Positions 1-48,034 of a stretch of 48,034 nucleotides of DNA are shown piece by piece. The translations under genes and the position numbers were made by a program. Every line of letters begins with the position of its first letter. The first letter of the stretch is position 1. The stretch comes from an uncultured Candidatus Saccharibacteria bacterium (lineage in GTDB: Bacteria; Patescibacteriota; Saccharimonadia; Saccharimonadales; Saccharimonadaceae), in NCBI GenBank assembly GCA_948435375.1, contig CAOJGQ010000006.1, forward strand, positions 1-48,034, in the 5' to 3' direction. Under the pieces are notes generated by a model. It was not told where the DNA came from and did not search any database. It worked only from the letters and a program-made list of their open reading frames with translations.

Positions 1-54
1 GAACCGGTGTACGCGGTTTTGCAGACCGCTGCGTCACCACTCCGCCACAGTGCC
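1..54 (-). tRNA. tRNA-Cys (GCA), 3' part outside window
   Basis: Read on the minus strand, the sequence begins GGCACTG (5' acceptor arm), followed by a D arm closed by GCG/CGC, an anticodon arm GCGGT-CTGCAAA-ACCGC whose loop carries the anticodon GCA (Cys), a five-base variable region GTACA and the first half of the T arm (CCGGTTC). The T-loop 3' half and the 3' acceptor strand lie beyond position 1. It sits downstream of, and on the same strand as, the ATP-grasp gene, about 45 bases from its stop. Confidence 0.9.
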
Positions 55-98
55 ATGCCTCCATTCTAACACATCTTTTCTCTCAAGCCAAACCCGAA

Positions 99-1025
99 CT
101 AAGTTCGGAACATTTCCTGCACTGCATCGTGATAAATCTGTTTCACCAGACCATAATCCTCCGGATGCTGCCGAAGGTAGCGCTTTATCATTACCCCACT
201 ATTCAACTCCATAATCAGTAGTTCACCATTTTCAAGCTCCGAAATATCGATACTGCCAAATTGCAAATTCACCGCATTCGCTGCTCGCCGTGCCAAATTC
301 ACCAAGCGCTCCTTCAATTCGCCGTCCAGGACTTTTTCTGCTTGCGCACCCTGTTTCAGGTTGAACTTCCAATTTTCGCCACTGTCATCATTATCTCCAT
401 CGCTACCATTAGCGCCATTGCCAACCTTGCCGTTATCGTCGCTACTACTGACCGCCTCCGCTGGTCGCTTGGCATAAACCAAGCGTACCTCGCCCTTTAA
501 CCAAATCACGCGATACTCCGCCCGAAAGCGATAAAACGGGCACATACTCGCTGAGAAACTTTTTCGAAAGACTTTTTCTAACACCTCTGACAACTCGTCT
601 ATGCTTGACAAACGATAAACTCCACATCCTCCCGTTCCATTATTAGGCTTAATTACAATTGGCAAAGAATATTTATCAATAAAGTCCAAAATATACTCTC
701 GCGATTGAAATTTTTGCGCAAACTTTTCTCGGCAGTTCTCGGCATATAATAATTGGTGCGGAATCACAGGCAGACCTTGAACCTTCAGAATCTCAAACAG
801 TGCAAACTTATCATCGAGAATTTCGCCCACCGCGTGCGAATCCATACCGAATTTATAGCCCGAAACAAATCTCACAGCACCATCTTTTTCTAGCATCGCC
901 ACCCAATTATTTGACAGCCAAGAAAGCCGTAGGTCTTCTTCTTGACAAATTTCCTCAAGCATTCTCGCATGCGCGGGCAATCCAACCGCTTCCATCTCGG
1001 CTTCCCATTCTGAACTCTGTTCCAT
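99..1025 (-). CDS. ATP-grasp domain protein
   Basis: A 308-residue protein with an ATP-grasp fold. The central part has the nucleotide-binding pattern (a Lys in IVIKPNNGTGGCGVYRL for the glycine-rich loop) and the C-terminal part has the metal-binding pattern GSIDISELENGELLIMELN, where the Glu and Asn coordinate Mg-ATP in the family. ATP-grasp enzymes ligate a carboxylate, via an acylphosphate, to an amine or thiol; the substrate cannot be read from the sequence. Between these motifs is a low-complexity Asp/Asn/Gly/Ser stretch of about 25 residues, probably a surface loop. I chose the ATG at 1025 rather than the in-frame start at 1052 because an extended -10 box lies at 1032-1040, six bases upstream, and the longer version would be translated through it. 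The family call is good; the exact reaction is unknown. Confidence 0.75.
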   Translation of the reverse strand: MEQSSEWEAEMEAVGLPAHARMLEEICQEEDLRLSWLSNNWVAMLEKDGAVRFVSGYKFGMDSHAVGEILDDKFALFEILKVQGLPVIPHQLLYAENCREKFAQKFQSREYILDFIDKYSLPIVIKPNNGTGGCGVYRLSSIDELSEVLEKVFRKSFSASMCPFYRFRAEYRVIWLKGEVRLVYAKRPAEAVSSSDDNGKVGNGANGSDGDNDDSGENWKFNLKQGAQAEKVLDGELKERLVNLARRAANAVNLQFGSIDISELENGELLIMELNSGVMIKRYLRQHPEDYGLVKQIYHDAVQEMFRT

Positions 1026-1031
1026 GGCGTT

Positions 1032-1040
1032 ATTATAACA
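1032..1040 (-). promoter_or_regulatory. Extended -10 promoter of a leaderless gene (ATP-grasp)
   Basis: On the minus strand the sequence reads TGTTATAAT followed by AACGCC and then the ATG at 1025. With initiation about seven bases after the -10 box, the transcript would start at or next to the A of the ATG, so no leader and no Shine-Dalgarno is expected. Confidence 0.7.
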
Positions 1041-1151
1041 TATCAGGCTCACCTAGTAGTACAACATAAAATTACCAGAATCCCAAAACCTTGATTATTT
1101 CGTCAATTTCGCTTATGCTTGTATTAAATAATCTAAAAGGAGTTATTTGCC

Positions 1152-1412
1152 ATGGCAAATCAAAGAACACCAAAAATTCCCGAAGACTACAAACCCATCT
1201 CAATGTGGGGCTATTTCGGCTACGAAATTCTCTTCTCAATCCCCATTATCGGCTGGATCATCGTGATCATTTTTGCCCTCACCGCCGACAATCATAACCT
1301 CAGGAATTTTGCCCGCTCACAGTTCTGCCTCTGGATCATCTGGCTGATTTTCTTCGTCGTGGTCGCCTTCACCGGCTTGATGGCCAGCATGTTCGATTCG
1401 ATGATTCACTAA
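1152..1412 (+). CDS. Small two-helix membrane protein
   Basis: An 86-residue protein with two hydrophobic helices (roughly residues 23-44 and 57-80) separated by a short polar loop, TADNHNLRNFARSQ. The pattern GYFGYEILFSIPIIGWI followed by a conserved-looking NxRNFARSQ loop occurs in small membrane proteins of unknown function in Gram-positive bacteria and Patescibacteria. The start is supported by AAAAGGAG nine bases upstream. A weak promoter (TTGATT at 1091, 17 nt, TATGCT at 1114) precedes it and a terminator follows at 1445, so it appears monocistronic. No function is assigned. Confidence 0.7.
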   Translation: MANQRTPKIPEDYKPISMWGYFGYEILFSIPIIGWIIVIIFALTADNHNLRNFARSQFCLWIIWLIFFVVVAFTGLMASMFDSMIH

Positions 1413-1444
1413 ACGACGCGATATTGAGGGCTAGTTAAGCATTT

Positions 1445-1469
1445 CCCCGCATTAAGCATGCGGGGTTTT
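1445..1469 (+). terminator. Rho-independent terminator after the small membrane protein
   Basis: An 8-bp stem CCCCGCAT/ATGCGGGG with a TAAGC loop is followed by TTTTG. Confidence 0.85.
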
Positions 1470-1568
1470 GCCCTGCCCAAAATCATCCTCGTCAAAAACC
1501 GTCTCACAAAATCTGCCCTAGCCAAAAATCCCCAAAGTAGTATACTAGATACATAACTAGGAGAAAAT

Positions 1569-2138
1569 ATGATACCTTGGATTATTATTTTATGTGTCGT
1601 CCTGATCTTAATCGCTGCGATTTGGTCGTCGCACAACAGCCTCGTTCGCCTCAATGAGCGCGTGAAGGAGGCTTGGGCGGATATCACGGTCCAGCTCAAA
1701 TATCGCGCTGATTTGATCCCAAATGTCGTCTCGACCGTTAAAGCTTACGCGAAGCACGAAAGCGAAGCCTTTGAGAACCTTGCCGCCGCCCGTTCGGCTG
1801 CTATGAGCGCTAGTAGCGTGAAGGATGCCTCCAAAGCCGAGGACCAAATGTCTCATGCTTTGTCTAGGATCATGGCAATCGCCGAATCTTATCCTGAGCT
1901 CAAGGCCAGCGCTAACTTTCAACAACTTCAGAGCCAACTCCAGGACGTCGAAGACAAAATCCAGGCCGCTCGCCGTTTTTATAACACCGGTGCCAAGGAT
2001 TTCAACACCAAAGTCAAGCTTTTTCCTACCAACCTAATCAATAACATTTTTCTGCACTTCAAGGATTATGATTATTTCGAAGTTTCCGAAGAAGAACAGG
2101 CACGCATCGAAAAAGCGCCCGAAGTCAACTTCGACTAA
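1569..2138 (+). CDS. lemA: LemA family protein
   Basis: A 189-residue protein with one N-terminal transmembrane helix (about residues 2-21) and an alpha-helical domain on the other side of the membrane. Family signatures are the segment NSLVRLNERVKEAWADI, then RADLIPNVVSTVK, then a C-terminal ARRFYNTGAKDFNTKVKLFP and the ending FPTNLINN. The length is typical. LemA is widespread but its molecular role is not firmly established. It sits 30 bp upstream of htpX, a pairing common in bacteria, which suggests a shared role in membrane-protein quality control. A -10-like TATACT lies at 1541 and AGGAG seven bases before the ATG supports the start. Confidence 0.92.
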   Translation: MIPWIIILCVVLILIAAIWSSHNSLVRLNERVKEAWADITVQLKYRADLIPNVVSTVKAYAKHESEAFENLAAARSAAMSASSVKDASKAEDQMSHALSRIMAIAESYPELKASANFQQLQSQLQDVEDKIQAARRFYNTGAKDFNTKVKLFPTNLINNIFLHFKDYDYFEVSEEEQARIEKAPEVNFD

Positions 2139-2168
2139 TTTCAGCTTTTCCGGAGGTAAATTTTAGCC

Positions 2169-3047
2169 ATGTATAAGCAAATCGCCGCCAACAAACGCAA
2201 CACTGTCCTCATCATGCTGGGGTTTGTGCTGGTTATTGCGGCGCTAGGCTGGCTTTTTGCTTACGTTTTTGATGATTATATGATTACGGTTTGGGTGGTC
2301 GGAGTTGCGCTTACCTATGCTGTGATTCAATATTTTTGCTCTGCCTCGCTCGCGGTCGCTATGACTGGCGCCAAGCAAATCCAAAAACGTGATAATCCCC
2401 GCCTCTATAACACCGTAGAGAATCTCGCCATCACTTCTGGCCTACCGATGCCCAAAGTTTACATTATCGACGACGCCGCACCCAATGCCTTCGCCACTGG
2501 CCGTGACCCGAACCATGCCGTGGTTGCTGCCACGACCGGCCTGCTCGACATCATGGATAATAAAGAATTGACTGCCGTGATGGCGCACGAAATGTCCCAC
2601 GTCAAAAATTACGACATCCGGGTTTCAATGATCACTTTTGGTCTGGTTTGTATTGTTGGCTATATCGCTGACCTCGGGGTACGCATGATGTTTTACGCTA
2701 ACCATGCCGACGACGATGACAATAGTCCGATTGGCTTGATTGCGGTCATCTTGGTCTCGCTGCTTGCGCCTCTTGCTGCCTCGCTCGCCCAGCTGGCCGT
2801 CTCGCGCGAGCGGGAATATCTCGCCGATGCTTCGGCTGCTCACCTCACGCGCTACCCCGAAGGCATGATTTCTGCTCTCAAGAAGCTCGACACTCATGCT
2901 CGGCCCATGAAACACCAAAATCCCGCCGCCGAAGCGCTTTTTATCAACAATCCGCTCAAAAAAGGCGCGATCAACAACCTTTTTAGCACCCATCCTCCGA
3001 TCGAAAAACGCATCGAAAGGCTTGAACATGGCAAAACTCAGTTCTAA
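2169..3047 (+). CDS. htpX: HtpX-like membrane zinc metalloprotease
   Basis: A 292-residue M48 family membrane protease. Two N-terminal helices (about residues 14-34 and 38-60) lead into a cytosolic catalytic domain with the zinc motif in VMAHEMSHVKNYD (HEMSH, residues 141-145) and a further hydrophobic hairpin in the 155-215 region. The third zinc ligand is the Glu of REYLADASAA. HtpX degrades misfolded membrane proteins at the cytosolic face. The start is backed by GGAGG upstream. The gene follows lemA and overlaps the next gene by 20 bases, so the three are probably one transcript. Length and motifs are normal, so the enzyme should be active. Confidence 0.95.
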   Translation: MYKQIAANKRNTVLIMLGFVLVIAALGWLFAYVFDDYMITVWVVGVALTYAVIQYFCSASLAVAMTGAKQIQKRDNPRLYNTVENLAITSGLPMPKVYIIDDAAPNAFATGRDPNHAVVAATTGLLDIMDNKELTAVMAHEMSHVKNYDIRVSMITFGLVCIVGYIADLGVRMMFYANHADDDDNSPIGLIAVILVSLLAPLAASLAQLAVSREREYLADASAAHLTRYPEGMISALKKLDTHARPMKHQNPAAEALFINNPLKKGAINNLFSTHPPIEKRIERLEHGKTQF

Positions 3048-4215
3048 AAAGGGTCTCAAGAAGCGCCTATCGGCCCCAGAAAGGCAGGGAAAATCCAGGG
3101 CGCCGAAACACCCCAAAACGACCAAAAAGCGCTCGAAATGGCCAAAAATCGCCTCTAGAGCAAAAAGTCGCTTCAAAAACTCTAAATTTGGTAGCAAAAT
3201 TGTTGCCAAAATTGAGCAAATTCAGACCAATCGGAAAAAGCATGTTCATCTCCACCGCTCTTTTCAGCGCTCCTACCGCGAGGACTACCGCCGCCCGACT
3301 CAGACCCCAGGCCTGCTCAGCCACGCTATGACCACTTTTAAGCTCATTTTTTGCCATGCTCGCGTGTTTTTGCCGTTTGTGCTAATCATGGCGATTGCTT
3401 ATGTGGTGGCAGTCGGCTTGCTTAGCGAGGAGACTTATGCTGACGTCCAGGCTTCAATTGACCAGACCAGCGACGACCTCGCCATCGGCAAGCTCAGCAA
3501 TCTCGCCAAAGCCGGGATTTTGCTCGCTACCACCGTCATGACCGGCGGTCTCGACACCGGCATGAGCGAAACCGGCAATACCTTTATGATTATCCTTTTC
3601 TTGATTATGTGGCTCGTTACGCTCTATCTTTTGCGTCACTTTTTTGCTGGCGAAAAACCGCGCCTACGCGACGGCCTCTATAACGCCCTGACGCCGCTCA
3701 TTTCTACTTTGGTAGTTTTCGTAGTAATTTTCATCCAGGCTATCCCGCTCATGTTGCTTACAATCGCTTATTCCGCCGCCGTCACCACCGATTTTCTCGC
3801 CACACCTTTCTATGCTCTGCTGTTTTTTATCTTTGCGGCCTTGATGTTACTGCTGAGCGGCTACTTGCTTTCTAGCTCACTCATCGCCCTCATCGCCGTC
3901 ACCACGCCCGGGATGTATCCCATGCGCGCTCTGTTTGCCGCTTCCGATTTGATGGCTGGCCGGCGACTGAAATTCATCCTGCGCGTGGTTTATCTGCTTG
4001 TGGTTGTGGCGGTAATCTATGTCTTATTAATGATACCGATTATCTTGCTCGATCTCTGGTTGAAGGGGATTTGGAGTTGGCTCGAAGGGATGCCGGTTGT
4101 GCCGTTCTTCCTCATTCTGACTACTTGCTTTGTTTTCATTTATGCTACAACCTACCTCTATCAATATTATCGTTGGTTGCTAAACTATGGAGACCAAAAT
4201 GAGCAAAAAAACTAG
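3028..4215 (+). CDS. Polytopic membrane protein with a basic N-terminal tail
   Basis: A 395-residue protein. The first 90 or so residues are strongly basic (many Lys/Arg and almost no acidic residues) and should stay in the cytoplasm, possibly against nucleic acid or phospholipid. About six transmembrane helices follow, and the arrangement resembles general multi-helix integral membrane families without a recognisable catalytic motif. The ATG at 3028 was preferred to that at 3022 because the latter leaves no room for a ribosome site after GAAAGG. The gene overlaps the end of htpX and its own end overlaps the start of ligA, so its expression is probably tied to both. No function is assigned. 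Confidence 0.7.
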   Translation: MAKLSSKKGLKKRLSAPERQGKSRAPKHPKTTKKRSKWPKIASRAKSRFKNSKFGSKIVAKIEQIQTNRKKHVHLHRSFQRSYREDYRRPTQTPGLLSHAMTTFKLIFCHARVFLPFVLIMAIAYVVAVGLLSEETYADVQASIDQTSDDLAIGKLSNLAKAGILLATTVMTGGLDTGMSETGNTFMIILFLIMWLVTLYLLRHFFAGEKPRLRDGLYNALTPLISTLVVFVVIFIQAIPLMLLTIAYSAAVTTDFLATPFYALLFFIFAALMLLLSGYLLSSSLIALIAVTTPGMYPMRALFAASDLMAGRRLKFILRVVYLLVVVAVIYVLLMIPIILLDLWLKGIWSWLEGMPVVPFFLILTTCFVFIYATTYLYQYYRWLLNYGDQNEQKN

Positions 4216-6457
4216 CAAACCGTCGGCTTCGAATTTAGATTTGAATTCGGACGCAGCCTTAGGCGCGGATTCGACTTATTCAGCGGCAAAACTTCGCATC
4301 GCCAAGCTGCGCGATCTGATTAATGATTACCGTTATCATTATCATGTCTTGGATGAGTCGACTATGTCCGAAGCGGCGGCCGATTCTCTGAAACACGAGC
4401 TTTCTGAGCTCGAGAAGCAATATCCCGAGCTCATCACTCCCGATTCGCCCACCCAGCGTGTGGCTGGCAAGCCACTCGATAAGTTTGAAAAAATCACGCA
4501 CCAAAGTCGGATGATTTCGCTGGCCGACGTCTTCTCTGAAGACGAGGTGCGCGGCTGGGTGCAAAGCATCGAAAAGCTCATTCCCGGCGGCCAAGTGACG
4601 GAATATTTCACCGACATTAAGATGGACGGTCTAGCCTGTTCGTTGCATTATGATGGCGGTTTGTTGAGTCTGGCGGTCACGCGTGGCGACGGGTTGGTTG
4701 GCGAAAATGTCACCATGAACGTCCGCACCATCGAAAACGTTCCGCTCAGTATTAGCGAGCAGGGGCATGTCGAGGTGCGCGGCGAAATCGTGATATTTAA
4801 GGCCGATTTCGATGCCTTGAATGAAAAACAGCAAAAAGCCGGTTATAAACCTTACGCCAATCCCCGCAATCTCGCCGCCGGCAGTATTCGCCAGCTTGAC
4901 CCGAAGGTGGCGGCTAGCCGTAAACTGAAATTCATGGCCTATGACCTGGTTGAGCCAGACCTCGAGACTCATAGTGCCGCTTATCAGAAGTTACGTGAGC
5001 TCGGTTTTCGCACTAGTGGGGAAGAGAAGGTCTTTACTCGGCTCGAGCGCACTGAGAAAGAAGCTCAGGCTAAAAACGCTCAAAACACCGCAGAAGAGGC
5101 AAAAAACACCCTATCTCTTCATTATAGCACAGATAGCGAAAAAAGTCAAGAGAAAACCGTTCAAAAGCCGGCTAAAAGTGCTCCGGATAACAAAAAAACC
5201 CCAGTTTGTGAGCCCAAAAATCAGCCTACAAACCCATCGGAGAGTGTTTTTGGTGAAATTTCTTATCTTGAAAACTATCGCAGTAGTCTGCCTTTCAACA
5301 CCGACGGCATGGTGATCAAAGTGAACGATCGCCGAGTTTATCAAAAACTCGGGATCGTTGGTAAAACACCGCGCGGCGCCGTTGCTTTCAAATTTCCGGC
5401 TGAGGAAAAAACCGCCCGCGTGAAAGACATCGTGATTAGCATTGGTCGCACCGGCGCCGCCACCCCAATCGCGATTTTTGACCCGGTCAACATTGCCGGC
5501 AGCACGGTGCGTCACGCCAGCCTACATAATGCGGACGAAATCGCCCGGCTGGATGTTCGCGTCGGCGACACGGTCATCGTCTACAAAGCGGGCGACATTA
5601 TTCCCCAAATCAAACACGTCTTAACCGAGCTTCGGACCGGTAAAGAAGTGCCCTTCGACTATGTCGGGGCGCTCAAAAATCAATATCCTGAACTAACTTT
5701 TGAGCGCCCCGACGGCGAAGCCGTTTACCGTATCAAAGGCGAAAACGCTGACTTGGTCCTAAAACGCGGCATCGAATATTATGCCTCGAAGCCGGCCCTC
5801 AACATTGAAGGTCTGGGCGAAAAAAACGTCGAAGCCTTAGTCGATTCTGGACTAGTCAAAGGTCTGCCTGATCTCTATCGTCTCAAACAATCTCATCTCC
5901 AAAAGCTCGAGCGTTTCGGCTATCTCTCGGCTAAAAAGCTGGTCGAAGCCATTCAAAACACCAAGCGCCCTGAACTAAGCAAGTTCCTCACTGCGCTCGG
6001 CATCCGCCATGTCGGTACCCAAACTGCTGTAACTCTGGCCGACGGTTTCGGCAGCCTTGACCACCTCGAGCAAGCCACCGAAGAAGAGCTCATGGCTCTG
6101 CCGGACATTGGCAAGGTTGTGGCTGAGTCGATTCTAGCTTGGTTTGCCGATGAAGACAACACGAAGATGCTCGCCGAAATGCGTGAGCTGGGCGTAAATC
6201 CGGTTCACGTTGACAAAACCACCCTGCCACTTTTCGGTAAAAGTTATATCGTTAGCGGTACACTTGATAGTATGGGTCGTGAAGAAGCCGAAGATAAACT
6301 CCGAGCCCTTGGCGCTACTGTTACCAAAGGCGTCACCAAAACCACTACTGCGCTCATCCTCGGCGCTAAACCTGGCAGGAGCAAAACCGATAAAGCCGCC
6401 AAACTTGGCATTCCCACGCTGAACGAAGCCGAATTTCTCCAGCTAATCTCGCACTAG
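4199..6457 (+). CDS. ligA: NAD-dependent DNA ligase, zinc finger cysteines absent
   Basis: A 752-residue LigA that seals nicks using NAD. Domains in order: Ia (contains RYHYHVLDE for NMN), adenylation domain with the active-site lysine in IKMDGLA, OB fold, the region where the zinc finger belongs, helix-hairpin-helix repeats, and a C-terminal BRCT domain (from about LFGKSYIVSGTL). Two oddities are visible. The four zinc-binding cysteines are all replaced: the usual CPxC position reads YPEL and the second pair falls in RIKGENADLVLK, with no Cys in the segment. There is also an insertion of about 70 polar, Lys/Glu/Pro/Ser-rich residues (nt ~5040-5258) late in the adenylation domain. The start at 4199 has GGAG at the right distance; the ATG at 4187 does not. 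The gene ends tail to tail with the histidine kinase, sharing four bases (CTAG). Confidence 0.95.
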   Translation: MSKKTSKPSASNLDLNSDAALGADSTYSAAKLRIAKLRDLINDYRYHYHVLDESTMSEAAADSLKHELSELEKQYPELITPDSPTQRVAGKPLDKFEKITHQSRMISLADVFSEDEVRGWVQSIEKLIPGGQVTEYFTDIKMDGLACSLHYDGGLLSLAVTRGDGLVGENVTMNVRTIENVPLSISEQGHVEVRGEIVIFKADFDALNEKQQKAGYKPYANPRNLAAGSIRQLDPKVAASRKLKFMAYDLVEPDLETHSAAYQKLRELGFRTSGEEKVFTRLERTEKEAQAKNAQNTAEEAKNTLSLHYSTDSEKSQEKTVQKPAKSAPDNKKTPVCEPKNQPTNPSESVFGEISYLENYRSSLPFNTDGMVIKVNDRRVYQKLGIVGKTPRGAVAFKFPAEEKTARVKDIVISIGRTGAATPIAIFDPVNIAGSTVRHASLHNADEIARLDVRVGDTVIVYKAGDIIPQIKHVLTELRTGKEVPFDYVGALKNQYPELTFERPDGEAVYRIKGENADLVLKRGIEYYASKPALNIEGLGEKNVEALVDSGLVKGLPDLYRLKQSHLQKLERFGYLSAKKLVEAIQNTKRPELSKFLTALGIRHVGTQTAVTLADGFGSLDHLEQATEEELMALPDIGKVVAESILAWFADEDNTKMLAEMRELGVNPVHVDKTTLPLFGKSYIVSGTLDSMGREEAEDKLRALGATVTKGVTKTTTALILGAKPGRSKTDKAAKLGIPTLNEAEFLQLISH

Positions 6458-7734
6458 CGAAAATACCGCACCGTAAACTTTGCCCCTTTCCCTAGTTCCG
6501 AATCTACCGTAATCTGTCCACTGTTCGCCTCGATAATCGCCTTCGCGAAAGCCAGCCCGATCCCCACACTCGTACCCAGCTTATCATCCTTATGCTTCTG
6601 CGTTGAACTTTCTACTCTATTCTGCACCCGATAAAACCGCTCAAAAACATGTCGCATGTTATGCGCGCTCATGCCAGGGCCCTGATCCTCGACCGTAATT
6701 TTCAGAAAAAGTGGACAATTTTCCGCGCGTAATATAACTTTTTGTCCGCTTTGACTATGCTCAATTGCATTTTTCACAATATTCGACAGAGCCTCCGTTT
6801 GCCAACGGGGATCAATCGTGATCCCCGCCGCCGCATCGCCGCCAAATTCCAGTTCTACACCCCGCAGATCAGCCAAAATTTCCAAATTCTGTCGCACCTT
6901 GTCGAACAACTCCTGCACCGTGACCGTTTTGTTATGCATTTTGAAAGTGCCGTTATCTAGTCGCGCCAAGTTTAGCAGAGTCGTCGCCAGGCTCGACATT
7001 GATTGAATTTGTTGACTCATCAGCCGCAAAAATTCCTGTCGCACTTTTGCTGGCATCTCCGGGTCTTCATAAATTTCATCAAGCATAATTTGTAAAGAAG
7101 TCAGCGGCGTTTTGAACTGATGCGAAATATCGGCCAGCGCTGTCTCGAGATTTTCTGCTAATTTCTGCTGACTTTCCGCCGCTTCACGTAGCAAAACCGT
7201 GATTTTGTAAAGTTCGTTAGTCAAAATCGACAGCTCATCTTCGCTATTTTCTTCCAGCTTCAGATCGTAAATTCGCTCGCTTAAATCTTGCACATAGCCC
7301 ACCAAGTCCGTCATCTTTTTCGTCAAACGTCGATCGCGCCACCAAAAATATCCTCCCAGTGCCAAACTTAAGCCGAACAATCCGCCCATTAAAATTACAC
7401 TCGTTCGAGCCGCTAACTTTGCTGCGCTTTGGCTCGCAAAAACGCCGTCTTTTATGCCATACTTTTGTAAAATTTCTGCTCCCAGTACACTTTCTTTGTC
7501 ATTTACTAAATTCTCCCGTATGCCTTTATCGCCTTTTTGCAAAATTTGCACAATTTCTCCCGCATCTACTTCAGGATACTGCTCAGCAATCAGTCCAACA
7601 ATCCGACTAATTTCTTGGCGGCTTTGATCTTGATAAATCTTTTCGATCGCTCCAAAAGCCAACGTTGTTCCAAGCAAAACCAAAAATAGCATACCAAGTA
7701 CCGGCAAAAAGATCTGTTTTAGGCGACGAGACAT
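6454..7734 (-). CDS. Sensor histidine kinase of the ABC-transporter operon
   Basis: A 426-residue membrane kinase. Two helices (about residues 8-29 and 110-131) flank an extracytoplasmic domain of about 80 residues. A HAMP-like linker follows, then the phosphoacceptor box SHQFKTPLTSL, N box NIVKNAIEHS, G1 DQGPGM, F box FERFYR and G2 GIGLAFAKAII, so all catalytic motifs are present. Its start codon shares one base with the stop codon of the response regulator (TAATG), which predicts coupled translation. With the upstream regulator and FtsX-type transporter it forms a typical cell-envelope stress or peptide-sensing module; the signal cannot be read from sequence. Its end overlaps the end of ligA by four bases. 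Confidence 0.93.
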   Translation of the reverse strand: MSRRLKQIFLPVLGMLFLVLLGTTLAFGAIEKIYQDQSRQEISRIVGLIAEQYPEVDAGEIVQILQKGDKGIRENLVNDKESVLGAEILQKYGIKDGVFASQSAAKLAARTSVILMGGLFGLSLALGGYFWWRDRRLTKKMTDLVGYVQDLSERIYDLKLEENSEDELSILTNELYKITVLLREAAESQQKLAENLETALADISHQFKTPLTSLQIMLDEIYEDPEMPAKVRQEFLRLMSQQIQSMSSLATTLLNLARLDNGTFKMHNKTVTVQELFDKVRQNLEILADLRGVELEFGGDAAAGITIDPRWQTEALSNIVKNAIEHSQSGQKVILRAENCPLFLKITVEDQGPGMSAHNMRHVFERFYRVQNRVESSTQKHKDDKLGTSVGIGLAFAKAIIEANSGQITVDSELGKGAKFTVRYFR

Positions 7735-8459
7735 TAATTTTCTTCCTCAACTTTTTCGCCCAAATTTAAACGATAGCCCAGATTTTTCACCGTCAAAATC
7801 GTCTCCGCGCCCAGCTTCTTGCGTAGCCGTTTAATATAAACCGAAACCGTATTATCGTTCACGATGCTGCCCGAAGCTGACCAAATTTCATCCAGCAGAC
7901 GTTCACGCGTGATAATTTGACTAGGCGTTTCGAGCAGGCACTTCAGAATGCGACTTTCTAGTGCCGTCAGATCCAGAGTTTTTCCTCGCCAAGTCACTTC
8001 GCGCGTTTCCGGACTCAGCCGCATGGCTGCATTAGTAATCTGTCGAGTTGCCGGCGGTTCTTTACGCCGCAAAATATTCTGAATGCGTAGTAGCAGCTCG
8101 CGGTTATGAAACGGCTTCACAATATAGTCATCCGCACCTAGCTCTAGGCCATGCACGATATCCTCTTCGCGGTCCTTCGCTGTCAAGAAAATAATTGCTG
8201 TTTGTTCCTCCGCCCTCCTCACCTGCGCTAAACCTACATTCTTCGCTGGAGGCGCATTTCGGAGCTGCTTGGCTAGTTGGAACCCGTCGCCGTCCGGCAA
8301 ACCGACGTCGAGCAATACTAAATCAAAATTATCCGTCAGTAGCTGGCGCGCCGACCGTGCATCGCGCGCCACCGCTACTTGATATTTTTCCCGCTCCAAG
8401 AGATATTCCAGTCCTTTTGCGGTCAACGGATTATCCTCAACTAGTAGAATTTTCACCAT
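7734..8459 (-). CDS. OmpR/PhoB-family response regulator
   Basis: A 241-residue regulator: receiver domain with phosphorylated Asp51 in LLDVGLPDG, the acidic pair ED near residues 8-9, the conserved Lys in YIVKPF, and a C-terminal winged-helix DNA-binding domain ending in TVKNLGYRLN. The receiver contains an extra loop of about 17 residues (NAPPAKNVGLAQVRRAEEQ region) before the IIFLTAKD strand. PhoB-like regulators bind direct repeats with 11-bp period; exactly such a repeat lies upstream of this operon at 11428-11445, so autoregulation of the transporter and kinase is likely. A second promoter lies just before this gene at 8471-8476. An in-frame GTG follows the chosen ATG directly and is an alternative start. 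Confidence 0.93.
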   Translation of the reverse strand: MVKILLVEDNPLTAKGLEYLLEREKYQVAVARDARSARQLLTDNFDLVLLDVGLPDGDGFQLAKQLRNAPPAKNVGLAQVRRAEEQTAIIFLTAKDREEDIVHGLELGADDYIVKPFHNRELLLRIQNILRRKEPPATRQITNAAMRLSPETREVTWRGKTLDLTALESRILKCLLETPSQIITRERLLDEIWSASGSIVNDNTVSVYIKRLRKKLGAETILTVKNLGYRLNLGEKVEEEN

Positions 8460-8476
8460 ATATAATATATATTATA
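8460..8476 (-). promoter_or_regulatory. Internal promoter of the regulator/kinase pair in a perfect AT palindrome
   Basis: On the minus strand TTGTATAAT ends at 8471, 11 bases before the ATG at 8459. The 16-nt stretch TATAATATATATTATA (8461-8476) is its own reverse complement. The leader would be only a few bases, and no Shine-Dalgarno fits between box and start. Confidence 0.5.
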
Positions 8477-8485
8477 CAACTTTCT

Positions 8486-10687
8486 CTAGACATTTTCATC
8501 CCGAATCGTCTCGATGATGTTTTGCTTCTCGACTTGACGGACCGAATAGGTCATAATTGCCCAAATCAGAGCTGCCACCGCCAGCACGGCAATCGCCATC
8601 GGCCCCCAAGGTATGATGAAGCCAAAGTCCACCGTGTTGGCAATCGCTCGATAAAACCCATAGGAAATCAGCAGCCCAATCGGCAGACCAATCACCAAGG
8701 CCTTCCCACTATACATCAAACTCTCCAGCCGTACCATCCGGTTAAACTCTTTCGTCGTCATGCCGACCGATTTCAACATCGCAAATTCTTTCGACCTGAG
8801 CGCAATATTAGTCGTAATCGTGTTGAAGATATTTGTCACCCCGATCAGCATCACTACAATCACAAAACCGTAGAGAAAAATCGCGATCACGAGATACATC
8901 CGCTGTTGCTGCGCCATCATTTTTGGCACATTTTCAATGTACGAGGCTTCGTAGTCCGGATTTTGCTCGCGCAACTGCTCCGCAAATTCCGCTACCTCGT
9001 CCACATTTTCTACATCCGCAAAGAAACTAATCCATTTGCTCGGCGCCATTTTGTCGCGTTGATAATAGTTTTCCGCCACAAAAATGCTCGGTGTCCGCCC
9101 ACTCCCGAATGCTAAGGGTGAAACATCCGTCACCTTTGTAATCGGGATTTCGACTGTGATAGTACTCTTATCGCTATAGCCGCCATTTTCGTCGATATCG
9201 GTGCTGATTTCCGCCGCGAAGTTTTCGCCTTCTTGCGTTCCAAAGGTACGTTCACTGACGTAGCGGCCACCCTCCTTTGGCGTCAAAGCATAGTCGCTCA
9301 TAATCGCTACTTTGTTATAATCCTTCACTTTGACTCCAAGCGACTTGGCGTATTCCTCAAACGCTGTTTGGTCCATGAAATGAATCGAACTGTTCAAAGA
9401 ACTTGCTGGCCAGTATAGTGCATAATTTTTCAGATCGAAACGTTCGATTACTGCCTTATCCATTTCGCGCGGTGCATTCGTAATCGCGAAGTTGAAGTCG
9501 ACATTGTTAAATTGCAGGTCTGTCGTCTTGAAGGCATAGCTCATGAAACTCGACAGCCCCACAAACGTCGCCACGGACAACACAATTGAAATCACCGTCG
9601 TGCGATATTTTTTGCGACTGCGTTTGATATTTTTGTGCGCGATTACTCCACCCATGCCAAACATTTTTTGAACAATTTTCGGCGTGTGGAGTTTTTTCGC
9701 CTTAACTTTGAAATCTTGATTACCGCGGATTGCCTCGATGGGTGACATCCGGCCCGCCCGAATCGCCGGCATCAATGCCGCCAGCAGCACCGTCGCTAGG
9801 CTTAGTATAATTGTCACCACAAAAATCCACAGTGGCATGTTGAACACCACCTGTGTATCTTCCGTCAACATGTCGATTAGCAGAAAGTTCACCGTGCTGG
9901 TCAAAATCACAGTCGCGAGCACCCCGAGTAGGATCCCGCAGGGAATTCCGATTGTCGCAATCACTACGCCCTCAAACAACACACTGCGCCGAATCTGCCG
10001 TGGCGTCGCCCCCACACTCGCCAGCATCCCGAATTGTCGCGCTCGCTCGGTCGCCGAAATACTAAAGCTGTTCCGAATCACGAAGATACTCGTCACCACG
10101 ATAATTGCAATCACGATCGCCGCCATCCAGTAGAGTGTCGCTAGTGCCACGTCTCCCATCACCATCGCTTCATAACGCAGTAGTTCGCCGTTCGTCCGCA
10201 CGTTAATATCGAGCCCCGTTTCATCCATCAGTGTCGCCAGGATATTCTCCTCCATCTCGGTATATTTTCCGGGCTCCGCGTAGCGTACAAAAATATTATA
10301 TTTCTCGCCTTTTTTCGGCGTTACCTCGTCCAACTTTTCGTACCAATCGCTCATGTACGGATCATGCAAATAAGCCGATTGATAAAGTTCATAAACTTCC
10401 TCGTCTTCCACTGCCTCGGCCTTCACCGGCTTTGAATAGAAAACGCTTTCCACCCCCACTTGATTTTCCACGAACTTCAAAGCTTCCGCCGGCACATTTT
10501 CATACATGTCGTGATAGTCGCCTACGTTCGCGCGGGTGTAGTTGACCATCATCTGCTGAAAACTCGTCACCATTCCGGCCACTGCCAACATCAAAGCTGA
10601 CGCCAAAATCACACCGACAATCGTCACGATCGTGCGCCGCTTATTTTTCTCTAAATTTTCCATTGTCAGGCGTTGTAGCACTCTCAT
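8486..10687 (-). CDS. ABC transporter permease with two FtsX domains
   Basis: A 733-residue permease of the type VII (MacB/FtsX-like) family. Helix 1 (about 18-42) is followed by an extracytoplasmic domain to about residue 180, then three helices up to about residue 310. A basic cytoplasmic linker separates this from a second copy: helix 5 (about 363-386), a large extracytoplasmic domain (to about 598), and three final helices. The cytoplasmic coupling segments carry ARQFGMLASVGATPRQ and SKEFAMLKSVGMTTKE, the hallmark of FtsX repeats. Such permeases usually perform mechanotransmission across the membrane (lipoprotein, peptide or toxin extraction) rather than classical import. GGAGGT precedes the ATG. 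It follows the ATPase gene by 18 bases and precedes the two-component genes. Confidence 0.9.
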   Translation of the reverse strand: MRVLQRLTMENLEKNKRRTIVTIVGVILASALMLAVAGMVTSFQQMMVNYTRANVGDYHDMYENVPAEALKFVENQVGVESVFYSKPVKAEAVEDEEVYELYQSAYLHDPYMSDWYEKLDEVTPKKGEKYNIFVRYAEPGKYTEMEENILATLMDETGLDINVRTNGELLRYEAMVMGDVALATLYWMAAIVIAIIVVTSIFVIRNSFSISATERARQFGMLASVGATPRQIRRSVLFEGVVIATIGIPCGILLGVLATVILTSTVNFLLIDMLTEDTQVVFNMPLWIFVVTIILSLATVLLAALMPAIRAGRMSPIEAIRGNQDFKVKAKKLHTPKIVQKMFGMGGVIAHKNIKRSRKKYRTTVISIVLSVATFVGLSSFMSYAFKTTDLQFNNVDFNFAITNAPREMDKAVIERFDLKNYALYWPASSLNSSIHFMDQTAFEEYAKSLGVKVKDYNKVAIMSDYALTPKEGGRYVSERTFGTQEGENFAAEISTDIDENGGYSDKSTITVEIPITKVTDVSPLAFGSGRTPSIFVAENYYQRDKMAPSKWISFFADVENVDEVAEFAEQLREQNPDYEASYIENVPKMMAQQQRMYLVIAIFLYGFVIVVMLIGVTNIFNTITTNIALRSKEFAMLKSVGMTTKEFNRMVRLESLMYSGKALVIGLPIGLLISYGFYRAIANTVDFGFIIPWGPMAIAVLAVAALIWAIMTYSVRQVEKQNIIETIRDENV

Positions 10688-10705
10688 CTTCGCACCTCCG
10701 CCGTT

Positions 10706-11383
10706 TTATAATTGTTCATCTTTGATAATCTGACCGTCCTCAAACGTGATCACCCGGTCGGCCTGCTTCGCAATTTCCAGATCATGGGTAATGATAATAA
10801 TCGTCTGGTGGTATTTTTGGTTCGATAGCTTCAGCAGGGAAAGAATCTCGTCACCCGCTTTCGAGTCAAGGTTGCCAGTCGGTTCGTCCGCCAGAATAAT
10901 CGCCGGATCATTAATCAGCGCCCGACCGATTGACACCCGTTGCTGCTGCCCGCCCGACAACTGATTCGGCAGATGCCTCGTCCGCTCACTCAATCCTAGG
11001 ACCTGGATCAGCTCCTCTAGCCGTTTTTTGTTCACCGCCTTACCATCCAAATCTTGCGGTAGGGTGATATTTTCCTTCACATCCAGAATCGGAATCAGAT
11101 TATAGAACTGATAAATAATTCCAATTTGTCGCCGCCGAAAAATCGCCAAAGCATCGTCTGACATTTTATAAATATCACGCCCGTCGATCAAAACTTTGCC
11201 ACTGGTCGGTCGATCCACCCCGCCCAATAAATGCAGCAGCGTCGACTTTCCCGAGCCACTCGCACCCACGATGGCCACAAATTCCCCCTCCTCCACACTA
11301 AAACTCACGTCATCCACCGCCCGGACCTCATTCGAGCCCTTGCCGTAGATTTTCGAAAGTTTTTTCACCTCGAGTATCTTCAT
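10706..11383 (-). CDS. ABC transporter ATPase (LolD/MacB type)
   Basis: A 225-residue ATPase with Walker A GASGSGKST, Q loop at YQFYNLIP, signature LSGGQQQR, Walker B IILADEP followed by TGNLD, and the H-loop His in IITHDLEIA. The TGNLD extension is typical of the LolD/MacB/BceA group that pairs with FtsX-like permeases, which fits the next gene. It is the first gene of the ATPase-permease-regulator-kinase operon. AAAGGAG lies six bases before the start, and a promoter with a regulator-like direct repeat lies upstream. Confidence 0.95.
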   Translation of the reverse strand: MKILEVKKLSKIYGKGSNEVRAVDDVSFSVEEGEFVAIVGASGSGKSTLLHLLGGVDRPTSGKVLIDGRDIYKMSDDALAIFRRRQIGIIYQFYNLIPILDVKENITLPQDLDGKAVNKKRLEELIQVLGLSERTRHLPNQLSGGQQQRVSIGRALINDPAIILADEPTGNLDSKAGDEILSLLKLSNQKYHQTIIIITHDLEIAKQADRVITFEDGQIIKDEQL

Positions 11384-11399
11384 TTTCTCCTTTGTTTAG

Positions 11400-11445
11400 A
11401 TTATATCTGCGATTTTACCGTCGTAAAGTGACAAACAGGTGACAA
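11400..11445 (-). promoter_or_regulatory. Operon promoter with PhoB-box-like direct repeat
   Basis: On the minus strand two copies of TTGTCAC (11445-11439 and 11434-11428) are spaced with an 11-bp period, one helical turn, and the second copy directly abuts a -35-like TTTACG (11427-11422). Sixteen bases later is a -10 box TATAAT (11405-11400). PhoB/OmpR-type regulators bind such repeats and replace or assist the weak -35. The regulator encoded in the same operon is the obvious candidate ligand; this link is inferred. Confidence 0.65.
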
Positions 11446-11451
11446 GGCTGC

Positions 11452-11490
11452 AAAAAAATCCCCGAACCATCATTTAGTTCAGGGATTTTT
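11452..11490 (-). terminator. Terminator after the orphan membrane gene
   Basis: On the minus strand the arms ATCCCTGAAC and GTTCGGGGAT form a stem (one G-T pair) around a nine-base loop and are followed by seven T. It separates the orphan gene from the promoter of the ABC operon. Confidence 0.85.
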
Positions 11491-11507
11491 CAATGTGCTT
11501 AGCCTAT

Positions 11508-12164
11508 CTATGCGCGCACCTTCGACACGCGCAATGTTGCTGTGGTTGTCACTACTAAGAGCGTAATCGCAATCGACGCCGCGATAACGAGCGCGATCAG
11601 AACTGCAATCATCGACGTTTCGCAGAGTGTACCCCCAAGCACCGCCAGACCGTAAGGGATATTATGCTCCCAATATGCCTCAGCTGTAGCCATATAAGCT
11701 ACGCGATGACTTTTAGCGTGCGGCAGAATCGCGGAGCCAGTGCCGACGCCCTGAACCATTCTAGGGTCTTGCAGGATGTCTCGATCGATGATGAATGGCT
11801 TAAAGAATTTGCTGTTCCCAAAAAACGGGAATTCTACATCGTAGTCAAGCTTGCGCATCTGAACAGCAGTTTCCGCCGTTACAATCGACTGCATGCAATA
11901 CTGTCCGCTCTTGCCAGTAACCGTGCTGCAAACCTGAATCGGCAAGGACTCCTCGCCTGTAGACTTTATGGTTAGGAACTCTCGGTCTTCATACGCCAGA
12001 TCGTTGTCTAGCTGATACCATTTAAGCCAGCCGAGTTCGTGATAGCTAACCACGTACTTCACTAGGAGTAGAACGAAAAATGCCATGTATACAATCCGCC
12101 AAAGGTTTCCTCGTCCTGCTGTTACTATCATTACTCCATTTGCCTCTCTGCTGTTATCTTTCAT
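11508..12164 (-). CDS. Orphan membrane-anchored protein with a central extracytoplasmic domain
   Basis: A 218-residue protein of no recognised family. A hydrophobic helix near the N terminus (about residues 22-41) and another near the C terminus (about 184-207) flank an extracytoplasmic domain with two or three cysteines (VCSTVTG, QYCMQS). The transcript starts at a full consensus-like promoter 160 bases upstream (12324-12352) and has a long leader with two strong hairpins; AAAGGAGG supports the start. Base and codon use are looser than in neighbouring housekeeping genes. The promoter is nearly identical to that of the orphans at 20552 and 42258, suggesting common control. Confidence 0.7.
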   Translation of the reverse strand: MKDNSREANGVMIVTAGRGNLWRIVYMAFFVLLLVKYVVSYHELGWLKWYQLDNDLAYEDREFLTIKSTGEESLPIQVCSTVTGKSGQYCMQSIVTAETAVQMRKLDYDVEFPFFGNSKFFKPFIIDRDILQDPRMVQGVGTGSAILPHAKSHRVAYMATAEAYWEHNIPYGLAVLGGTLCETSMIAVLIALVIAASIAITLLVVTTTATLRVSKVRA

Positions 12165-12202
12165 TTTCTTCCTCCTTTTTCTCTAAGAAAACGCCCCCGA
12201 AG

Positions 12203-12246
12203 ACAAGTCCAGACTGGACTTGTTATTATCGCAAAACGATAATAAC
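12203..12246 (-). other. Two adjacent leader hairpins
   Basis: In the leader of the minus-strand orphan gene, GTTATTATCG pairs perfectly with CGATAATAAC (10 bp, 5-nt loop; 12222-12246) and directly beside it ACAAGTCCA pairs with TGGACTTGT (9 bp, 3-nt loop; 12203-12223). Neither is followed by a T run, so they are not simple terminators. The rest of the 365-base gene-free stretch 12165-12529 holds the two divergent promoters listed separately. Confidence 0.6.
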
Positions 12247-12323
12247 AATCAGCGCCATTAAACGAAAACGCTTTTTTAGGCTAAATTTTCGAGGTGCGAA
12301 TCCATACAATAGACTCTATCCTC

Positions 12324-12352
12324 ATTGTAGCACACATTGCCAAAAAAGTCAA
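12324..12352 (-). promoter_or_regulatory. Orphan-class promoter of the 11508 gene
   Basis: On the minus strand TTGACT, exactly 17 bases, then TACAAT preceded by TGTGC. The surrounding sequence closely resembles the promoters at 21429-21457 and 41986-42014. Confidence 0.8.
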
Positions 12353-12435
12353 TACTATTTACGCTAAAACTCCAAAAAATCCAACAAAATCACCACATTC
12401 TTGACCAAAATCCCAAAAAACCAACAATATAGACA

Positions 12436-12464
12436 TTGACAAAAGTAGGTTTCAGTGCTACAAT
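12436..12464 (+). promoter_or_regulatory. Orphan-class promoter of the 12530 gene
   Basis: TTGACA, 17 bases, TACAAT with an AGTGC just upstream. The predicted leader is about 58 bases and ends in AAAGGAGG. Confidence 0.8.
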
Positions 12465-12529
12465 AAAAGAGATACTAAGCTCATCGTAACTTAACAGAAC
12501 TTGGCTGAAATGTAAAGGAGGATATATTT

Positions 12530-13480
12530 ATGAGTAATGATCAAATGATGAAACCAAGTGAGCGTATCGGGTATGACGTCACTGAAAGCGATTATCAGTG
12601 GCATCAGCAGTGGGAAAAGGAGAAGACTGGCCTAATTCATCAAGCACTCCAGAGTATTAACGAAGCTTTGCTGTATGTAGGCAATGCGAATTACGCGCAT
12701 TATTTCACCTATAAGCAGCTCAACGACGCTGATGCCGCCGCCAGACTTTTCTACCAAAAAGTCAAGCAAGTTCTCGAATCCAATCGCGGCATTTTCGAGT
12801 CATGTTATCGCGAAATCTGGGATGACTGGCATGAAAGCATTGATGAAATTTCGCGCATCGCAGAACCCGTTCTGCCGTTGCCGCCTGAAATGAATCCTAT
12901 CATTGGTCTGTGCGGGGAATTCGCTCGAATTCCCGTATGGATGGTCATCCATACGAACGAAAGCCTAGATGCTAAAATCTTCCTGCAATGTCCAGAAGAT
13001 CCAGCGTCTAAGCAACAAGATATGGCTGCTGGTGGACGCAGTATTTATCAATACGAATACCTTCTTTTCACGGCAGGCTGTTTTTGCGTGCCTAGCCTAA
13101 ATTACCATGGCTTTACGGAAGAAAGTATCAAGAAGGATAAGTTCGCCAGGGTCAATCATCTGTGCCATGTTGGTTCAATGACTCACAGTGCGGGATTCTC
13201 TTCCAGCTGTAGCGGTATCATGAATCAGCTATCGGTAGAACGGCTATTCGAGCTGATCAGCCAGTTAGAGTTCAATGTAGGTCTGACCAAGGCTTACATC
13301 CTGTGCCAACTGAATAGAGAATTACGGTATATAGGGTGCCTCGCTTGTAGTAAAACGGACAATCCAGAGAAACAGCGAAGATTCCGTGAATTGTTTGAGA
13401 AGTTTAATGACATCATAGGAGCGGCAGTAGCTCAGTATGCCAAAGGCTGGCTCTTTGATCAGTGGAATCAGTTAACCTAG
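12530..13480 (+). CDS. Orphan cysteine-rich cytosolic protein
   Basis: A 316-residue protein with no signal peptide, no transmembrane helix and no family that I recognise. It contains ten cysteines, including a CFC and a GCLAC motif, and is rich in aromatic residues in the first third (Trp in [18 protein letters not shown]). The pattern suggests a folded, mostly helical protein; metal binding is possible but unproven. It has its own promoter, a strong Shine-Dalgarno (AAAGGAGG, nine bases before ATG) and its own terminator, so it is monocistronic. It is divergent from the orphan at 11508 and probably part of the same promoter-defined gene set. Confidence 0.65.
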
Positions 13481-13492
13481 CTCTTTAAGCAG

Positions 13493-13519
13493 AAACCACC
13501 CCTCAGAGGGTGGTTTTCT
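13493..13519 (+). terminator. Terminator of the 12530 gene
   Basis: AAACCACCC pairs with GGGTGGTTT around CTCAGA, followed by TTCTC. Confidence 0.88.
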
Positions 13520-13580
13520 CGTGTCGGTTCAGTATTATAGTCAGAGAGTTTGTCTGGCGGGTCAATTTTTACCGAAATTA

Positions 13581-13589
13581 TGTTATAAT
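13581..13589 (+). promoter_or_regulatory. Extended -10 promoter of leaderless uvrB
   Basis: TGTTATAAT is followed by TACCCT and then the ATG at 13596. The six-base spacing predicts that transcription starts on the start codon. Confidence 0.75.
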
Positions 13590-13595
13590 TACCCT

Positions 13596-15701
13596 ATGCC
13601 CAAGTTCGAATTAGTCTCCAAATACCAGCCCACTGGCGACCAGCCCTTCGCGATCAACCAGTTGACCGAAGGCCTGAAAGCTGGTGTGCATGAGCAGACT
13701 TTGCTCGGTGTGACTGGCTCGGGAAAAACTTTTACCATGGCCAATATCATCCAAAATGCCCAGAAACCTACCCTGATTTTGGCGCATAACAAAACCCTAG
13801 CAGCTCAACTTTACGCCGAATTTCGCGAGTTTTTCCCCAAAAATGAAGTGCATTATTTCGTCAGTTATTTCGATTATTATCAACCAGAAGCCTATATTGC
13901 CTCGACTGATACGTACATCGAAAAGGACTCCGCCATCAACGACGAAATCGACCGCTTGCGCCATGCCGCGACCGTGGCACTCCTCACTCGACCGGATACG
14001 ATTGTTGTCGCCTCAGTTTCCTGTATTTATGGTATTGGTTCGCCCGATCATTATACTGAGATGTCTTTGCCGCTGGTGAAGGTTGATGGTCGTTGGCGGA
14101 TTGCTGGCTCGAGCAATTGGTGGGGCGATTTGGACCCGAATTCGAACAATGATGGCGGGATTTTCTCGCCTAAGCTACTGGTTGACTCGTTGACCCAAGC
14201 TGACAATTCGCTCAGTCAGCAGAATTTTCTCATCTATCTCGTCGCCATGCAATATCACCGCAACGATATGGCGTTCGAACGCGGCAATTTTCGCGTGCGC
14301 GGCGACACCGTTGACCTCTATCCAGCCAGCGGGGAATGGGCTTATCGCTTTGAATTTGCCTTCGATACACTTGAAGATGTGCGGATCATCGACCCACTCA
14401 CTGGCGAAACGCACGAAAAGCCGGAGCGGATTCATATTTTCCCCAATACCCACTACGCTACACCAAAGGACCAGCTTGAACGCGCAATTATTGGCATTGA
14501 GCATGAATATCAGGAACGCCTGAAATATTTTGAGCGTCATGAAAAATATCTCGAGGCCCAGCGTCTTTCGCAGCGCACGAAATATGATCTCGAAATGTTG
14601 AAAGAAACTGGTTTTGTCAAGGGGATTGAAAATTATTCGCGCCATCTCGATGGCCGTCGTCCTGGTCAGCCGCCTGCGACTTTGATTGACTTCTTCCCGA
14701 AAGATTTTCTCCTGATGGTTGACGAAAGTCATATGACTTTGCCGCAAGTACGCGGCATGTATAACGGCGATCATGCTCGGAAATCAACTTTGGTTGAATA
14801 TGGCTTTCGCCTGCCTAGCGCGCTTGACAATCGCCCACTTACTTTCCCAGAGTTCCAGAAACATATTTCTCAGGCGATTTACGTCTCTGCCACGCCGGGC
14901 CCGTACGAGTTAGAAAACTCGCCCGAGCCCGCCCAGCAGGTCATTCGACCTACTGGTCTCCTCGATCCGGAGATCGAGGTGCGTGGCAGTGATGGCCAAA
15001 TCGAAGACTTGATGGACGAGATTGAAAAGCGCATCGCGAAGAACCAACGTACGCTCGTGACGACTTTAACTAAGCGCATGGCCGAAGATCTGACGGATTA
15101 TCTCAAAGAGCGCGATATTAAAGTGGCTTATATCCATTCCGACATTGATACGCTGGAAAGAGGGGATATTTTGCGCGACCTCCGGTCTGGAGTTTACGAT
15201 GTTCTGGTCGGTATCAACTTGCTGCGTGAAGGTCTTGACCTCCCTGAAGTTTCGCTCGTGGCCATCCTTGATGCCGACAAAGAAGGTTTTTTGCGCTCGG
15301 AGAGCGCCCTAATCCAGACCATCGGTCGCGCCGCCCGCCACGAACATGGTAAGGTAATCATGTACGCTGACCATATCACCGAAAGCATGGAAAAAGCCAT
15401 TACCGAGACGAATCGCCGGCGCGAAGTCCAACAGGAATATAATATTGAGCATAACATCACTCCACATTCTGTGAAGAAAGAAATCTCGGTTGGCCTTCGC
15501 GCCCTCATCCCTGAGAAAGAAGAAGCCACCAAGCTTGACTTGAAGCGCATTCCGCGCGAAGAACTCCCCAGCCTGATTAAGGAACTCCAGTCCCAGATGC
15601 AGCTCGCCGCCTCCAACCTCGATTTCGAACAGGCCGCCCTGCTCCGCGACCAAATCGACGAGATCAAGGCTCAGCAGTCCGGCCAGAAAGGGAAGAAATA
15701 A
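13596..15701 (+). CDS. uvrB: UvrABC excision nuclease subunit B, with an insertion
   Basis: A 701-residue UvrB, the damage-verifying helicase-like subunit of nucleotide excision repair. Walker A is GVTGSGKT near the N terminus; the beta hairpin that clamps DNA is in [20 protein letters not shown]; helicase motifs include [10 protein letters not shown] and the Arg finger region QTIGRAARH; the C-terminal UVR domain [20 protein letters not shown] binds UvrC. Compared with standard UvrB there is about 40 extra residues (nt ~14080-14210, Trp/Asn/Asp-rich) between the SLPL strand and MQYHRND. The start is set by the leaderless promoter; the longer frame from 13521 would run through the -10 box. Its stop overlaps the next start as TAATG. 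Confidence 0.97.
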
Positions 15702-16009
15702 TGCACGAGATTCATAAAAAGATCAGCCCAGAATATTTCGAAAAAATTCTTTCAGGTGAAAAGACTTTCGAATATCGCGTGAATGATTTTGCCTGCGAAC
15801 CAGGCGACATTCTCGTGCTCGAAGAATGGATTTACGAAAATGGTTCCGATAGTGACGCCAGCCAACGTCATCCTACTGGTCGCACTTTGCGCAAAAAGGT
15901 CGGCTATGTCGGCAGAACTAGTGCCTTTGACTGGCTCGACCGTCCGGACGTCCGAGCTGACTTAGAAAAATGCGGCGCCCAAATCATCTCGCTTCTCGAC
16001 GAAAATTGA
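15701..16009 (+). CDS. DUF3850 (ASCH/PUA-like) protein
   Basis: A 102-residue protein matching the DUF3850 pattern: HEIHKKISPEYFEKILSGEK, then FEYRVNDFACEPGDILVLEEW, then a Gly-Arg-x-Leu segment and VGYVG. The fold is related to ASCH/PUA domains that bind RNA or modified nucleotides, so an RNA-related role is plausible. The start codon shares one base with the uvrB stop (TAATG), so it is probably translated by reinitiation from the uvrB mRNA. The stop is TGA at 16007-16009, embedded in the -35 box of the next promoter. Confidence 0.85.
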   Translation: MHEIHKKISPEYFEKILSGEKTFEYRVNDFACEPGDILVLEEWIYENGSDSDASQRHPTGRTLRKKVGYVGRTSAFDWLDRPDVRADLEKCGAQIISLLDEN

Positions 16010-16034
16010 CGAGTGATGTAGTTTCCCGTATAAT
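16006..16034 (+). promoter_or_regulatory. Promoter of the 16099 gene
   Basis: TTGACG, 17 bases, TATAAT. The -35 box contains the stop codon of the preceding gene. Confidence 0.7.
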
Positions 16035-16046
16035 ACATAGTAACTC

Positions 16047-16064
16047 TTATGAGTTCGCTCATAA
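16047..16064 (+). other. Leader hairpin with TTCG tetraloop
   Basis: TTATGAG pairs with CTCATAA around TTCG (UUCG in RNA), a very stable loop. It lies a few bases after the predicted transcription start and about 20 bases before the AAAAAGGAGG ribosome site. Confidence 0.6.
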
Positions 16065-16098
16065 CGATCTTTAGACAAAAAGGAGGTGTAGTGTCTTT

Positions 16099-16508
16099 AT
16101 GTTCTTAGAGAAACGACAACAAGAATTTCGCGAGCTGCTTGCCGAATACGATTCCTTGCGAGAAGAGCTCAACAAGTACGGGGATTCCACATATCAAAGC
16201 TATCGTCTAGTCTGCTTTACTCCTGTCCTAGTAGCCATATTATTTTTGACACTTGGCAGTGGTCTTATCCTAGTTTTTGGCGCGTTAGACCAAGAATTTG
16301 GTGGACCACAAAACCCAGGACTTTGCCTTATTTTCGAAACTATAATATTTCTCGGTCTGTTTATGCTCGCGATAGCGCTAGTCGTACCAGTTTATTGCAA
16401 AGACGATTCGCTCAGTTTTTCTCACTTGGCGATATGGAGTTCTTGCAAAGACAAATCGATAACCTTAGAAGTCGAATCTATCGCCTGCGCCAGACCACAC
16501 CACGCTAA
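16099..16508 (+). pseudogene. Orphan membrane protein with probable -1 frameshift
   Basis: The frame from the ATG at 16099 encodes an N-terminal polar helix (KRQQEFRELLAEYDSLREEL, coiled-coil-like) and two transmembrane helices. Read straight through, it would continue past a terminator to 16578. A -1 shift at the T5 run near 16416 (AGTTTTTC) joins it to another frame encoding SLGDMEFLQRQIDNLRSRI, a second amphipathic helix, and a TAA at 16506-16508 that lies exactly at the foot of the terminator hairpin. The joined product of about 136 residues is more protein-like than the straight read. It may be a recent indel, programmed slippage on U5, or a base error. Promoter, leader and Shine-Dalgarno (AAAAAGGAGG) are intact. 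Function unknown. Confidence 0.6.
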
Positions 16509-16540
16509 AAAGCTCCGCCAGTACTATCGGCGGAGTTTTA
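16507..16540 (+). terminator. Terminator of the 16099 gene
   Basis: CTCCGCC pairs with GGCGGAG around nine bases, flanked by AAAAAG and TTTTA. It lies inside the uncorrected open frame, which is evidence that the true stop is the TAA at 16506. Confidence 0.85.
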
Positions 16541-16574
16541 CTATCCCAAAAACCAAGATTTTCTGCCAAAACTA

Positions 16575-16603
16575 TTGACAAAAATGGAAAGGTGTGCTAC
16601 AAT
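16575..16603 (+). promoter_or_regulatory. Orphan-class promoter of the SpeD-like gene
   Basis: TTGACA, 17 bases, TACAAT preceded by TGTGC. The predicted leader is about 63 bases with a small hairpin (TCTCAT/GTGAGA) and the ribosome site GAAAGGGGG. Confidence 0.8.
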
Positions 16604-16673
16604 GGAAGTAGGGGCCTCTCATAAAACGTGAGATAGCTATTTAAAACATACTTTTTGAAAGGGGGACGACGAT

Positions 16674-17378
16674 ATGTTGTTCAATCACAGATGTTTCGAT
16701 CTTTATAATGCGGGCGAAGGTGACTTAGAAAGTCTACCGAAAATGCGTTCACTACTGTCTGGAGTGAACCAGCATTTCTTCGAGCGACGCGGGAATATCG
16801 AAATTATACCAGTACTTGATCGTAATGCCCCGAAGCCGATCAACAACGGTATTAGTGGTATAGTGCTGGCCAAAGCCGGTCATTTCACTTGCCATACTTT
16901 TAGCCAGCGCGACGTTGCTTTCGTAGACTACTTCTCGGCCCGTGATGATCTAATAACGGACGAGGCTGCGAGTGAAATCGAAGCCTTGCTGTCTGAGTTA
17001 TATCCGTCGGCGCGCATTGTGCCTTGCACGGAAAATCTCGGCGACGGCTTTGGCCGCCAGGTGATGATCGAATCGAAAATGTCACTCTGCCCTAAGCGAG
17101 CCTGCGCAATGATTCAGGTCATCATGCGTGAAATTGGTATGCACGAGCTTTCAGCCAGCAAGATGGTATTCGGCGAAGGTTATTATGACATCATTCAACC
17201 GATTACCGAATCGCACATTAGCATTCACCAGATCAAAGATAACACGTTGTATATCGACGTCTTCTCTTGCCGTGACTTTTCCATGGAATCACTAGTTGGC
17301 GTACTCGATCAGTATTTGCCAGGGTATGGCTACCGCAGCATTACGCGCGGTTTTGAATTGACAGACAAGACCTTGTGA
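16674..17378 (+). CDS. Tandem S-adenosylmethionine decarboxylase-like (SpeD) protein
   Basis: A 234-residue protein that looks like two SpeD domains in a row. The second (about residues 127-227) has TESHISIHQIKDN then IDVFSC; by comparison with Thermotoga SpeD, Glu179-Ser180 is the self-cleavage site that yields the pyruvoyl cofactor, His185 the processing histidine and Cys199 the catalytic acid. The first (about 1-120) has the same frame, GISGIVLAKAGHFTCHTF then VDYFSARD, but the Glu-Ser is Ala68-Gly69 and the Cys is Ala89, so it should not cleave. The usual HTWPE segment for AdoMet is absent in the active copy. SpeD homologues in Patescibacteria have been reported to decarboxylate arginine or ornithine instead, so substrate is open. 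No spermidine synthase is near. Monocistronic; stop is TGA. Confidence 0.75.
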   Translation: MLFNHRCFDLYNAGEGDLESLPKMRSLLSGVNQHFFERRGNIEIIPVLDRNAPKPINNGISGIVLAKAGHFTCHTFSQRDVAFVDYFSARDDLITDEAASEIEALLSELYPSARIVPCTENLGDGFGRQVMIESKMSLCPKRACAMIQVIMREIGMHELSASKMVFGEGYYDIIQPITESHISIHQIKDNTLYIDVFSCRDFSMESLVGVLDQYLPGYGYRSITRGFELTDKTL

Positions 17379-17417
17379 GCTGGGCCTATCAGAAACTCAG
17401 TGTCAGGTTTGCAGAAT

Positions 17418-17449
17418 ATCTCTCGACTATTATTGGTCGGGAGATTTTT
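17418..17449 (+). terminator. Terminator of the SpeD-like gene
   Basis: ATCTCTCGAC pairs with GTCGGGAGAT (one T-G pair) around eight bases, then TTTTC. Confidence 0.85.
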
Positions 17450-17556
17450 CTTGCTACAACCAGCCCAAAAGTCGCCGGTGTCTTAAAGGGCTCTCAAAAA
17501 ACCAAGCGACTGTCATTCATAAAATCGCCCCGACTTGCCCAGCCCGATTTTCACTC

Positions 17557-17585
17557 TTTACAACTCAAAAATTATTCGTTATTAT
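17557..17585 (+). promoter_or_regulatory. Promoter of tuf
   Basis: TTTACA, 17 bases, TATTAT, giving a leader of about 60 bases. A nearby TATATAA is an alternative -10. Confidence 0.5.
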
Positions 17586-17596
17586 ATAAGAGTAGA

Positions 17597-17636
17597 GTCG
17601 GAGCTGGTTATTATTAGTGCACCGACAAGATAATAA
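17597..17636 (+). other. Possible H-type pseudoknot in the tuf leader
   Basis: Two complementary pairs interleave: GTCGG (17597-17601) with CCGAC (17622-17626), and TTATTAT (17608-17614) with ATAATAA (17630-17636). The order a-b-a'-b' is a pseudoknot topology ending four bases before the ribosome site AAGGAG. The stems are short and the second is all A-T, so chance is possible. Confidence 0.35.
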
Positions 17637-17651
17637 TTAAAAGGAGAAAGA

Positions 17652-18836
<1,185 letters not shown>

Positions 18837-18848
18837 AGGAGACGAGTG

Positions 18849-18875
18849 AAAAAGATGAGCAAAGCTCATCTTTTT
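18849..18875 (+). terminator. First terminator after tuf
   Basis: AAAAAGATGAGC pairs with GCTCATCTTTTT around AAA, a 12-bp stem with a T run. Confidence 0.88.
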
Positions 18876-18916
18876 CCGAGACGACGCATATTTTTCTGAC
18901 AGCTCTGACGACAAAG

Positions 18917-18945
18917 AAAAGGACTGCCCTAAGGCAGTCCTTTTT
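18917..18945 (+). terminator. Second terminator after tuf
   Basis: AAAAGGACTGCC pairs with GGCAGTCCTTTT around CTAA, followed by one further T before G. Confidence 0.85.
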
Positions 18946-18956
18946 GTTGAACCATC

Positions 18957-18983
18957 AAAAAACTTCCCGATTTGGGAAGTTTT
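18957..18983 (-). terminator. Terminator of the 19011 gene (bidirectional)
   Basis: AAAACTTCCC pairs with GGGAAGTTTT around GATTT. On the minus strand the stem is followed by two further T, making six in a row; it also can act on plus-strand transcripts from tuf. Confidence 0.8.
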
Positions 18984-19010
18984 CCGTGTCTAATACGCTT
19001 ACAGCAATAG

Positions 19011-19628
19011 CTAGTCTTTGTCTATTTCTTTCTGAAGTGCCGCATAGATCGCCTCATCATGTGCGATAAACTGTTCCAGCATATCAAGCTCATCTTCAAG
19101 ATTAAAGACATAAGCCTTGGGACGAAAATTCCCAGCCCGTTTCTTCCATTTTGGTTTGAAGGCATTACTGGCGTTGTATAGCTTTTGGTGAGAGGCATAT
19201 CTGCAATATCTCATTTCGCCCTCTTCGTGCCCGATATCCAAATGATTACCAATGCGCTCTGCGCGAGTCGTTAGCTCCTCTAGCAGAGCCTTGATGTTCT
19301 CACTCTCCGCTTGATCCTCTGTTTGACCCTTCATCATCGAATCACCCGTCAAACCCACATCCGGTTTCAAACAACGCACTGCCAAATCCAGCGTTAATGC
19401 CGCGTTCAAAATCGCATTTACGCTATCAGCCGCCAGATTGGTTCCGTGCTCATCTCTCGACAGATAAAACTCCTCACGCCCCGGATTATAATACAGCTCT
19501 ACACCAAATCTCTTTGCGGTATAAATCAAGGCCGTCGTGGCGTCAAGCCGCGGATCATTCGGCTCCCAGGCTGGACCCTCAGCAGTCAGCACTTCCCGTA
19601 CATCATCTTCATTCTTCAATGCTATCAT
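19011..19628 (-). CDS. Orphan acidic cytosolic protein
   Basis: A 205-residue protein without signal peptide or membrane segment and with no family that I recognise. The first half is a mixed alpha/beta region (TTALIYTAKRFGVELYYNPG, then FYLSRDEHGTNLAADSVN); the second half is helical and acidic except for a basic patch FKPKWKKRAGNFRPK. AAAAAGGAGGG lies nine bases before the start. It is the second gene of a transcript that begins at 20001-20029 and passes through the 65-codon gene at 19762-19959 and a strong hairpin between them, so its level may depend on read-through of that hairpin. Confidence 0.6.
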   Translation of the reverse strand: MIALKNEDDVREVLTAEGPAWEPNDPRLDATTALIYTAKRFGVELYYNPGREEFYLSRDEHGTNLAADSVNAILNAALTLDLAVRCLKPDVGLTGDSMMKGQTEDQAESENIKALLEELTTRAERIGNHLDIGHEEGEMRYCRYASHQKLYNASNAFKPKWKKRAGNFRPKAYVFNLEDELDMLEQFIAHDEAIYAALQKEIDKD

Positions 19629-19731
19629 CTCGCACCCTCCTTTTTGAATAGTCCAAAACCACCTCTCTCGAGCCAGTCTTGGTCCTATCCAAAAATTTTC
19701 CGCTACTCTACTAAAGAGCTAAGATTGAACC

Positions 19732-19755
19732 GCCTGGCCTTTATCAAGGCCAGGC
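19732..19755 (-). other. Strong intercistronic hairpin
   Basis: GCCTGGCCTT pairs perfectly with AAGGCCAGGC (10 bp, 4-nt loop) seven bases after the stop of the small gene. No T run follows on either strand, so it looks like a processing or stability element, or a weak attenuator, rather than an intrinsic terminator. Confidence 0.6.
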
Positions 19756-19761
19756 TCTAAG

Positions 19762-19959
19762 TTACTTAGATGGAAGCAAAGTGGCTGCTAGCAGCACCGA
19801 CTGAATTGTCCGATGACGGCAATACCTGCTCAGCCACTCCTGCGCCGATATTGATGGTAAACCATCATAACCAACTGGCTGAACGCTCGCTAAGGCCGTA
19901 TCTTCATGCGACAATAGCAAGTTTTTCGCTCCATCCATATTCTTGTCGCCGTTTTCCAC
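19762..19959 (-). CDS. Small orphan protein, GTG start
   Basis: A 65-residue polar protein of unknown family. The start is the GTG at 19959, eight bases after a GAAAGGGGG ribosome site that is shared in form with the SpeD-like and lipoprotein orphans; the alternative ATG at residue 8 has no such site. Its promoter (20001-20029) places the start codon about 35 bases into the mRNA, after a 7-bp hairpin (19977-19994). A 10-bp hairpin follows its stop and then the 205-residue orphan. It could be a leader peptide controlling that gene or a small protein in its own right. Confidence 0.55.
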   Translation of the reverse strand: MENGDKNMDGAKNLLLSHEDTALASVQPVGYDGLPSISAQEWLSRYCRHRTIQSVLLAATLLPSK

Positions 19960-20000
19960 GCGACATACCCCCTTTCGTAGACCAAAAGGCCTACACTACC

Positions 20001-20029
20001 ATTGTATCACACCATAACCATTTTGTCAA
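20001..20029 (-). promoter_or_regulatory. Orphan-class promoter of the 19959 gene
   Basis: On the minus strand TTGACA (20029-20024), 17 bases, TACAAT (20006-20001) preceded by TGTGA. Its -35 lies only eight bases from the divergent -35 of rpsJ. Confidence 0.8.
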
Positions 20030-20037
20030 GAGTTTTG

Positions 20038-20066
20038 TTGACTTTTTAGGATCTTAGTGCTAAAAT
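20038..20066 (+). promoter_or_regulatory. Promoter of rpsJ
   Basis: TTGACT, 17 bases, TAAAAT preceded by AGTGC. Same geometry as the orphan-class promoters. The two divergent promoters are back to back. Confidence 0.75.
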
Positions 20067-20088
20067 TACCGTATTAGCGTTAAAAATC

Positions 20089-20140
20089 GCCCTAAAAACT
20101 CATCGACGACCCGTCTAGAGGTCATCTGAAGTTATAGGGC
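20089..20140 (+). promoter_or_regulatory. Structured rpsJ leader
   Basis: GCCCTA (20089-20094) pairs with TAGGGC (20135-20140) and encloses a second stem GACGACC/GGTCATC (20105-20126, one mismatch). The structure ends a few bases before AAGAAAGGA. S10 leaders are targets of ribosomal-protein feedback in some bacteria; whether this one is cannot be read here. Confidence 0.4.
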
Positions 20141-20153
20141 AAGAAAGGAAAAT

Positions 20154-20480
20154 ATGACTGAAGCCAAAAAAGATGAAGGCTTAAAGATTCGTATCCGCCT
20201 CAAGGCCTACGACCACCGTATTATCGACCAGAGCGCCAAGCAGATCGTCGATACTGCAATTCGCACCGGCGCTACCGTCTCTGGCCCTGTGCCGCTGCCG
20301 ACTAAGCGCAGCACTTTCACCGTCGTGAAGTCGCCACACGTCTACAAAACCGGTGGTGAGGCTTTCGAAATGAAGGTCCACAAGCGCCTCATCGTCATCT
20401 CGAACGCTACTCCGAAGACGATTGATTCGCTCCAGAACCTCGCCCTCCCGGCCGGCGTTGACGCAGAAATCAAGATGTAA
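20154..20480 (+). CDS. rpsJ: Ribosomal protein S10
   Basis: A 108-residue S10 (the family is about 102). The conserved core is visible as [19 protein letters not shown], then [15 protein letters not shown] and [11 protein letters not shown]10 sits in the 30S head and is also NusE in antitermination. In most bacteria rpsJ opens the S10 operon, often just after tuf. Here it is followed immediately by a terminator and then a minus-strand orphan, so it stands alone, and two minus-strand orphans separate it from tuf. AAAGGA precedes the ATG. Confidence 0.97.
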
Positions 20481-20497
20481 AATCCAAGCATCTCAGC

Positions 20498-20531
20498 AAA
20501 AATGGTGCGCGTTTATCGTGCACCATTTTTT
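20498..20531 (+). terminator. Terminator of rpsJ (usable in both directions)
   Basis: AAAAATGGTGC pairs with GCACCATTTTT (11 bp), and a T run follows on both strands. It also ends the convergent minus-strand orphan. Confidence 0.9.
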
Positions 20532-20551
20532 CATCGGGATGGTCAACAAAA

Positions 20552-21313
20552 TTATTTAGTCAGAAACCTAGCAGTATTTAATAATCGCTTGCTACTAAAC
20601 AAGCGTGCATATCTCGGATCATCTTCGGCTTTAGAATAGCAATACAGAGCATAAGCACCGTCCGCTATATTCCTCGTCCCTTCGCAAAACGCACGTACTT
20701 CAACACCAAAGGCATCAGATGTACGCTCCAATACATTGAAAGACGTGCGGATGCTTGAAGAATTAGTGCCTGGGAAAGTCTGAAAGTCAATGTTCAAGCT
20801 GCTTTCTTCAAGGAAACACTGCTCTTCGCAGGAAAGCTGTAGATCAGTCTCCGCCACGAAGGTGTACTTCAGCCAACGCATATCCGAAGGATTAGGGCTC
20901 TCGTCGCATGCCAAAATCGTGGCCCGCTCTCCTGCTTGCACTTCGAGAGGAAAATATACCTGTACCTGCTCAAGACCACGGCCTTCTTGTTGCGTAATGC
21001 TAAGCGGAATACTGATTTCGTACTCCCGACCTGCTTGCCAGGTTTCTGCTGCCATGTTAATATCCTGGAATGACTCGAGGAAATTAGCAAATTCCGGACT
21101 CTGCCTATCGGCTATTTCCTGCAGCTCCATGCCCACAATATCGGACGAATCTCTCGCAAGTAGTATGTAGCCAGACAGACTATGTCCTATCTTGATGATT
21201 GGCGCCGCCACAGAAAACATTGCACTTCGACTAGCGGCCAATATATCAACTATCAGTACCGCCAACACAAGCAGCACCGCCTTTACCATTTCTATCCGCC
21301 TCAACTTTTTCAT
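20552..21313 (-). CDS. Orphan exported, membrane-anchored protein
   Basis: A 253-residue protein with a basic N terminus (MKKLRRIEMVK) and a hydrophobic helix (about residues 10-27) that acts as an uncleaved anchor or signal; the rest is extracytoplasmic. It carries five cysteines, among them a close pair in SCEEQC. Beta-strand-rich segments (YEISIPLSITQQ, VQVYFPLEVQAGERATIL) suggest an Ig-like or beta-sandwich domain, but no family is recognised. It has a long structured leader and an orphan-class promoter almost identical to that of the 11508 gene, and AAAAGGAGG before the ATG. Confidence 0.65.
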   Translation of the reverse strand: MKKLRRIEMVKAVLLVLAVLIVDILAASRSAMFSVAAPIIKIGHSLSGYILLARDSSDIVGMELQEIADRQSPEFANFLESFQDINMAAETWQAGREYEISIPLSITQQEGRGLEQVQVYFPLEVQAGERATILACDESPNPSDMRWLKYTFVAETDLQLSCEEQCFLEESSLNIDFQTFPGTNSSSIRTSFNVLERTSDAFGVEVRAFCEGTRNIADGAYALYCYSKAEDDPRYARLFSSKRLLNTARFLTK

Positions 21314-21342
21314 TTTTTCTCCTCCTTTTCTGACAGATAAAA

Positions 21343-21410
21343 TGAGGTGAAATAACTAATTTCGGCTATCACGCTAAAAATTAAGTTGCCTAAGTCATTA
21401 TTCCACCCCA
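21343..21410 (-). promoter_or_regulatory. Long structured leader of the 20552 gene
   Basis: TTATTCCACCCCA (21398-21410) and TGAGGTGAAATAA (21343-21355) form a continuous 13-bp stem (two wobble pairs) in the RNA, enclosing 42 bases with a further inner stem. It ends about 20 bases before the ribosome site. It could be a riboswitch-like or protein-binding leader. Confidence 0.5.
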
Positions 21411-21428
21411 CAAGATGCTTACACTCTC

Positions 21429-21457
21429 ATTATAGCACACATTATCAAAAAAGTCAA
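21429..21457 (-). promoter_or_regulatory. Orphan-class promoter of the 20552 gene
   Basis: On the minus strand TTGACT, 17 bases, TATAAT preceded by TGTGC. Confidence 0.82.
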
Positions 21458-21543
21458 TACATTTTACGTCTTTTACCCAATAATTACAATAAAAAGCACT
21501 TCACCCACTTGCTCACTTGTACTTCATTCGGTCTGAAAATAAT

Positions 21544-21553
21544 GTGCTATAAT
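21544..21553 (+). promoter_or_regulatory. Extended -10 promoter of the leaderless Mur-ligase gene
   Basis: GTGCTATAAT is followed by AAAGCC and the ATG at 21560. Confidence 0.75.
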
Positions 21554-21559
21554 AAAGCC

Positions 21560-22831
21560 ATGACTCTAGTTATGCGGTTAAAAAAGCGCTTTTATTTCGT
21601 TGCGGCGGGATATTTCCGTTTTTTTGCTGGCTTTGCGCTCCGTCGCTGGCATCCGCGCGTGGTTGCAATTACTGGCTCAGCCGGCAAGACGACTATGCTC
21701 CATCTGGTCGAGTTTGAGCTGGGCGAGCGTGCGCATTATTCCCACGATGCTAACTCGGCCTTTGGTATTGCGTTTGACTTGCTCGGCATGCAAGGCATTC
21801 GCGGCTCGAAGTTGCGCTGGCTGCGCCTGATTTTTGAAGCGCCGATTAAGGCCTTATTTTATCGTCGCCAGGGGGAATTTTATGTGGTCGAGATTGACGG
21901 TGAACGTCCGCATGAAACTGAGTTTTTGGCTAAATGGCTGCGTCCGGAGCTGACACTTTGGGTTTCGCTTGGCCGCTCGCATGCTGTGCAGTTTGAGCGT
22001 GAGGTCGCGGCAGGGAAGTTTGCCAATATTGACGCTGCGATTGCACACGAGTTTTCAACTCTGCCAAAATATACTAAAGAATATGTTTACATCGACGGCG
22101 ATAACCAGCTGATGCGAGACACTTGCGCAAACATTGAGGCTAAAGTGGTGGAATTTCATAAAAATGATCTTGAGCGTTATAACGTCTATCCAACTCGCAC
22201 TGATTTTGTCTTTCCTACCGCTTCTTTTCACTTCGCTCAGCCTCAGCCGAAGGACCTCGCGATTCAACTTCTTATGCTCGAAAAGCTAGTCAAATATCTT
22301 GAATTACCGCTCAAAACCGACCTTTCAAACATGCCCGTGCCGCCTGGGCGCAGTTCTTATTTTGCTGGCAAAAATGGCCTGAAACTGATCGATAGCAGCT
22401 ATAATGCTCATCTGATTAGTGTAGCGAGTATTCTTGAAATGGTGCAGAATCTGCACGCCGGGCATAAATGGCTGGTGATTGGCGATATCGTCGACCAGGG
22501 CTCGCTAGAAGGCGAAGAACATCAAAAACTGGCCGAAATGATTGCCGCCACGCATCCCGAAATGGTCATCCTGGTTGGTCGCCGTACGAAGGAATATACC
22601 GCGCCGCGCCTCAAAGAGCTCGGCGTTACCGTCCGTACTACGCTCGATCCGCATAAAGCCCTAAAATTTATTGAAGAAAACACTACTGGTGACGAAACTA
22701 TCATCTTTAAGGGTAGTCAATATCTAGAATGGATTATCGAGCAGCTATTAGAAAATCCGGCCGACGCCGAGAAACTGCCACGCCGCGAAAAAGCCGCCGT
22801 GCGCCGGCGCGAGAAATGGGGGCTTAACTAA
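21560..22831 (+). CDS. Mur-ligase-family protein (MurF-like)
   Basis: A 423-residue ATP-dependent ligase of the Mur superfamily. An N-terminal hydrophobic segment (about residues 10-27) precedes the P-loop GSAGKTT; the central domain has the acidic residue in VVEIDGERPHET and the HAVQFE segment; the C-terminal domain has PPGRSSYF, DSSYNAHLISV and IGDIVDQG, matching the MurF pattern where Asn binds adenine. Such enzymes add amino acids or peptides to peptidoglycan precursors. The next genes (hydrolase, PLP enzyme, two FemX) support an envelope role. The start is set by the leaderless promoter; the frame from 21386 would run through it. The stop overlaps the next start as TAATG. Confidence 0.85.
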   Translation: MTLVMRLKKRFYFVAAGYFRFFAGFALRRWHPRVVAITGSAGKTTMLHLVEFELGERAHYSHDANSAFGIAFDLLGMQGIRGSKLRWLRLIFEAPIKALFYRRQGEFYVVEIDGERPHETEFLAKWLRPELTLWVSLGRSHAVQFEREVAAGKFANIDAAIAHEFSTLPKYTKEYVYIDGDNQLMRDTCANIEAKVVEFHKNDLERYNVYPTRTDFVFPTASFHFAQPQPKDLAIQLLMLEKLVKYLELPLKTDLSNMPVPPGRSSYFAGKNGLKLIDSSYNAHLISVASILEMVQNLHAGHKWLVIGDIVDQGSLEGEEHQKLAEMIAATHPEMVILVGRRTKEYTAPRLKELGVTVRTTLDPHKALKFIEENTTGDETIIFKGSQYLEWIIEQLLENPADAEKLPRREKAAVRRREKWGLN

Positions 22832-24144
22832 TGGTTAACACAAAGAAAGCTGCGCCCTCCTCCGAGTCAGTGAAATCTGCAAAAACTGCTCAATCCACTA
22901 AAAATCCGCGTACCTTGAAAGCTCAGCAGCCCATTAAGGGGCAAAAACTCTACATCATCCACGGCTGGACCTATACAACGGCACCCTGGACCCAAACTAT
23001 TGCTGAATTAGAGCGCCAAGGTCTCGAAGTTGAAATGATTAATGTCCCAGGTTTGACGGCTCCTTCGAAAAAAGTCTGGACAATTGAAGATTATGTCCAT
23101 TTTGCTGATCGTAAAATTCCAAAAGGCGCTATTGCGCTCGGTCACAGTAATGGTGGTCGTATTCTGCTAAATTTGCTGAGCAAAAAGCCAGACAAGCTTA
23201 AGCAACTTATTTTGCTTGATAGTGCTGGAGTTTATGAAAGCGATACGAAACGCGATGTCGCGCGTAGTATATCGAAAAAGCTCGGCTTTTTGAAAAAGAT
23301 CCCTGGTTTGGCACGGATTTGGCACAAGTTGACTGGCGCTAGCGATTATGCTCGTGCTCCAGAAAATATGAAAAAAACTCTTTCCAACATGCTTGACTCG
23401 GACAAAAAACTCGATCTTAGTAAAGTTAACGTACCGACTTCAATTCTTTGGGGTGCAGCCGACAGTGTGACGCCGCCTCACCAAGCCGAAATTATGCATC
23501 AAGAAATTAGAAATAGCAGCTTGCAGATTTACCCAGGCTGGACCCATGCACCTTATCTTTCGCATCCTGGAGAATTAGCCAAAGCTATTCTCGAAGCTAT
23601 CAAACATCCGCCTGAAGCCGAGCCAACTATTAACGATACCACCAAAAATTCCGCTGCCCTCGCTCTTAAAAAAGCTCCCGAACCTGTCTTGAAGGCCAAA
23701 GGTTCTGGTAGCGCCGTGGTGGCAGATGTGCCGACTAAGCTCGTGCTAAAAAAAGGCGAAAAAATTACTGAAGGTATGATAGCGACCGACGCTGAAGGTG
23801 CTGCCGTGCGTTACGATAAAAATCTTGAGCAGAAACCACAGGTTGTTACGAATGTTCAAGCTCAGTCCGCTTCGCAAGTACTGAAAAAGAGTCAAACCGA
23901 GAAGGAGCCGCCGAAACTCGCCAAAGCCATGCATAGCGCTCGCGATGCCAAGGAAAACGGTACTGGTATTCTCGAAGAACTTTCCGAAGGATTGAAAAAA
24001 CCAGTTGAATTTGTCGCTACTGAAGTGGAAATTGCGACCAATTCTGGCGCTGATGCGGCCAAGAAGCGCGCCATTACGTCCGCCCAGGTGCCAAAAGTCA
24101 GTAAAATCGAACGAGTCAAACGTAAAGTAAAGGGGAAGAAATAA
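22831..24144 (+). CDS. Alpha/beta hydrolase with a long Lys/Ala-rich tail
   Basis: A 437-residue protein. Residues about 36-258 form an alpha/beta hydrolase: oxyanion region IIHGWTYTT, nucleophile elbow GHSNGGR (Ser), acid in LWGAADSVTPP (Asp) and the catalytic His in GWTHAPYLSH. The remaining 180 residues are low-complexity, rich in Lys, Ala, Glu and Pro, without a recognised domain; the first 35 residues are similar. The tail could bind anionic polymers of the envelope or nucleic acid. Both ends of the gene are TAATG overlaps, so it is translationally coupled to the Mur ligase before and the PLP enzyme after it. Substrate unknown. Confidence 0.85.
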   Translation: MVNTKKAAPSSESVKSAKTAQSTKNPRTLKAQQPIKGQKLYIIHGWTYTTAPWTQTIAELERQGLEVEMINVPGLTAPSKKVWTIEDYVHFADRKIPKGAIALGHSNGGRILLNLLSKKPDKLKQLILLDSAGVYESDTKRDVARSISKKLGFLKKIPGLARIWHKLTGASDYARAPENMKKTLSNMLDSDKKLDLSKVNVPTSILWGAADSVTPPHQAEIMHQEIRNSSLQIYPGWTHAPYLSHPGELAKAILEAIKHPPEAEPTINDTTKNSAALALKKAPEPVLKAKGSGSAVVADVPTKLVLKKGEKITEGMIATDAEGAAVRYDKNLEQKPQVVTNVQAQSASQVLKKSQTEKEPPKLAKAMHSARDAKENGTGILEELSEGLKKPVEFVATEVEIATNSGADAAKKRAITSAQVPKVSKIERVKRKVKGKK

Positions 24145-25268
24145 TGGTTTTTCTAGGACAAGCTTCAAATTATCGTCTCGGGCGCGCCTTTAAGCAACTA
24201 TTTATTCGTGGCCGTGCGAAAGATAGTGTCAATCTCCGGGTCATGTTGGCGGAAAAATATCATGTTGAGCCGCCTAAAACTGGCGAAAAAGCCGACCGCG
24301 TGGCGCTTTATCATACTGGTCGTTCGGCTCTGGCAGCTGCGCTGGTTGCTACAGCGCCCAAAGGCAGCAAAGTTATTATCCCAGGGCTGACCTGTATCGC
24401 GGTAGTGCGCGCGGTGCGAGCGGCAGGCTGCGAACCAGTTTTCGTCGATATTGAACAAGAAACATTCCAGTATGATCTCGATGCATTGACAAAAAAGCTG
24501 GAAAACACGACTGATATTAGTACTATTATTGTTCAGAATACTTTAGGTATTACTATTGACATGACGGCGGTAGAAAAACTCGCCAAAAAGCATAAAATTA
24601 ACGTTGTAGAAGATTTGGCGCACTGCGCTGGGCGATTTTACCCCGACGGCCGCGAGGTAGGAACAGTGGGGGTCGCGGCGGCGCTCTCCTTTGGCAAAGG
24701 TAAAGCGGTTGATACAATTTCGGGTGGAGCTTTGGTGCTCCGCAGCGCCAAATTCCCCATGGCAAATCAACCGCTTCACCTTCCTAGAAAAGGCGACCGC
24801 CGCCGCGACCGCTGGTATCCTCTGCTGGGCGCCATGATGCGCCAAGGCTACCGTATGTGCATCGGCAAATTCGTCACCGGCGCCTTTCGTTGGTTCCGTT
24901 GGATTCAGCCTTCAGCTGACGCTGAGCTTAACCTTGATGTAAAATTGACTAATTGGCAGGCCAAATCTGCTCTGAAACAGCTTAGCAAACTTCCTCAAAC
25001 TCCTTTGCGTGAGCCAGTTTTGGTTCGTCAGCGCGAAAAAGTCCTCGAAGAGCTCTATCAGGCTGGCTATAAACTCGATGAGATTTGGTATGACACGCCA
25101 GTCTCACCCGAGCGTTATAAAAAAGAAGCTAATTTTCCCGCCAAAGAGTGCCCAAATACTGTCAAAGTTGCCAAAATGATGGTTAATTTACCAACTTGGT
25201 ATGACGCTGAAAAACTCGAACGCGCGCGCGAAATCCTCGCTTGGTATGAGGTTAAACATGACAAGTAA
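24144..25268 (+). CDS. DegT/DnrJ/EryC1-family PLP enzyme
   Basis: A 374-residue fold-type I PLP protein of the sugar aminotransferase (DegT) group. Signs are HTGRSALAAALVA near the N terminus, VIIPGLTCIAVVRAVRAAGCEPVFVDI, VVEDLAHCAG (Asp binding the PLP nitrogen) and SFGKGKAVDTISGGALV, where the Lys in GKGK is the expected Schiff-base residue. Typical members transaminate nucleotide-linked keto sugars for surface glycans. It overlaps the hydrolase (TAATG) and the following FemX gene (11 bases), which ties it to envelope biosynthesis. The precise sugar is not readable. Confidence 0.85.
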   Translation: MVFLGQASNYRLGRAFKQLFIRGRAKDSVNLRVMLAEKYHVEPPKTGEKADRVALYHTGRSALAAALVATAPKGSKVIIPGLTCIAVVRAVRAAGCEPVFVDIEQETFQYDLDALTKKLENTTDISTIIVQNTLGITIDMTAVEKLAKKHKINVVEDLAHCAGRFYPDGREVGTVGVAAALSFGKGKAVDTISGGALVLRSAKFPMANQPLHLPRKGDRRRDRWYPLLGAMMRQGYRMCIGKFVTGAFRWFRWIQPSADAELNLDVKLTNWQAKSALKQLSKLPQTPLREPVLVRQREKVLEELYQAGYKLDEIWYDTPVSPERYKKEANFPAKECPNTVKVAKMMVNLPTWYDAEKLERAREILAWYEVKHDK

Positions 25269-26250
25269 AGAACGCGAAGTTGCCTGGGAAAAAGTCGAAC
25301 AGACTTTTCCGGAAGCGAATTTTCTGCAATCGCCAGCCTGGGCAAAAGTGAACGAACTGATTGGTCATAAAACGATTTTTTTGCCGCTCGAAGCAGGTTG
25401 GTGTCTCGGAATTGTGAAAAACGCTAAGCGTGGCCGCTATCTTGAAATCGGCGGCGGGCCGTTGATTGATTGGCAAGATGGAAAGGCTGTCGAGGAGGCG
25501 TTCGCAGAGATCCGCCAGGTCGCTAAGCAGGAAAAATGTGCTTTTGTGCGCTTACGCCCGCAACTGCGAGCCAGTGCAGAAAACCTTAAGTTGCTTGCAT
25601 CACTTGGCTGTCAGAAAGCGCCCATGCATCTGCACGCCGAACATACTGTGATGATTGACCTGACCAAAAGCGAAGATGAGCTTCTCGCCAACATGCGCCG
25701 CCAGACTCGCTACGAAGTGCGTCGTAGCGAAAAGCTGGGAATCGGCGTCTGGCACAGTAACACTGAGAAGATTTACCATGAATTTCAGCAAGTTCAGGCC
25801 GAGACTGCCGTTCGCCAAGGCTTTGTCCCGCCCAACCTGAAGACTCTACTGGCCGAACGTGCAGCTTTTGGCGACCAAGCGCGTATTTATGTCGCCGAAA
25901 CTCATGATAAACACCCGATCGCCTACGGCCTGATTTTCTGGTCTGGCCGCGAAGCGGAATATTTCGAGGCCGCATCGACCGATTTGAACCGGAAATTACC
26001 CGGCGCTTATGCTTTGCAGTGGCGCGTGATGCGCGATTTGAAAGCTCTCGGTCTTAAGCGTTATAACCTCTGGGGCATCGCCCCGAAGGGTGCGAAGAAT
26101 CACCGCTACTCTGGCGTCACCACTTTCAAAACCGGTTTTGGCGGCGAGGTAGTGGAGTTCATCCCCGCCCAAGATATTATTATTAGCAAAATCGGCTATA
26201 CGAAAGACTGGCTAATCGAGAGCGTCCGTCGCAAAGTGCGCAAACTATAA
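25258..26250 (+). CDS. FemX/FemAB peptidoglycan bridge aminoacyltransferase 1
   Basis: A 330-residue GNAT-like transferase of the FemABX family, which uses aminoacyl-tRNA to build the peptide cross-bridge of lipid II. Recognisable parts are EANFLQSPAWAKV near the N terminus, KRGRYLEIGGGPLIDW, the MRRQTRYEVRRSEKLGI segment, and RYNLWGIAPKGAKNHRYSGV towards the end. The start at 25258 (inside the previous gene) is preferred because the homology begins there. Twenty-eight bases downstream lies a paralogue with the same motifs. Organisms with two Fem proteins usually add two residues in turn; the amino acids are not predictable from here. Confidence 0.88.
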   Translation: MTSKEREVAWEKVEQTFPEANFLQSPAWAKVNELIGHKTIFLPLEAGWCLGIVKNAKRGRYLEIGGGPLIDWQDGKAVEEAFAEIRQVAKQEKCAFVRLRPQLRASAENLKLLASLGCQKAPMHLHAEHTVMIDLTKSEDELLANMRRQTRYEVRRSEKLGIGVWHSNTEKIYHEFQQVQAETAVRQGFVPPNLKTLLAERAAFGDQARIYVAETHDKHPIAYGLIFWSGREAEYFEAASTDLNRKLPGAYALQWRVMRDLKALGLKRYNLWGIAPKGAKNHRYSGVTTFKTGFGGEVVEFIPAQDIIISKIGYTKDWLIESVRRKVRKL

Positions 26251-26278
26251 AGTATCATGAAACTGTGAAAGGAGAACA

Positions 26279-27313
26279 ATGAAGATTACTGATGCTACTG
26301 ACCGCAAAACTTGGGACGAGTTTGTCACCAGCCACCCTGAGGCCAATTTCCTCCAATCGTGGGATTTTTATGAATTTTATCGCAGCCGCGGCAACCAGGT
26401 CGTGCGCCGGGCCGTCTTGGACGGTGCTGATCAAATTATTGGCGCTTACGCTGGTGTCGTAGAAAACGCCAAGCGCGGCCGTTATCTCGCTATCGCTGGC
26501 GGTCCAATTCTCGACTGGAGTGATGACGAGCTTATCACGGTTGTTTTTCGCGATATAGAGCAGCAAGGCAAGGAGCACAGTTGCGTCTTTGTGCGTGTGC
26601 GCCCGCAACTCGAACAAAAGTGTGGCGAAAAACGCTTGCGCTGGCTAAAAGACGAACAAAACATCTCCGTGCGTCGCGCCCCAATGTATCTTTCGGTCGA
26701 ATTTGCTGGCATTCTCGATCTCGAGAAAGACGAAGATGAGATTATGAAGGGCATGCGCCAACGTCTCCGCCGCGCCTTGCGAAAAGGCGCCAAAAACGGC
26801 ATTATGATTGAAAAAAGCACCAACCCTGATGATATTAAAGAATTTTACCAAATTGAACTCCAAACCGCTGGCCGACATCAATTTATTGCCTTCTCTGAAG
26901 ACTTTTTGACCAAGCAGTTTGCTGCTTTTGCGAAAAATGACGAAGCCGTCCTCTATACCGCGAAATATAACGGTGAGATTTTAGCCCAAAATTTCATGAT
27001 TTTTTATGGCAACGAGGCTTCTTATCACTACGGCGTTAGCTCTGAACTCGGCACCAAAATGTCCGGCGCGCCTCTGCTTCACGTCGAAGCAATGCGCGAT
27101 GCCAGAAAGCGCGGGATCAAGCGTTATAATTTCTGGGGCATCGTTGACGAAAATGATACCAAACACCGGTTCTATGGAGTTTCTTGCTTTAAACGTGGCT
27201 TTGGGGTTGAAGAGTTGCGCTACACTCCAGCTCAGGACATCGTCATTCACCGTGCGAAGTACCTACTCAACTGGACCGTCGAAACCATCCGCAAAAAAGT
27301 CCGCCATGTCTAA
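26279..27313 (+). CDS. FemX/FemAB peptidoglycan bridge aminoacyltransferase 2
   Basis: A 344-residue paralogue of the preceding gene: EANFLQSWDFYEFYRSRG, KRGRYLAIAGGPILDW, MRQRLRRALRKGAKNGI and RYNFWGIVDENDTKHRFYGV align with it position by position. The two copies are tandem but clearly diverged, so the duplication is old and the proteins are likely to add different residues. AAAGGAG precedes the ATG. This is the last gene of the run that starts with the Mur ligase. Confidence 0.88.
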   Translation: MKITDATDRKTWDEFVTSHPEANFLQSWDFYEFYRSRGNQVVRRAVLDGADQIIGAYAGVVENAKRGRYLAIAGGPILDWSDDELITVVFRDIEQQGKEHSCVFVRVRPQLEQKCGEKRLRWLKDEQNISVRRAPMYLSVEFAGILDLEKDEDEIMKGMRQRLRRALRKGAKNGIMIEKSTNPDDIKEFYQIELQTAGRHQFIAFSEDFLTKQFAAFAKNDEAVLYTAKYNGEILAQNFMIFYGNEASYHYGVSSELGTKMSGAPLLHVEAMRDARKRGIKRYNFWGIVDENDTKHRFYGVSCFKRGFGVEELRYTPAQDIVIHRAKYLLNWTVETIRKKVRHV

Positions 27314-27342
27314 CTAAAATCGTTCCAAACATCAGCTAGCTA

Positions 27343-27351
27343 TGTTATAAT
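27343..27351 (+). promoter_or_regulatory. Extended -10 promoter of the 27377 gene
   Basis: TGTTATAAT; the start codon is about 25 bases downstream behind AGGAGG, so this gene has a short conventional leader. Confidence 0.7.
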
Positions 27352-27376
27352 GAATATCAAAGTTTAGGAGGAAATT

Positions 27377-28117
27377 ATGGCGCATATCAAGCGTAAATAT
27401 ATCGATAGCCACTGGCTGATGTTTATTTTTCAAGGGGCAATTGCGGCTCTTTTTGGCTGCGTAACGTTATTCACGGCCTGGGAAAAACCCAGCTCGCTTA
27501 TGCCAGTGATTGGTATGTCGATACTTTCTTTGGGTATCGTCGAGTTCGCCAACGTCATCTACCGCAGCTACAAGCGCCATGGTTGGCTAGTTTCAATCCT
27601 GGTCGCGCTTTTCGATCTCGGTTTTGGCATTGCGTTGTTGATTTTGGGCAACGAAACTTCAGTGTGCCATATTATTATGCTCTCGGTTTACGCCTTGTTG
27701 CGCGGGATCTTTGAGATTATCATCGGTTTTCGCACAACGGTAGATCCGACCGATCGCTTCATCTGGGTACTCTGTGGGGTCTCAGGAGCCATTTTTAGCG
27801 CCGCCATCCTCAATTCCGCTCATCTCGGCACAATGAATTTTGTCCGATTCTTTGGGGCCTATATGGTCATCCTGGGCGTTTTAAGCCTAGTTTACGGTGT
27901 TCACAATCGCACCCAGGAGCATGATGATCGTGAGGCGCGTTCTGAGGCCGCTCAGAGCCGCGCTAAGGAAAAAGCTTCACTAGGTGGCTCTAAGAGCCAA
28001 AAAGCCGCCAAAACGGCTCTAAATAGCTCTAAAGACCAAAAAGCCAATTCTAGCGCCAAAAAATCTGCCAAAACTACCTCCGAAAAGGAAGAAAGCGACC
28101 TTATCGAGGCAGAATAG
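27377..28117 (+). CDS. DUF308/HdeD-like membrane protein
   Basis: A 246-residue protein with about six transmembrane helices in residues 12-178, in the three-hairpin arrangement of the DUF308/HdeD family (HWLMFIFQGAIAALFG, then YALLRGIFEIIIGFR). A highly charged Lys/Ser/Ala tail of about 65 residues follows. HdeD is linked to acid resistance in enterobacteria but the molecular role of the family is not established. It has its own promoter and AGGAGG Shine-Dalgarno, and is followed by galU with a separate promoter. Confidence 0.75.
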   Translation: MAHIKRKYIDSHWLMFIFQGAIAALFGCVTLFTAWEKPSSLMPVIGMSILSLGIVEFANVIYRSYKRHGWLVSILVALFDLGFGIALLILGNETSVCHIIMLSVYALLRGIFEIIIGFRTTVDPTDRFIWVLCGVSGAIFSAAILNSAHLGTMNFVRFFGAYMVILGVLSLVYGVHNRTQEHDDREARSEAAQSRAKEKASLGGSKSQKAAKTALNSSKDQKANSSAKKSAKTTSEKEESDLIEAE

Positions 28118-28135
28118 CCCATTTTTCGGAAAACA

Positions 28136-28144
28136 TGCTATAAT
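28136..28144 (+). promoter_or_regulatory. Extended -10 promoter of the uridylyltransferase gene
   Basis: TGCTATAAT, with a leader of about 22 bases containing AAAGGAG. Confidence 0.7.
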
Positions 28145-28172
28145 AAGGTTCCAAAGGAGACTCTAAAAATCT

Positions 28173-29051
28173 ATGAAATATCGTATCCCGACCAAAGCTA
28201 TTATTACCGATGCTGGCTTCGCTAGTCGCTATTTGCCCATCACTAAGACCATCCCTAAAGCCATGTTGCCACTTGGCAACCGGCCGATCATGCAATTCAT
28301 CGTTGAAGAATGCGTCGAGGCTGGTATCCAGGAGATTATTATTGTCGCTACCGCTGAAGGTAAGCCAATCTACGAAGACTATTTCAACAATTCCGTCAAC
28401 CGAATCCGTAAACAGCTCGCCTCCCAGGGCAAGGAAGACCGTTATGAACCGGTCCAAAAGGTGCTTGATTTTCCCAAAATCACCGTCATTGAACAAGATC
28501 CATCCTATCCTTATGGTAATGGCTCGCCCATTGCTTCCGCCCAGCGTTTTATCCGCGACGATGAAGCCTTTGTTGTGGTCTACTCCGACGATGTGGTGTT
28601 TGGCGGCTCCGATGTCAAAACTTTGATTGAGAGCTACGAGCAGCATCCTGACGCTCGCGCAATCATTATCGCTCAGGAAATGCCGCGCGACGTGCTCGAC
28701 AAATATGGCGTCATCAAGATCAAGGATGAAGAAAAGCGCACCCTCGACAACATCGTTGAAAAACCCGCTATCGAAGACGCCCCGTCCAATTTAACGAGCT
28801 ATGGCCGCTATTTGTTAACTCCGGAGGTTTTCGAATATCTCAATCCGAGCAACACTGGCCTCGACGGGGAACTTTGGACCGTCGACGCAATTACCAAGAT
28901 GGCTGAACACGGCGATGTTTACGTCGAGACTACCGCTGGTGAATGGATGACTACTGGAGATCCGAAAAATTATTTCCTTGCTCACCTCAAATATGTCCTT
29001 GACCACGAAAAATACGCCGACGACGCCAAGGATTTTGTCAAGAATCACTAA
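28173..29051 (+). CDS. galU: UTP-glucose-1-phosphate uridylyltransferase-like enzyme
   Basis: A 292-residue nucleotidyltransferase matching GalU along its length: N-terminal KAIITDAGFASRYLPITKT followed by PKAMLPLGNRP, then YSDDVVFGG (the acidic motif for metal), and VEKPAIEDAPSNLTSYGRYL. In standard GalU the first loop reads AAGLGTR; here it is DAGFASR, a conservative change at the nucleotide-binding loop. GalU makes UDP-glucose for surface glycans, in keeping with the envelope genes upstream. Because other sugar nucleotidyltransferases share this fold, the UDP-glucose assignment is likely but not certain. Confidence 0.85.
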   Translation: MKYRIPTKAIITDAGFASRYLPITKTIPKAMLPLGNRPIMQFIVEECVEAGIQEIIIVATAEGKPIYEDYFNNSVNRIRKQLASQGKEDRYEPVQKVLDFPKITVIEQDPSYPYGNGSPIASAQRFIRDDEAFVVVYSDDVVFGGSDVKTLIESYEQHPDARAIIIAQEMPRDVLDKYGVIKIKDEEKRTLDNIVEKPAIEDAPSNLTSYGRYLLTPEVFEYLNPSNTGLDGELWTVDAITKMAEHGDVYVETTAGEWMTTGDPKNYFLAHLKYVLDHEKYADDAKDFVKNH

Positions 29052-29083
29052 TAACAAGTTCAAAATATTCTTAGGAGGTAAAA

Positions 29084-29557
29084 ATGAATATTGCAGAATG
29101 GATTTTGGTCACCATCTTAGCGGTTACTCTGTTTGTCTTTCTCGTCGTGGCGATTGTACTGGCGATCAAATTAATCATGCTAGCCGACGAGGTTGGCAAA
29201 ATCGTCACCACCGGACAGGGAATTGCTGCTAAAGCAGATGATATTGTCGACAACGTCAAAGGCATGACATCGGTCGGCGGTATCGTCAAGACTTTCGCTG
29301 GCCGGGTCATGGAAAATCAAGAACGGCGCTATGCTGCGGCTGATGCTGCCCGTGAACAGGCCGAAGCGGAGGCGGCCGCGGCTGCGGCTGAAAAAGCTAC
29401 CCAGGAAGCCGCCGCCAAGAAAGCCGAAGAAGCTGCTGTACGAGCTGCCATTCGCCGGGCTGCGGCCGAGCAAGCCGAACAAACCACCGCCGCGAAGACC
29501 ACGACGACCAAAGCTAAGAAGCCCAGCCTTAAATCCAGCCCGAAGAGGCAAAAATAA
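29084..29557 (+). CDS. Membrane-anchored alanine-rich coiled-coil protein
   Basis: A 157-residue protein. One N-terminal helix (about residues 5-30) crosses the membrane, a short amphipathic region follows (VGKIVTTGQGIAAKADDIVDNV, reminiscent of DUF948-like proteins), and residues 85-135 form an Ala/Glu/Lys/Arg coiled coil ending in a basic tail. No catalytic motif is present; it may be a scaffold. TAGGAGG precedes the ATG and the gene is 32 bases after galU, so it is probably co-transcribed. Confidence 0.65.
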   Translation: MNIAEWILVTILAVTLFVFLVVAIVLAIKLIMLADEVGKIVTTGQGIAAKADDIVDNVKGMTSVGGIVKTFAGRVMENQERRYAAADAAREQAEAEAAAAAAEKATQEAAAKKAEEAAVRAAIRRAAAEQAEQTTAAKTTTTKAKKPSLKSSPKRQK

Positions 29558-29585
29558 GCGGCAACGCAGGAATATAGACAAGCAC

Positions 29586-29629
29586 GAAAAAAGGTACGGG
29601 CATGCCCGTACCTTCCTAAGCTTAGGAAG
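29586..29629 (-). terminator. Two abutting palindromes, minus-strand terminator
   Basis: Positions 29591-29614 are a perfect 24-nt palindrome centred on GCATGC and 29612-29629 a perfect 18-nt palindrome centred on AAGCTT; they share three bases. On the minus strand the first is followed by a T6 run, giving a good terminator for the VWA remnant. The second has no T run. Confidence 0.75.
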
Positions 29630-29651
29630 TCAAAACCGACTTCTTTTGGAT

Positions 29652-30245
29652 TTAGAGTTGCACATTAAACAGATTTCTTAGCTGATTGACGATATCATCG
29701 GTTTCGGCATTGATTAATGCCGCTTCGTTCACCTGGCTTAGTCTTTCCAGCTCGTCTGTGCCGTGCAGATTATAGCCAATTGTATAAATTGGAATATTGA
29801 GTCCGTCCACGATATCAATGACCCGCTTTAACGGATAGCCAGTATTCCGCTCACCGTCCGACAGGACGAAGAGCATCAACTTTGTATCTGGTACTTCCTG
29901 TGCTTTTTCGTAAAGCATATTGAGCGCCACCAAAGTCGCATCATGAGTTGCCGTCCCACCATTAGCGGTCAATGAATTAGTTGCTCCCGAGAAATAAGCT
30001 CGCTGCGTCTCATTAAATTGCTCGATGTCGAGGTTAACATAGACGCTATCGGAATACGAAACCAGGCCAATATAATTATCACTACTGATATATTGTGCCG
30101 TCGCAGTCAAGGAATCTTTCAATGCCATGAGCGGTTCTCCGTCCATTGACCCGGAAATGTCTGCCACAAACACTGCAATCACTGGTTTGCCACCGTCTTT
30201 GTTCATTTTCCAGATTTTCTGGGCTACTAAATAGCCAGCACCATC
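29652..30245 (-). pseudogene. VWA-domain protein, 5' end lost
   Basis: The remaining 197 codons encode an almost complete von Willebrand A domain: MIDAS DISGSMDG, the later Thr in GGTATHD, FVLSDGERNTGY and the end YTIGYNLHGTDEL. Domains like this bind ligands through a metal ion and in bacteria often belong to surface proteins. The open frame continues upstream to 30365, but that part is an out-of-frame reading of a FISUMP-like fragment and not a real N terminus; no promoter, signal or start codon with Shine-Dalgarno is visible. Either a 1-nt indel broke a FISUMP-VWA fusion or the domain was stranded by recombination. Confidence 0.65.
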
Positions 30246-30436
30246 CAAACCACCGATCGTTGTAGTCTGACGAGAAAATGCTAACACTATTGAAGTAAGC
30301 GTTATACTCATAAAAATCAGATGGATATGCAGTGCTGGTCCAATAGTGACCAACGTAGCTTGCAACTCTCAAAGCGCCATCCGTTATACTAATTACTCCG
30401 CCACGAGTTAGATATATAGAAGATTAATAGATGTTT
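30244..30436 (-). pseudogene. FISUMP-like C-terminal domain fragment, copy 1
   Basis: In the frame one base off the VWA frame, the minus strand encodes IYLTRGGVISITDGALRVAS, GHYWTSTAYPSDF and FNSVSIFSSDYNDRWFG. This is the pattern of the end of FISUMP/DUF1566-type domains (YxxRGG, GxL, GxYWSST, F, R, G), a C-type-lectin-related fold found on surface proteins. A TAA at 30424-30426 interrupts it at the left and the normal GFSVRCV-type ending is replaced by the VWA region. It shares its first 39 bases at 35 positions with the fragment at 47963. Confidence 0.55.
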
Positions 30437-30481
30437 ACATCCTCCTATCATCGATTTGATTACCAGTTCGCATTTATCTTG

Positions 30482-30490
30482 TGCTATAAT
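30482..30490 (+). promoter_or_regulatory. Extended -10 promoter of leaderless dnaE
   Basis: TGCTATAAT is followed by AAACCT and the ATG at 30497. No -35 is seen. Confidence 0.75.
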
Positions 30491-30496
30491 AAACCT

Positions 30497-33400
30497 ATGA
30501 CGGAGGTAACGAAAGGTAATGAACCGCTGAAGGTGAGTGATTTTGTACACCTTCATAACCATACTCATTATTCTTTGCTTGATGGCTTGACGAAGATCCC
30601 CGAGCTGGTTGATTTTGTGAAGGAGCAAGGCATGGAAGCCGTTGCTGTCACCGACCATGGCACCATGAGCGGCCTAGTCGAGCTTTATAAAACTTGCCAT
30701 GACGCTGGGATCAAGCCGATTCTTGGTCTCGAAGCCTATGTCGCGGCACGCCGCAAGGAAGATCATGATCCAGCGCACGACAAACAGCGTTTTCATATCA
30801 CCTTGCTCGCCATGAACAACCAAGGCTTCCAAAATCTCTGCCATCTGATGTCTGAAGCCGAAATTCATGGCCGCTATTATAAGCCGCGCATCGACCATGC
30901 CTTGATGGAAGAAGCTAGCGAAGGAATTATTTGCCTCAGTGGTTGTGCTGGTTCGGAAATTTCTGAAGCGATCCGTGCCAACGATTTGAAGCGGGCGCGC
31001 GAACTGATTGACTGGTATCACAACCTTTATGGCGACCGGTTTTATCTCGAAATGCAAGACCACGGCCACCCTGATTCACCTACTCATTGGGATGTCCAAA
31101 ATCAGATTAACCAGCAGTTGATGAAATTTTCCGAGGAAACCGGCATTCCGCTAGTGGTGACTTGCGATGCGCACTATTTGCGCCATGAGCAGCAAGACAC
31201 GCACGAAGTTTTGCTCTGCGTCGGCACCGCTTCGAACCTCTCGAATCCTAACCGCATGACCTTGAAAGACTTTGAGCTGCACGTCATTCCGCCCAGCGAG
31301 ATTATTCAGCGCTGGGAGAAAGTTTGTCCCGAAGCCGTGCGCAATTCGCGCCGCATTGCCGACCGTTGCGACGTTGATCTGCAGCTCGGTCGGATTTTGA
31401 TTCCGAAATTTCCTGTCCCGGAAGGTGAAAACGAGAAAACTTATCTCGATAAACTGGTGTTTCAGGGGTTAGTTTATCGCTATTGTGGCTATAAGCTTGA
31501 AGATACGCTTGAGCTCACCGTGCCAGAATGCCGTAAGCTGCTCGAAGAAGCTGATAAAACCGAGGAGCGCCAAGATGAGACGAAAAAAATCCTCCCGCGT
31601 ATCGATTACGAACTCGGCGTGGTCGACAAGATGGGTTATAATGGCTACTTTTTGATCGTCCAAGATTTCATCAACTGGGGCAAGAGCCAGCGTATTGTCT
31701 TCGGACCTGGTCGTGGTTCTGCTGCTGGTAGCATTTTGGCCTTCGCACTCCGCATCACCGAGCTCGACCCGCTCAAATATGACCTGCTTTTCGAGCGTTT
31801 CTTGAACCCAGACCGTATTTCTATGCCTGATATCGACACCGACATCCAGGATACACGCCGTGATGAGGTGATTCAATATTGCACGCGCAAATATGGTGAC
31901 GCGCGGGTATCCAATATCGCAACTTTTGGTAAAATGATGGCTAAAAACGCTGTGCGCGACGTGGCTCGTGTGCTTGAAGTGCCTTACGCGGAGGCTGACC
32001 GTTTGGCGAAGCTAGTGCCTGATCCGGTCCAAGGTCATCATGTCCACCTCGAGGACGCAATCAAAGATGTGCCTGATCTGCGCAACGAGTATCAAACCAA
32101 TCCAATTTCCAAGGAAGTGCTCGACTTTGCTAGTCAGCTCGAAGGTACGATTAGAAACCACGGTGTCCATGCTTGTGGCGTCATCATCGCGCCAGACGAT
32201 TTAGAAAAATTCCTCCCGCTCGAAGTTTCCGCCAAAGGTCCGATCGCCGCGCAATTCCCAATGGGGCAAGTCGAAGAAATGGGCTTGCTGAAGATGGACT
32301 TTTTGGGGCTCTCCAACCTCAGTGTGATTAATAATGCCCTGCGCATGATTCGCAAAGTCTATAAGGATGATATTGACCTTGTGCATTTGCCACTGGACGA
32401 CCCGAAAACTTATGAACTCTTGCAACGTGCTGAAACCACTGGTGTCTTCCAGCTGGAATCGGCCGGCATGAAGCGCTATCTGAAAGATCTACAGGCTAAC
32501 CGTTTCGAGGATATCATCGCTATGGTAGCCCTTTATCGCCCGGGGCCGATGCAATTTATTGACCAATTTATTCGCCGCAAACACGGACAGGAGCCAATCA
32601 CTTATCTCCATCCCGGCCTGGAAAACTCACTCAAGGATACTTACGGCATCATGATTTACCAGGAGCAGTTCATGCAGATTTCGCGCGAATGGTGCGGCTT
32701 TACTGGTGGTCAGGCCGATACTTTGCGCAAAGCGGTCGGTAAGAAAAAAGTTGACCTCATGAACAAGGTGAAGCCGCAGTTTATCGAAGGCGCGATGAAA
32801 GTTGGCGGTGCCACGAAAGAAATTGCCGAAGAATTCTGGGTCGAGCTGCTTGATTTTGCGAACTACTGTTTCAACAAATCTCACGCTGCGTGTTATGGTC
32901 TGGTAGCGTATTGGACGGCTTATCTTAAGGCGCATTATCCCGACGCTTTCATGGCGGCTTTGATGACAGCTGATATGCGTTGGACTGATCGTCTTGCGAT
33001 CGAAATCACCGAGTGCAAGCGCATGGGCATTCCAGTGCTCGGCCCGGATATTAATGAATCTTATGGGGACTTTGGTATTGTTGGTACGGAAGGGAAAATC
33101 CGCTTCGGTCTTTCCGGTATCAAGAGTATGGGAAAAGCTCTAGTGGAAGACTTTGTCATCCCCGAGCGCGACAAAAACGGTCCGTTCAAGTCGGTCTGTG
33201 ATTTTGCTTCACGTGTCAACGCTAGCAAGTTCAACAAAAAATCTTGGGAAGCCGCCATTAAAACTGGTAGTTTTGACCGCTTTGGTGATCGTAGCGACTT
33301 ACTGTTCAATCTTGAAAGCATTCAGGCTTACGGTGCCAAACGTCAGAAAGATGCTGCCAGTGGTCAAACCGATCTCTTTGGCGCTTTGGGCGATGCGGGC

Positions 33401-34276
33401 GCCATCCCGGAGCCCGCTATCAAGCCCGCACCAGCCAAAGTTTCGGAAAAGGAGCAGTTGCTCTGGGAGCGTGATCTCATGGGGCTTTATATTTCTAGCC
33501 ACCCGCTCGACCGCTACGAAACATATTTTGATGAGCAAACTCATCCGTATGAACTAGTCACCGCCGAAAATGATGGCAAGTTATTGGTGATTGGTGGGCT
33601 GATTAGTGCTGTGCGCACGATTATCACTAAGAGTAATACTCGCATGGCGTTCGTCAAACTGGAAAACAAAATTGCTGAACAGGAAATCATCGTTTTTCCG
33701 AGTTTATACGAAGAAGTTGGTGCCAAGCTGGAACAAGATGCCGTAGTCAAGGTGACTGGACGAGTCAACGCGAAGGACAAAGATGGCAATATTAGCTCCG
33801 AAATGAAGATTATTGCCGATAAAATCGAGGTAATACCAGATGAAGTTTTGGACAGCTATCAGTCCACCGGGACCAAATTACCAATTCCTAAGGCTGCTGC
33901 GCCGCGGCCCACGCGTCGGAGTCGCGCCTCAGCGGTCAGCGCCGGTGGCATGCGTGGCGATGGTGGAGGTTATGCCCGCAGCGGCAGTAGCTCTGGCGTG
34001 ACTCCAGCCGCTGAAGAGCCGCGGCGTAGCATTACTCCTCCGAAAGATCCGCGTCGGGAAAAGCTTTATATCTTGATCGAAAATCCCGCCGATACTGAGA
34101 CCTTGAACGAAGTGCGCCATCTCTGCGAACTTAACCCTGGCGTCCAGGAAATTATCCTCGTGCTTAAAGACCAAGGTAATAAACGCCCGATCAAGCTGCC
34201 GTTCAAGGTTGAAGTTGACGACTTGACTAAGCCACTCGCTAAATTGCTGGGCGAAAACTGTGTCAAAGTCCAGTAG
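30497..34276 (+). CDS. dnaE: DNA polymerase III subunit alpha
   Basis: A 1259-residue replicative polymerase. The PHP domain begins with HLHNHTHYS and TDHGTM; the palm carries the catalytic pair in MPDIDTDIQD and the third Asp in LLKMDFLGL; the fingers and the helix-hairpin-helix region follow, then an OB fold (about LLVIGGLISAVRTI). The C terminus holds a Gly/Ser/Arg-rich linker of about 60 residues and a small alpha/beta domain (KLYILIENPADTETL), shorter than the tau-binding domain of E. coli. The start at 30497 is fixed by the leaderless promoter; the frame from 30431 runs through the -10 box. Confidence 0.97.
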   Translation: MTEVTKGNEPLKVSDFVHLHNHTHYSLLDGLTKIPELVDFVKEQGMEAVAVTDHGTMSGLVELYKTCHDAGIKPILGLEAYVAARRKEDHDPAHDKQRFHITLLAMNNQGFQNLCHLMSEAEIHGRYYKPRIDHALMEEASEGIICLSGCAGSEISEAIRANDLKRARELIDWYHNLYGDRFYLEMQDHGHPDSPTHWDVQNQINQQLMKFSEETGIPLVVTCDAHYLRHEQQDTHEVLLCVGTASNLSNPNRMTLKDFELHVIPPSEIIQRWEKVCPEAVRNSRRIADRCDVDLQLGRILIPKFPVPEGENEKTYLDKLVFQGLVYRYCGYKLEDTLELTVPECRKLLEEADKTEERQDETKKILPRIDYELGVVDKMGYNGYFLIVQDFINWGKSQRIVFGPGRGSAAGSILAFALRITELDPLKYDLLFERFLNPDRISMPDIDTDIQDTRRDEVIQYCTRKYGDARVSNIATFGKMMAKNAVRDVARVLEVPYAEADRLAKLVPDPVQGHHVHLEDAIKDVPDLRNEYQTNPISKEVLDFASQLEGTIRNHGVHACGVIIAPDDLEKFLPLEVSAKGPIAAQFPMGQVEEMGLLKMDFLGLSNLSVINNALRMIRKVYKDDIDLVHLPLDDPKTYELLQRAETTGVFQLESAGMKRYLKDLQANRFEDIIAMVALYRPGPMQFIDQFIRRKHGQEPITYLHPGLENSLKDTYGIMIYQEQFMQISREWCGFTGGQADTLRKAVGKKKVDLMNKVKPQFIEGAMKVGGATKEIAEEFWVELLDFANYCFNKSHAACYGLVAYWTAYLKAHYPDAFMAALMTADMRWTDRLAIEITECKRMGIPVLGPDINESYGDFGIVGTEGKIRFGLSGIKSMGKALVEDFVIPERDKNGPFKSVCDFASRVNASKFNKKSWEAAIKTGSFDRFGDRSDLLFNLESIQAYGAKRQKDAASGQTDLFGALGDAGAIPEPAIKPAPAKVSEKEQLLWERDLMGLYISSHPLDRYETYFDEQTHPYELVTAENDGKLLVIGGLISAVRTIITKSNTRMAFVKLENKIAEQEIIVFPSLYEEVGAKLEQDAVVKVTGRVNAKDKDGNISSEMKIIADKIEVIPDEVLDSYQSTGTKLPIPKAAAPRPTRRSRASAVSAGGMRGDGGGYARSGSSSGVTPAAEEPRRSITPPKDPRREKLYILIENPADTETLNEVRHLCELNPGVQEIILVLKDQGNKRPIKLPFKVEVDDLTKPLAKLLGENCVKVQ

Positions 34277-34293
34277 CTAGGCTATTTTTGTAG

Positions 34294-34299
34294 TATAAT
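34294..34299 (+). promoter_or_regulatory. -10 box of leaderless gatC
   Basis: TATAAT is followed by seven bases and the ATG at 34307; the sequence upstream is TTTGTAG. No Shine-Dalgarno fits between box and start. Confidence 0.65.
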
Positions 34300-34306
34300 T
34301 ATAAGT

Positions 34307-34594
34307 ATGGAAGTTAATCAGGAAACGATTCAACATTTAGCAGAGCTATCAAATTTTGCCCTCTCTGAGTCGGAAAGTGCAGGCTTACAGTCTAATATTC
34401 AAGAAATTTTGACTTATATTTCCGAGCTCAACCAGCTCGATACTGAGGGAATTGAGCCGACTTATCAAGTTTTCGAAATGGAAAATATTTGGCGCCCGGA
34501 TGAAATCATGAAACAGGATGCTAGCCCAGATGAGTTGCTCTCATTGACGGAAACGGTTGAAAAACATCAAATCAAAGTGCCGAAGGTGTTGTAG
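34307..34594 (+). CDS. gatC: Asp-tRNA(Asn)/Glu-tRNA(Gln) amidotransferase subunit C
   Basis: A 95-residue GatC, the small subunit that stabilises GatA-GatB. Typical parts are the opening VNQETIQHLAELSNFALSES, the middle NIQEILTYISELNQLDTEGI and the Pro-Thr followed by the conserved WRPDE. It begins the gat operon: gatA starts seven bases after its stop, whose TAG overlaps the gatA ribosome site GGAGG. Confidence 0.95.
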   Translation: MEVNQETIQHLAELSNFALSESESAGLQSNIQEILTYISELNQLDTEGIEPTYQVFEMENIWRPDEIMKQDASPDELLSLTETVEKHQIKVPKVL

Positions 34595-34601
34595 GAGGAT
34601 T

Positions 34602-35978
34602 ATGAAGATCGCAAGCCAGGAAAATAGCGCTGTTGCCATGGTCAAAGCCGCACTAGAGCGGGCAGAAAAATACCAACCTGAGTATCATATTTTTAACTGG
34701 ATTAACGAGCAAGCCCTTGACCAGGCTCAAGAAATTGATCGTCGGATCGCCAGTGGCGAACCGGTTGGTCGTCTAGCCGGCGTGCCCTATGCGATTAAGG
34801 ATAACTTTCTTGCTCCACTCGGCGAAACCACGGCTTCCGCCCATATCCTCGAAGGTTTCACGAGCCCAGTCACCGCCACTGCCGTGCAAAAACTCGAAGC
34901 TGAAGGCGCAGTTCTGATCGGCCGCACCAATCTCGACGCTTTTGCCCACGGCAGTTCAACCGAAAACTCTTATTTTGGTCCAACCAAAAATTCCAAAGAT
35001 CTCAGTCGCGTCGCGGGCGGTTCGAGTGGTGGCTCGGCCGTCGCAGTGGCGCTTGACATTGTTCAATTCGCCACTGGCACCGATACCGGCGGTTCAATTC
35101 GTCAACCAGCCAGCTTTAACGGTGTTTATGGACTCAAGCCAACCTATGGCGCTATTAGCCGTTATGGCGTGGTTGCCATGGCTTCGAGTACTGATTGTGT
35201 CGGCTTCTTTACCGGTAATCCTGACGATCTAGATTTGCTCATGGAAATTACGGCTGGCCAAGACGCCAAGGATCTGACATCTTTGCCGGATTTTTATGCT
35301 CAGAGCCAAGCAAAACCGGTCAAAAAGGTCGGTATCATCAAAGATTTTGACAATGAGTCGATTGACGCGGAAATCCGCGCCGCCCTGAAAGCAAAAGTTG
35401 AACAGCTGCGCGTCTCTGACGTTGAGATCGTTGAGCTCGAAATGCCAGCCTTGAAGCATGCTCTCGCAGCATATTATATTATTGTTCCAGCCGAAATCGC
35501 CAGCAATTTGTCGCGCCATGACGGTATTCGCTATGGTTTTCGTAGTGAGTCGAGCAGCCATCTCCAAGATTTGTATTGTAATACACGCGGCGAAGGTTTT
35601 ATGTCGGAAAACAAACGCCGGATCATGATTGGCAATTTCGTTTTATCTTCTGGCTTTTATGATGCTTATTATCTCAAAGCCGCCAAAGCTCGCACCGTAA
35701 TTATTAATGAATATGCCAAAGCTTTTGAAAAATGCGATCTGATTTTGACGCCGGTTAGTCCAAATCCGGCCTTCGAGCTCGGCAGCAAAGTCAACGATCC
35801 GGTCGCCATGTATCTTGAAGATGTGTTCAGTGTGCCGCTCAATTTGGCTGGTCTACCAGGACTTACGGTGCCAGCCGGTCAGACGAAGCAGGGCCTGGAT
35901 ATTGGGCTCCAACTTGTTGGGCCGCGCCGTAGTGATCGAACCTTAATTAATTTTGCCAAAGAAATGGAGGAGAAATAA
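34602..35978 (+). CDS. gatA: Amidotransferase subunit A (glutaminase)
   Basis: A 458-residue amidase-signature enzyme that frees ammonia from glutamine for the transamidation of misacylated tRNA. The Ser-Ser-Lys triad is visible: Lys in PYAIKDNF, the middle Ser in GTDTGGSIRQPA, and the glycine-rich VAGGSSGGSAVAV. The length is typical. The start at 34602 follows AGGAGG; the frame from 34557 lies within gatC. It is followed by the HEPN-like gene at three bases and then gatB. Confidence 0.97.
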   Translation: MKIASQENSAVAMVKAALERAEKYQPEYHIFNWINEQALDQAQEIDRRIASGEPVGRLAGVPYAIKDNFLAPLGETTASAHILEGFTSPVTATAVQKLEAEGAVLIGRTNLDAFAHGSSTENSYFGPTKNSKDLSRVAGGSSGGSAVAVALDIVQFATGTDTGGSIRQPASFNGVYGLKPTYGAISRYGVVAMASSTDCVGFFTGNPDDLDLLMEITAGQDAKDLTSLPDFYAQSQAKPVKKVGIIKDFDNESIDAEIRAALKAKVEQLRVSDVEIVELEMPALKHALAAYYIIVPAEIASNLSRHDGIRYGFRSESSSHLQDLYCNTRGEGFMSENKRRIMIGNFVLSSGFYDAYYLKAAKARTVIINEYAKAFEKCDLILTPVSPNPAFELGSKVNDPVAMYLEDVFSVPLNLAGLPGLTVPAGQTKQGLDIGLQLVGPRRSDRTLINFAKEMEEK

Positions 35979-35981
35979 AAA

Positions 35982-36401
35982 ATGTGGCCATCATTAGTTT
36001 TCTTAGTTATTGCAATTGTCGCGGTTGGTCTTTTGATGCTGGTCGCTATTGCGCTTACCGGCAAGCGCAGTCATACTTTTAACGTTGAAGAGTATCAAAC
36101 CCGCTGGCTCAAAGTCGAGAATGGTCTCGTACGAGATGATCCGCGCAGTTATAGTCTCTCCGTGATTCAAGCCGACAAATTGCTTGATAAAGCACTCAAT
36201 GAAATGGGACTGCCTGGCAAAACGATGGGCGAGAGACTGAAGCGTGTCTCTGACCGTTTTGAAAAACCGAATGCGGTATGGTCTGCTCATCGTATTCGCA
36301 ACCAAATTGCTCACGAACATGATTTTGATGTTGATTATGCTCAGGCTAGCCGAGCACTAGCCGCCTTTAAACAAGCTCTGAAAGATTTAGGAGCCATCTA
36401 A
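35982..36401 (+). CDS. Membrane-anchored HEPN-like protein in the gat operon
   Basis: A 139-residue protein. One N-terminal transmembrane helix (about residues 4-26) is followed by a cytosolic helical domain. Near its end is SAHRIRNQIAHEHDF: Arg106 and His111 form an Rx4H motif with a following acidic residue, as in HEPN domains, many of which are RNases. In addition the repeated helices (AVWSAHRIRN, QASRALAAFKQALKDL) fit the HEPN helical bundle. It lies three bases after gatA and its stop is directly followed by the gatB ATG, so it is made together with the amidotransferase. A tRNA-related role is attractive but unproven; many HEPN domains are non-catalytic. ATP- or nucleic-acid-binding motifs are absent. 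Confidence 0.6.
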   Translation: MWPSLVFLVIAIVAVGLLMLVAIALTGKRSHTFNVEEYQTRWLKVENGLVRDDPRSYSLSVIQADKLLDKALNEMGLPGKTMGERLKRVSDRFEKPNAVWSAHRIRNQIAHEHDFDVDYAQASRALAAFKQALKDLGAI

Positions 36402-37823
36402 ATGACCAAAGAATATCTCCCTACCATCGGTATCGAATGTCACGTCCAGCTTTGCACCAAAACAAAATTATTTTCTGAAGTTGATAACGACGCCCGCCTC
36501 AAAGAGCCTAACTCTTGCGTATCGCCGGTTGACTATGCTTTGCCAGGCATGCTACCAAGGCTTAACTCCGAGGCGATTCGGCTTTCAGTGTTGGCCGGGT
36601 TCGCCCTCAACGCCGAGATTAATCTCGAATCACGCTTTGATCGTAAGCACTATTTTTACCCTGATCTGCCCAAAGGTTACCAAATCACTCAGATGTATCA
36701 TCCGATTATTGGTGCTGGCTATGTCGAGCTGCCGAGCGGTCAAAAAGTCCGCATTGAACATGCTCACCTCGAGGAGGACGCTGGCAAACTAAGTCACGAA
36801 GCGAGTTATAGCTTGGTTGACCTCAATCGTGCCGGTACGCCCTTGGTCGAAATTGTCTCCCAGCCCGACATGCATTCTGCTGCCGAGGCGCGCGAATATA
36901 CGAAGGAGCTTTGGCGTGTGATGACTTATGCAGGCGTGACTTTTGGCGATCTTTATAATGGCAACATGCGCTTCGACGTTAATATTAGTGTTGCTGAGAC
37001 CGGCAGCGACCAACTTGGCACGCGTACCGAAGTGAAAAACCTCAATTCTTTCCGCAATGTTGAACGAGTAGTGGAATACGAGGTAAAACGCCAGATTGAG
37101 CTGCTTGAAAAAGGTGAAAAAGTTATCCAAGAAACTCGCGGCTGGAATGATGCTACCGGCGAAACAACTGGTCAGCGCAGCAAGGAAGAGGCAGCTGATT
37201 ATCGTTATATGCCCGAGCCGGATATCCCGCCCGTTCGCTTGACGGAGGCCGAGATTAACGAGATGCGTGCTGAGTTTCCTAAGATGCCAAAAGATTATCG
37301 TGCCGACCTGACTACCGTAATCGGTGCAGGACAAACCGAAACCTTGCTTGATTATCAGCCGCTGGTGCAGAAACTTGATGAGCTGGGTGACACCAAAGCT
37401 GTGAAAAAAATCGCCAACTTGTTTTCATCAGTTCTTTTGGCCGAAGAAAACACCAGCCTGCTCAATGATGAATTGCCCAGCAAAGAACAGCTGCTCGAGC
37501 TTGTCAGAATGAATGATAATAAAGAACTTTCTAGTACGGCGACGAAAGAAGTTTTTCTCAAATTCTTTGATCCGGAAATGCATTATAAAGACACTTTGAC
37601 TATCGCGAAAGAACTCGGTGTCCTACAGGAAAATGATCTTGGCGCGCTCGAAGCGATTGTTGACGCCGTGCTCGCGCAACCCGCAACAAAGCAGGCTCAA
37701 GACGATTTTCGTAGTGGTCAAGAAAAAGTCCTCGGCTTCCTGGTTGGCCAAGTAATGAAAGAGTCCAAAGGCAAGGCTAACCCAAGCGCCGTCCAAGATA
37801 TTCTGCGAAAGAAGTTGCAATAA
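36402..37823 (+). CDS. gatB: Amidotransferase subunit B
   Basis: A 473-residue GatB, the kinase/transamidase subunit. It begins with LPTIGIECHVQL, and contains NRAGTPLVEIVSQPDM, DVNISVAETG and EVKNLNSFRNVERVVEYE, all typical of GatB, and a C-terminal tail domain (YqeY-like, about the last 150 residues) that contacts tRNA. The start codon follows the previous stop without any gap; TTTAGGAG lies upstream. The stop overlaps the helicase start as TAATG. GatCAB implies that Asn-tRNA and/or Gln-tRNA is made indirectly in this organism. Confidence 0.97.
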   Translation: MTKEYLPTIGIECHVQLCTKTKLFSEVDNDARLKEPNSCVSPVDYALPGMLPRLNSEAIRLSVLAGFALNAEINLESRFDRKHYFYPDLPKGYQITQMYHPIIGAGYVELPSGQKVRIEHAHLEEDAGKLSHEASYSLVDLNRAGTPLVEIVSQPDMHSAAEAREYTKELWRVMTYAGVTFGDLYNGNMRFDVNISVAETGSDQLGTRTEVKNLNSFRNVERVVEYEVKRQIELLEKGEKVIQETRGWNDATGETTGQRSKEEAADYRYMPEPDIPPVRLTEAEINEMRAEFPKMPKDYRADLTTVIGAGQTETLLDYQPLVQKLDELGDTKAVKKIANLFSSVLLAEENTSLLNDELPSKEQLLELVRMNDNKELSSTATKEVFLKFFDPEMHYKDTLTIAKELGVLQENDLGALEAIVDAVLAQPATKQAQDDFRSGQEKVLGFLVGQVMKESKGKANPSAVQDILRKKLQ

Positions 37824-39493
37824 TGTCGACGAGCGGGAGCCGCAAAGCTCCCGCCTCCAAAAATGCTCATGGCATTTCGGCGGTCCAATCATGGTTCGAG
37901 CAACACGTCAAGCTTGACGGCAAACCATATTTCTTGGATCAAGACCAGGCCCGAGCCGTTACGGATTTACATAAAAACACACTCGTAACGGCTCGGGCCG
38001 GCTCCGGCAAAACCCGCGTTATCGTCGCCAAAGTCGTTTACCTTATTAGCCAGCTCCACTACTCCCCAAGCGAAATTGCGGTTTTCATGTTTAACCGCAC
38101 TGCCGCCGCCGAAGTCAACGAGCGTATCGCGGCAGTCGAAATTGACGGCCATCCGCTTATTAGCACCAACGCCGCCCCACCCACTCTCGCCTCGACTTTT
38201 CATAAATTCGCTCTCACCACCGTGCAGGAAAGTGGCCTGCGTCCAGAGATTATTTCCGACGCTACGCAGCAAAACCTGCTTAATAATCTACTGCGCGAAG
38301 TCACGGCCGACCAATACCACTTTTCGCCTCGTGTCTACCAAGATTTAACCAAGCTAACAGCGGGTTTCATTACTCGTGCCGGTCAAAAATACCCCGGGTC
38401 AGCCGGCCTAGCCCAGCTCACGGCTGCGACTAACGCCTATCTCAGAAAATATCAATCCTCGCCCGACAAACGTTTCTTCTGCCAGGTCCACCGCATTGCC
38501 CTGGAAGTTTACACGAAATATCTGCAGAGCCTGAAGTCACCGTTACTTGATTTCAATTTATTGATGGCTCGCGCCGCTGAGCTGCTTAAAAACGTTCACC
38601 CTAACCCGCGCGTTGAACGTCTGAAATATCTCATGGTGGACGAATATCAGGATTTTTCCGACCTCTTTTATAATCTGATTTTGGCGATTCGCTCGCATTG
38701 CCCGGGCGCCAAGCTTTTTGCCGTGGGCGACGATTGGCAGGCGATTAACCGCTTTGCTGGTTCGGACGTCAATTATTTTCTTAGTTTCCCGACTTACTTT
38801 CCCGAGGACTCGACCAGCATCCCACTTGCCACCAACTATCGCAGTTGTCGCCGCATTGTCGAAAACGCCAATCGCTATATGCTGACCCACTACGATCCCA
38901 CGGCGCTCCCCGCCAAGGCTCATAATCGTAAATCTGGAAAAATCTACCATGCGAACCCTGAGCGCCTCCGTTTTGACGCCCGCGACAGCCTCGAAGATGG
39001 CCTGGGCGACGGGCTATATCAAACAATTTTGGCCGGAACTATGCAACTCCCCAGCCCTAGCAAAGTGCCACCAAGCGCCGCCAGGCTCCTCAAGCAGCTC
39101 ACCAAAATTTGCCACAAGCATTCCGGCCAGTCGATTATGCTGCTCCATCGCCACAATTTCACCAGCTTAAACGGTTTAACGCTCGAAGTATTGGCGCATG
39201 CACTAGAAAAGGCTCTCATCAGCCAGTCGATTATGACGCCGGATGATTTTGCCCGTAACGTCCGCTTTCTCACCATGCACCGCTCGAAAGGTCTCGAGGC
39301 AGCTGTGGTAATTATTCTTGAGGCTGACGCTGATATTATTGCTAGCGCCCACCCACACGCCACGATCTTTGAGATTTTCGGTGATACCCGTGCCGCCGAA
39401 ATCGCCGACCAGCAGCGTCTGCTCTACGTTGCCATGACCCGCGCGAAGGAGCGCCTCTATATCCTGAGCAGCGATCCGAAACCACTCATCTAG
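37823..39493 (+). CDS. Short UvrD/Rep-family SF1 helicase
   Basis: A 556-residue superfamily 1A helicase. Motif I is ARAGSGKT, Ia FMFNRTAAAEV, II MVDEYQDF, III GDDWQAINRFAGSD, IV TNYRS, V FLTMHRSKGLEAAVV and VI LLYVAMTRAKERL. UvrD and Rep are about 680-720 residues, so roughly 130 residues are missing, mainly from the 2B region. It is coupled to gatB by a TAATG overlap. The gene carries two strong inverted repeats near its 5' end, one of them a perfect 16-bp repeat spanning the codons before motif I. It could unwind DNA in repair or replication restart; no partner is apparent in the neighbourhood. Confidence 0.88.
   Translation: MSTSGSRKAPASKNAHGISAVQSWFEQHVKLDGKPYFLDQDQARAVTDLHKNTLVTARAGSGKTRVIVAKVVYLISQLHYSPSEIAVFMFNRTAAAEVNERIAAVEIDGHPLISTNAAPPTLASTFHKFALTTVQESGLRPEIISDATQQNLLNNLLREVTADQYHFSPRVYQDLTKLTAGFITRAGQKYPGSAGLAQLTAATNAYLRKYQSSPDKRFFCQVHRIALEVYTKYLQSLKSPLLDFNLLMARAAELLKNVHPNPRVERLKYLMVDEYQDFSDLFYNLILAIRSHCPGAKLFAVGDDWQAINRFAGSDVNYFLSFPTYFPEDSTSIPLATNYRSCRRIVENANRYMLTHYDPTALPAKAHNRKSGKIYHANPERLRFDARDSLEDGLGDGLYQTILAGTMQLPSPSKVPPSAARLLKQLTKICHKHSGQSIMLLHRHNFTSLNGLTLEVLAHALEKALISQSIMTPDDFARNVRFLTMHRSKGLEAAVVIILEADADIIASAHPHATIFEIFGDTRAAEIADQQRLLYVAMTRAKERLYILSSDPKPLI
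37833..37854 (+). repeat. Hairpin just inside the helicase start
   Basis: GCGGGAGC pairs with GCTCCCGC around CGCAAA, covering codons 4-11. A GC stem here could slow reinitiation after gatB. Confidence 0.6.
37948..37999 (+). repeat. Perfect 16-bp inverted repeat within the helicase gene
   Basis: The arms GGCCCGAGCCGTTACG (37948-37963) and CGTAACGGCTCGGGCC (37984-37999) are exact reverse complements, separated by 20 bases. They encode QARAVT and VTARAG, the latter running into the P-loop. Confidence 0.95.
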
Positions 39494-39603
39494 CCTAAAA
39501 CCATCAAAATCACCATAGCCACCAAAATTTCTTCGAAAATCGTTCAGCGCGAACAACTGTCCGTCACAGAAGACATCATGACATGGGTGGAGAAAAGAGA
39601 ATG

Positions 39604-39619
39604 GCGGACAGGTGTCCGC
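39604..39619 (+). repeat. Palindrome upstream of fusA
   Basis: GCGGACA and TGTCCGC are separated by GG, 45 bases upstream of the fusA -10. A further TGTCCG half-site is at 39557. It may be an operator for fusA or the 3' end of the helicase transcript; there is no T run. Apart from this and the promoter, the 269-base gap 39494-39762 shows nothing else. Confidence 0.4.
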
Positions 39620-39660
39620 GAGAAAAGTTCGCATAATTTCCCCCGCTCTTTCGGGAAATA

Positions 39661-39669
39661 TGCTATAAT
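39661..39669 (+). promoter_or_regulatory. Extended -10 promoter of fusA
   Basis: TGCTATAAT with the imperfect palindrome CCCG-CTCTTT-CGGG directly upstream. A small AT hairpin CTAAAAAA/TTTTTTAG follows the start site. The leader is about 87 bases. Confidence 0.65.
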
Positions 39670-39762
39670 CTAAAAAAGTCTATTTTTTAGTGCGCAAATG
39701 TCGTGAGTGAAGGGATTACTCTGCTTTGTGTCAGATAAATTATATAAAAGGGAATCATCAAA

Positions 39763-41862
39763 ATGGCAAGCGAAGTCAAAGATCTAGCAAACCTCCGCAA
39801 TATTGGCATCATCGCCCATATTGACGCGGGCAAAACTACCACAACCGAAGCGATTCTTTATCGCACCGGCCTCAAGCACAAAATCGACCTAGTCAAGGGC
39901 GGCACTGGTGGTGCCACTACGGACTGGATGGAACAGGAGAAGGACCGCGGCATCACGATTACTTCCGCCGCTGTTACCGCTCACTGGAAGGGGCATAAAA
40001 TCAATATCATCGACACTCCGGGTCACATCGACTTCACCGCTGAGGTGGAGCGTAGCTTGCGCGTGCTCGATGGCGCCGTGGTAGTTTTCGACGGCAAGAT
40101 GGGTGTTGAAGCTCAGTCCGAAACTGTTTGGCGCCAAGCGACCAAATATGGCGTCCCGCGCATCTGTTTTGTCAACAAAATCAACCAGATTGGCGGCGAC
40201 TTCTACAAATCTCTCGATAGTATTCATAAGCGTCTTTCGAAAAACGCCGTCGCGATTCACTTGCCCATCGGTTTCGAGAAAGATATTTGTGGCGTAGTTG
40301 ACCTGATCGACATGAAAGCTTACACCTATAATGATTACGCTGATCACGAATTGACCGTTGGTGAAATTCCTGCCGATATGCTTGAAAAAGCCAAGAATGC
40401 TCGCAGCATTTTGGTCGAGGAAGCCGTCGCCGCTGATGAAGATTTGATGGAAAAATTCTTCAACCAGGGCGAAGAAGCCATCACCGAGATCGAACTCAAA
40501 GCCGCCTTGCGCAAGCGCGTTTTGGATGGCGATTTCTATCTTGTCACCGGGGGTGATGGTCGCGGCGTGATCGTCGAAAAAGTGCTCGACCTGGTCGCCG
40601 ATTATCTGCCTAGCCCGCTTGACCGTGATCAAGGCCAGACCGTTGGTATCGATCCGAAGACCGGCAATGAAGTAGTGCGCAAAGCCAGCGATAGCGAGCC
40701 TCTAACTGCACTTGCCTTCAAGATCGCGACCGACCCCTTCGTTGGCAAACTTATCTTCATCCGCGTCTACGCCGGCAAGATTACTTCCGGCAGCACTGTG
40801 CTCAACGCCACCACTGGCAACAAAGAGCGCATTGGTCGCATTGTCCGCATGTTTGCCGATAAACGTGAAGAAATTTCCGAAATCACCGCTGGTGATATTG
40901 CCGCCGTGGTTGGCATGAAAGAAGTCACCACCGGCACCACCATTTGCGATGTGGCACACCCAATTCATCTCGAAGACATTACTTTCCCAGATCCACCCGT
41001 TTCTATCGCTGTCGAACCGAAGACCAAATCCGACCAAGAGAAGATGGGTCTCGGTTTGCAGAAACTGGTCGAGGAAGATCCAACCCTTCGCGTCCACACC
41101 GACGAAGAGACTGGCCAAACTATCATCTCTGGCATGGGTGAGCTACACCTCGAAATCGCCATTGACCGTTTGAACAAGGAGCATGGCGTCGAAGCTAACA
41201 CCGGTGCTCCGCAAGTTGCCTATCGCGAAACCATCCGCGGCACCGCCGAAGCGCAAGGTAAGCACGTCAAGCAGTCTGGTGGCCGTGGTCAGTATGGTGA
41301 CGTCTGGATCAAATTTGAGCCGAACGAAGCCGGCAAAGGTTTCGAGTTTATCGACATGATTAAAGGCGGCGTTGTCCCGCAGGAATACCGCAAGCCCGTC
41401 CAACAAGGCGTTGAGGAGACCTTGAACAGTGGTGTTATTGCTGGCTATCCGGTGGTCGATGTTAAAGCCACGCTCTATGACGGTAGCTATCACGATGTCG
41501 ACTCCAGCGAACTCGCTTTCAAGCTCGCTGGTAGTCTTGCCACCCGCGAAGGCGTGAAGAAAGCTCAACCAGTTCTGCTTGAGCCAATCATGAAACTCGA
41601 AGTGACGACTCCAGAAGAGTTCATGGGCGACGTGATTGGCGACGTCAACTCTCGCCGTGGTCGGATCGATTCTATGGAAGACCTCAGCGGTGGCGCCAAG
41701 CTGATCAAAGCCTTTGTCCCGCTAGCCAACCTCTTCGGCTACACTTCTGACCTTCGCAGCATGTCGCAAGGTCGTGCCGCCAGCACTATGGAGCTCTTCG
41801 GCTATGAGGAAGTTCCACCCAACGTTGCACAGGAAATCATAGAAAAACGCAACACGAAATAA
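39763..41862 (+). CDS. fusA: Elongation factor G
   Basis: A 699-residue translocation GTPase. G1 is AHIDAGKT, switch [12 protein letters not shown]3 DTPGH, and G4 NKIN where most have NKMD. Domains II-V follow in order with GMGELHLEI and the domain IV tip in [15 protein letters not shown]. The length and motifs are standard. It is alone, with a leader and a strong terminator, away from tuf and the ribosomal genes usual for the str operon. AAAGGGA precedes the ATG. Confidence 0.97.
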
Positions 41863-41892
41863 GTAAAAGGTCCCGTGAGGGACCTTTTACTT
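41861..41892 (+). terminator. Terminator of fusA
   Basis: AAGTAAAAGGTCCC pairs with GGGACCTTTTACTT (14 bp) around GTGA, a GNRA tetraloop. Confidence 0.92.
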
Positions 41893-41961
41893 GATGAGAG
41901 CCGTTCCTCTGACAATTAGCCTATCCGAAAGCCCAAGTCATTCTCAGCCCTCGCCTTGTAA

Positions 41962-42014
41962 TTTTGCCAAAATCCCAAAAAGGTATTGCTTTTTTGGCAA
42001 AAGTGTGCTACAAT
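41962..42014 (+). promoter_or_regulatory. Orphan-class promoter of the lipoprotein gene with inverted repeat
   Basis: TTGCTT (41986-41991), 17 bases, TACAAT (42009-42014) preceded by TGTGC. An 11-bp perfect inverted repeat TTTTGCCAAAA (41962-41972) and TTTTGGCAAAA (41992-42002) brackets the -35 box and could be an operator. The 243-base leader up to 42257 has no open frame that I accept, but holds several short stems and ends in GAAAGGGGG. Confidence 0.7.
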
Positions 42015-42257
42015 AGAGGTATCCTAAGTGGCGATAGGGCTGATTTTGAGGCATCAATAACGCAAAATGTATAAAAATACCGTAAATTTTCACAAAGCAA
42101 GGTATTACAAAATTTTGCAAAAGCCCCAATCCTAGCCTAACCGCCAACTTAAGGAGCTAGTCCTTTAATATTAGAGAAGGAAACTATCTCCTCGAGCGCT
42201 GCCTCGGGATATGCAGCATGCAACATTTCTCCAGAAAAATCGAAAGGGGGTATAATC

Positions 42258-43031
42258 ATGGAGAAAAAAATTGTACGAATCTTAGTTTTGGCCTGTTTGG
42301 CGCTCATCCTGTCGGGTTGTGCTGGCCAGGCCGATTCGGGAAAAGACATCGTATCGGATAACTCGACTGAATTACCTGGCCCGGACCATACAGACGGTAC
42401 TGATGGTGCGCAGACTGATGTTAGCTCGGTGCGCGGACAGCCTTTTGGCTCTGCCGAAACTGGTATCCAAGGCTCTCTAACTGTTGACCGGCCAACCTTC
42501 AATGACCGCTCAGCTATCCGGCGAACTGACGCCAAAAGTTACGTTGAAGCTTATGATAAACCCGACGCCACTCTTGCCAGTCTCTATCACGCCTGCTCAC
42601 TGGACAGTACGACTCTTGCCATCGTCATGTCAGCTTTCCCGAAGTTAGTCTATGACCTAGGGATTGTCACCGAGAATAGCTCGGAAACCAAAATTGATCC
42701 GGACGAGCTGTATGAGGCGATCACTTGTTGTGCGCATAGCGGCGAGACGAGGGAGGCTTTGCTCGAATGTCTTGAACAGGAAATTTGGGATAATCCCGAG
42801 GTCGAGACGAAGTTTTCTTTAGAGAAGGAGCGGATTGAAGTGTTCTGCCCTTTTACGATTGACAAGTTACAGTCCGTGTCGCCCATTAATACGGCGATTG
42901 CCAAAACGCAGATCAGCGATGACCAGCAATATCTTGTAACCATCAAGGTGCCATATACGGACGATGGCGACAAAAGCCATGACTCTGGCACTTTTAACAT
43001 GTCAGCAAGCTTTTATCGCTTGACAAAATAA
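42258..43031 (+). CDS. Orphan lipoprotein
   Basis: A 257-residue exported lipoprotein. The signal peptide MEKKIVRILVLACLALILSG is followed by a lipobox LSGC whose Cys (residue 21) would be lipidated and anchored in the outer leaflet of the membrane. A Ser/Asp/Gly/Thr-rich linker of about 50 residues leads to a folded domain from about residue 75 with four or five cysteines (ACSLDS, CCAHSGE, ECLEQE, FCPFT). No family is recognised. It has the longest leader of the orphan class, the GAAAGGGGG ribosome site and its own terminator. Surface location fits an attachment or sensing role, which is only a guess. Confidence 0.75.
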   Translation: MEKKIVRILVLACLALILSGCAGQADSGKDIVSDNSTELPGPDHTDGTDGAQTDVSSVRGQPFGSAETGIQGSLTVDRPTFNDRSAIRRTDAKSYVEAYDKPDATLASLYHACSLDSTTLAIVMSAFPKLVYDLGIVTENSSETKIDPDELYEAITCCAHSGETREALLECLEQEIWDNPEVETKFSLEKERIEVFCPFTIDKLQSVSPINTAIAKTQISDDQQYLVTIKVPYTDDGDKSHDSGTFNMSASFYRLTK

Positions 43032-43057
43032 CCGCAGCGCCCAATCCTTCTCGCCTT

Positions 43058-43091
43058 AAAATAGCCCCTGCCGAAGCAGAGGCTATTTTTT
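43058..43091 (+). terminator. Bidirectional terminator between the lipoprotein and eno
   Basis: AAAATAGCCCCTGC pairs with GCAGAGGCTATTTT (one mismatch) around CGAA. Both strands have T runs; on the minus strand the loop is TTCG. It ends both convergent genes. Confidence 0.9.
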
Positions 43092-43127
43092 CCGCAACTT
43101 CCAGTCTGATACCCAGAAATCGGCTAC

Positions 43128-44414
43128 CTATTCGCCAAACGGATGCATCAGCTTCAAATCCGGTCGATCTTCGGCAATCCGCATCAACTCGTTATACTTT
43201 GCGATGCGCTCCGAACGCGACAGCGAACCGGTTTTGATCTGGCCAGTTCCCAGCCCAACCGCAAGGTGTGCAATGCTGGTATCTTCCGTTTCGCCCGAAC
43301 GGTGCGACATTACTGTCCGGAATCCAGCCTGTTTTGCCATCATAACTGCGTCAATCGTCTCAGTCAATGTACCAATCTGGTTCGGTTTGATCAAGATCGC
43401 ATTTCCAGCCTTTTCCTTGATCCCGCGCTCCAGGAGTTTTACATTGGTCACGAAAAGATCGTCGCCAACCAGCTGAATTTTCTTCCCGAGCCGCTCGGTC
43501 AACATTTTCCAACCTTCCCAGTCATTCTCGTTCAGGCCATCTTCAATCGAAACCACTGGATAATTCTCAATCACCCACTCATACCAGTCAATCATATCAC
43601 CCGAAGTCTTCCACGAACCATCAGTCTTCAACTCATAATGATCGTTGTTCCAGAATTCCGACGCCGCCACGTCCATCCCAATCGCGATATCTTGACCCGG
43701 TCGATAACTGGACTCTTTAATCGCTTCCATGATACAGTCGAGCGGTTCATTATTACCTTCACGCACTTTCGGACCATAACCGCCTTCGTCACCCACGGTT
43801 ACCGGATAATCGCGCTTTTTCAAAACTTGTTTCAAGGTGTGAAAAACTTCCGCTCCCATCCGTACCGCTTCGGCCATTGTCCCAGCGCCGACCGGAATAA
43901 TCATGTATTCCTGAAAATCCGTGCACCAATCCGCGTGCGCACCACCATTCATCACATTCATCATCGGCATCGGCAAGCACATTTCGCGCGTCGTCCCTGC
44001 AATCGCCGCCACATATTGATAAAACGGTATGCCCTGAGCCTTTGCCGCCGCCCGCGCTACCGCTAGCGAGACTGCGAGCATTGCGTTCGCACCCAATTTC
44101 GACTTGTTGTCGGTCCCATCCAGGTCAAGCATTAGTCGATCGACCTGCGCTTGGTTGGTTGAGTTGCCCACTAAGAGGTCATTAATTTCGTGGTTCACGT
44201 GCCATACAGCTTTCGAAACGCCCTTGCCACCATAATGACTTTTGTCGCCATCACGCAGCTCTAACGCTTCACCACTTCCAGTCGATGCGCCTGAAGGTAC
44301 AATCGCCCTCCCCGCATGACCAGATGACAAGAAAACGTCAGCTTCGACCGTGGGGTTGCCGCGGCTATCCAAGACTTGCCGCGCTTTGATATTTTTAATC
44401 GTAAATTTATCCAT
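43128..44414 (-). CDS. eno: Enolase
   Basis: A 428-residue enolase, converting 2-phosphoglycerate to phosphoenolpyruvate. Family landmarks are [17 protein letters not shown], the loop PSGASTG, the catalytic Glu in [10 protein letters not shown], metal ligands in IEDGL and [10 protein letters not shown], the catalytic Lys in [10 protein letters not shown] and [18 protein letters not shown]. Length is typical. The start is fixed by a leaderless -10 box six bases upstream. It is convergent to the lipoprotein gene and divergent from the 44520 gene. Confidence 0.97.
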
Positions 44415-44420
44415 AAGTAC

Positions 44421-44426
44421 AGTATA
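44421..44426 (-). promoter_or_regulatory. -10 box of leaderless eno
   Basis: On the minus strand TATACT is followed by GTACTT and the ATG at 44414. Confidence 0.65.
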
Positions 44427-44471
44427 CTACACTCTGGCGGAAAAATAAGTCTGCCTTTTTCTATGTAAGCA

Positions 44472-44480
44472 TGTTATAAT
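44472..44480 (+). promoter_or_regulatory. Extended -10 promoter of the 44520 operon
   Basis: TGTTATAAT with a leader of about 33 bases ending in AAGGAGGG. Confidence 0.7.
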
Positions 44481-44519
44481 TATGGTAAAGCATAAGCCAA
44501 GAAATTTTAAGGAGGGTGA

Positions 44520-46100
44520 ATGGACCAAGACCCGAGCGATCAAGCTAGTCAAAACGGTCAGACTTTGGATGCTAATCAAACTGACGCCGCTGATGCAGTG
44601 AGTGAAACTGTTGTAGGAGCAAATAATACCGAAACTCCCGCAGTTCCCGAAAGCCTTGCTCCGGCTTCAGAGAACAATGAGGCGATCATTGCCGCCGCTC
44701 TGAACGAGGCTGCCGCGCCAGCCCCAATGCAACCCTTGATGATGAGCAGTGCAAAACCAGCCAAAAGCCGCCGCACTCGCAAGCAAAAGGCTACTGAGAA
44801 TGACGATGAGCACCCCGCCGCCACTGAAGCAAAAACAAAGCCTACTCCCAAAAAAACGAAAATGAGCCGAGCCGCTAAATCGAGCGAGAAAGCCACTAAG
44901 AAACCGGTCAAAAAGTCCAAGACTGGTCTCATCGTCGCGCTGATTTTCGTTTTTCTCTTGCTGCTCAGCCTAGCCGGAATTGCAATTTGGTATCTAGTAT
45001 ATTATAGTAAGCCGGAAGTTGCCACCTTTGACGCGATCCGTCAAGCACTTTCGGCCGAAAACGCCGGTGTTAGTGGTCAAGTTTACTACGAATACGATAA
45101 TGAGGGTTCTAGCGCACAACTGAAGAGTGTCACTCTCGATTTTACTTCTGTCTCTAGTAGTATCCCCAATAGCCTCGATGCGACTATGCGAGTCGATCTG
45201 CGTGACGATCCTGATTTTAGCTTATCGCTTGGTGTGGTCCAGATGGAGGATGGCTTAGTTTATCTCCGGGTTAGTGGCATCATAGATGCCATCGACGCCG
45301 CCGAGCTGGATAGTGACTTAAAGAAAGAAATTTCCACAGCGCTTGAATTGGCCGAAGAAGTTGACGACGAATGGTGGGAAGTTTCACTCGTCGATGTAAT
45401 GAAATCGATGGGTGCCGATCGCGATCGGACTGAGCTTTATGATGACATGTGCACTTGCTACACTGAGACGATGAAATCTGGTTGGTCGACGGAATTGGCT
45501 GGGAGCTATGATAAGCATCGCTTTGCCGAAGTCGAAAAAGTCAATCAAGTTGATACTGACGGCCACTGGTTCACTTATCAGCCCAGCTTCGCGAGCTCAC
45601 TTTATAAGGTCAGTTTCAACAAGCGTGAGCTCGCTAACTTCCTCAATGAGCTACCTGAGGGCCAGACCGCTCATGATTTTGTCGATTGTTACAATGAAGC
45701 CATGAAAACCTACATGAAGAGCCAGGGTTATACCTCGCGCTATCGTAGCAGCTATCTGCTTGACACCGACGACATTGATGAAATTTCCGCTTATGACCTC
45801 AATATACCGAAAGAAATGAATTTCTATATTGAAGTCTCGGATTTTGGACACCGCTTGAAACGGTTATTGATGAGCTACGAGCCGGATAATGACAGTGGCA
45901 TCACTCAGCGCCTCTCGGTCAATCTCGCTTTTGATTATCGCAAGGTCGTGGTGTCCGCGCCCACCAGCTATAAACCGCTGACCGATTTGACTGATGATGA
46001 CCGGCTAGAAGACGCTATATATGAACTACGCATGACACCATATTACCGCAACCGTAGTTATCAAAATAATTATTATGATTACAGAAACTTTGCACTATAA
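44520..46100 (+). CDS. Large single-pass membrane protein with an extracytoplasmic domain
   Basis: A 526-residue protein. Residues 1-134 are a cytoplasmic, disordered and finally basic tail; one helix spans about residues 136-161; the remaining 365 residues are outside. That domain has alternating beta segments (VSGQVYYEYDNEGS, LDATMRVDLRD, LVYLRVSGI) and resembles the lipoprotein-like beta half-barrels that carry amphiphilic cargo, though I cannot name the family. It has two Cys in DDMCTCYTE and one in FVDCYNE. The last 15 residues are Tyr/Asn/Arg-rich. It is followed 18 bases later by the FtsA-like gene, probably in one operon, which hints at a role at the envelope or septum. Confidence 0.65.
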   Translation: MDQDPSDQASQNGQTLDANQTDAADAVSETVVGANNTETPAVPESLAPASENNEAIIAAALNEAAAPAPMQPLMMSSAKPAKSRRTRKQKATENDDEHPAATEAKTKPTPKKTKMSRAAKSSEKATKKPVKKSKTGLIVALIFVFLLLLSLAGIAIWYLVYYSKPEVATFDAIRQALSAENAGVSGQVYYEYDNEGSSAQLKSVTLDFTSVSSSIPNSLDATMRVDLRDDPDFSLSLGVVQMEDGLVYLRVSGIIDAIDAAELDSDLKKEISTALELAEEVDDEWWEVSLVDVMKSMGADRDRTELYDDMCTCYTETMKSGWSTELAGSYDKHRFAEVEKVNQVDTDGHWFTYQPSFASSLYKVSFNKRELANFLNELPEGQTAHDFVDCYNEAMKTYMKSQGYTSRYRSSYLLDTDDIDEISAYDLNIPKEMNFYIEVSDFGHRLKRLLMSYEPDNDSGITQRLSVNLAFDYRKVVVSAPTSYKPLTDLTDDDRLEDAIYELRMTPYYRNRSYQNNYYDYRNFAL

Positions 46101-46118
46101 ACAGGAAACAAAAATACC

Positions 46119-47603
46119 ATGAGCTTTTTCAAAAACATCAAAGACAACGGACTCGCTAAGGCCAATAGCGCCTTGGCTGCCGCCCGCAGTCGCAAAACTA
46201 GCGATAAATTCCTCGACCCCACCAGCGAAAATCCACTACTGAACGAGGAAAATCCTACCGACCGCGCTGCCACGACCGACCAACGCAATCAGCGTGAGCA
46301 GTATCCCGCCGAGCAAACCGCTAACGCCAACGATTTTGCTGAGCAGAATTATAACACTCCGCTGGTTGAGGCGGGCGAAGATACTTTTCTGGCGCTTGAC
46401 ATTGGTACGGAAAACGTCAAGGCCGTGATCGCTCGCCGCGGCGAAGGCGAGGATCTGGAGATTGTCGGCATTGGCCGTGCGCACCAGAACGCTAGCAATA
46501 TGTATGCCGGCGCAATCGCTGATATTCCGAGCGTCGTCCGCGTTTGTGAAAAAGCCCTCAGCGCCGCCGAAAAAATCGCCGGCGTGACCAGCAAATTGAC
46601 TGTGGTTGGCATCGCTGGCGAGCTGGTCAAGGGTAACACCACCACGATTCGTTATCGCCGCAAAAGCGGCAACAAACCGCTCACCGAGCAGGAAATGTCG
46701 CTCATCATTCAGCGCGTCCAGGAGCGAGCCGGGGAATTAGCACGCAAAGAAATCGCCGACGAAACCAACAATCCTAACGTCGAAGTTCGTTTGATTAATT
46801 CCGCTATTGTCAGTATTAGCATTGACGGCTATAAGATTTCCAATCCAATTGGTTTTAAAGGCACGGATATTGTGATCCAATTCTATACCGCTTTTGCACC
46901 ATTAGTGCATATTTCAGCGATCGAAAAAGTCTGCGCCGAGCTCAGTCTCGACCTCCTAGCAGTTGCGGTTGAACCATTTGCGGTTTGCCGGGCTTGTTTA
47001 GGCGATAATCTCGATAGTGGTTTTTCTGGCATTGTCATGGATATTGGTGGCGGCACTACGGATATTGCCGTAGTTGACGACGGCGGCGTCGAGGGGACGA
47101 AGATGTTTGGTATTGGCGGTCGCAGCTTCACTCACCAAATTTCCGAGTTGCTCGGCGTTGATTTTGAGACCGCGGAGCGTTATAAAATTAACCTCAGTAA
47201 TCCCGCCAAAGTCCCGCACGAAATGCGCGAAAAAATTGATCTCGCTGTCGAGCGCAACCTGGCAGTTTGGCTCTCCGGCGTCGGTATTACTCTGGAAGAA
47301 TTTAACCTCTCCGATATGCTACCGAGCCGCATCCTGCTGTGTGGGGGCGGCGCGGGTTTAAATGAGCTCCAAGAAGTCCTCGCTACCACTGACTGGTTTA
47401 AGGAGCTACCATTCTCGCGCCGCCCCACCGTCCACCTGGTCGAAGCGGCCGACATCCCTGGCATTACCAACCTCACCAAGACCAAAATCGACCATTCCTT
47501 CGTCACCGCCCTCGGCCTGCTACGCGTCGCCATGGACACCTTGGCCGGCGCCCCCGAAGAGACCGGCATCCGTGCCAAACTCGCCAAGTTGCTCCAAAAT
47601 TAG
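46119..47603 (+). CDS. ftsA: FtsA-like cell division ATPase
   Basis: A 494-residue actin-fold protein of the FtsA/PilM branch. An extra N-terminal polar region of about 85 residues precedes phosphate-1 LALDIGTENVKAVI (about 91-104). The 1C/SHS2 insertion follows, then phosphate-2 VMDIGGGTTDIAVV and the adenosine motif RILLCGGGAGL. The C terminus GIRAKLAKLLQN could form the amphipathic membrane-targeting helix of FtsA. FtsA tethers FtsZ to the membrane. PilM of type IV pili is the alternative; the lack of adjacent pilN/O genes and the C-terminal helix favour FtsA. The Shine-Dalgarno is weak (CAGGAAA). Confidence 0.8.
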   Translation: MSFFKNIKDNGLAKANSALAAARSRKTSDKFLDPTSENPLLNEENPTDRAATTDQRNQREQYPAEQTANANDFAEQNYNTPLVEAGEDTFLALDIGTENVKAVIARRGEGEDLEIVGIGRAHQNASNMYAGAIADIPSVVRVCEKALSAAEKIAGVTSKLTVVGIAGELVKGNTTTIRYRRKSGNKPLTEQEMSLIIQRVQERAGELARKEIADETNNPNVEVRLINSAIVSISIDGYKISNPIGFKGTDIVIQFYTAFAPLVHISAIEKVCAELSLDLLAVAVEPFAVCRACLGDNLDSGFSGIVMDIGGGTTDIAVVDDGGVEGTKMFGIGGRSFTHQISELLGVDFETAERYKINLSNPAKVPHEMREKIDLAVERNLAVWLSGVGITLEEFNLSDMLPSRILLCGGGAGLNELQEVLATTDWFKELPFSRRPTVHLVEAADIPGITNLTKTKIDHSFVTALGLLRVAMDTLAGAPEETGIRAKLAKLLQN

Positions 47604-47640
47604 CTAGTCGTCGCAGAGCCCAATGACCTTGTGCCTCATT

Positions 47641-47901
47641 CTAATAGGTAATCTTTGCCGATAACTGACCGTTCTGATCAGGCTCCAATCCTTCAACCTT
47701 TAGTATAAGCGGTTCATGCTGCTCAACACATTGTCTAACTTTACTTAAGAACTCATCCGTTAAATCAAGACTAACCTCGATTTTTGCCGAACTCAACAGT
47801 TCCGAGGCTGCCATCTGAATCAAGCGTTGCCGATTTGCTTCAGCTTACAAAGCTCTGCGCCGATTGTTATCCATAACTGCCATCATAACCGCTGTGTCCA
47901 T
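47641..47901 (-). pseudogene. Small leaderless gene interrupted by TAA
   Basis: From the ATG at 47901 the minus strand encodes MDTAVMMAVMDNNRRRAL, then TAA (47845-47847), then continues in the same frame for 67 codons: AEANRQRLIQMAASELLSSA, then a beta/alpha region with EVSLDLTDEFLSKVRQCVEQ and VEGLEPDQNGQLSAKITY before the true stop at 47641. Removing the one stop gives an 86-residue protein. Its promoter is intact. The second part could be translated from an internal TTG or ATG, so it might still be partly functional. No family is recognised. Confidence 0.6.
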
Positions 47902-47907
47902 AAAGCA

Positions 47908-47916
47908 AGTATAACA
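47908..47916 (-). promoter_or_regulatory. Extended -10 promoter of the broken small gene
   Basis: On the minus strand TGTTATACT is followed by TGCTTT and the ATG at 47901, the same leaderless geometry as uvrB and dnaE. Confidence 0.65.
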
Positions 47917-47962
47917 GGAACGGCAATCCAAGTAAATAATCAGGATAAACCAAGTTAAAATA

Positions 47963-48034
47963 AAACATCTCCGAATCTCCTATATATCTAACTCGTGGCG
48001 GGTACATGGATATGACTACTGGCTCTTTGAGTTA
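47963..48034 (+). pseudogene. FISUMP-like fragment, copy 2, runs off the window
   Basis: After an in-frame TAA (47961-47963) the plus strand encodes NISESPIYLTRGGYMDMTTG and SLS up to the window end. It matches copy 1 at 30436-30244 (IYLTRGGVISITDGAL) and the FISUMP pattern SPLYxxRGG...GSL. The first 39 bases agree at 35 positions and 22 consecutive bases (47980-48001) are identical. No start codon or ribosome site precedes it, so like copy 1 it is a C-terminal fragment; its right part is unknown. Confidence 0.5.

Follow-up and report, generated by a model that had tools for sequence, protein, structure and literature searches.

The window, that is the whole stretch of DNA analysed here (48,034 nt of contig CAOJGQ010000006.1 from an uncultured Candidatus Saccharibacteria bacterium), carries a gene for a tandem SpeD-like proenzyme. 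Its features are summarised in Table 1. The upstream site is strong and sigma-70-like in a consensus scan, and a G-rich ribosome-binding stretch precedes the gene. The terminator-like hairpin on the 3’ side suggests a single-gene transcript. Upstream lie uvrB (named from sequence), a gene for an ASCH/DUF3850 protein and a short unknown gene, downstream lies the gene for EF-Tu. The tandem gene stands alone, no pathway gene being linked to it within the window. An EF-Tu gene is found near the tandem gene both in the window (16674-18836) and in a relative from Clostridia (L032, 2251-5061). Orientation and intervening genes differ between the two arrangements and the common proximity is probably a coincidence.

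Table 1. Features of the tandem gene and its flanks in window coordinates. Residue counts refer to 25 tandem proteins.
Feature	Position	Strand	Evidence and conservation
Promoter-like site	16575..16603	+	TTGACA, 17 nt, extended TG, TACAAT; 11/12 in consensus scan; consensus match only
Tandem SpeD-like proenzyme gene	16674..17378	+	ORF, 234 aa plus stop; PF02675 in both halves; AF2 model
N-terminal SpeD half, partner half of the proposed composite site	16674..17042	+	residues 1-123; PF02675 29.8 bits
Ser61 codon (= T. maritima Ser55 / human Ser229)	16854..16856	+	Ser in 25/25
Ala68-Gly69, former N-half Glu-Ser cleavage pair	16875..16880	+	Glu lost in 25/25, Ser lost in 23/25
His74 codon (= T. 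maritima His68 / human His243)	16893..16895	+	His in 25/25
Ala89, former N-half catalytic Cys (T. maritima Cys83)	16938..16940	+	Cys in 1/25 only
C-terminal SpeD half, pyruvoyl half	17043..17375	+	residues 124-234; PF02675 29.6 bits
Asp172, in place of the C-half Ser55 equivalent	17187..17189	+	Asp 8/25, Ala 1, Arg 1, Ser/Thr 15
Glu179-Ser180, predicted self-cleavage site	17208..17213	+	Ser 25/25, Glu/Gln 25/25
His185 (C-half His68 equivalent)	17226..17228	+	His 24/25; Thr in L147
Cys199, catalytic Cys (T. maritima Cys83 / human Cys82)	17268..17270	+	25/25
Intrinsic-terminator-like hairpin	17418..17445	+	3’ of the tandem gene; 12 pairs, T-rich tail

The initial annotation had described two SpeD-like halves within the 234 residues. 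Indeed, PF02675 (AdoMet_dc) matches residues ~9-104 and ~146-216 separately, and both halves exceed the curated cut-off of 25 bits for membership in the SpeD-like superfamily (57 bits for the whole protein). The structure was predicted with AlphaFold2 using an alignment of the query and ten tandem homologues. The resulting model has a mean pLDDT of 89.2 and a pTM of 0.88. The succession of strands and helices occurs twice, with the second half beginning near residue 124-127.

Using VIA-align, the best match of the model is the human AdoMetDC proenzyme (1msv, Z 12.3, rmsd 3.4, 194 residues), and it spans both halves (model residues 2-231). As had been anticipated, each half also matches the SpeD of Thermotoga maritima: model residues 1-137 of the N-half side align with 1tlu (113 residues, Z 11.8), and residues 124-231 of the C-half with 1tmi (107 residues, Z 11.7). 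The N-half moreover aligns with the C-terminal half of human AdoMetDC (residues 172-322). Unrelated rows reach a Z of ~8 and below, with the exception of human spermine synthase (Z 9.4-10.1). The top match in Foldseek is again T. maritima SpeD. The model thus predicts a SpeD-type fold for both halves, including residues 1-120.

In the numbering of T. maritima, Ser55, Glu62, Ser63, His68 and Cys83 correspond to Ser61, Ala68, Gly69, His74 and Ala89 in the N-half and to Asp172, Glu179, Ser180, His185 and Cys199 in the C-half. All residues named in the initial annotation were assigned correctly. Retention was counted in 25 tandem proteins from the genus of the window and from gut Bacillota, most of which are only ~24-33% identical to the query; the duplication is hence conserved among homologues. 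The pyruvoyl serine and the catalytic cysteine are found in every C-half and Glu or Gln always precedes the serine, which agrees with the proposed polarity opposite to that of the eukaryotic enzyme. The view of a dead N-half holds for the cleavage pair and for the cysteine, but not for Ser61, which had been overlooked, and His74, both of which are invariant.

In human AdoMetDC, the pyruvoyl group arises from Ser68 of the first half in two steps that depend on Ser229 and His243 of the second half: Ser229 is required for processing, while His243 acts in the second step (PMC3975893). T. maritima Ser55 corresponds to human Ser229, although the S55A variant of the T. maritima enzyme is still processed (PMC3975893). 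The N-half of the tandem protein retains Ser and His and the C-half Glu-Ser-Cys, as in the human enzyme with the halves swapped. Such a pattern of kept and lost residues is what one composite site would leave behind. Judged by its sequence, the N-half is not simply dead but retains exactly the two residues which the non-catalytic half supplies in human AdoMetDC. Invariance of this Ser and His in 25 divergent proteins, together with the SpeD-type fold of both AF2 halves, argues for a pattern beyond chance. By analogy to the SpeD family, Ser180 is predicted to become the pyruvoyl group, resulting in chains of residues 1-179 and 180-234.

The C-half has lost its own Ser55 equivalent in 10/25 tandem proteins. 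In L147 it lacks the equivalents of both Ser55 and His68, while the N-half retains both. His185 is nearly invariant and is not by itself required by a composite site. Among the tandem proteins from Bacilli (L039-L041, L135-L147), nearly all N-halves show Gly-Gly in place of Glu-Ser, and in several C-halves Gln takes the place of the Glu that precedes the pyruvoyl Ser.

When 393 genomes of the class were searched with the Pfam model, three further tandem genes emerged, all in the genus of the window (G333, G335 and G404), and by profile search the tandem occurs in 4/174 genomes of this genus. The gene of G404 is broken across contig ends (L021 on C11, L027 on C12), and both ends share VYDVMN. 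A single-sequence search of the window's order returned the window itself and no other match. A scan of named genomes revealed tandem genes in gut members of Clostridia and Bacilli (L032-L036) as well as in further Bacilli (L039-L041). When the order of L040 was searched, 16/279 genomes had the tandem. A phage or plasmid as carrier finds no support, as no relative was found in the phages, plasmids and viral contigs searched.

In the tree, the tandem N-halves cluster in one clade (support 99/96), in agreement with a single fusion. Copies from Saccharibacteria join the gut Bacillota copies L032-L036 (100/98). They have long branches, and the test of whether they form a single clade gives an AU p of 0.175. 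The nearest sequence relatives of the tandem halves are bacterial single-domain proteins. SpeDC-like single-domain rows form a clade separate from both halves. The T. maritima SpeD row agrees with the PDB alignment in its central part. The G+C content of the tandem gene (0.48) fits its own window (0.49) and not the AT-rich Bacillota (0.25-0.31), so that any transfer would be old or in the opposite direction. The fusion proposed initially is real, but it is not a lone case: it belongs to a family common to Saccharibacteria and gut Bacillota. Given the opposite polarity, it is likely independent of the published SpeD-SpeDC fusions.

Single-domain SpeD-like proteins are also present in Saccharimonadia. 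Contig C3 of G173 harbours two of them (L007 and L025) with the motifs AESH..IHTWPE and PEAH..ARTWPE, the latter without the cleavage Ser and His. This live/dead pair of separate genes recalls the AdoMetDC-prozyme pair of trypanosomes. L014 in G231 is a second dead single-domain copy. A further family comprises L016, L018, L019, L020, L022 and L023, most of which show WETSGAHFYAW for SESHLTIHTW, with Tyr at the position of His68.

Evidence for the substrate comes from gene neighbours and gene content. In 8 of the 16 genomes of the Bacilli group with the tandem, an agmatinase-type ureohydrolase is located directly upstream on the same strand. Three of these eight were scored and fit agmatinase best (TIGR01230, 150-185 bits, vs 95-117 bits for arginase), although two of the three stay below the agmatinase equivalog cut-off. 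The nearest single-domain relatives adjoin an agmatinase-type gene in 39/61 loci, and some adjoin homologues of deoxyhypusine synthase (DHS). The same neighbours, speB and speY, make up the speDA arrangement described in PMC10407285.

Every one of the nine genomes in the window's group, the window's own among them (TIGR03380, 523 bits), has agmatine deiminase, compared with 0/3 Bacilli genomes having agmatinase beside the tandem. An agmatine-consuming enzyme in the genome or operon, a trait of SpeDA, is hence present in both groups. In 8/9 genomes of the window's group the deiminase is part of a cluster with putrescine carbamoyltransferase and an antiporter. In the window's genome this cluster (L160) is located on contig C4 at about 35994-39675, and its partners are a carbamoyltransferase that most resembles the putrescine type and a permease resembling amino-acid/amine antiporters. 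Carbamate kinase was not found on this contig; it lies beside the agmatine deiminase cluster in two members of the genus without the tandem (G075 and G121). The same three genes are also clustered at L161-L163 and L169-L171 in Saccharibacteria of the window's genus, some with carbamate kinase. Within the window's group the tandem gene is unlinked to the cluster except at L032. There aguA lacks its 5’ end, the truncation falling exactly on the start of the tandem gene; a misassembly may have created this junction, and the adjacency is given no weight here. Of four sampled genomes of the genus without the tandem, three have the cluster as well. Co-occurrence in this genus is therefore weakly informative, and the tandem would add an internal source of agmatine rather than define the pathway.

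No spermidine synthase (PF01564) match above the cut-off was obtained in the window's genome (MAG completeness 91%) or in 11 other tandem genomes, and neither a DHS/SpeY homologue nor a PLP decarboxylase of the OKR type was found in these 12 genomes. This argues against a role in AdoMet-derived polyamines, and synthesis of homospermidine via SpeY was rejected because no DHS homologue was found in the 12 genomes. The earlier statement that no polyamine synthase lies nearby is correct for the surroundings and extends to SpeE- and SpeY-type homologues genome-wide. The host- or amine-related role suggested initially can be narrowed, by gene neighbours and content, to decarboxylation of arginine to agmatine. 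L-arginine is thus the most likely substrate, and agmatine the product.

The main rival shares the fused composite-site enzyme but assumes a SpeDC-like ornithine decarboxylase generating putrescine directly. It draws on Gln175 of the C-half, which is conserved in groups 1 and 2 and occupies the first position that PMC10407285 treats as SpeDC-diagnostic (1-Gln), on Tyr193 of the query at the place of 4-Tyr, and on the pairing of SpeD with SpeDC in the fusions of the same paper. However, 2-Thr and 3-Phe are replaced by Glu179 and by the Gln after His185, so that two of the four signature residues fit, the positions having been placed by alignment with SpeDC-like proteins and not from the published figure. 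Since the neighbouring ureohydrolase moreover fits agmatinase rather than arginase, and the SpeDC-like single-domain proteins branch apart from both tandem halves, we regard ornithine as an unlikely substrate, if still one to be taken seriously. Far less probable is a true AdoMet decarboxylase serving the synthesis of spermidine, despite the family name, the Pfam and TIGR models and the fold. The score of 39.3 bits misses the TIGR03330 equivalog cut-off of 75.65 bits, and the His-Thr-Trp-Pro-Glu stretch of AdoMet decarboxylases reads His-Thr-Phe-Ser-Gln in the N-half and His-Gln-Ile-Lys-Asp in the C-half. As no spermidine synthase above the cut-off was found in the 12 genomes searched, this identity was rejected as highly improbable. 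Ser77 of the N-half stands at the assumed position of the Pro which AdoMetDC conserves and SpeDA has lost.

Decarboxylation of another amino acid or amine precursor, serving export or signalling instead of agmatine catabolism, would suit a single-gene transcript unit without a linked pathway gene in the window, as well as the sparse distribution of a fast-evolving gene within the genus. In the other two groups, however, the association with agmatine-consuming enzymes is conserved, which speaks against this reading, and we consider it rather improbable. The loss of cleavage residues from one half and the long branches of the Saccharibacterial copies could also indicate a degenerate or regulatory pseudoenzyme without catalysis. 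Yet the cleavage Ser, the Cys and both partner residues are invariant in 25 divergent proteins, and the ORF is intact and equipped with signals for expression and termination; such a pseudoenzyme is very improbable.

The best explanation, which we hold to be reasonably probable, is a fused pyruvoyl-dependent arginine decarboxylase of reverse polarity with a composite site that feeds agmatine catabolism, based on predicted fold, residue pattern, gene neighbours and gene content. The two SpeD halves of this self-cleaving enzyme would pack face to face like the SpeD dimer and keep a single active site. The C-half would provide Glu179-Ser180, cleaved to leave the pyruvoyl group at 180, and Cys199. 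The N-half would contribute Ser61 and His74 to the same site, like the C-terminal half of human AdoMetDC. Agmatine generated from L-arginine would be taken over by the cluster on contig C4 with its agmatine deiminase, putrescine carbamoyltransferase and antiporter-like permease. Arginine from host or gut could thereby be converted to putrescine, ammonia and ATP, the carbamate kinase for the ATP step not being located on C4. Cleavage, composite geometry, substrate and flux are all inferred. A wider proposition receives slightly less than even chances from us: bacterial fusions of reverse polarity would have reached a shared composite site in parallel to eukaryotic AdoMetDC and act as arginine decarboxylases, and Saccharibacteria acquiring the enzyme would be able to feed the ATP-yielding agmatine deiminase pathway with arginine itself.

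Loss of the N-half site in SpeD fusions was not found described in the literature; the accessible part of PMC10407285 reports loss in the C-half. We also found no mention of SpeD fusions in Saccharibacteria or gut Bacilli and no report of the agmatine deiminase pathway in Saccharibacteria. The tandem family indicates that the opposite half can lose its site, unlike in the bacterial fusions used to argue for the origin of eukaryotic AdoMetDC, and it suggests what survives when one of two sites dies, namely the two residues reaching across the interface. The composite site becomes testable by point changes in a small protein. Moreover, a route from arginine via agmatine to ATP is indicated for gut Saccharibacteria, whose metabolism is very reduced.

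Compared with known systems, each half resembles the class 1b SpeD of T. maritima in its fold, and the C-half also in the Glu-Ser cleavage motif, the His and the Cys. The present protein differs by being a fused tandem in which one site is lost, the HTWPE stretch is missing and no spermidine synthase was found in the genome. Eukaryotic AdoMetDC is a fusion of two bacterial half sandwiches (PMC5201418). With this class 2 enzyme (human, potato) the tandem would share the duplicated alpha-beta-beta-alpha fold, as predicted by the model, one pyruvoyl site, as judged by the residue pattern, and seemingly a partner half supplying Ser and His. In contrast, the pyruvoyl half is N-terminal there and C-terminal here, Glu-Ser being confined to the C-half; an AdoMet context is missing, and by sequence the tandem is closest to single-domain proteins of bacteria.

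SpeD-SpeDC fusions are described for Omnitrophota, Desulfobacteria and Lentisphaerota, some with two sites and, in Lentisphaerota and Desulfobacteria, versions with a degraded C-half; together they are put forward to explain how eukaryotic AdoMetDC originated (Li et al. 2023, PMC10407285). Like the tandem, they unite two SpeD homologues in one bacterial protein, in which one half may be degraded, but they combine a bona fide AdoMetDC N-half with an ODC or degraded C-half and the gene lies by speE. The tandem lacks Glu-Ser and Cys in the N-half and has agmatine enzymes instead of a speE, which was not found. The pyruvoyl arginine decarboxylase SpeDA (Marinimicrobia/Capsulimonas type) shares the likely substrate and the speB and speY neighbours of the nearest single-domain relatives, but is itself single-domain, whereas the tandem is fused with presumably one composite site. 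Finally, the AdoMetDC-prozyme pair of Trypanosoma is similar in that a live enzyme needs a catalytically dead homologue, but the prozyme is a separate protein and an allosteric activator (PMC5201418). In the tandem the partner forms part of the same chain, and the conserved Ser and His of this half suggest a direct part in the chemistry.
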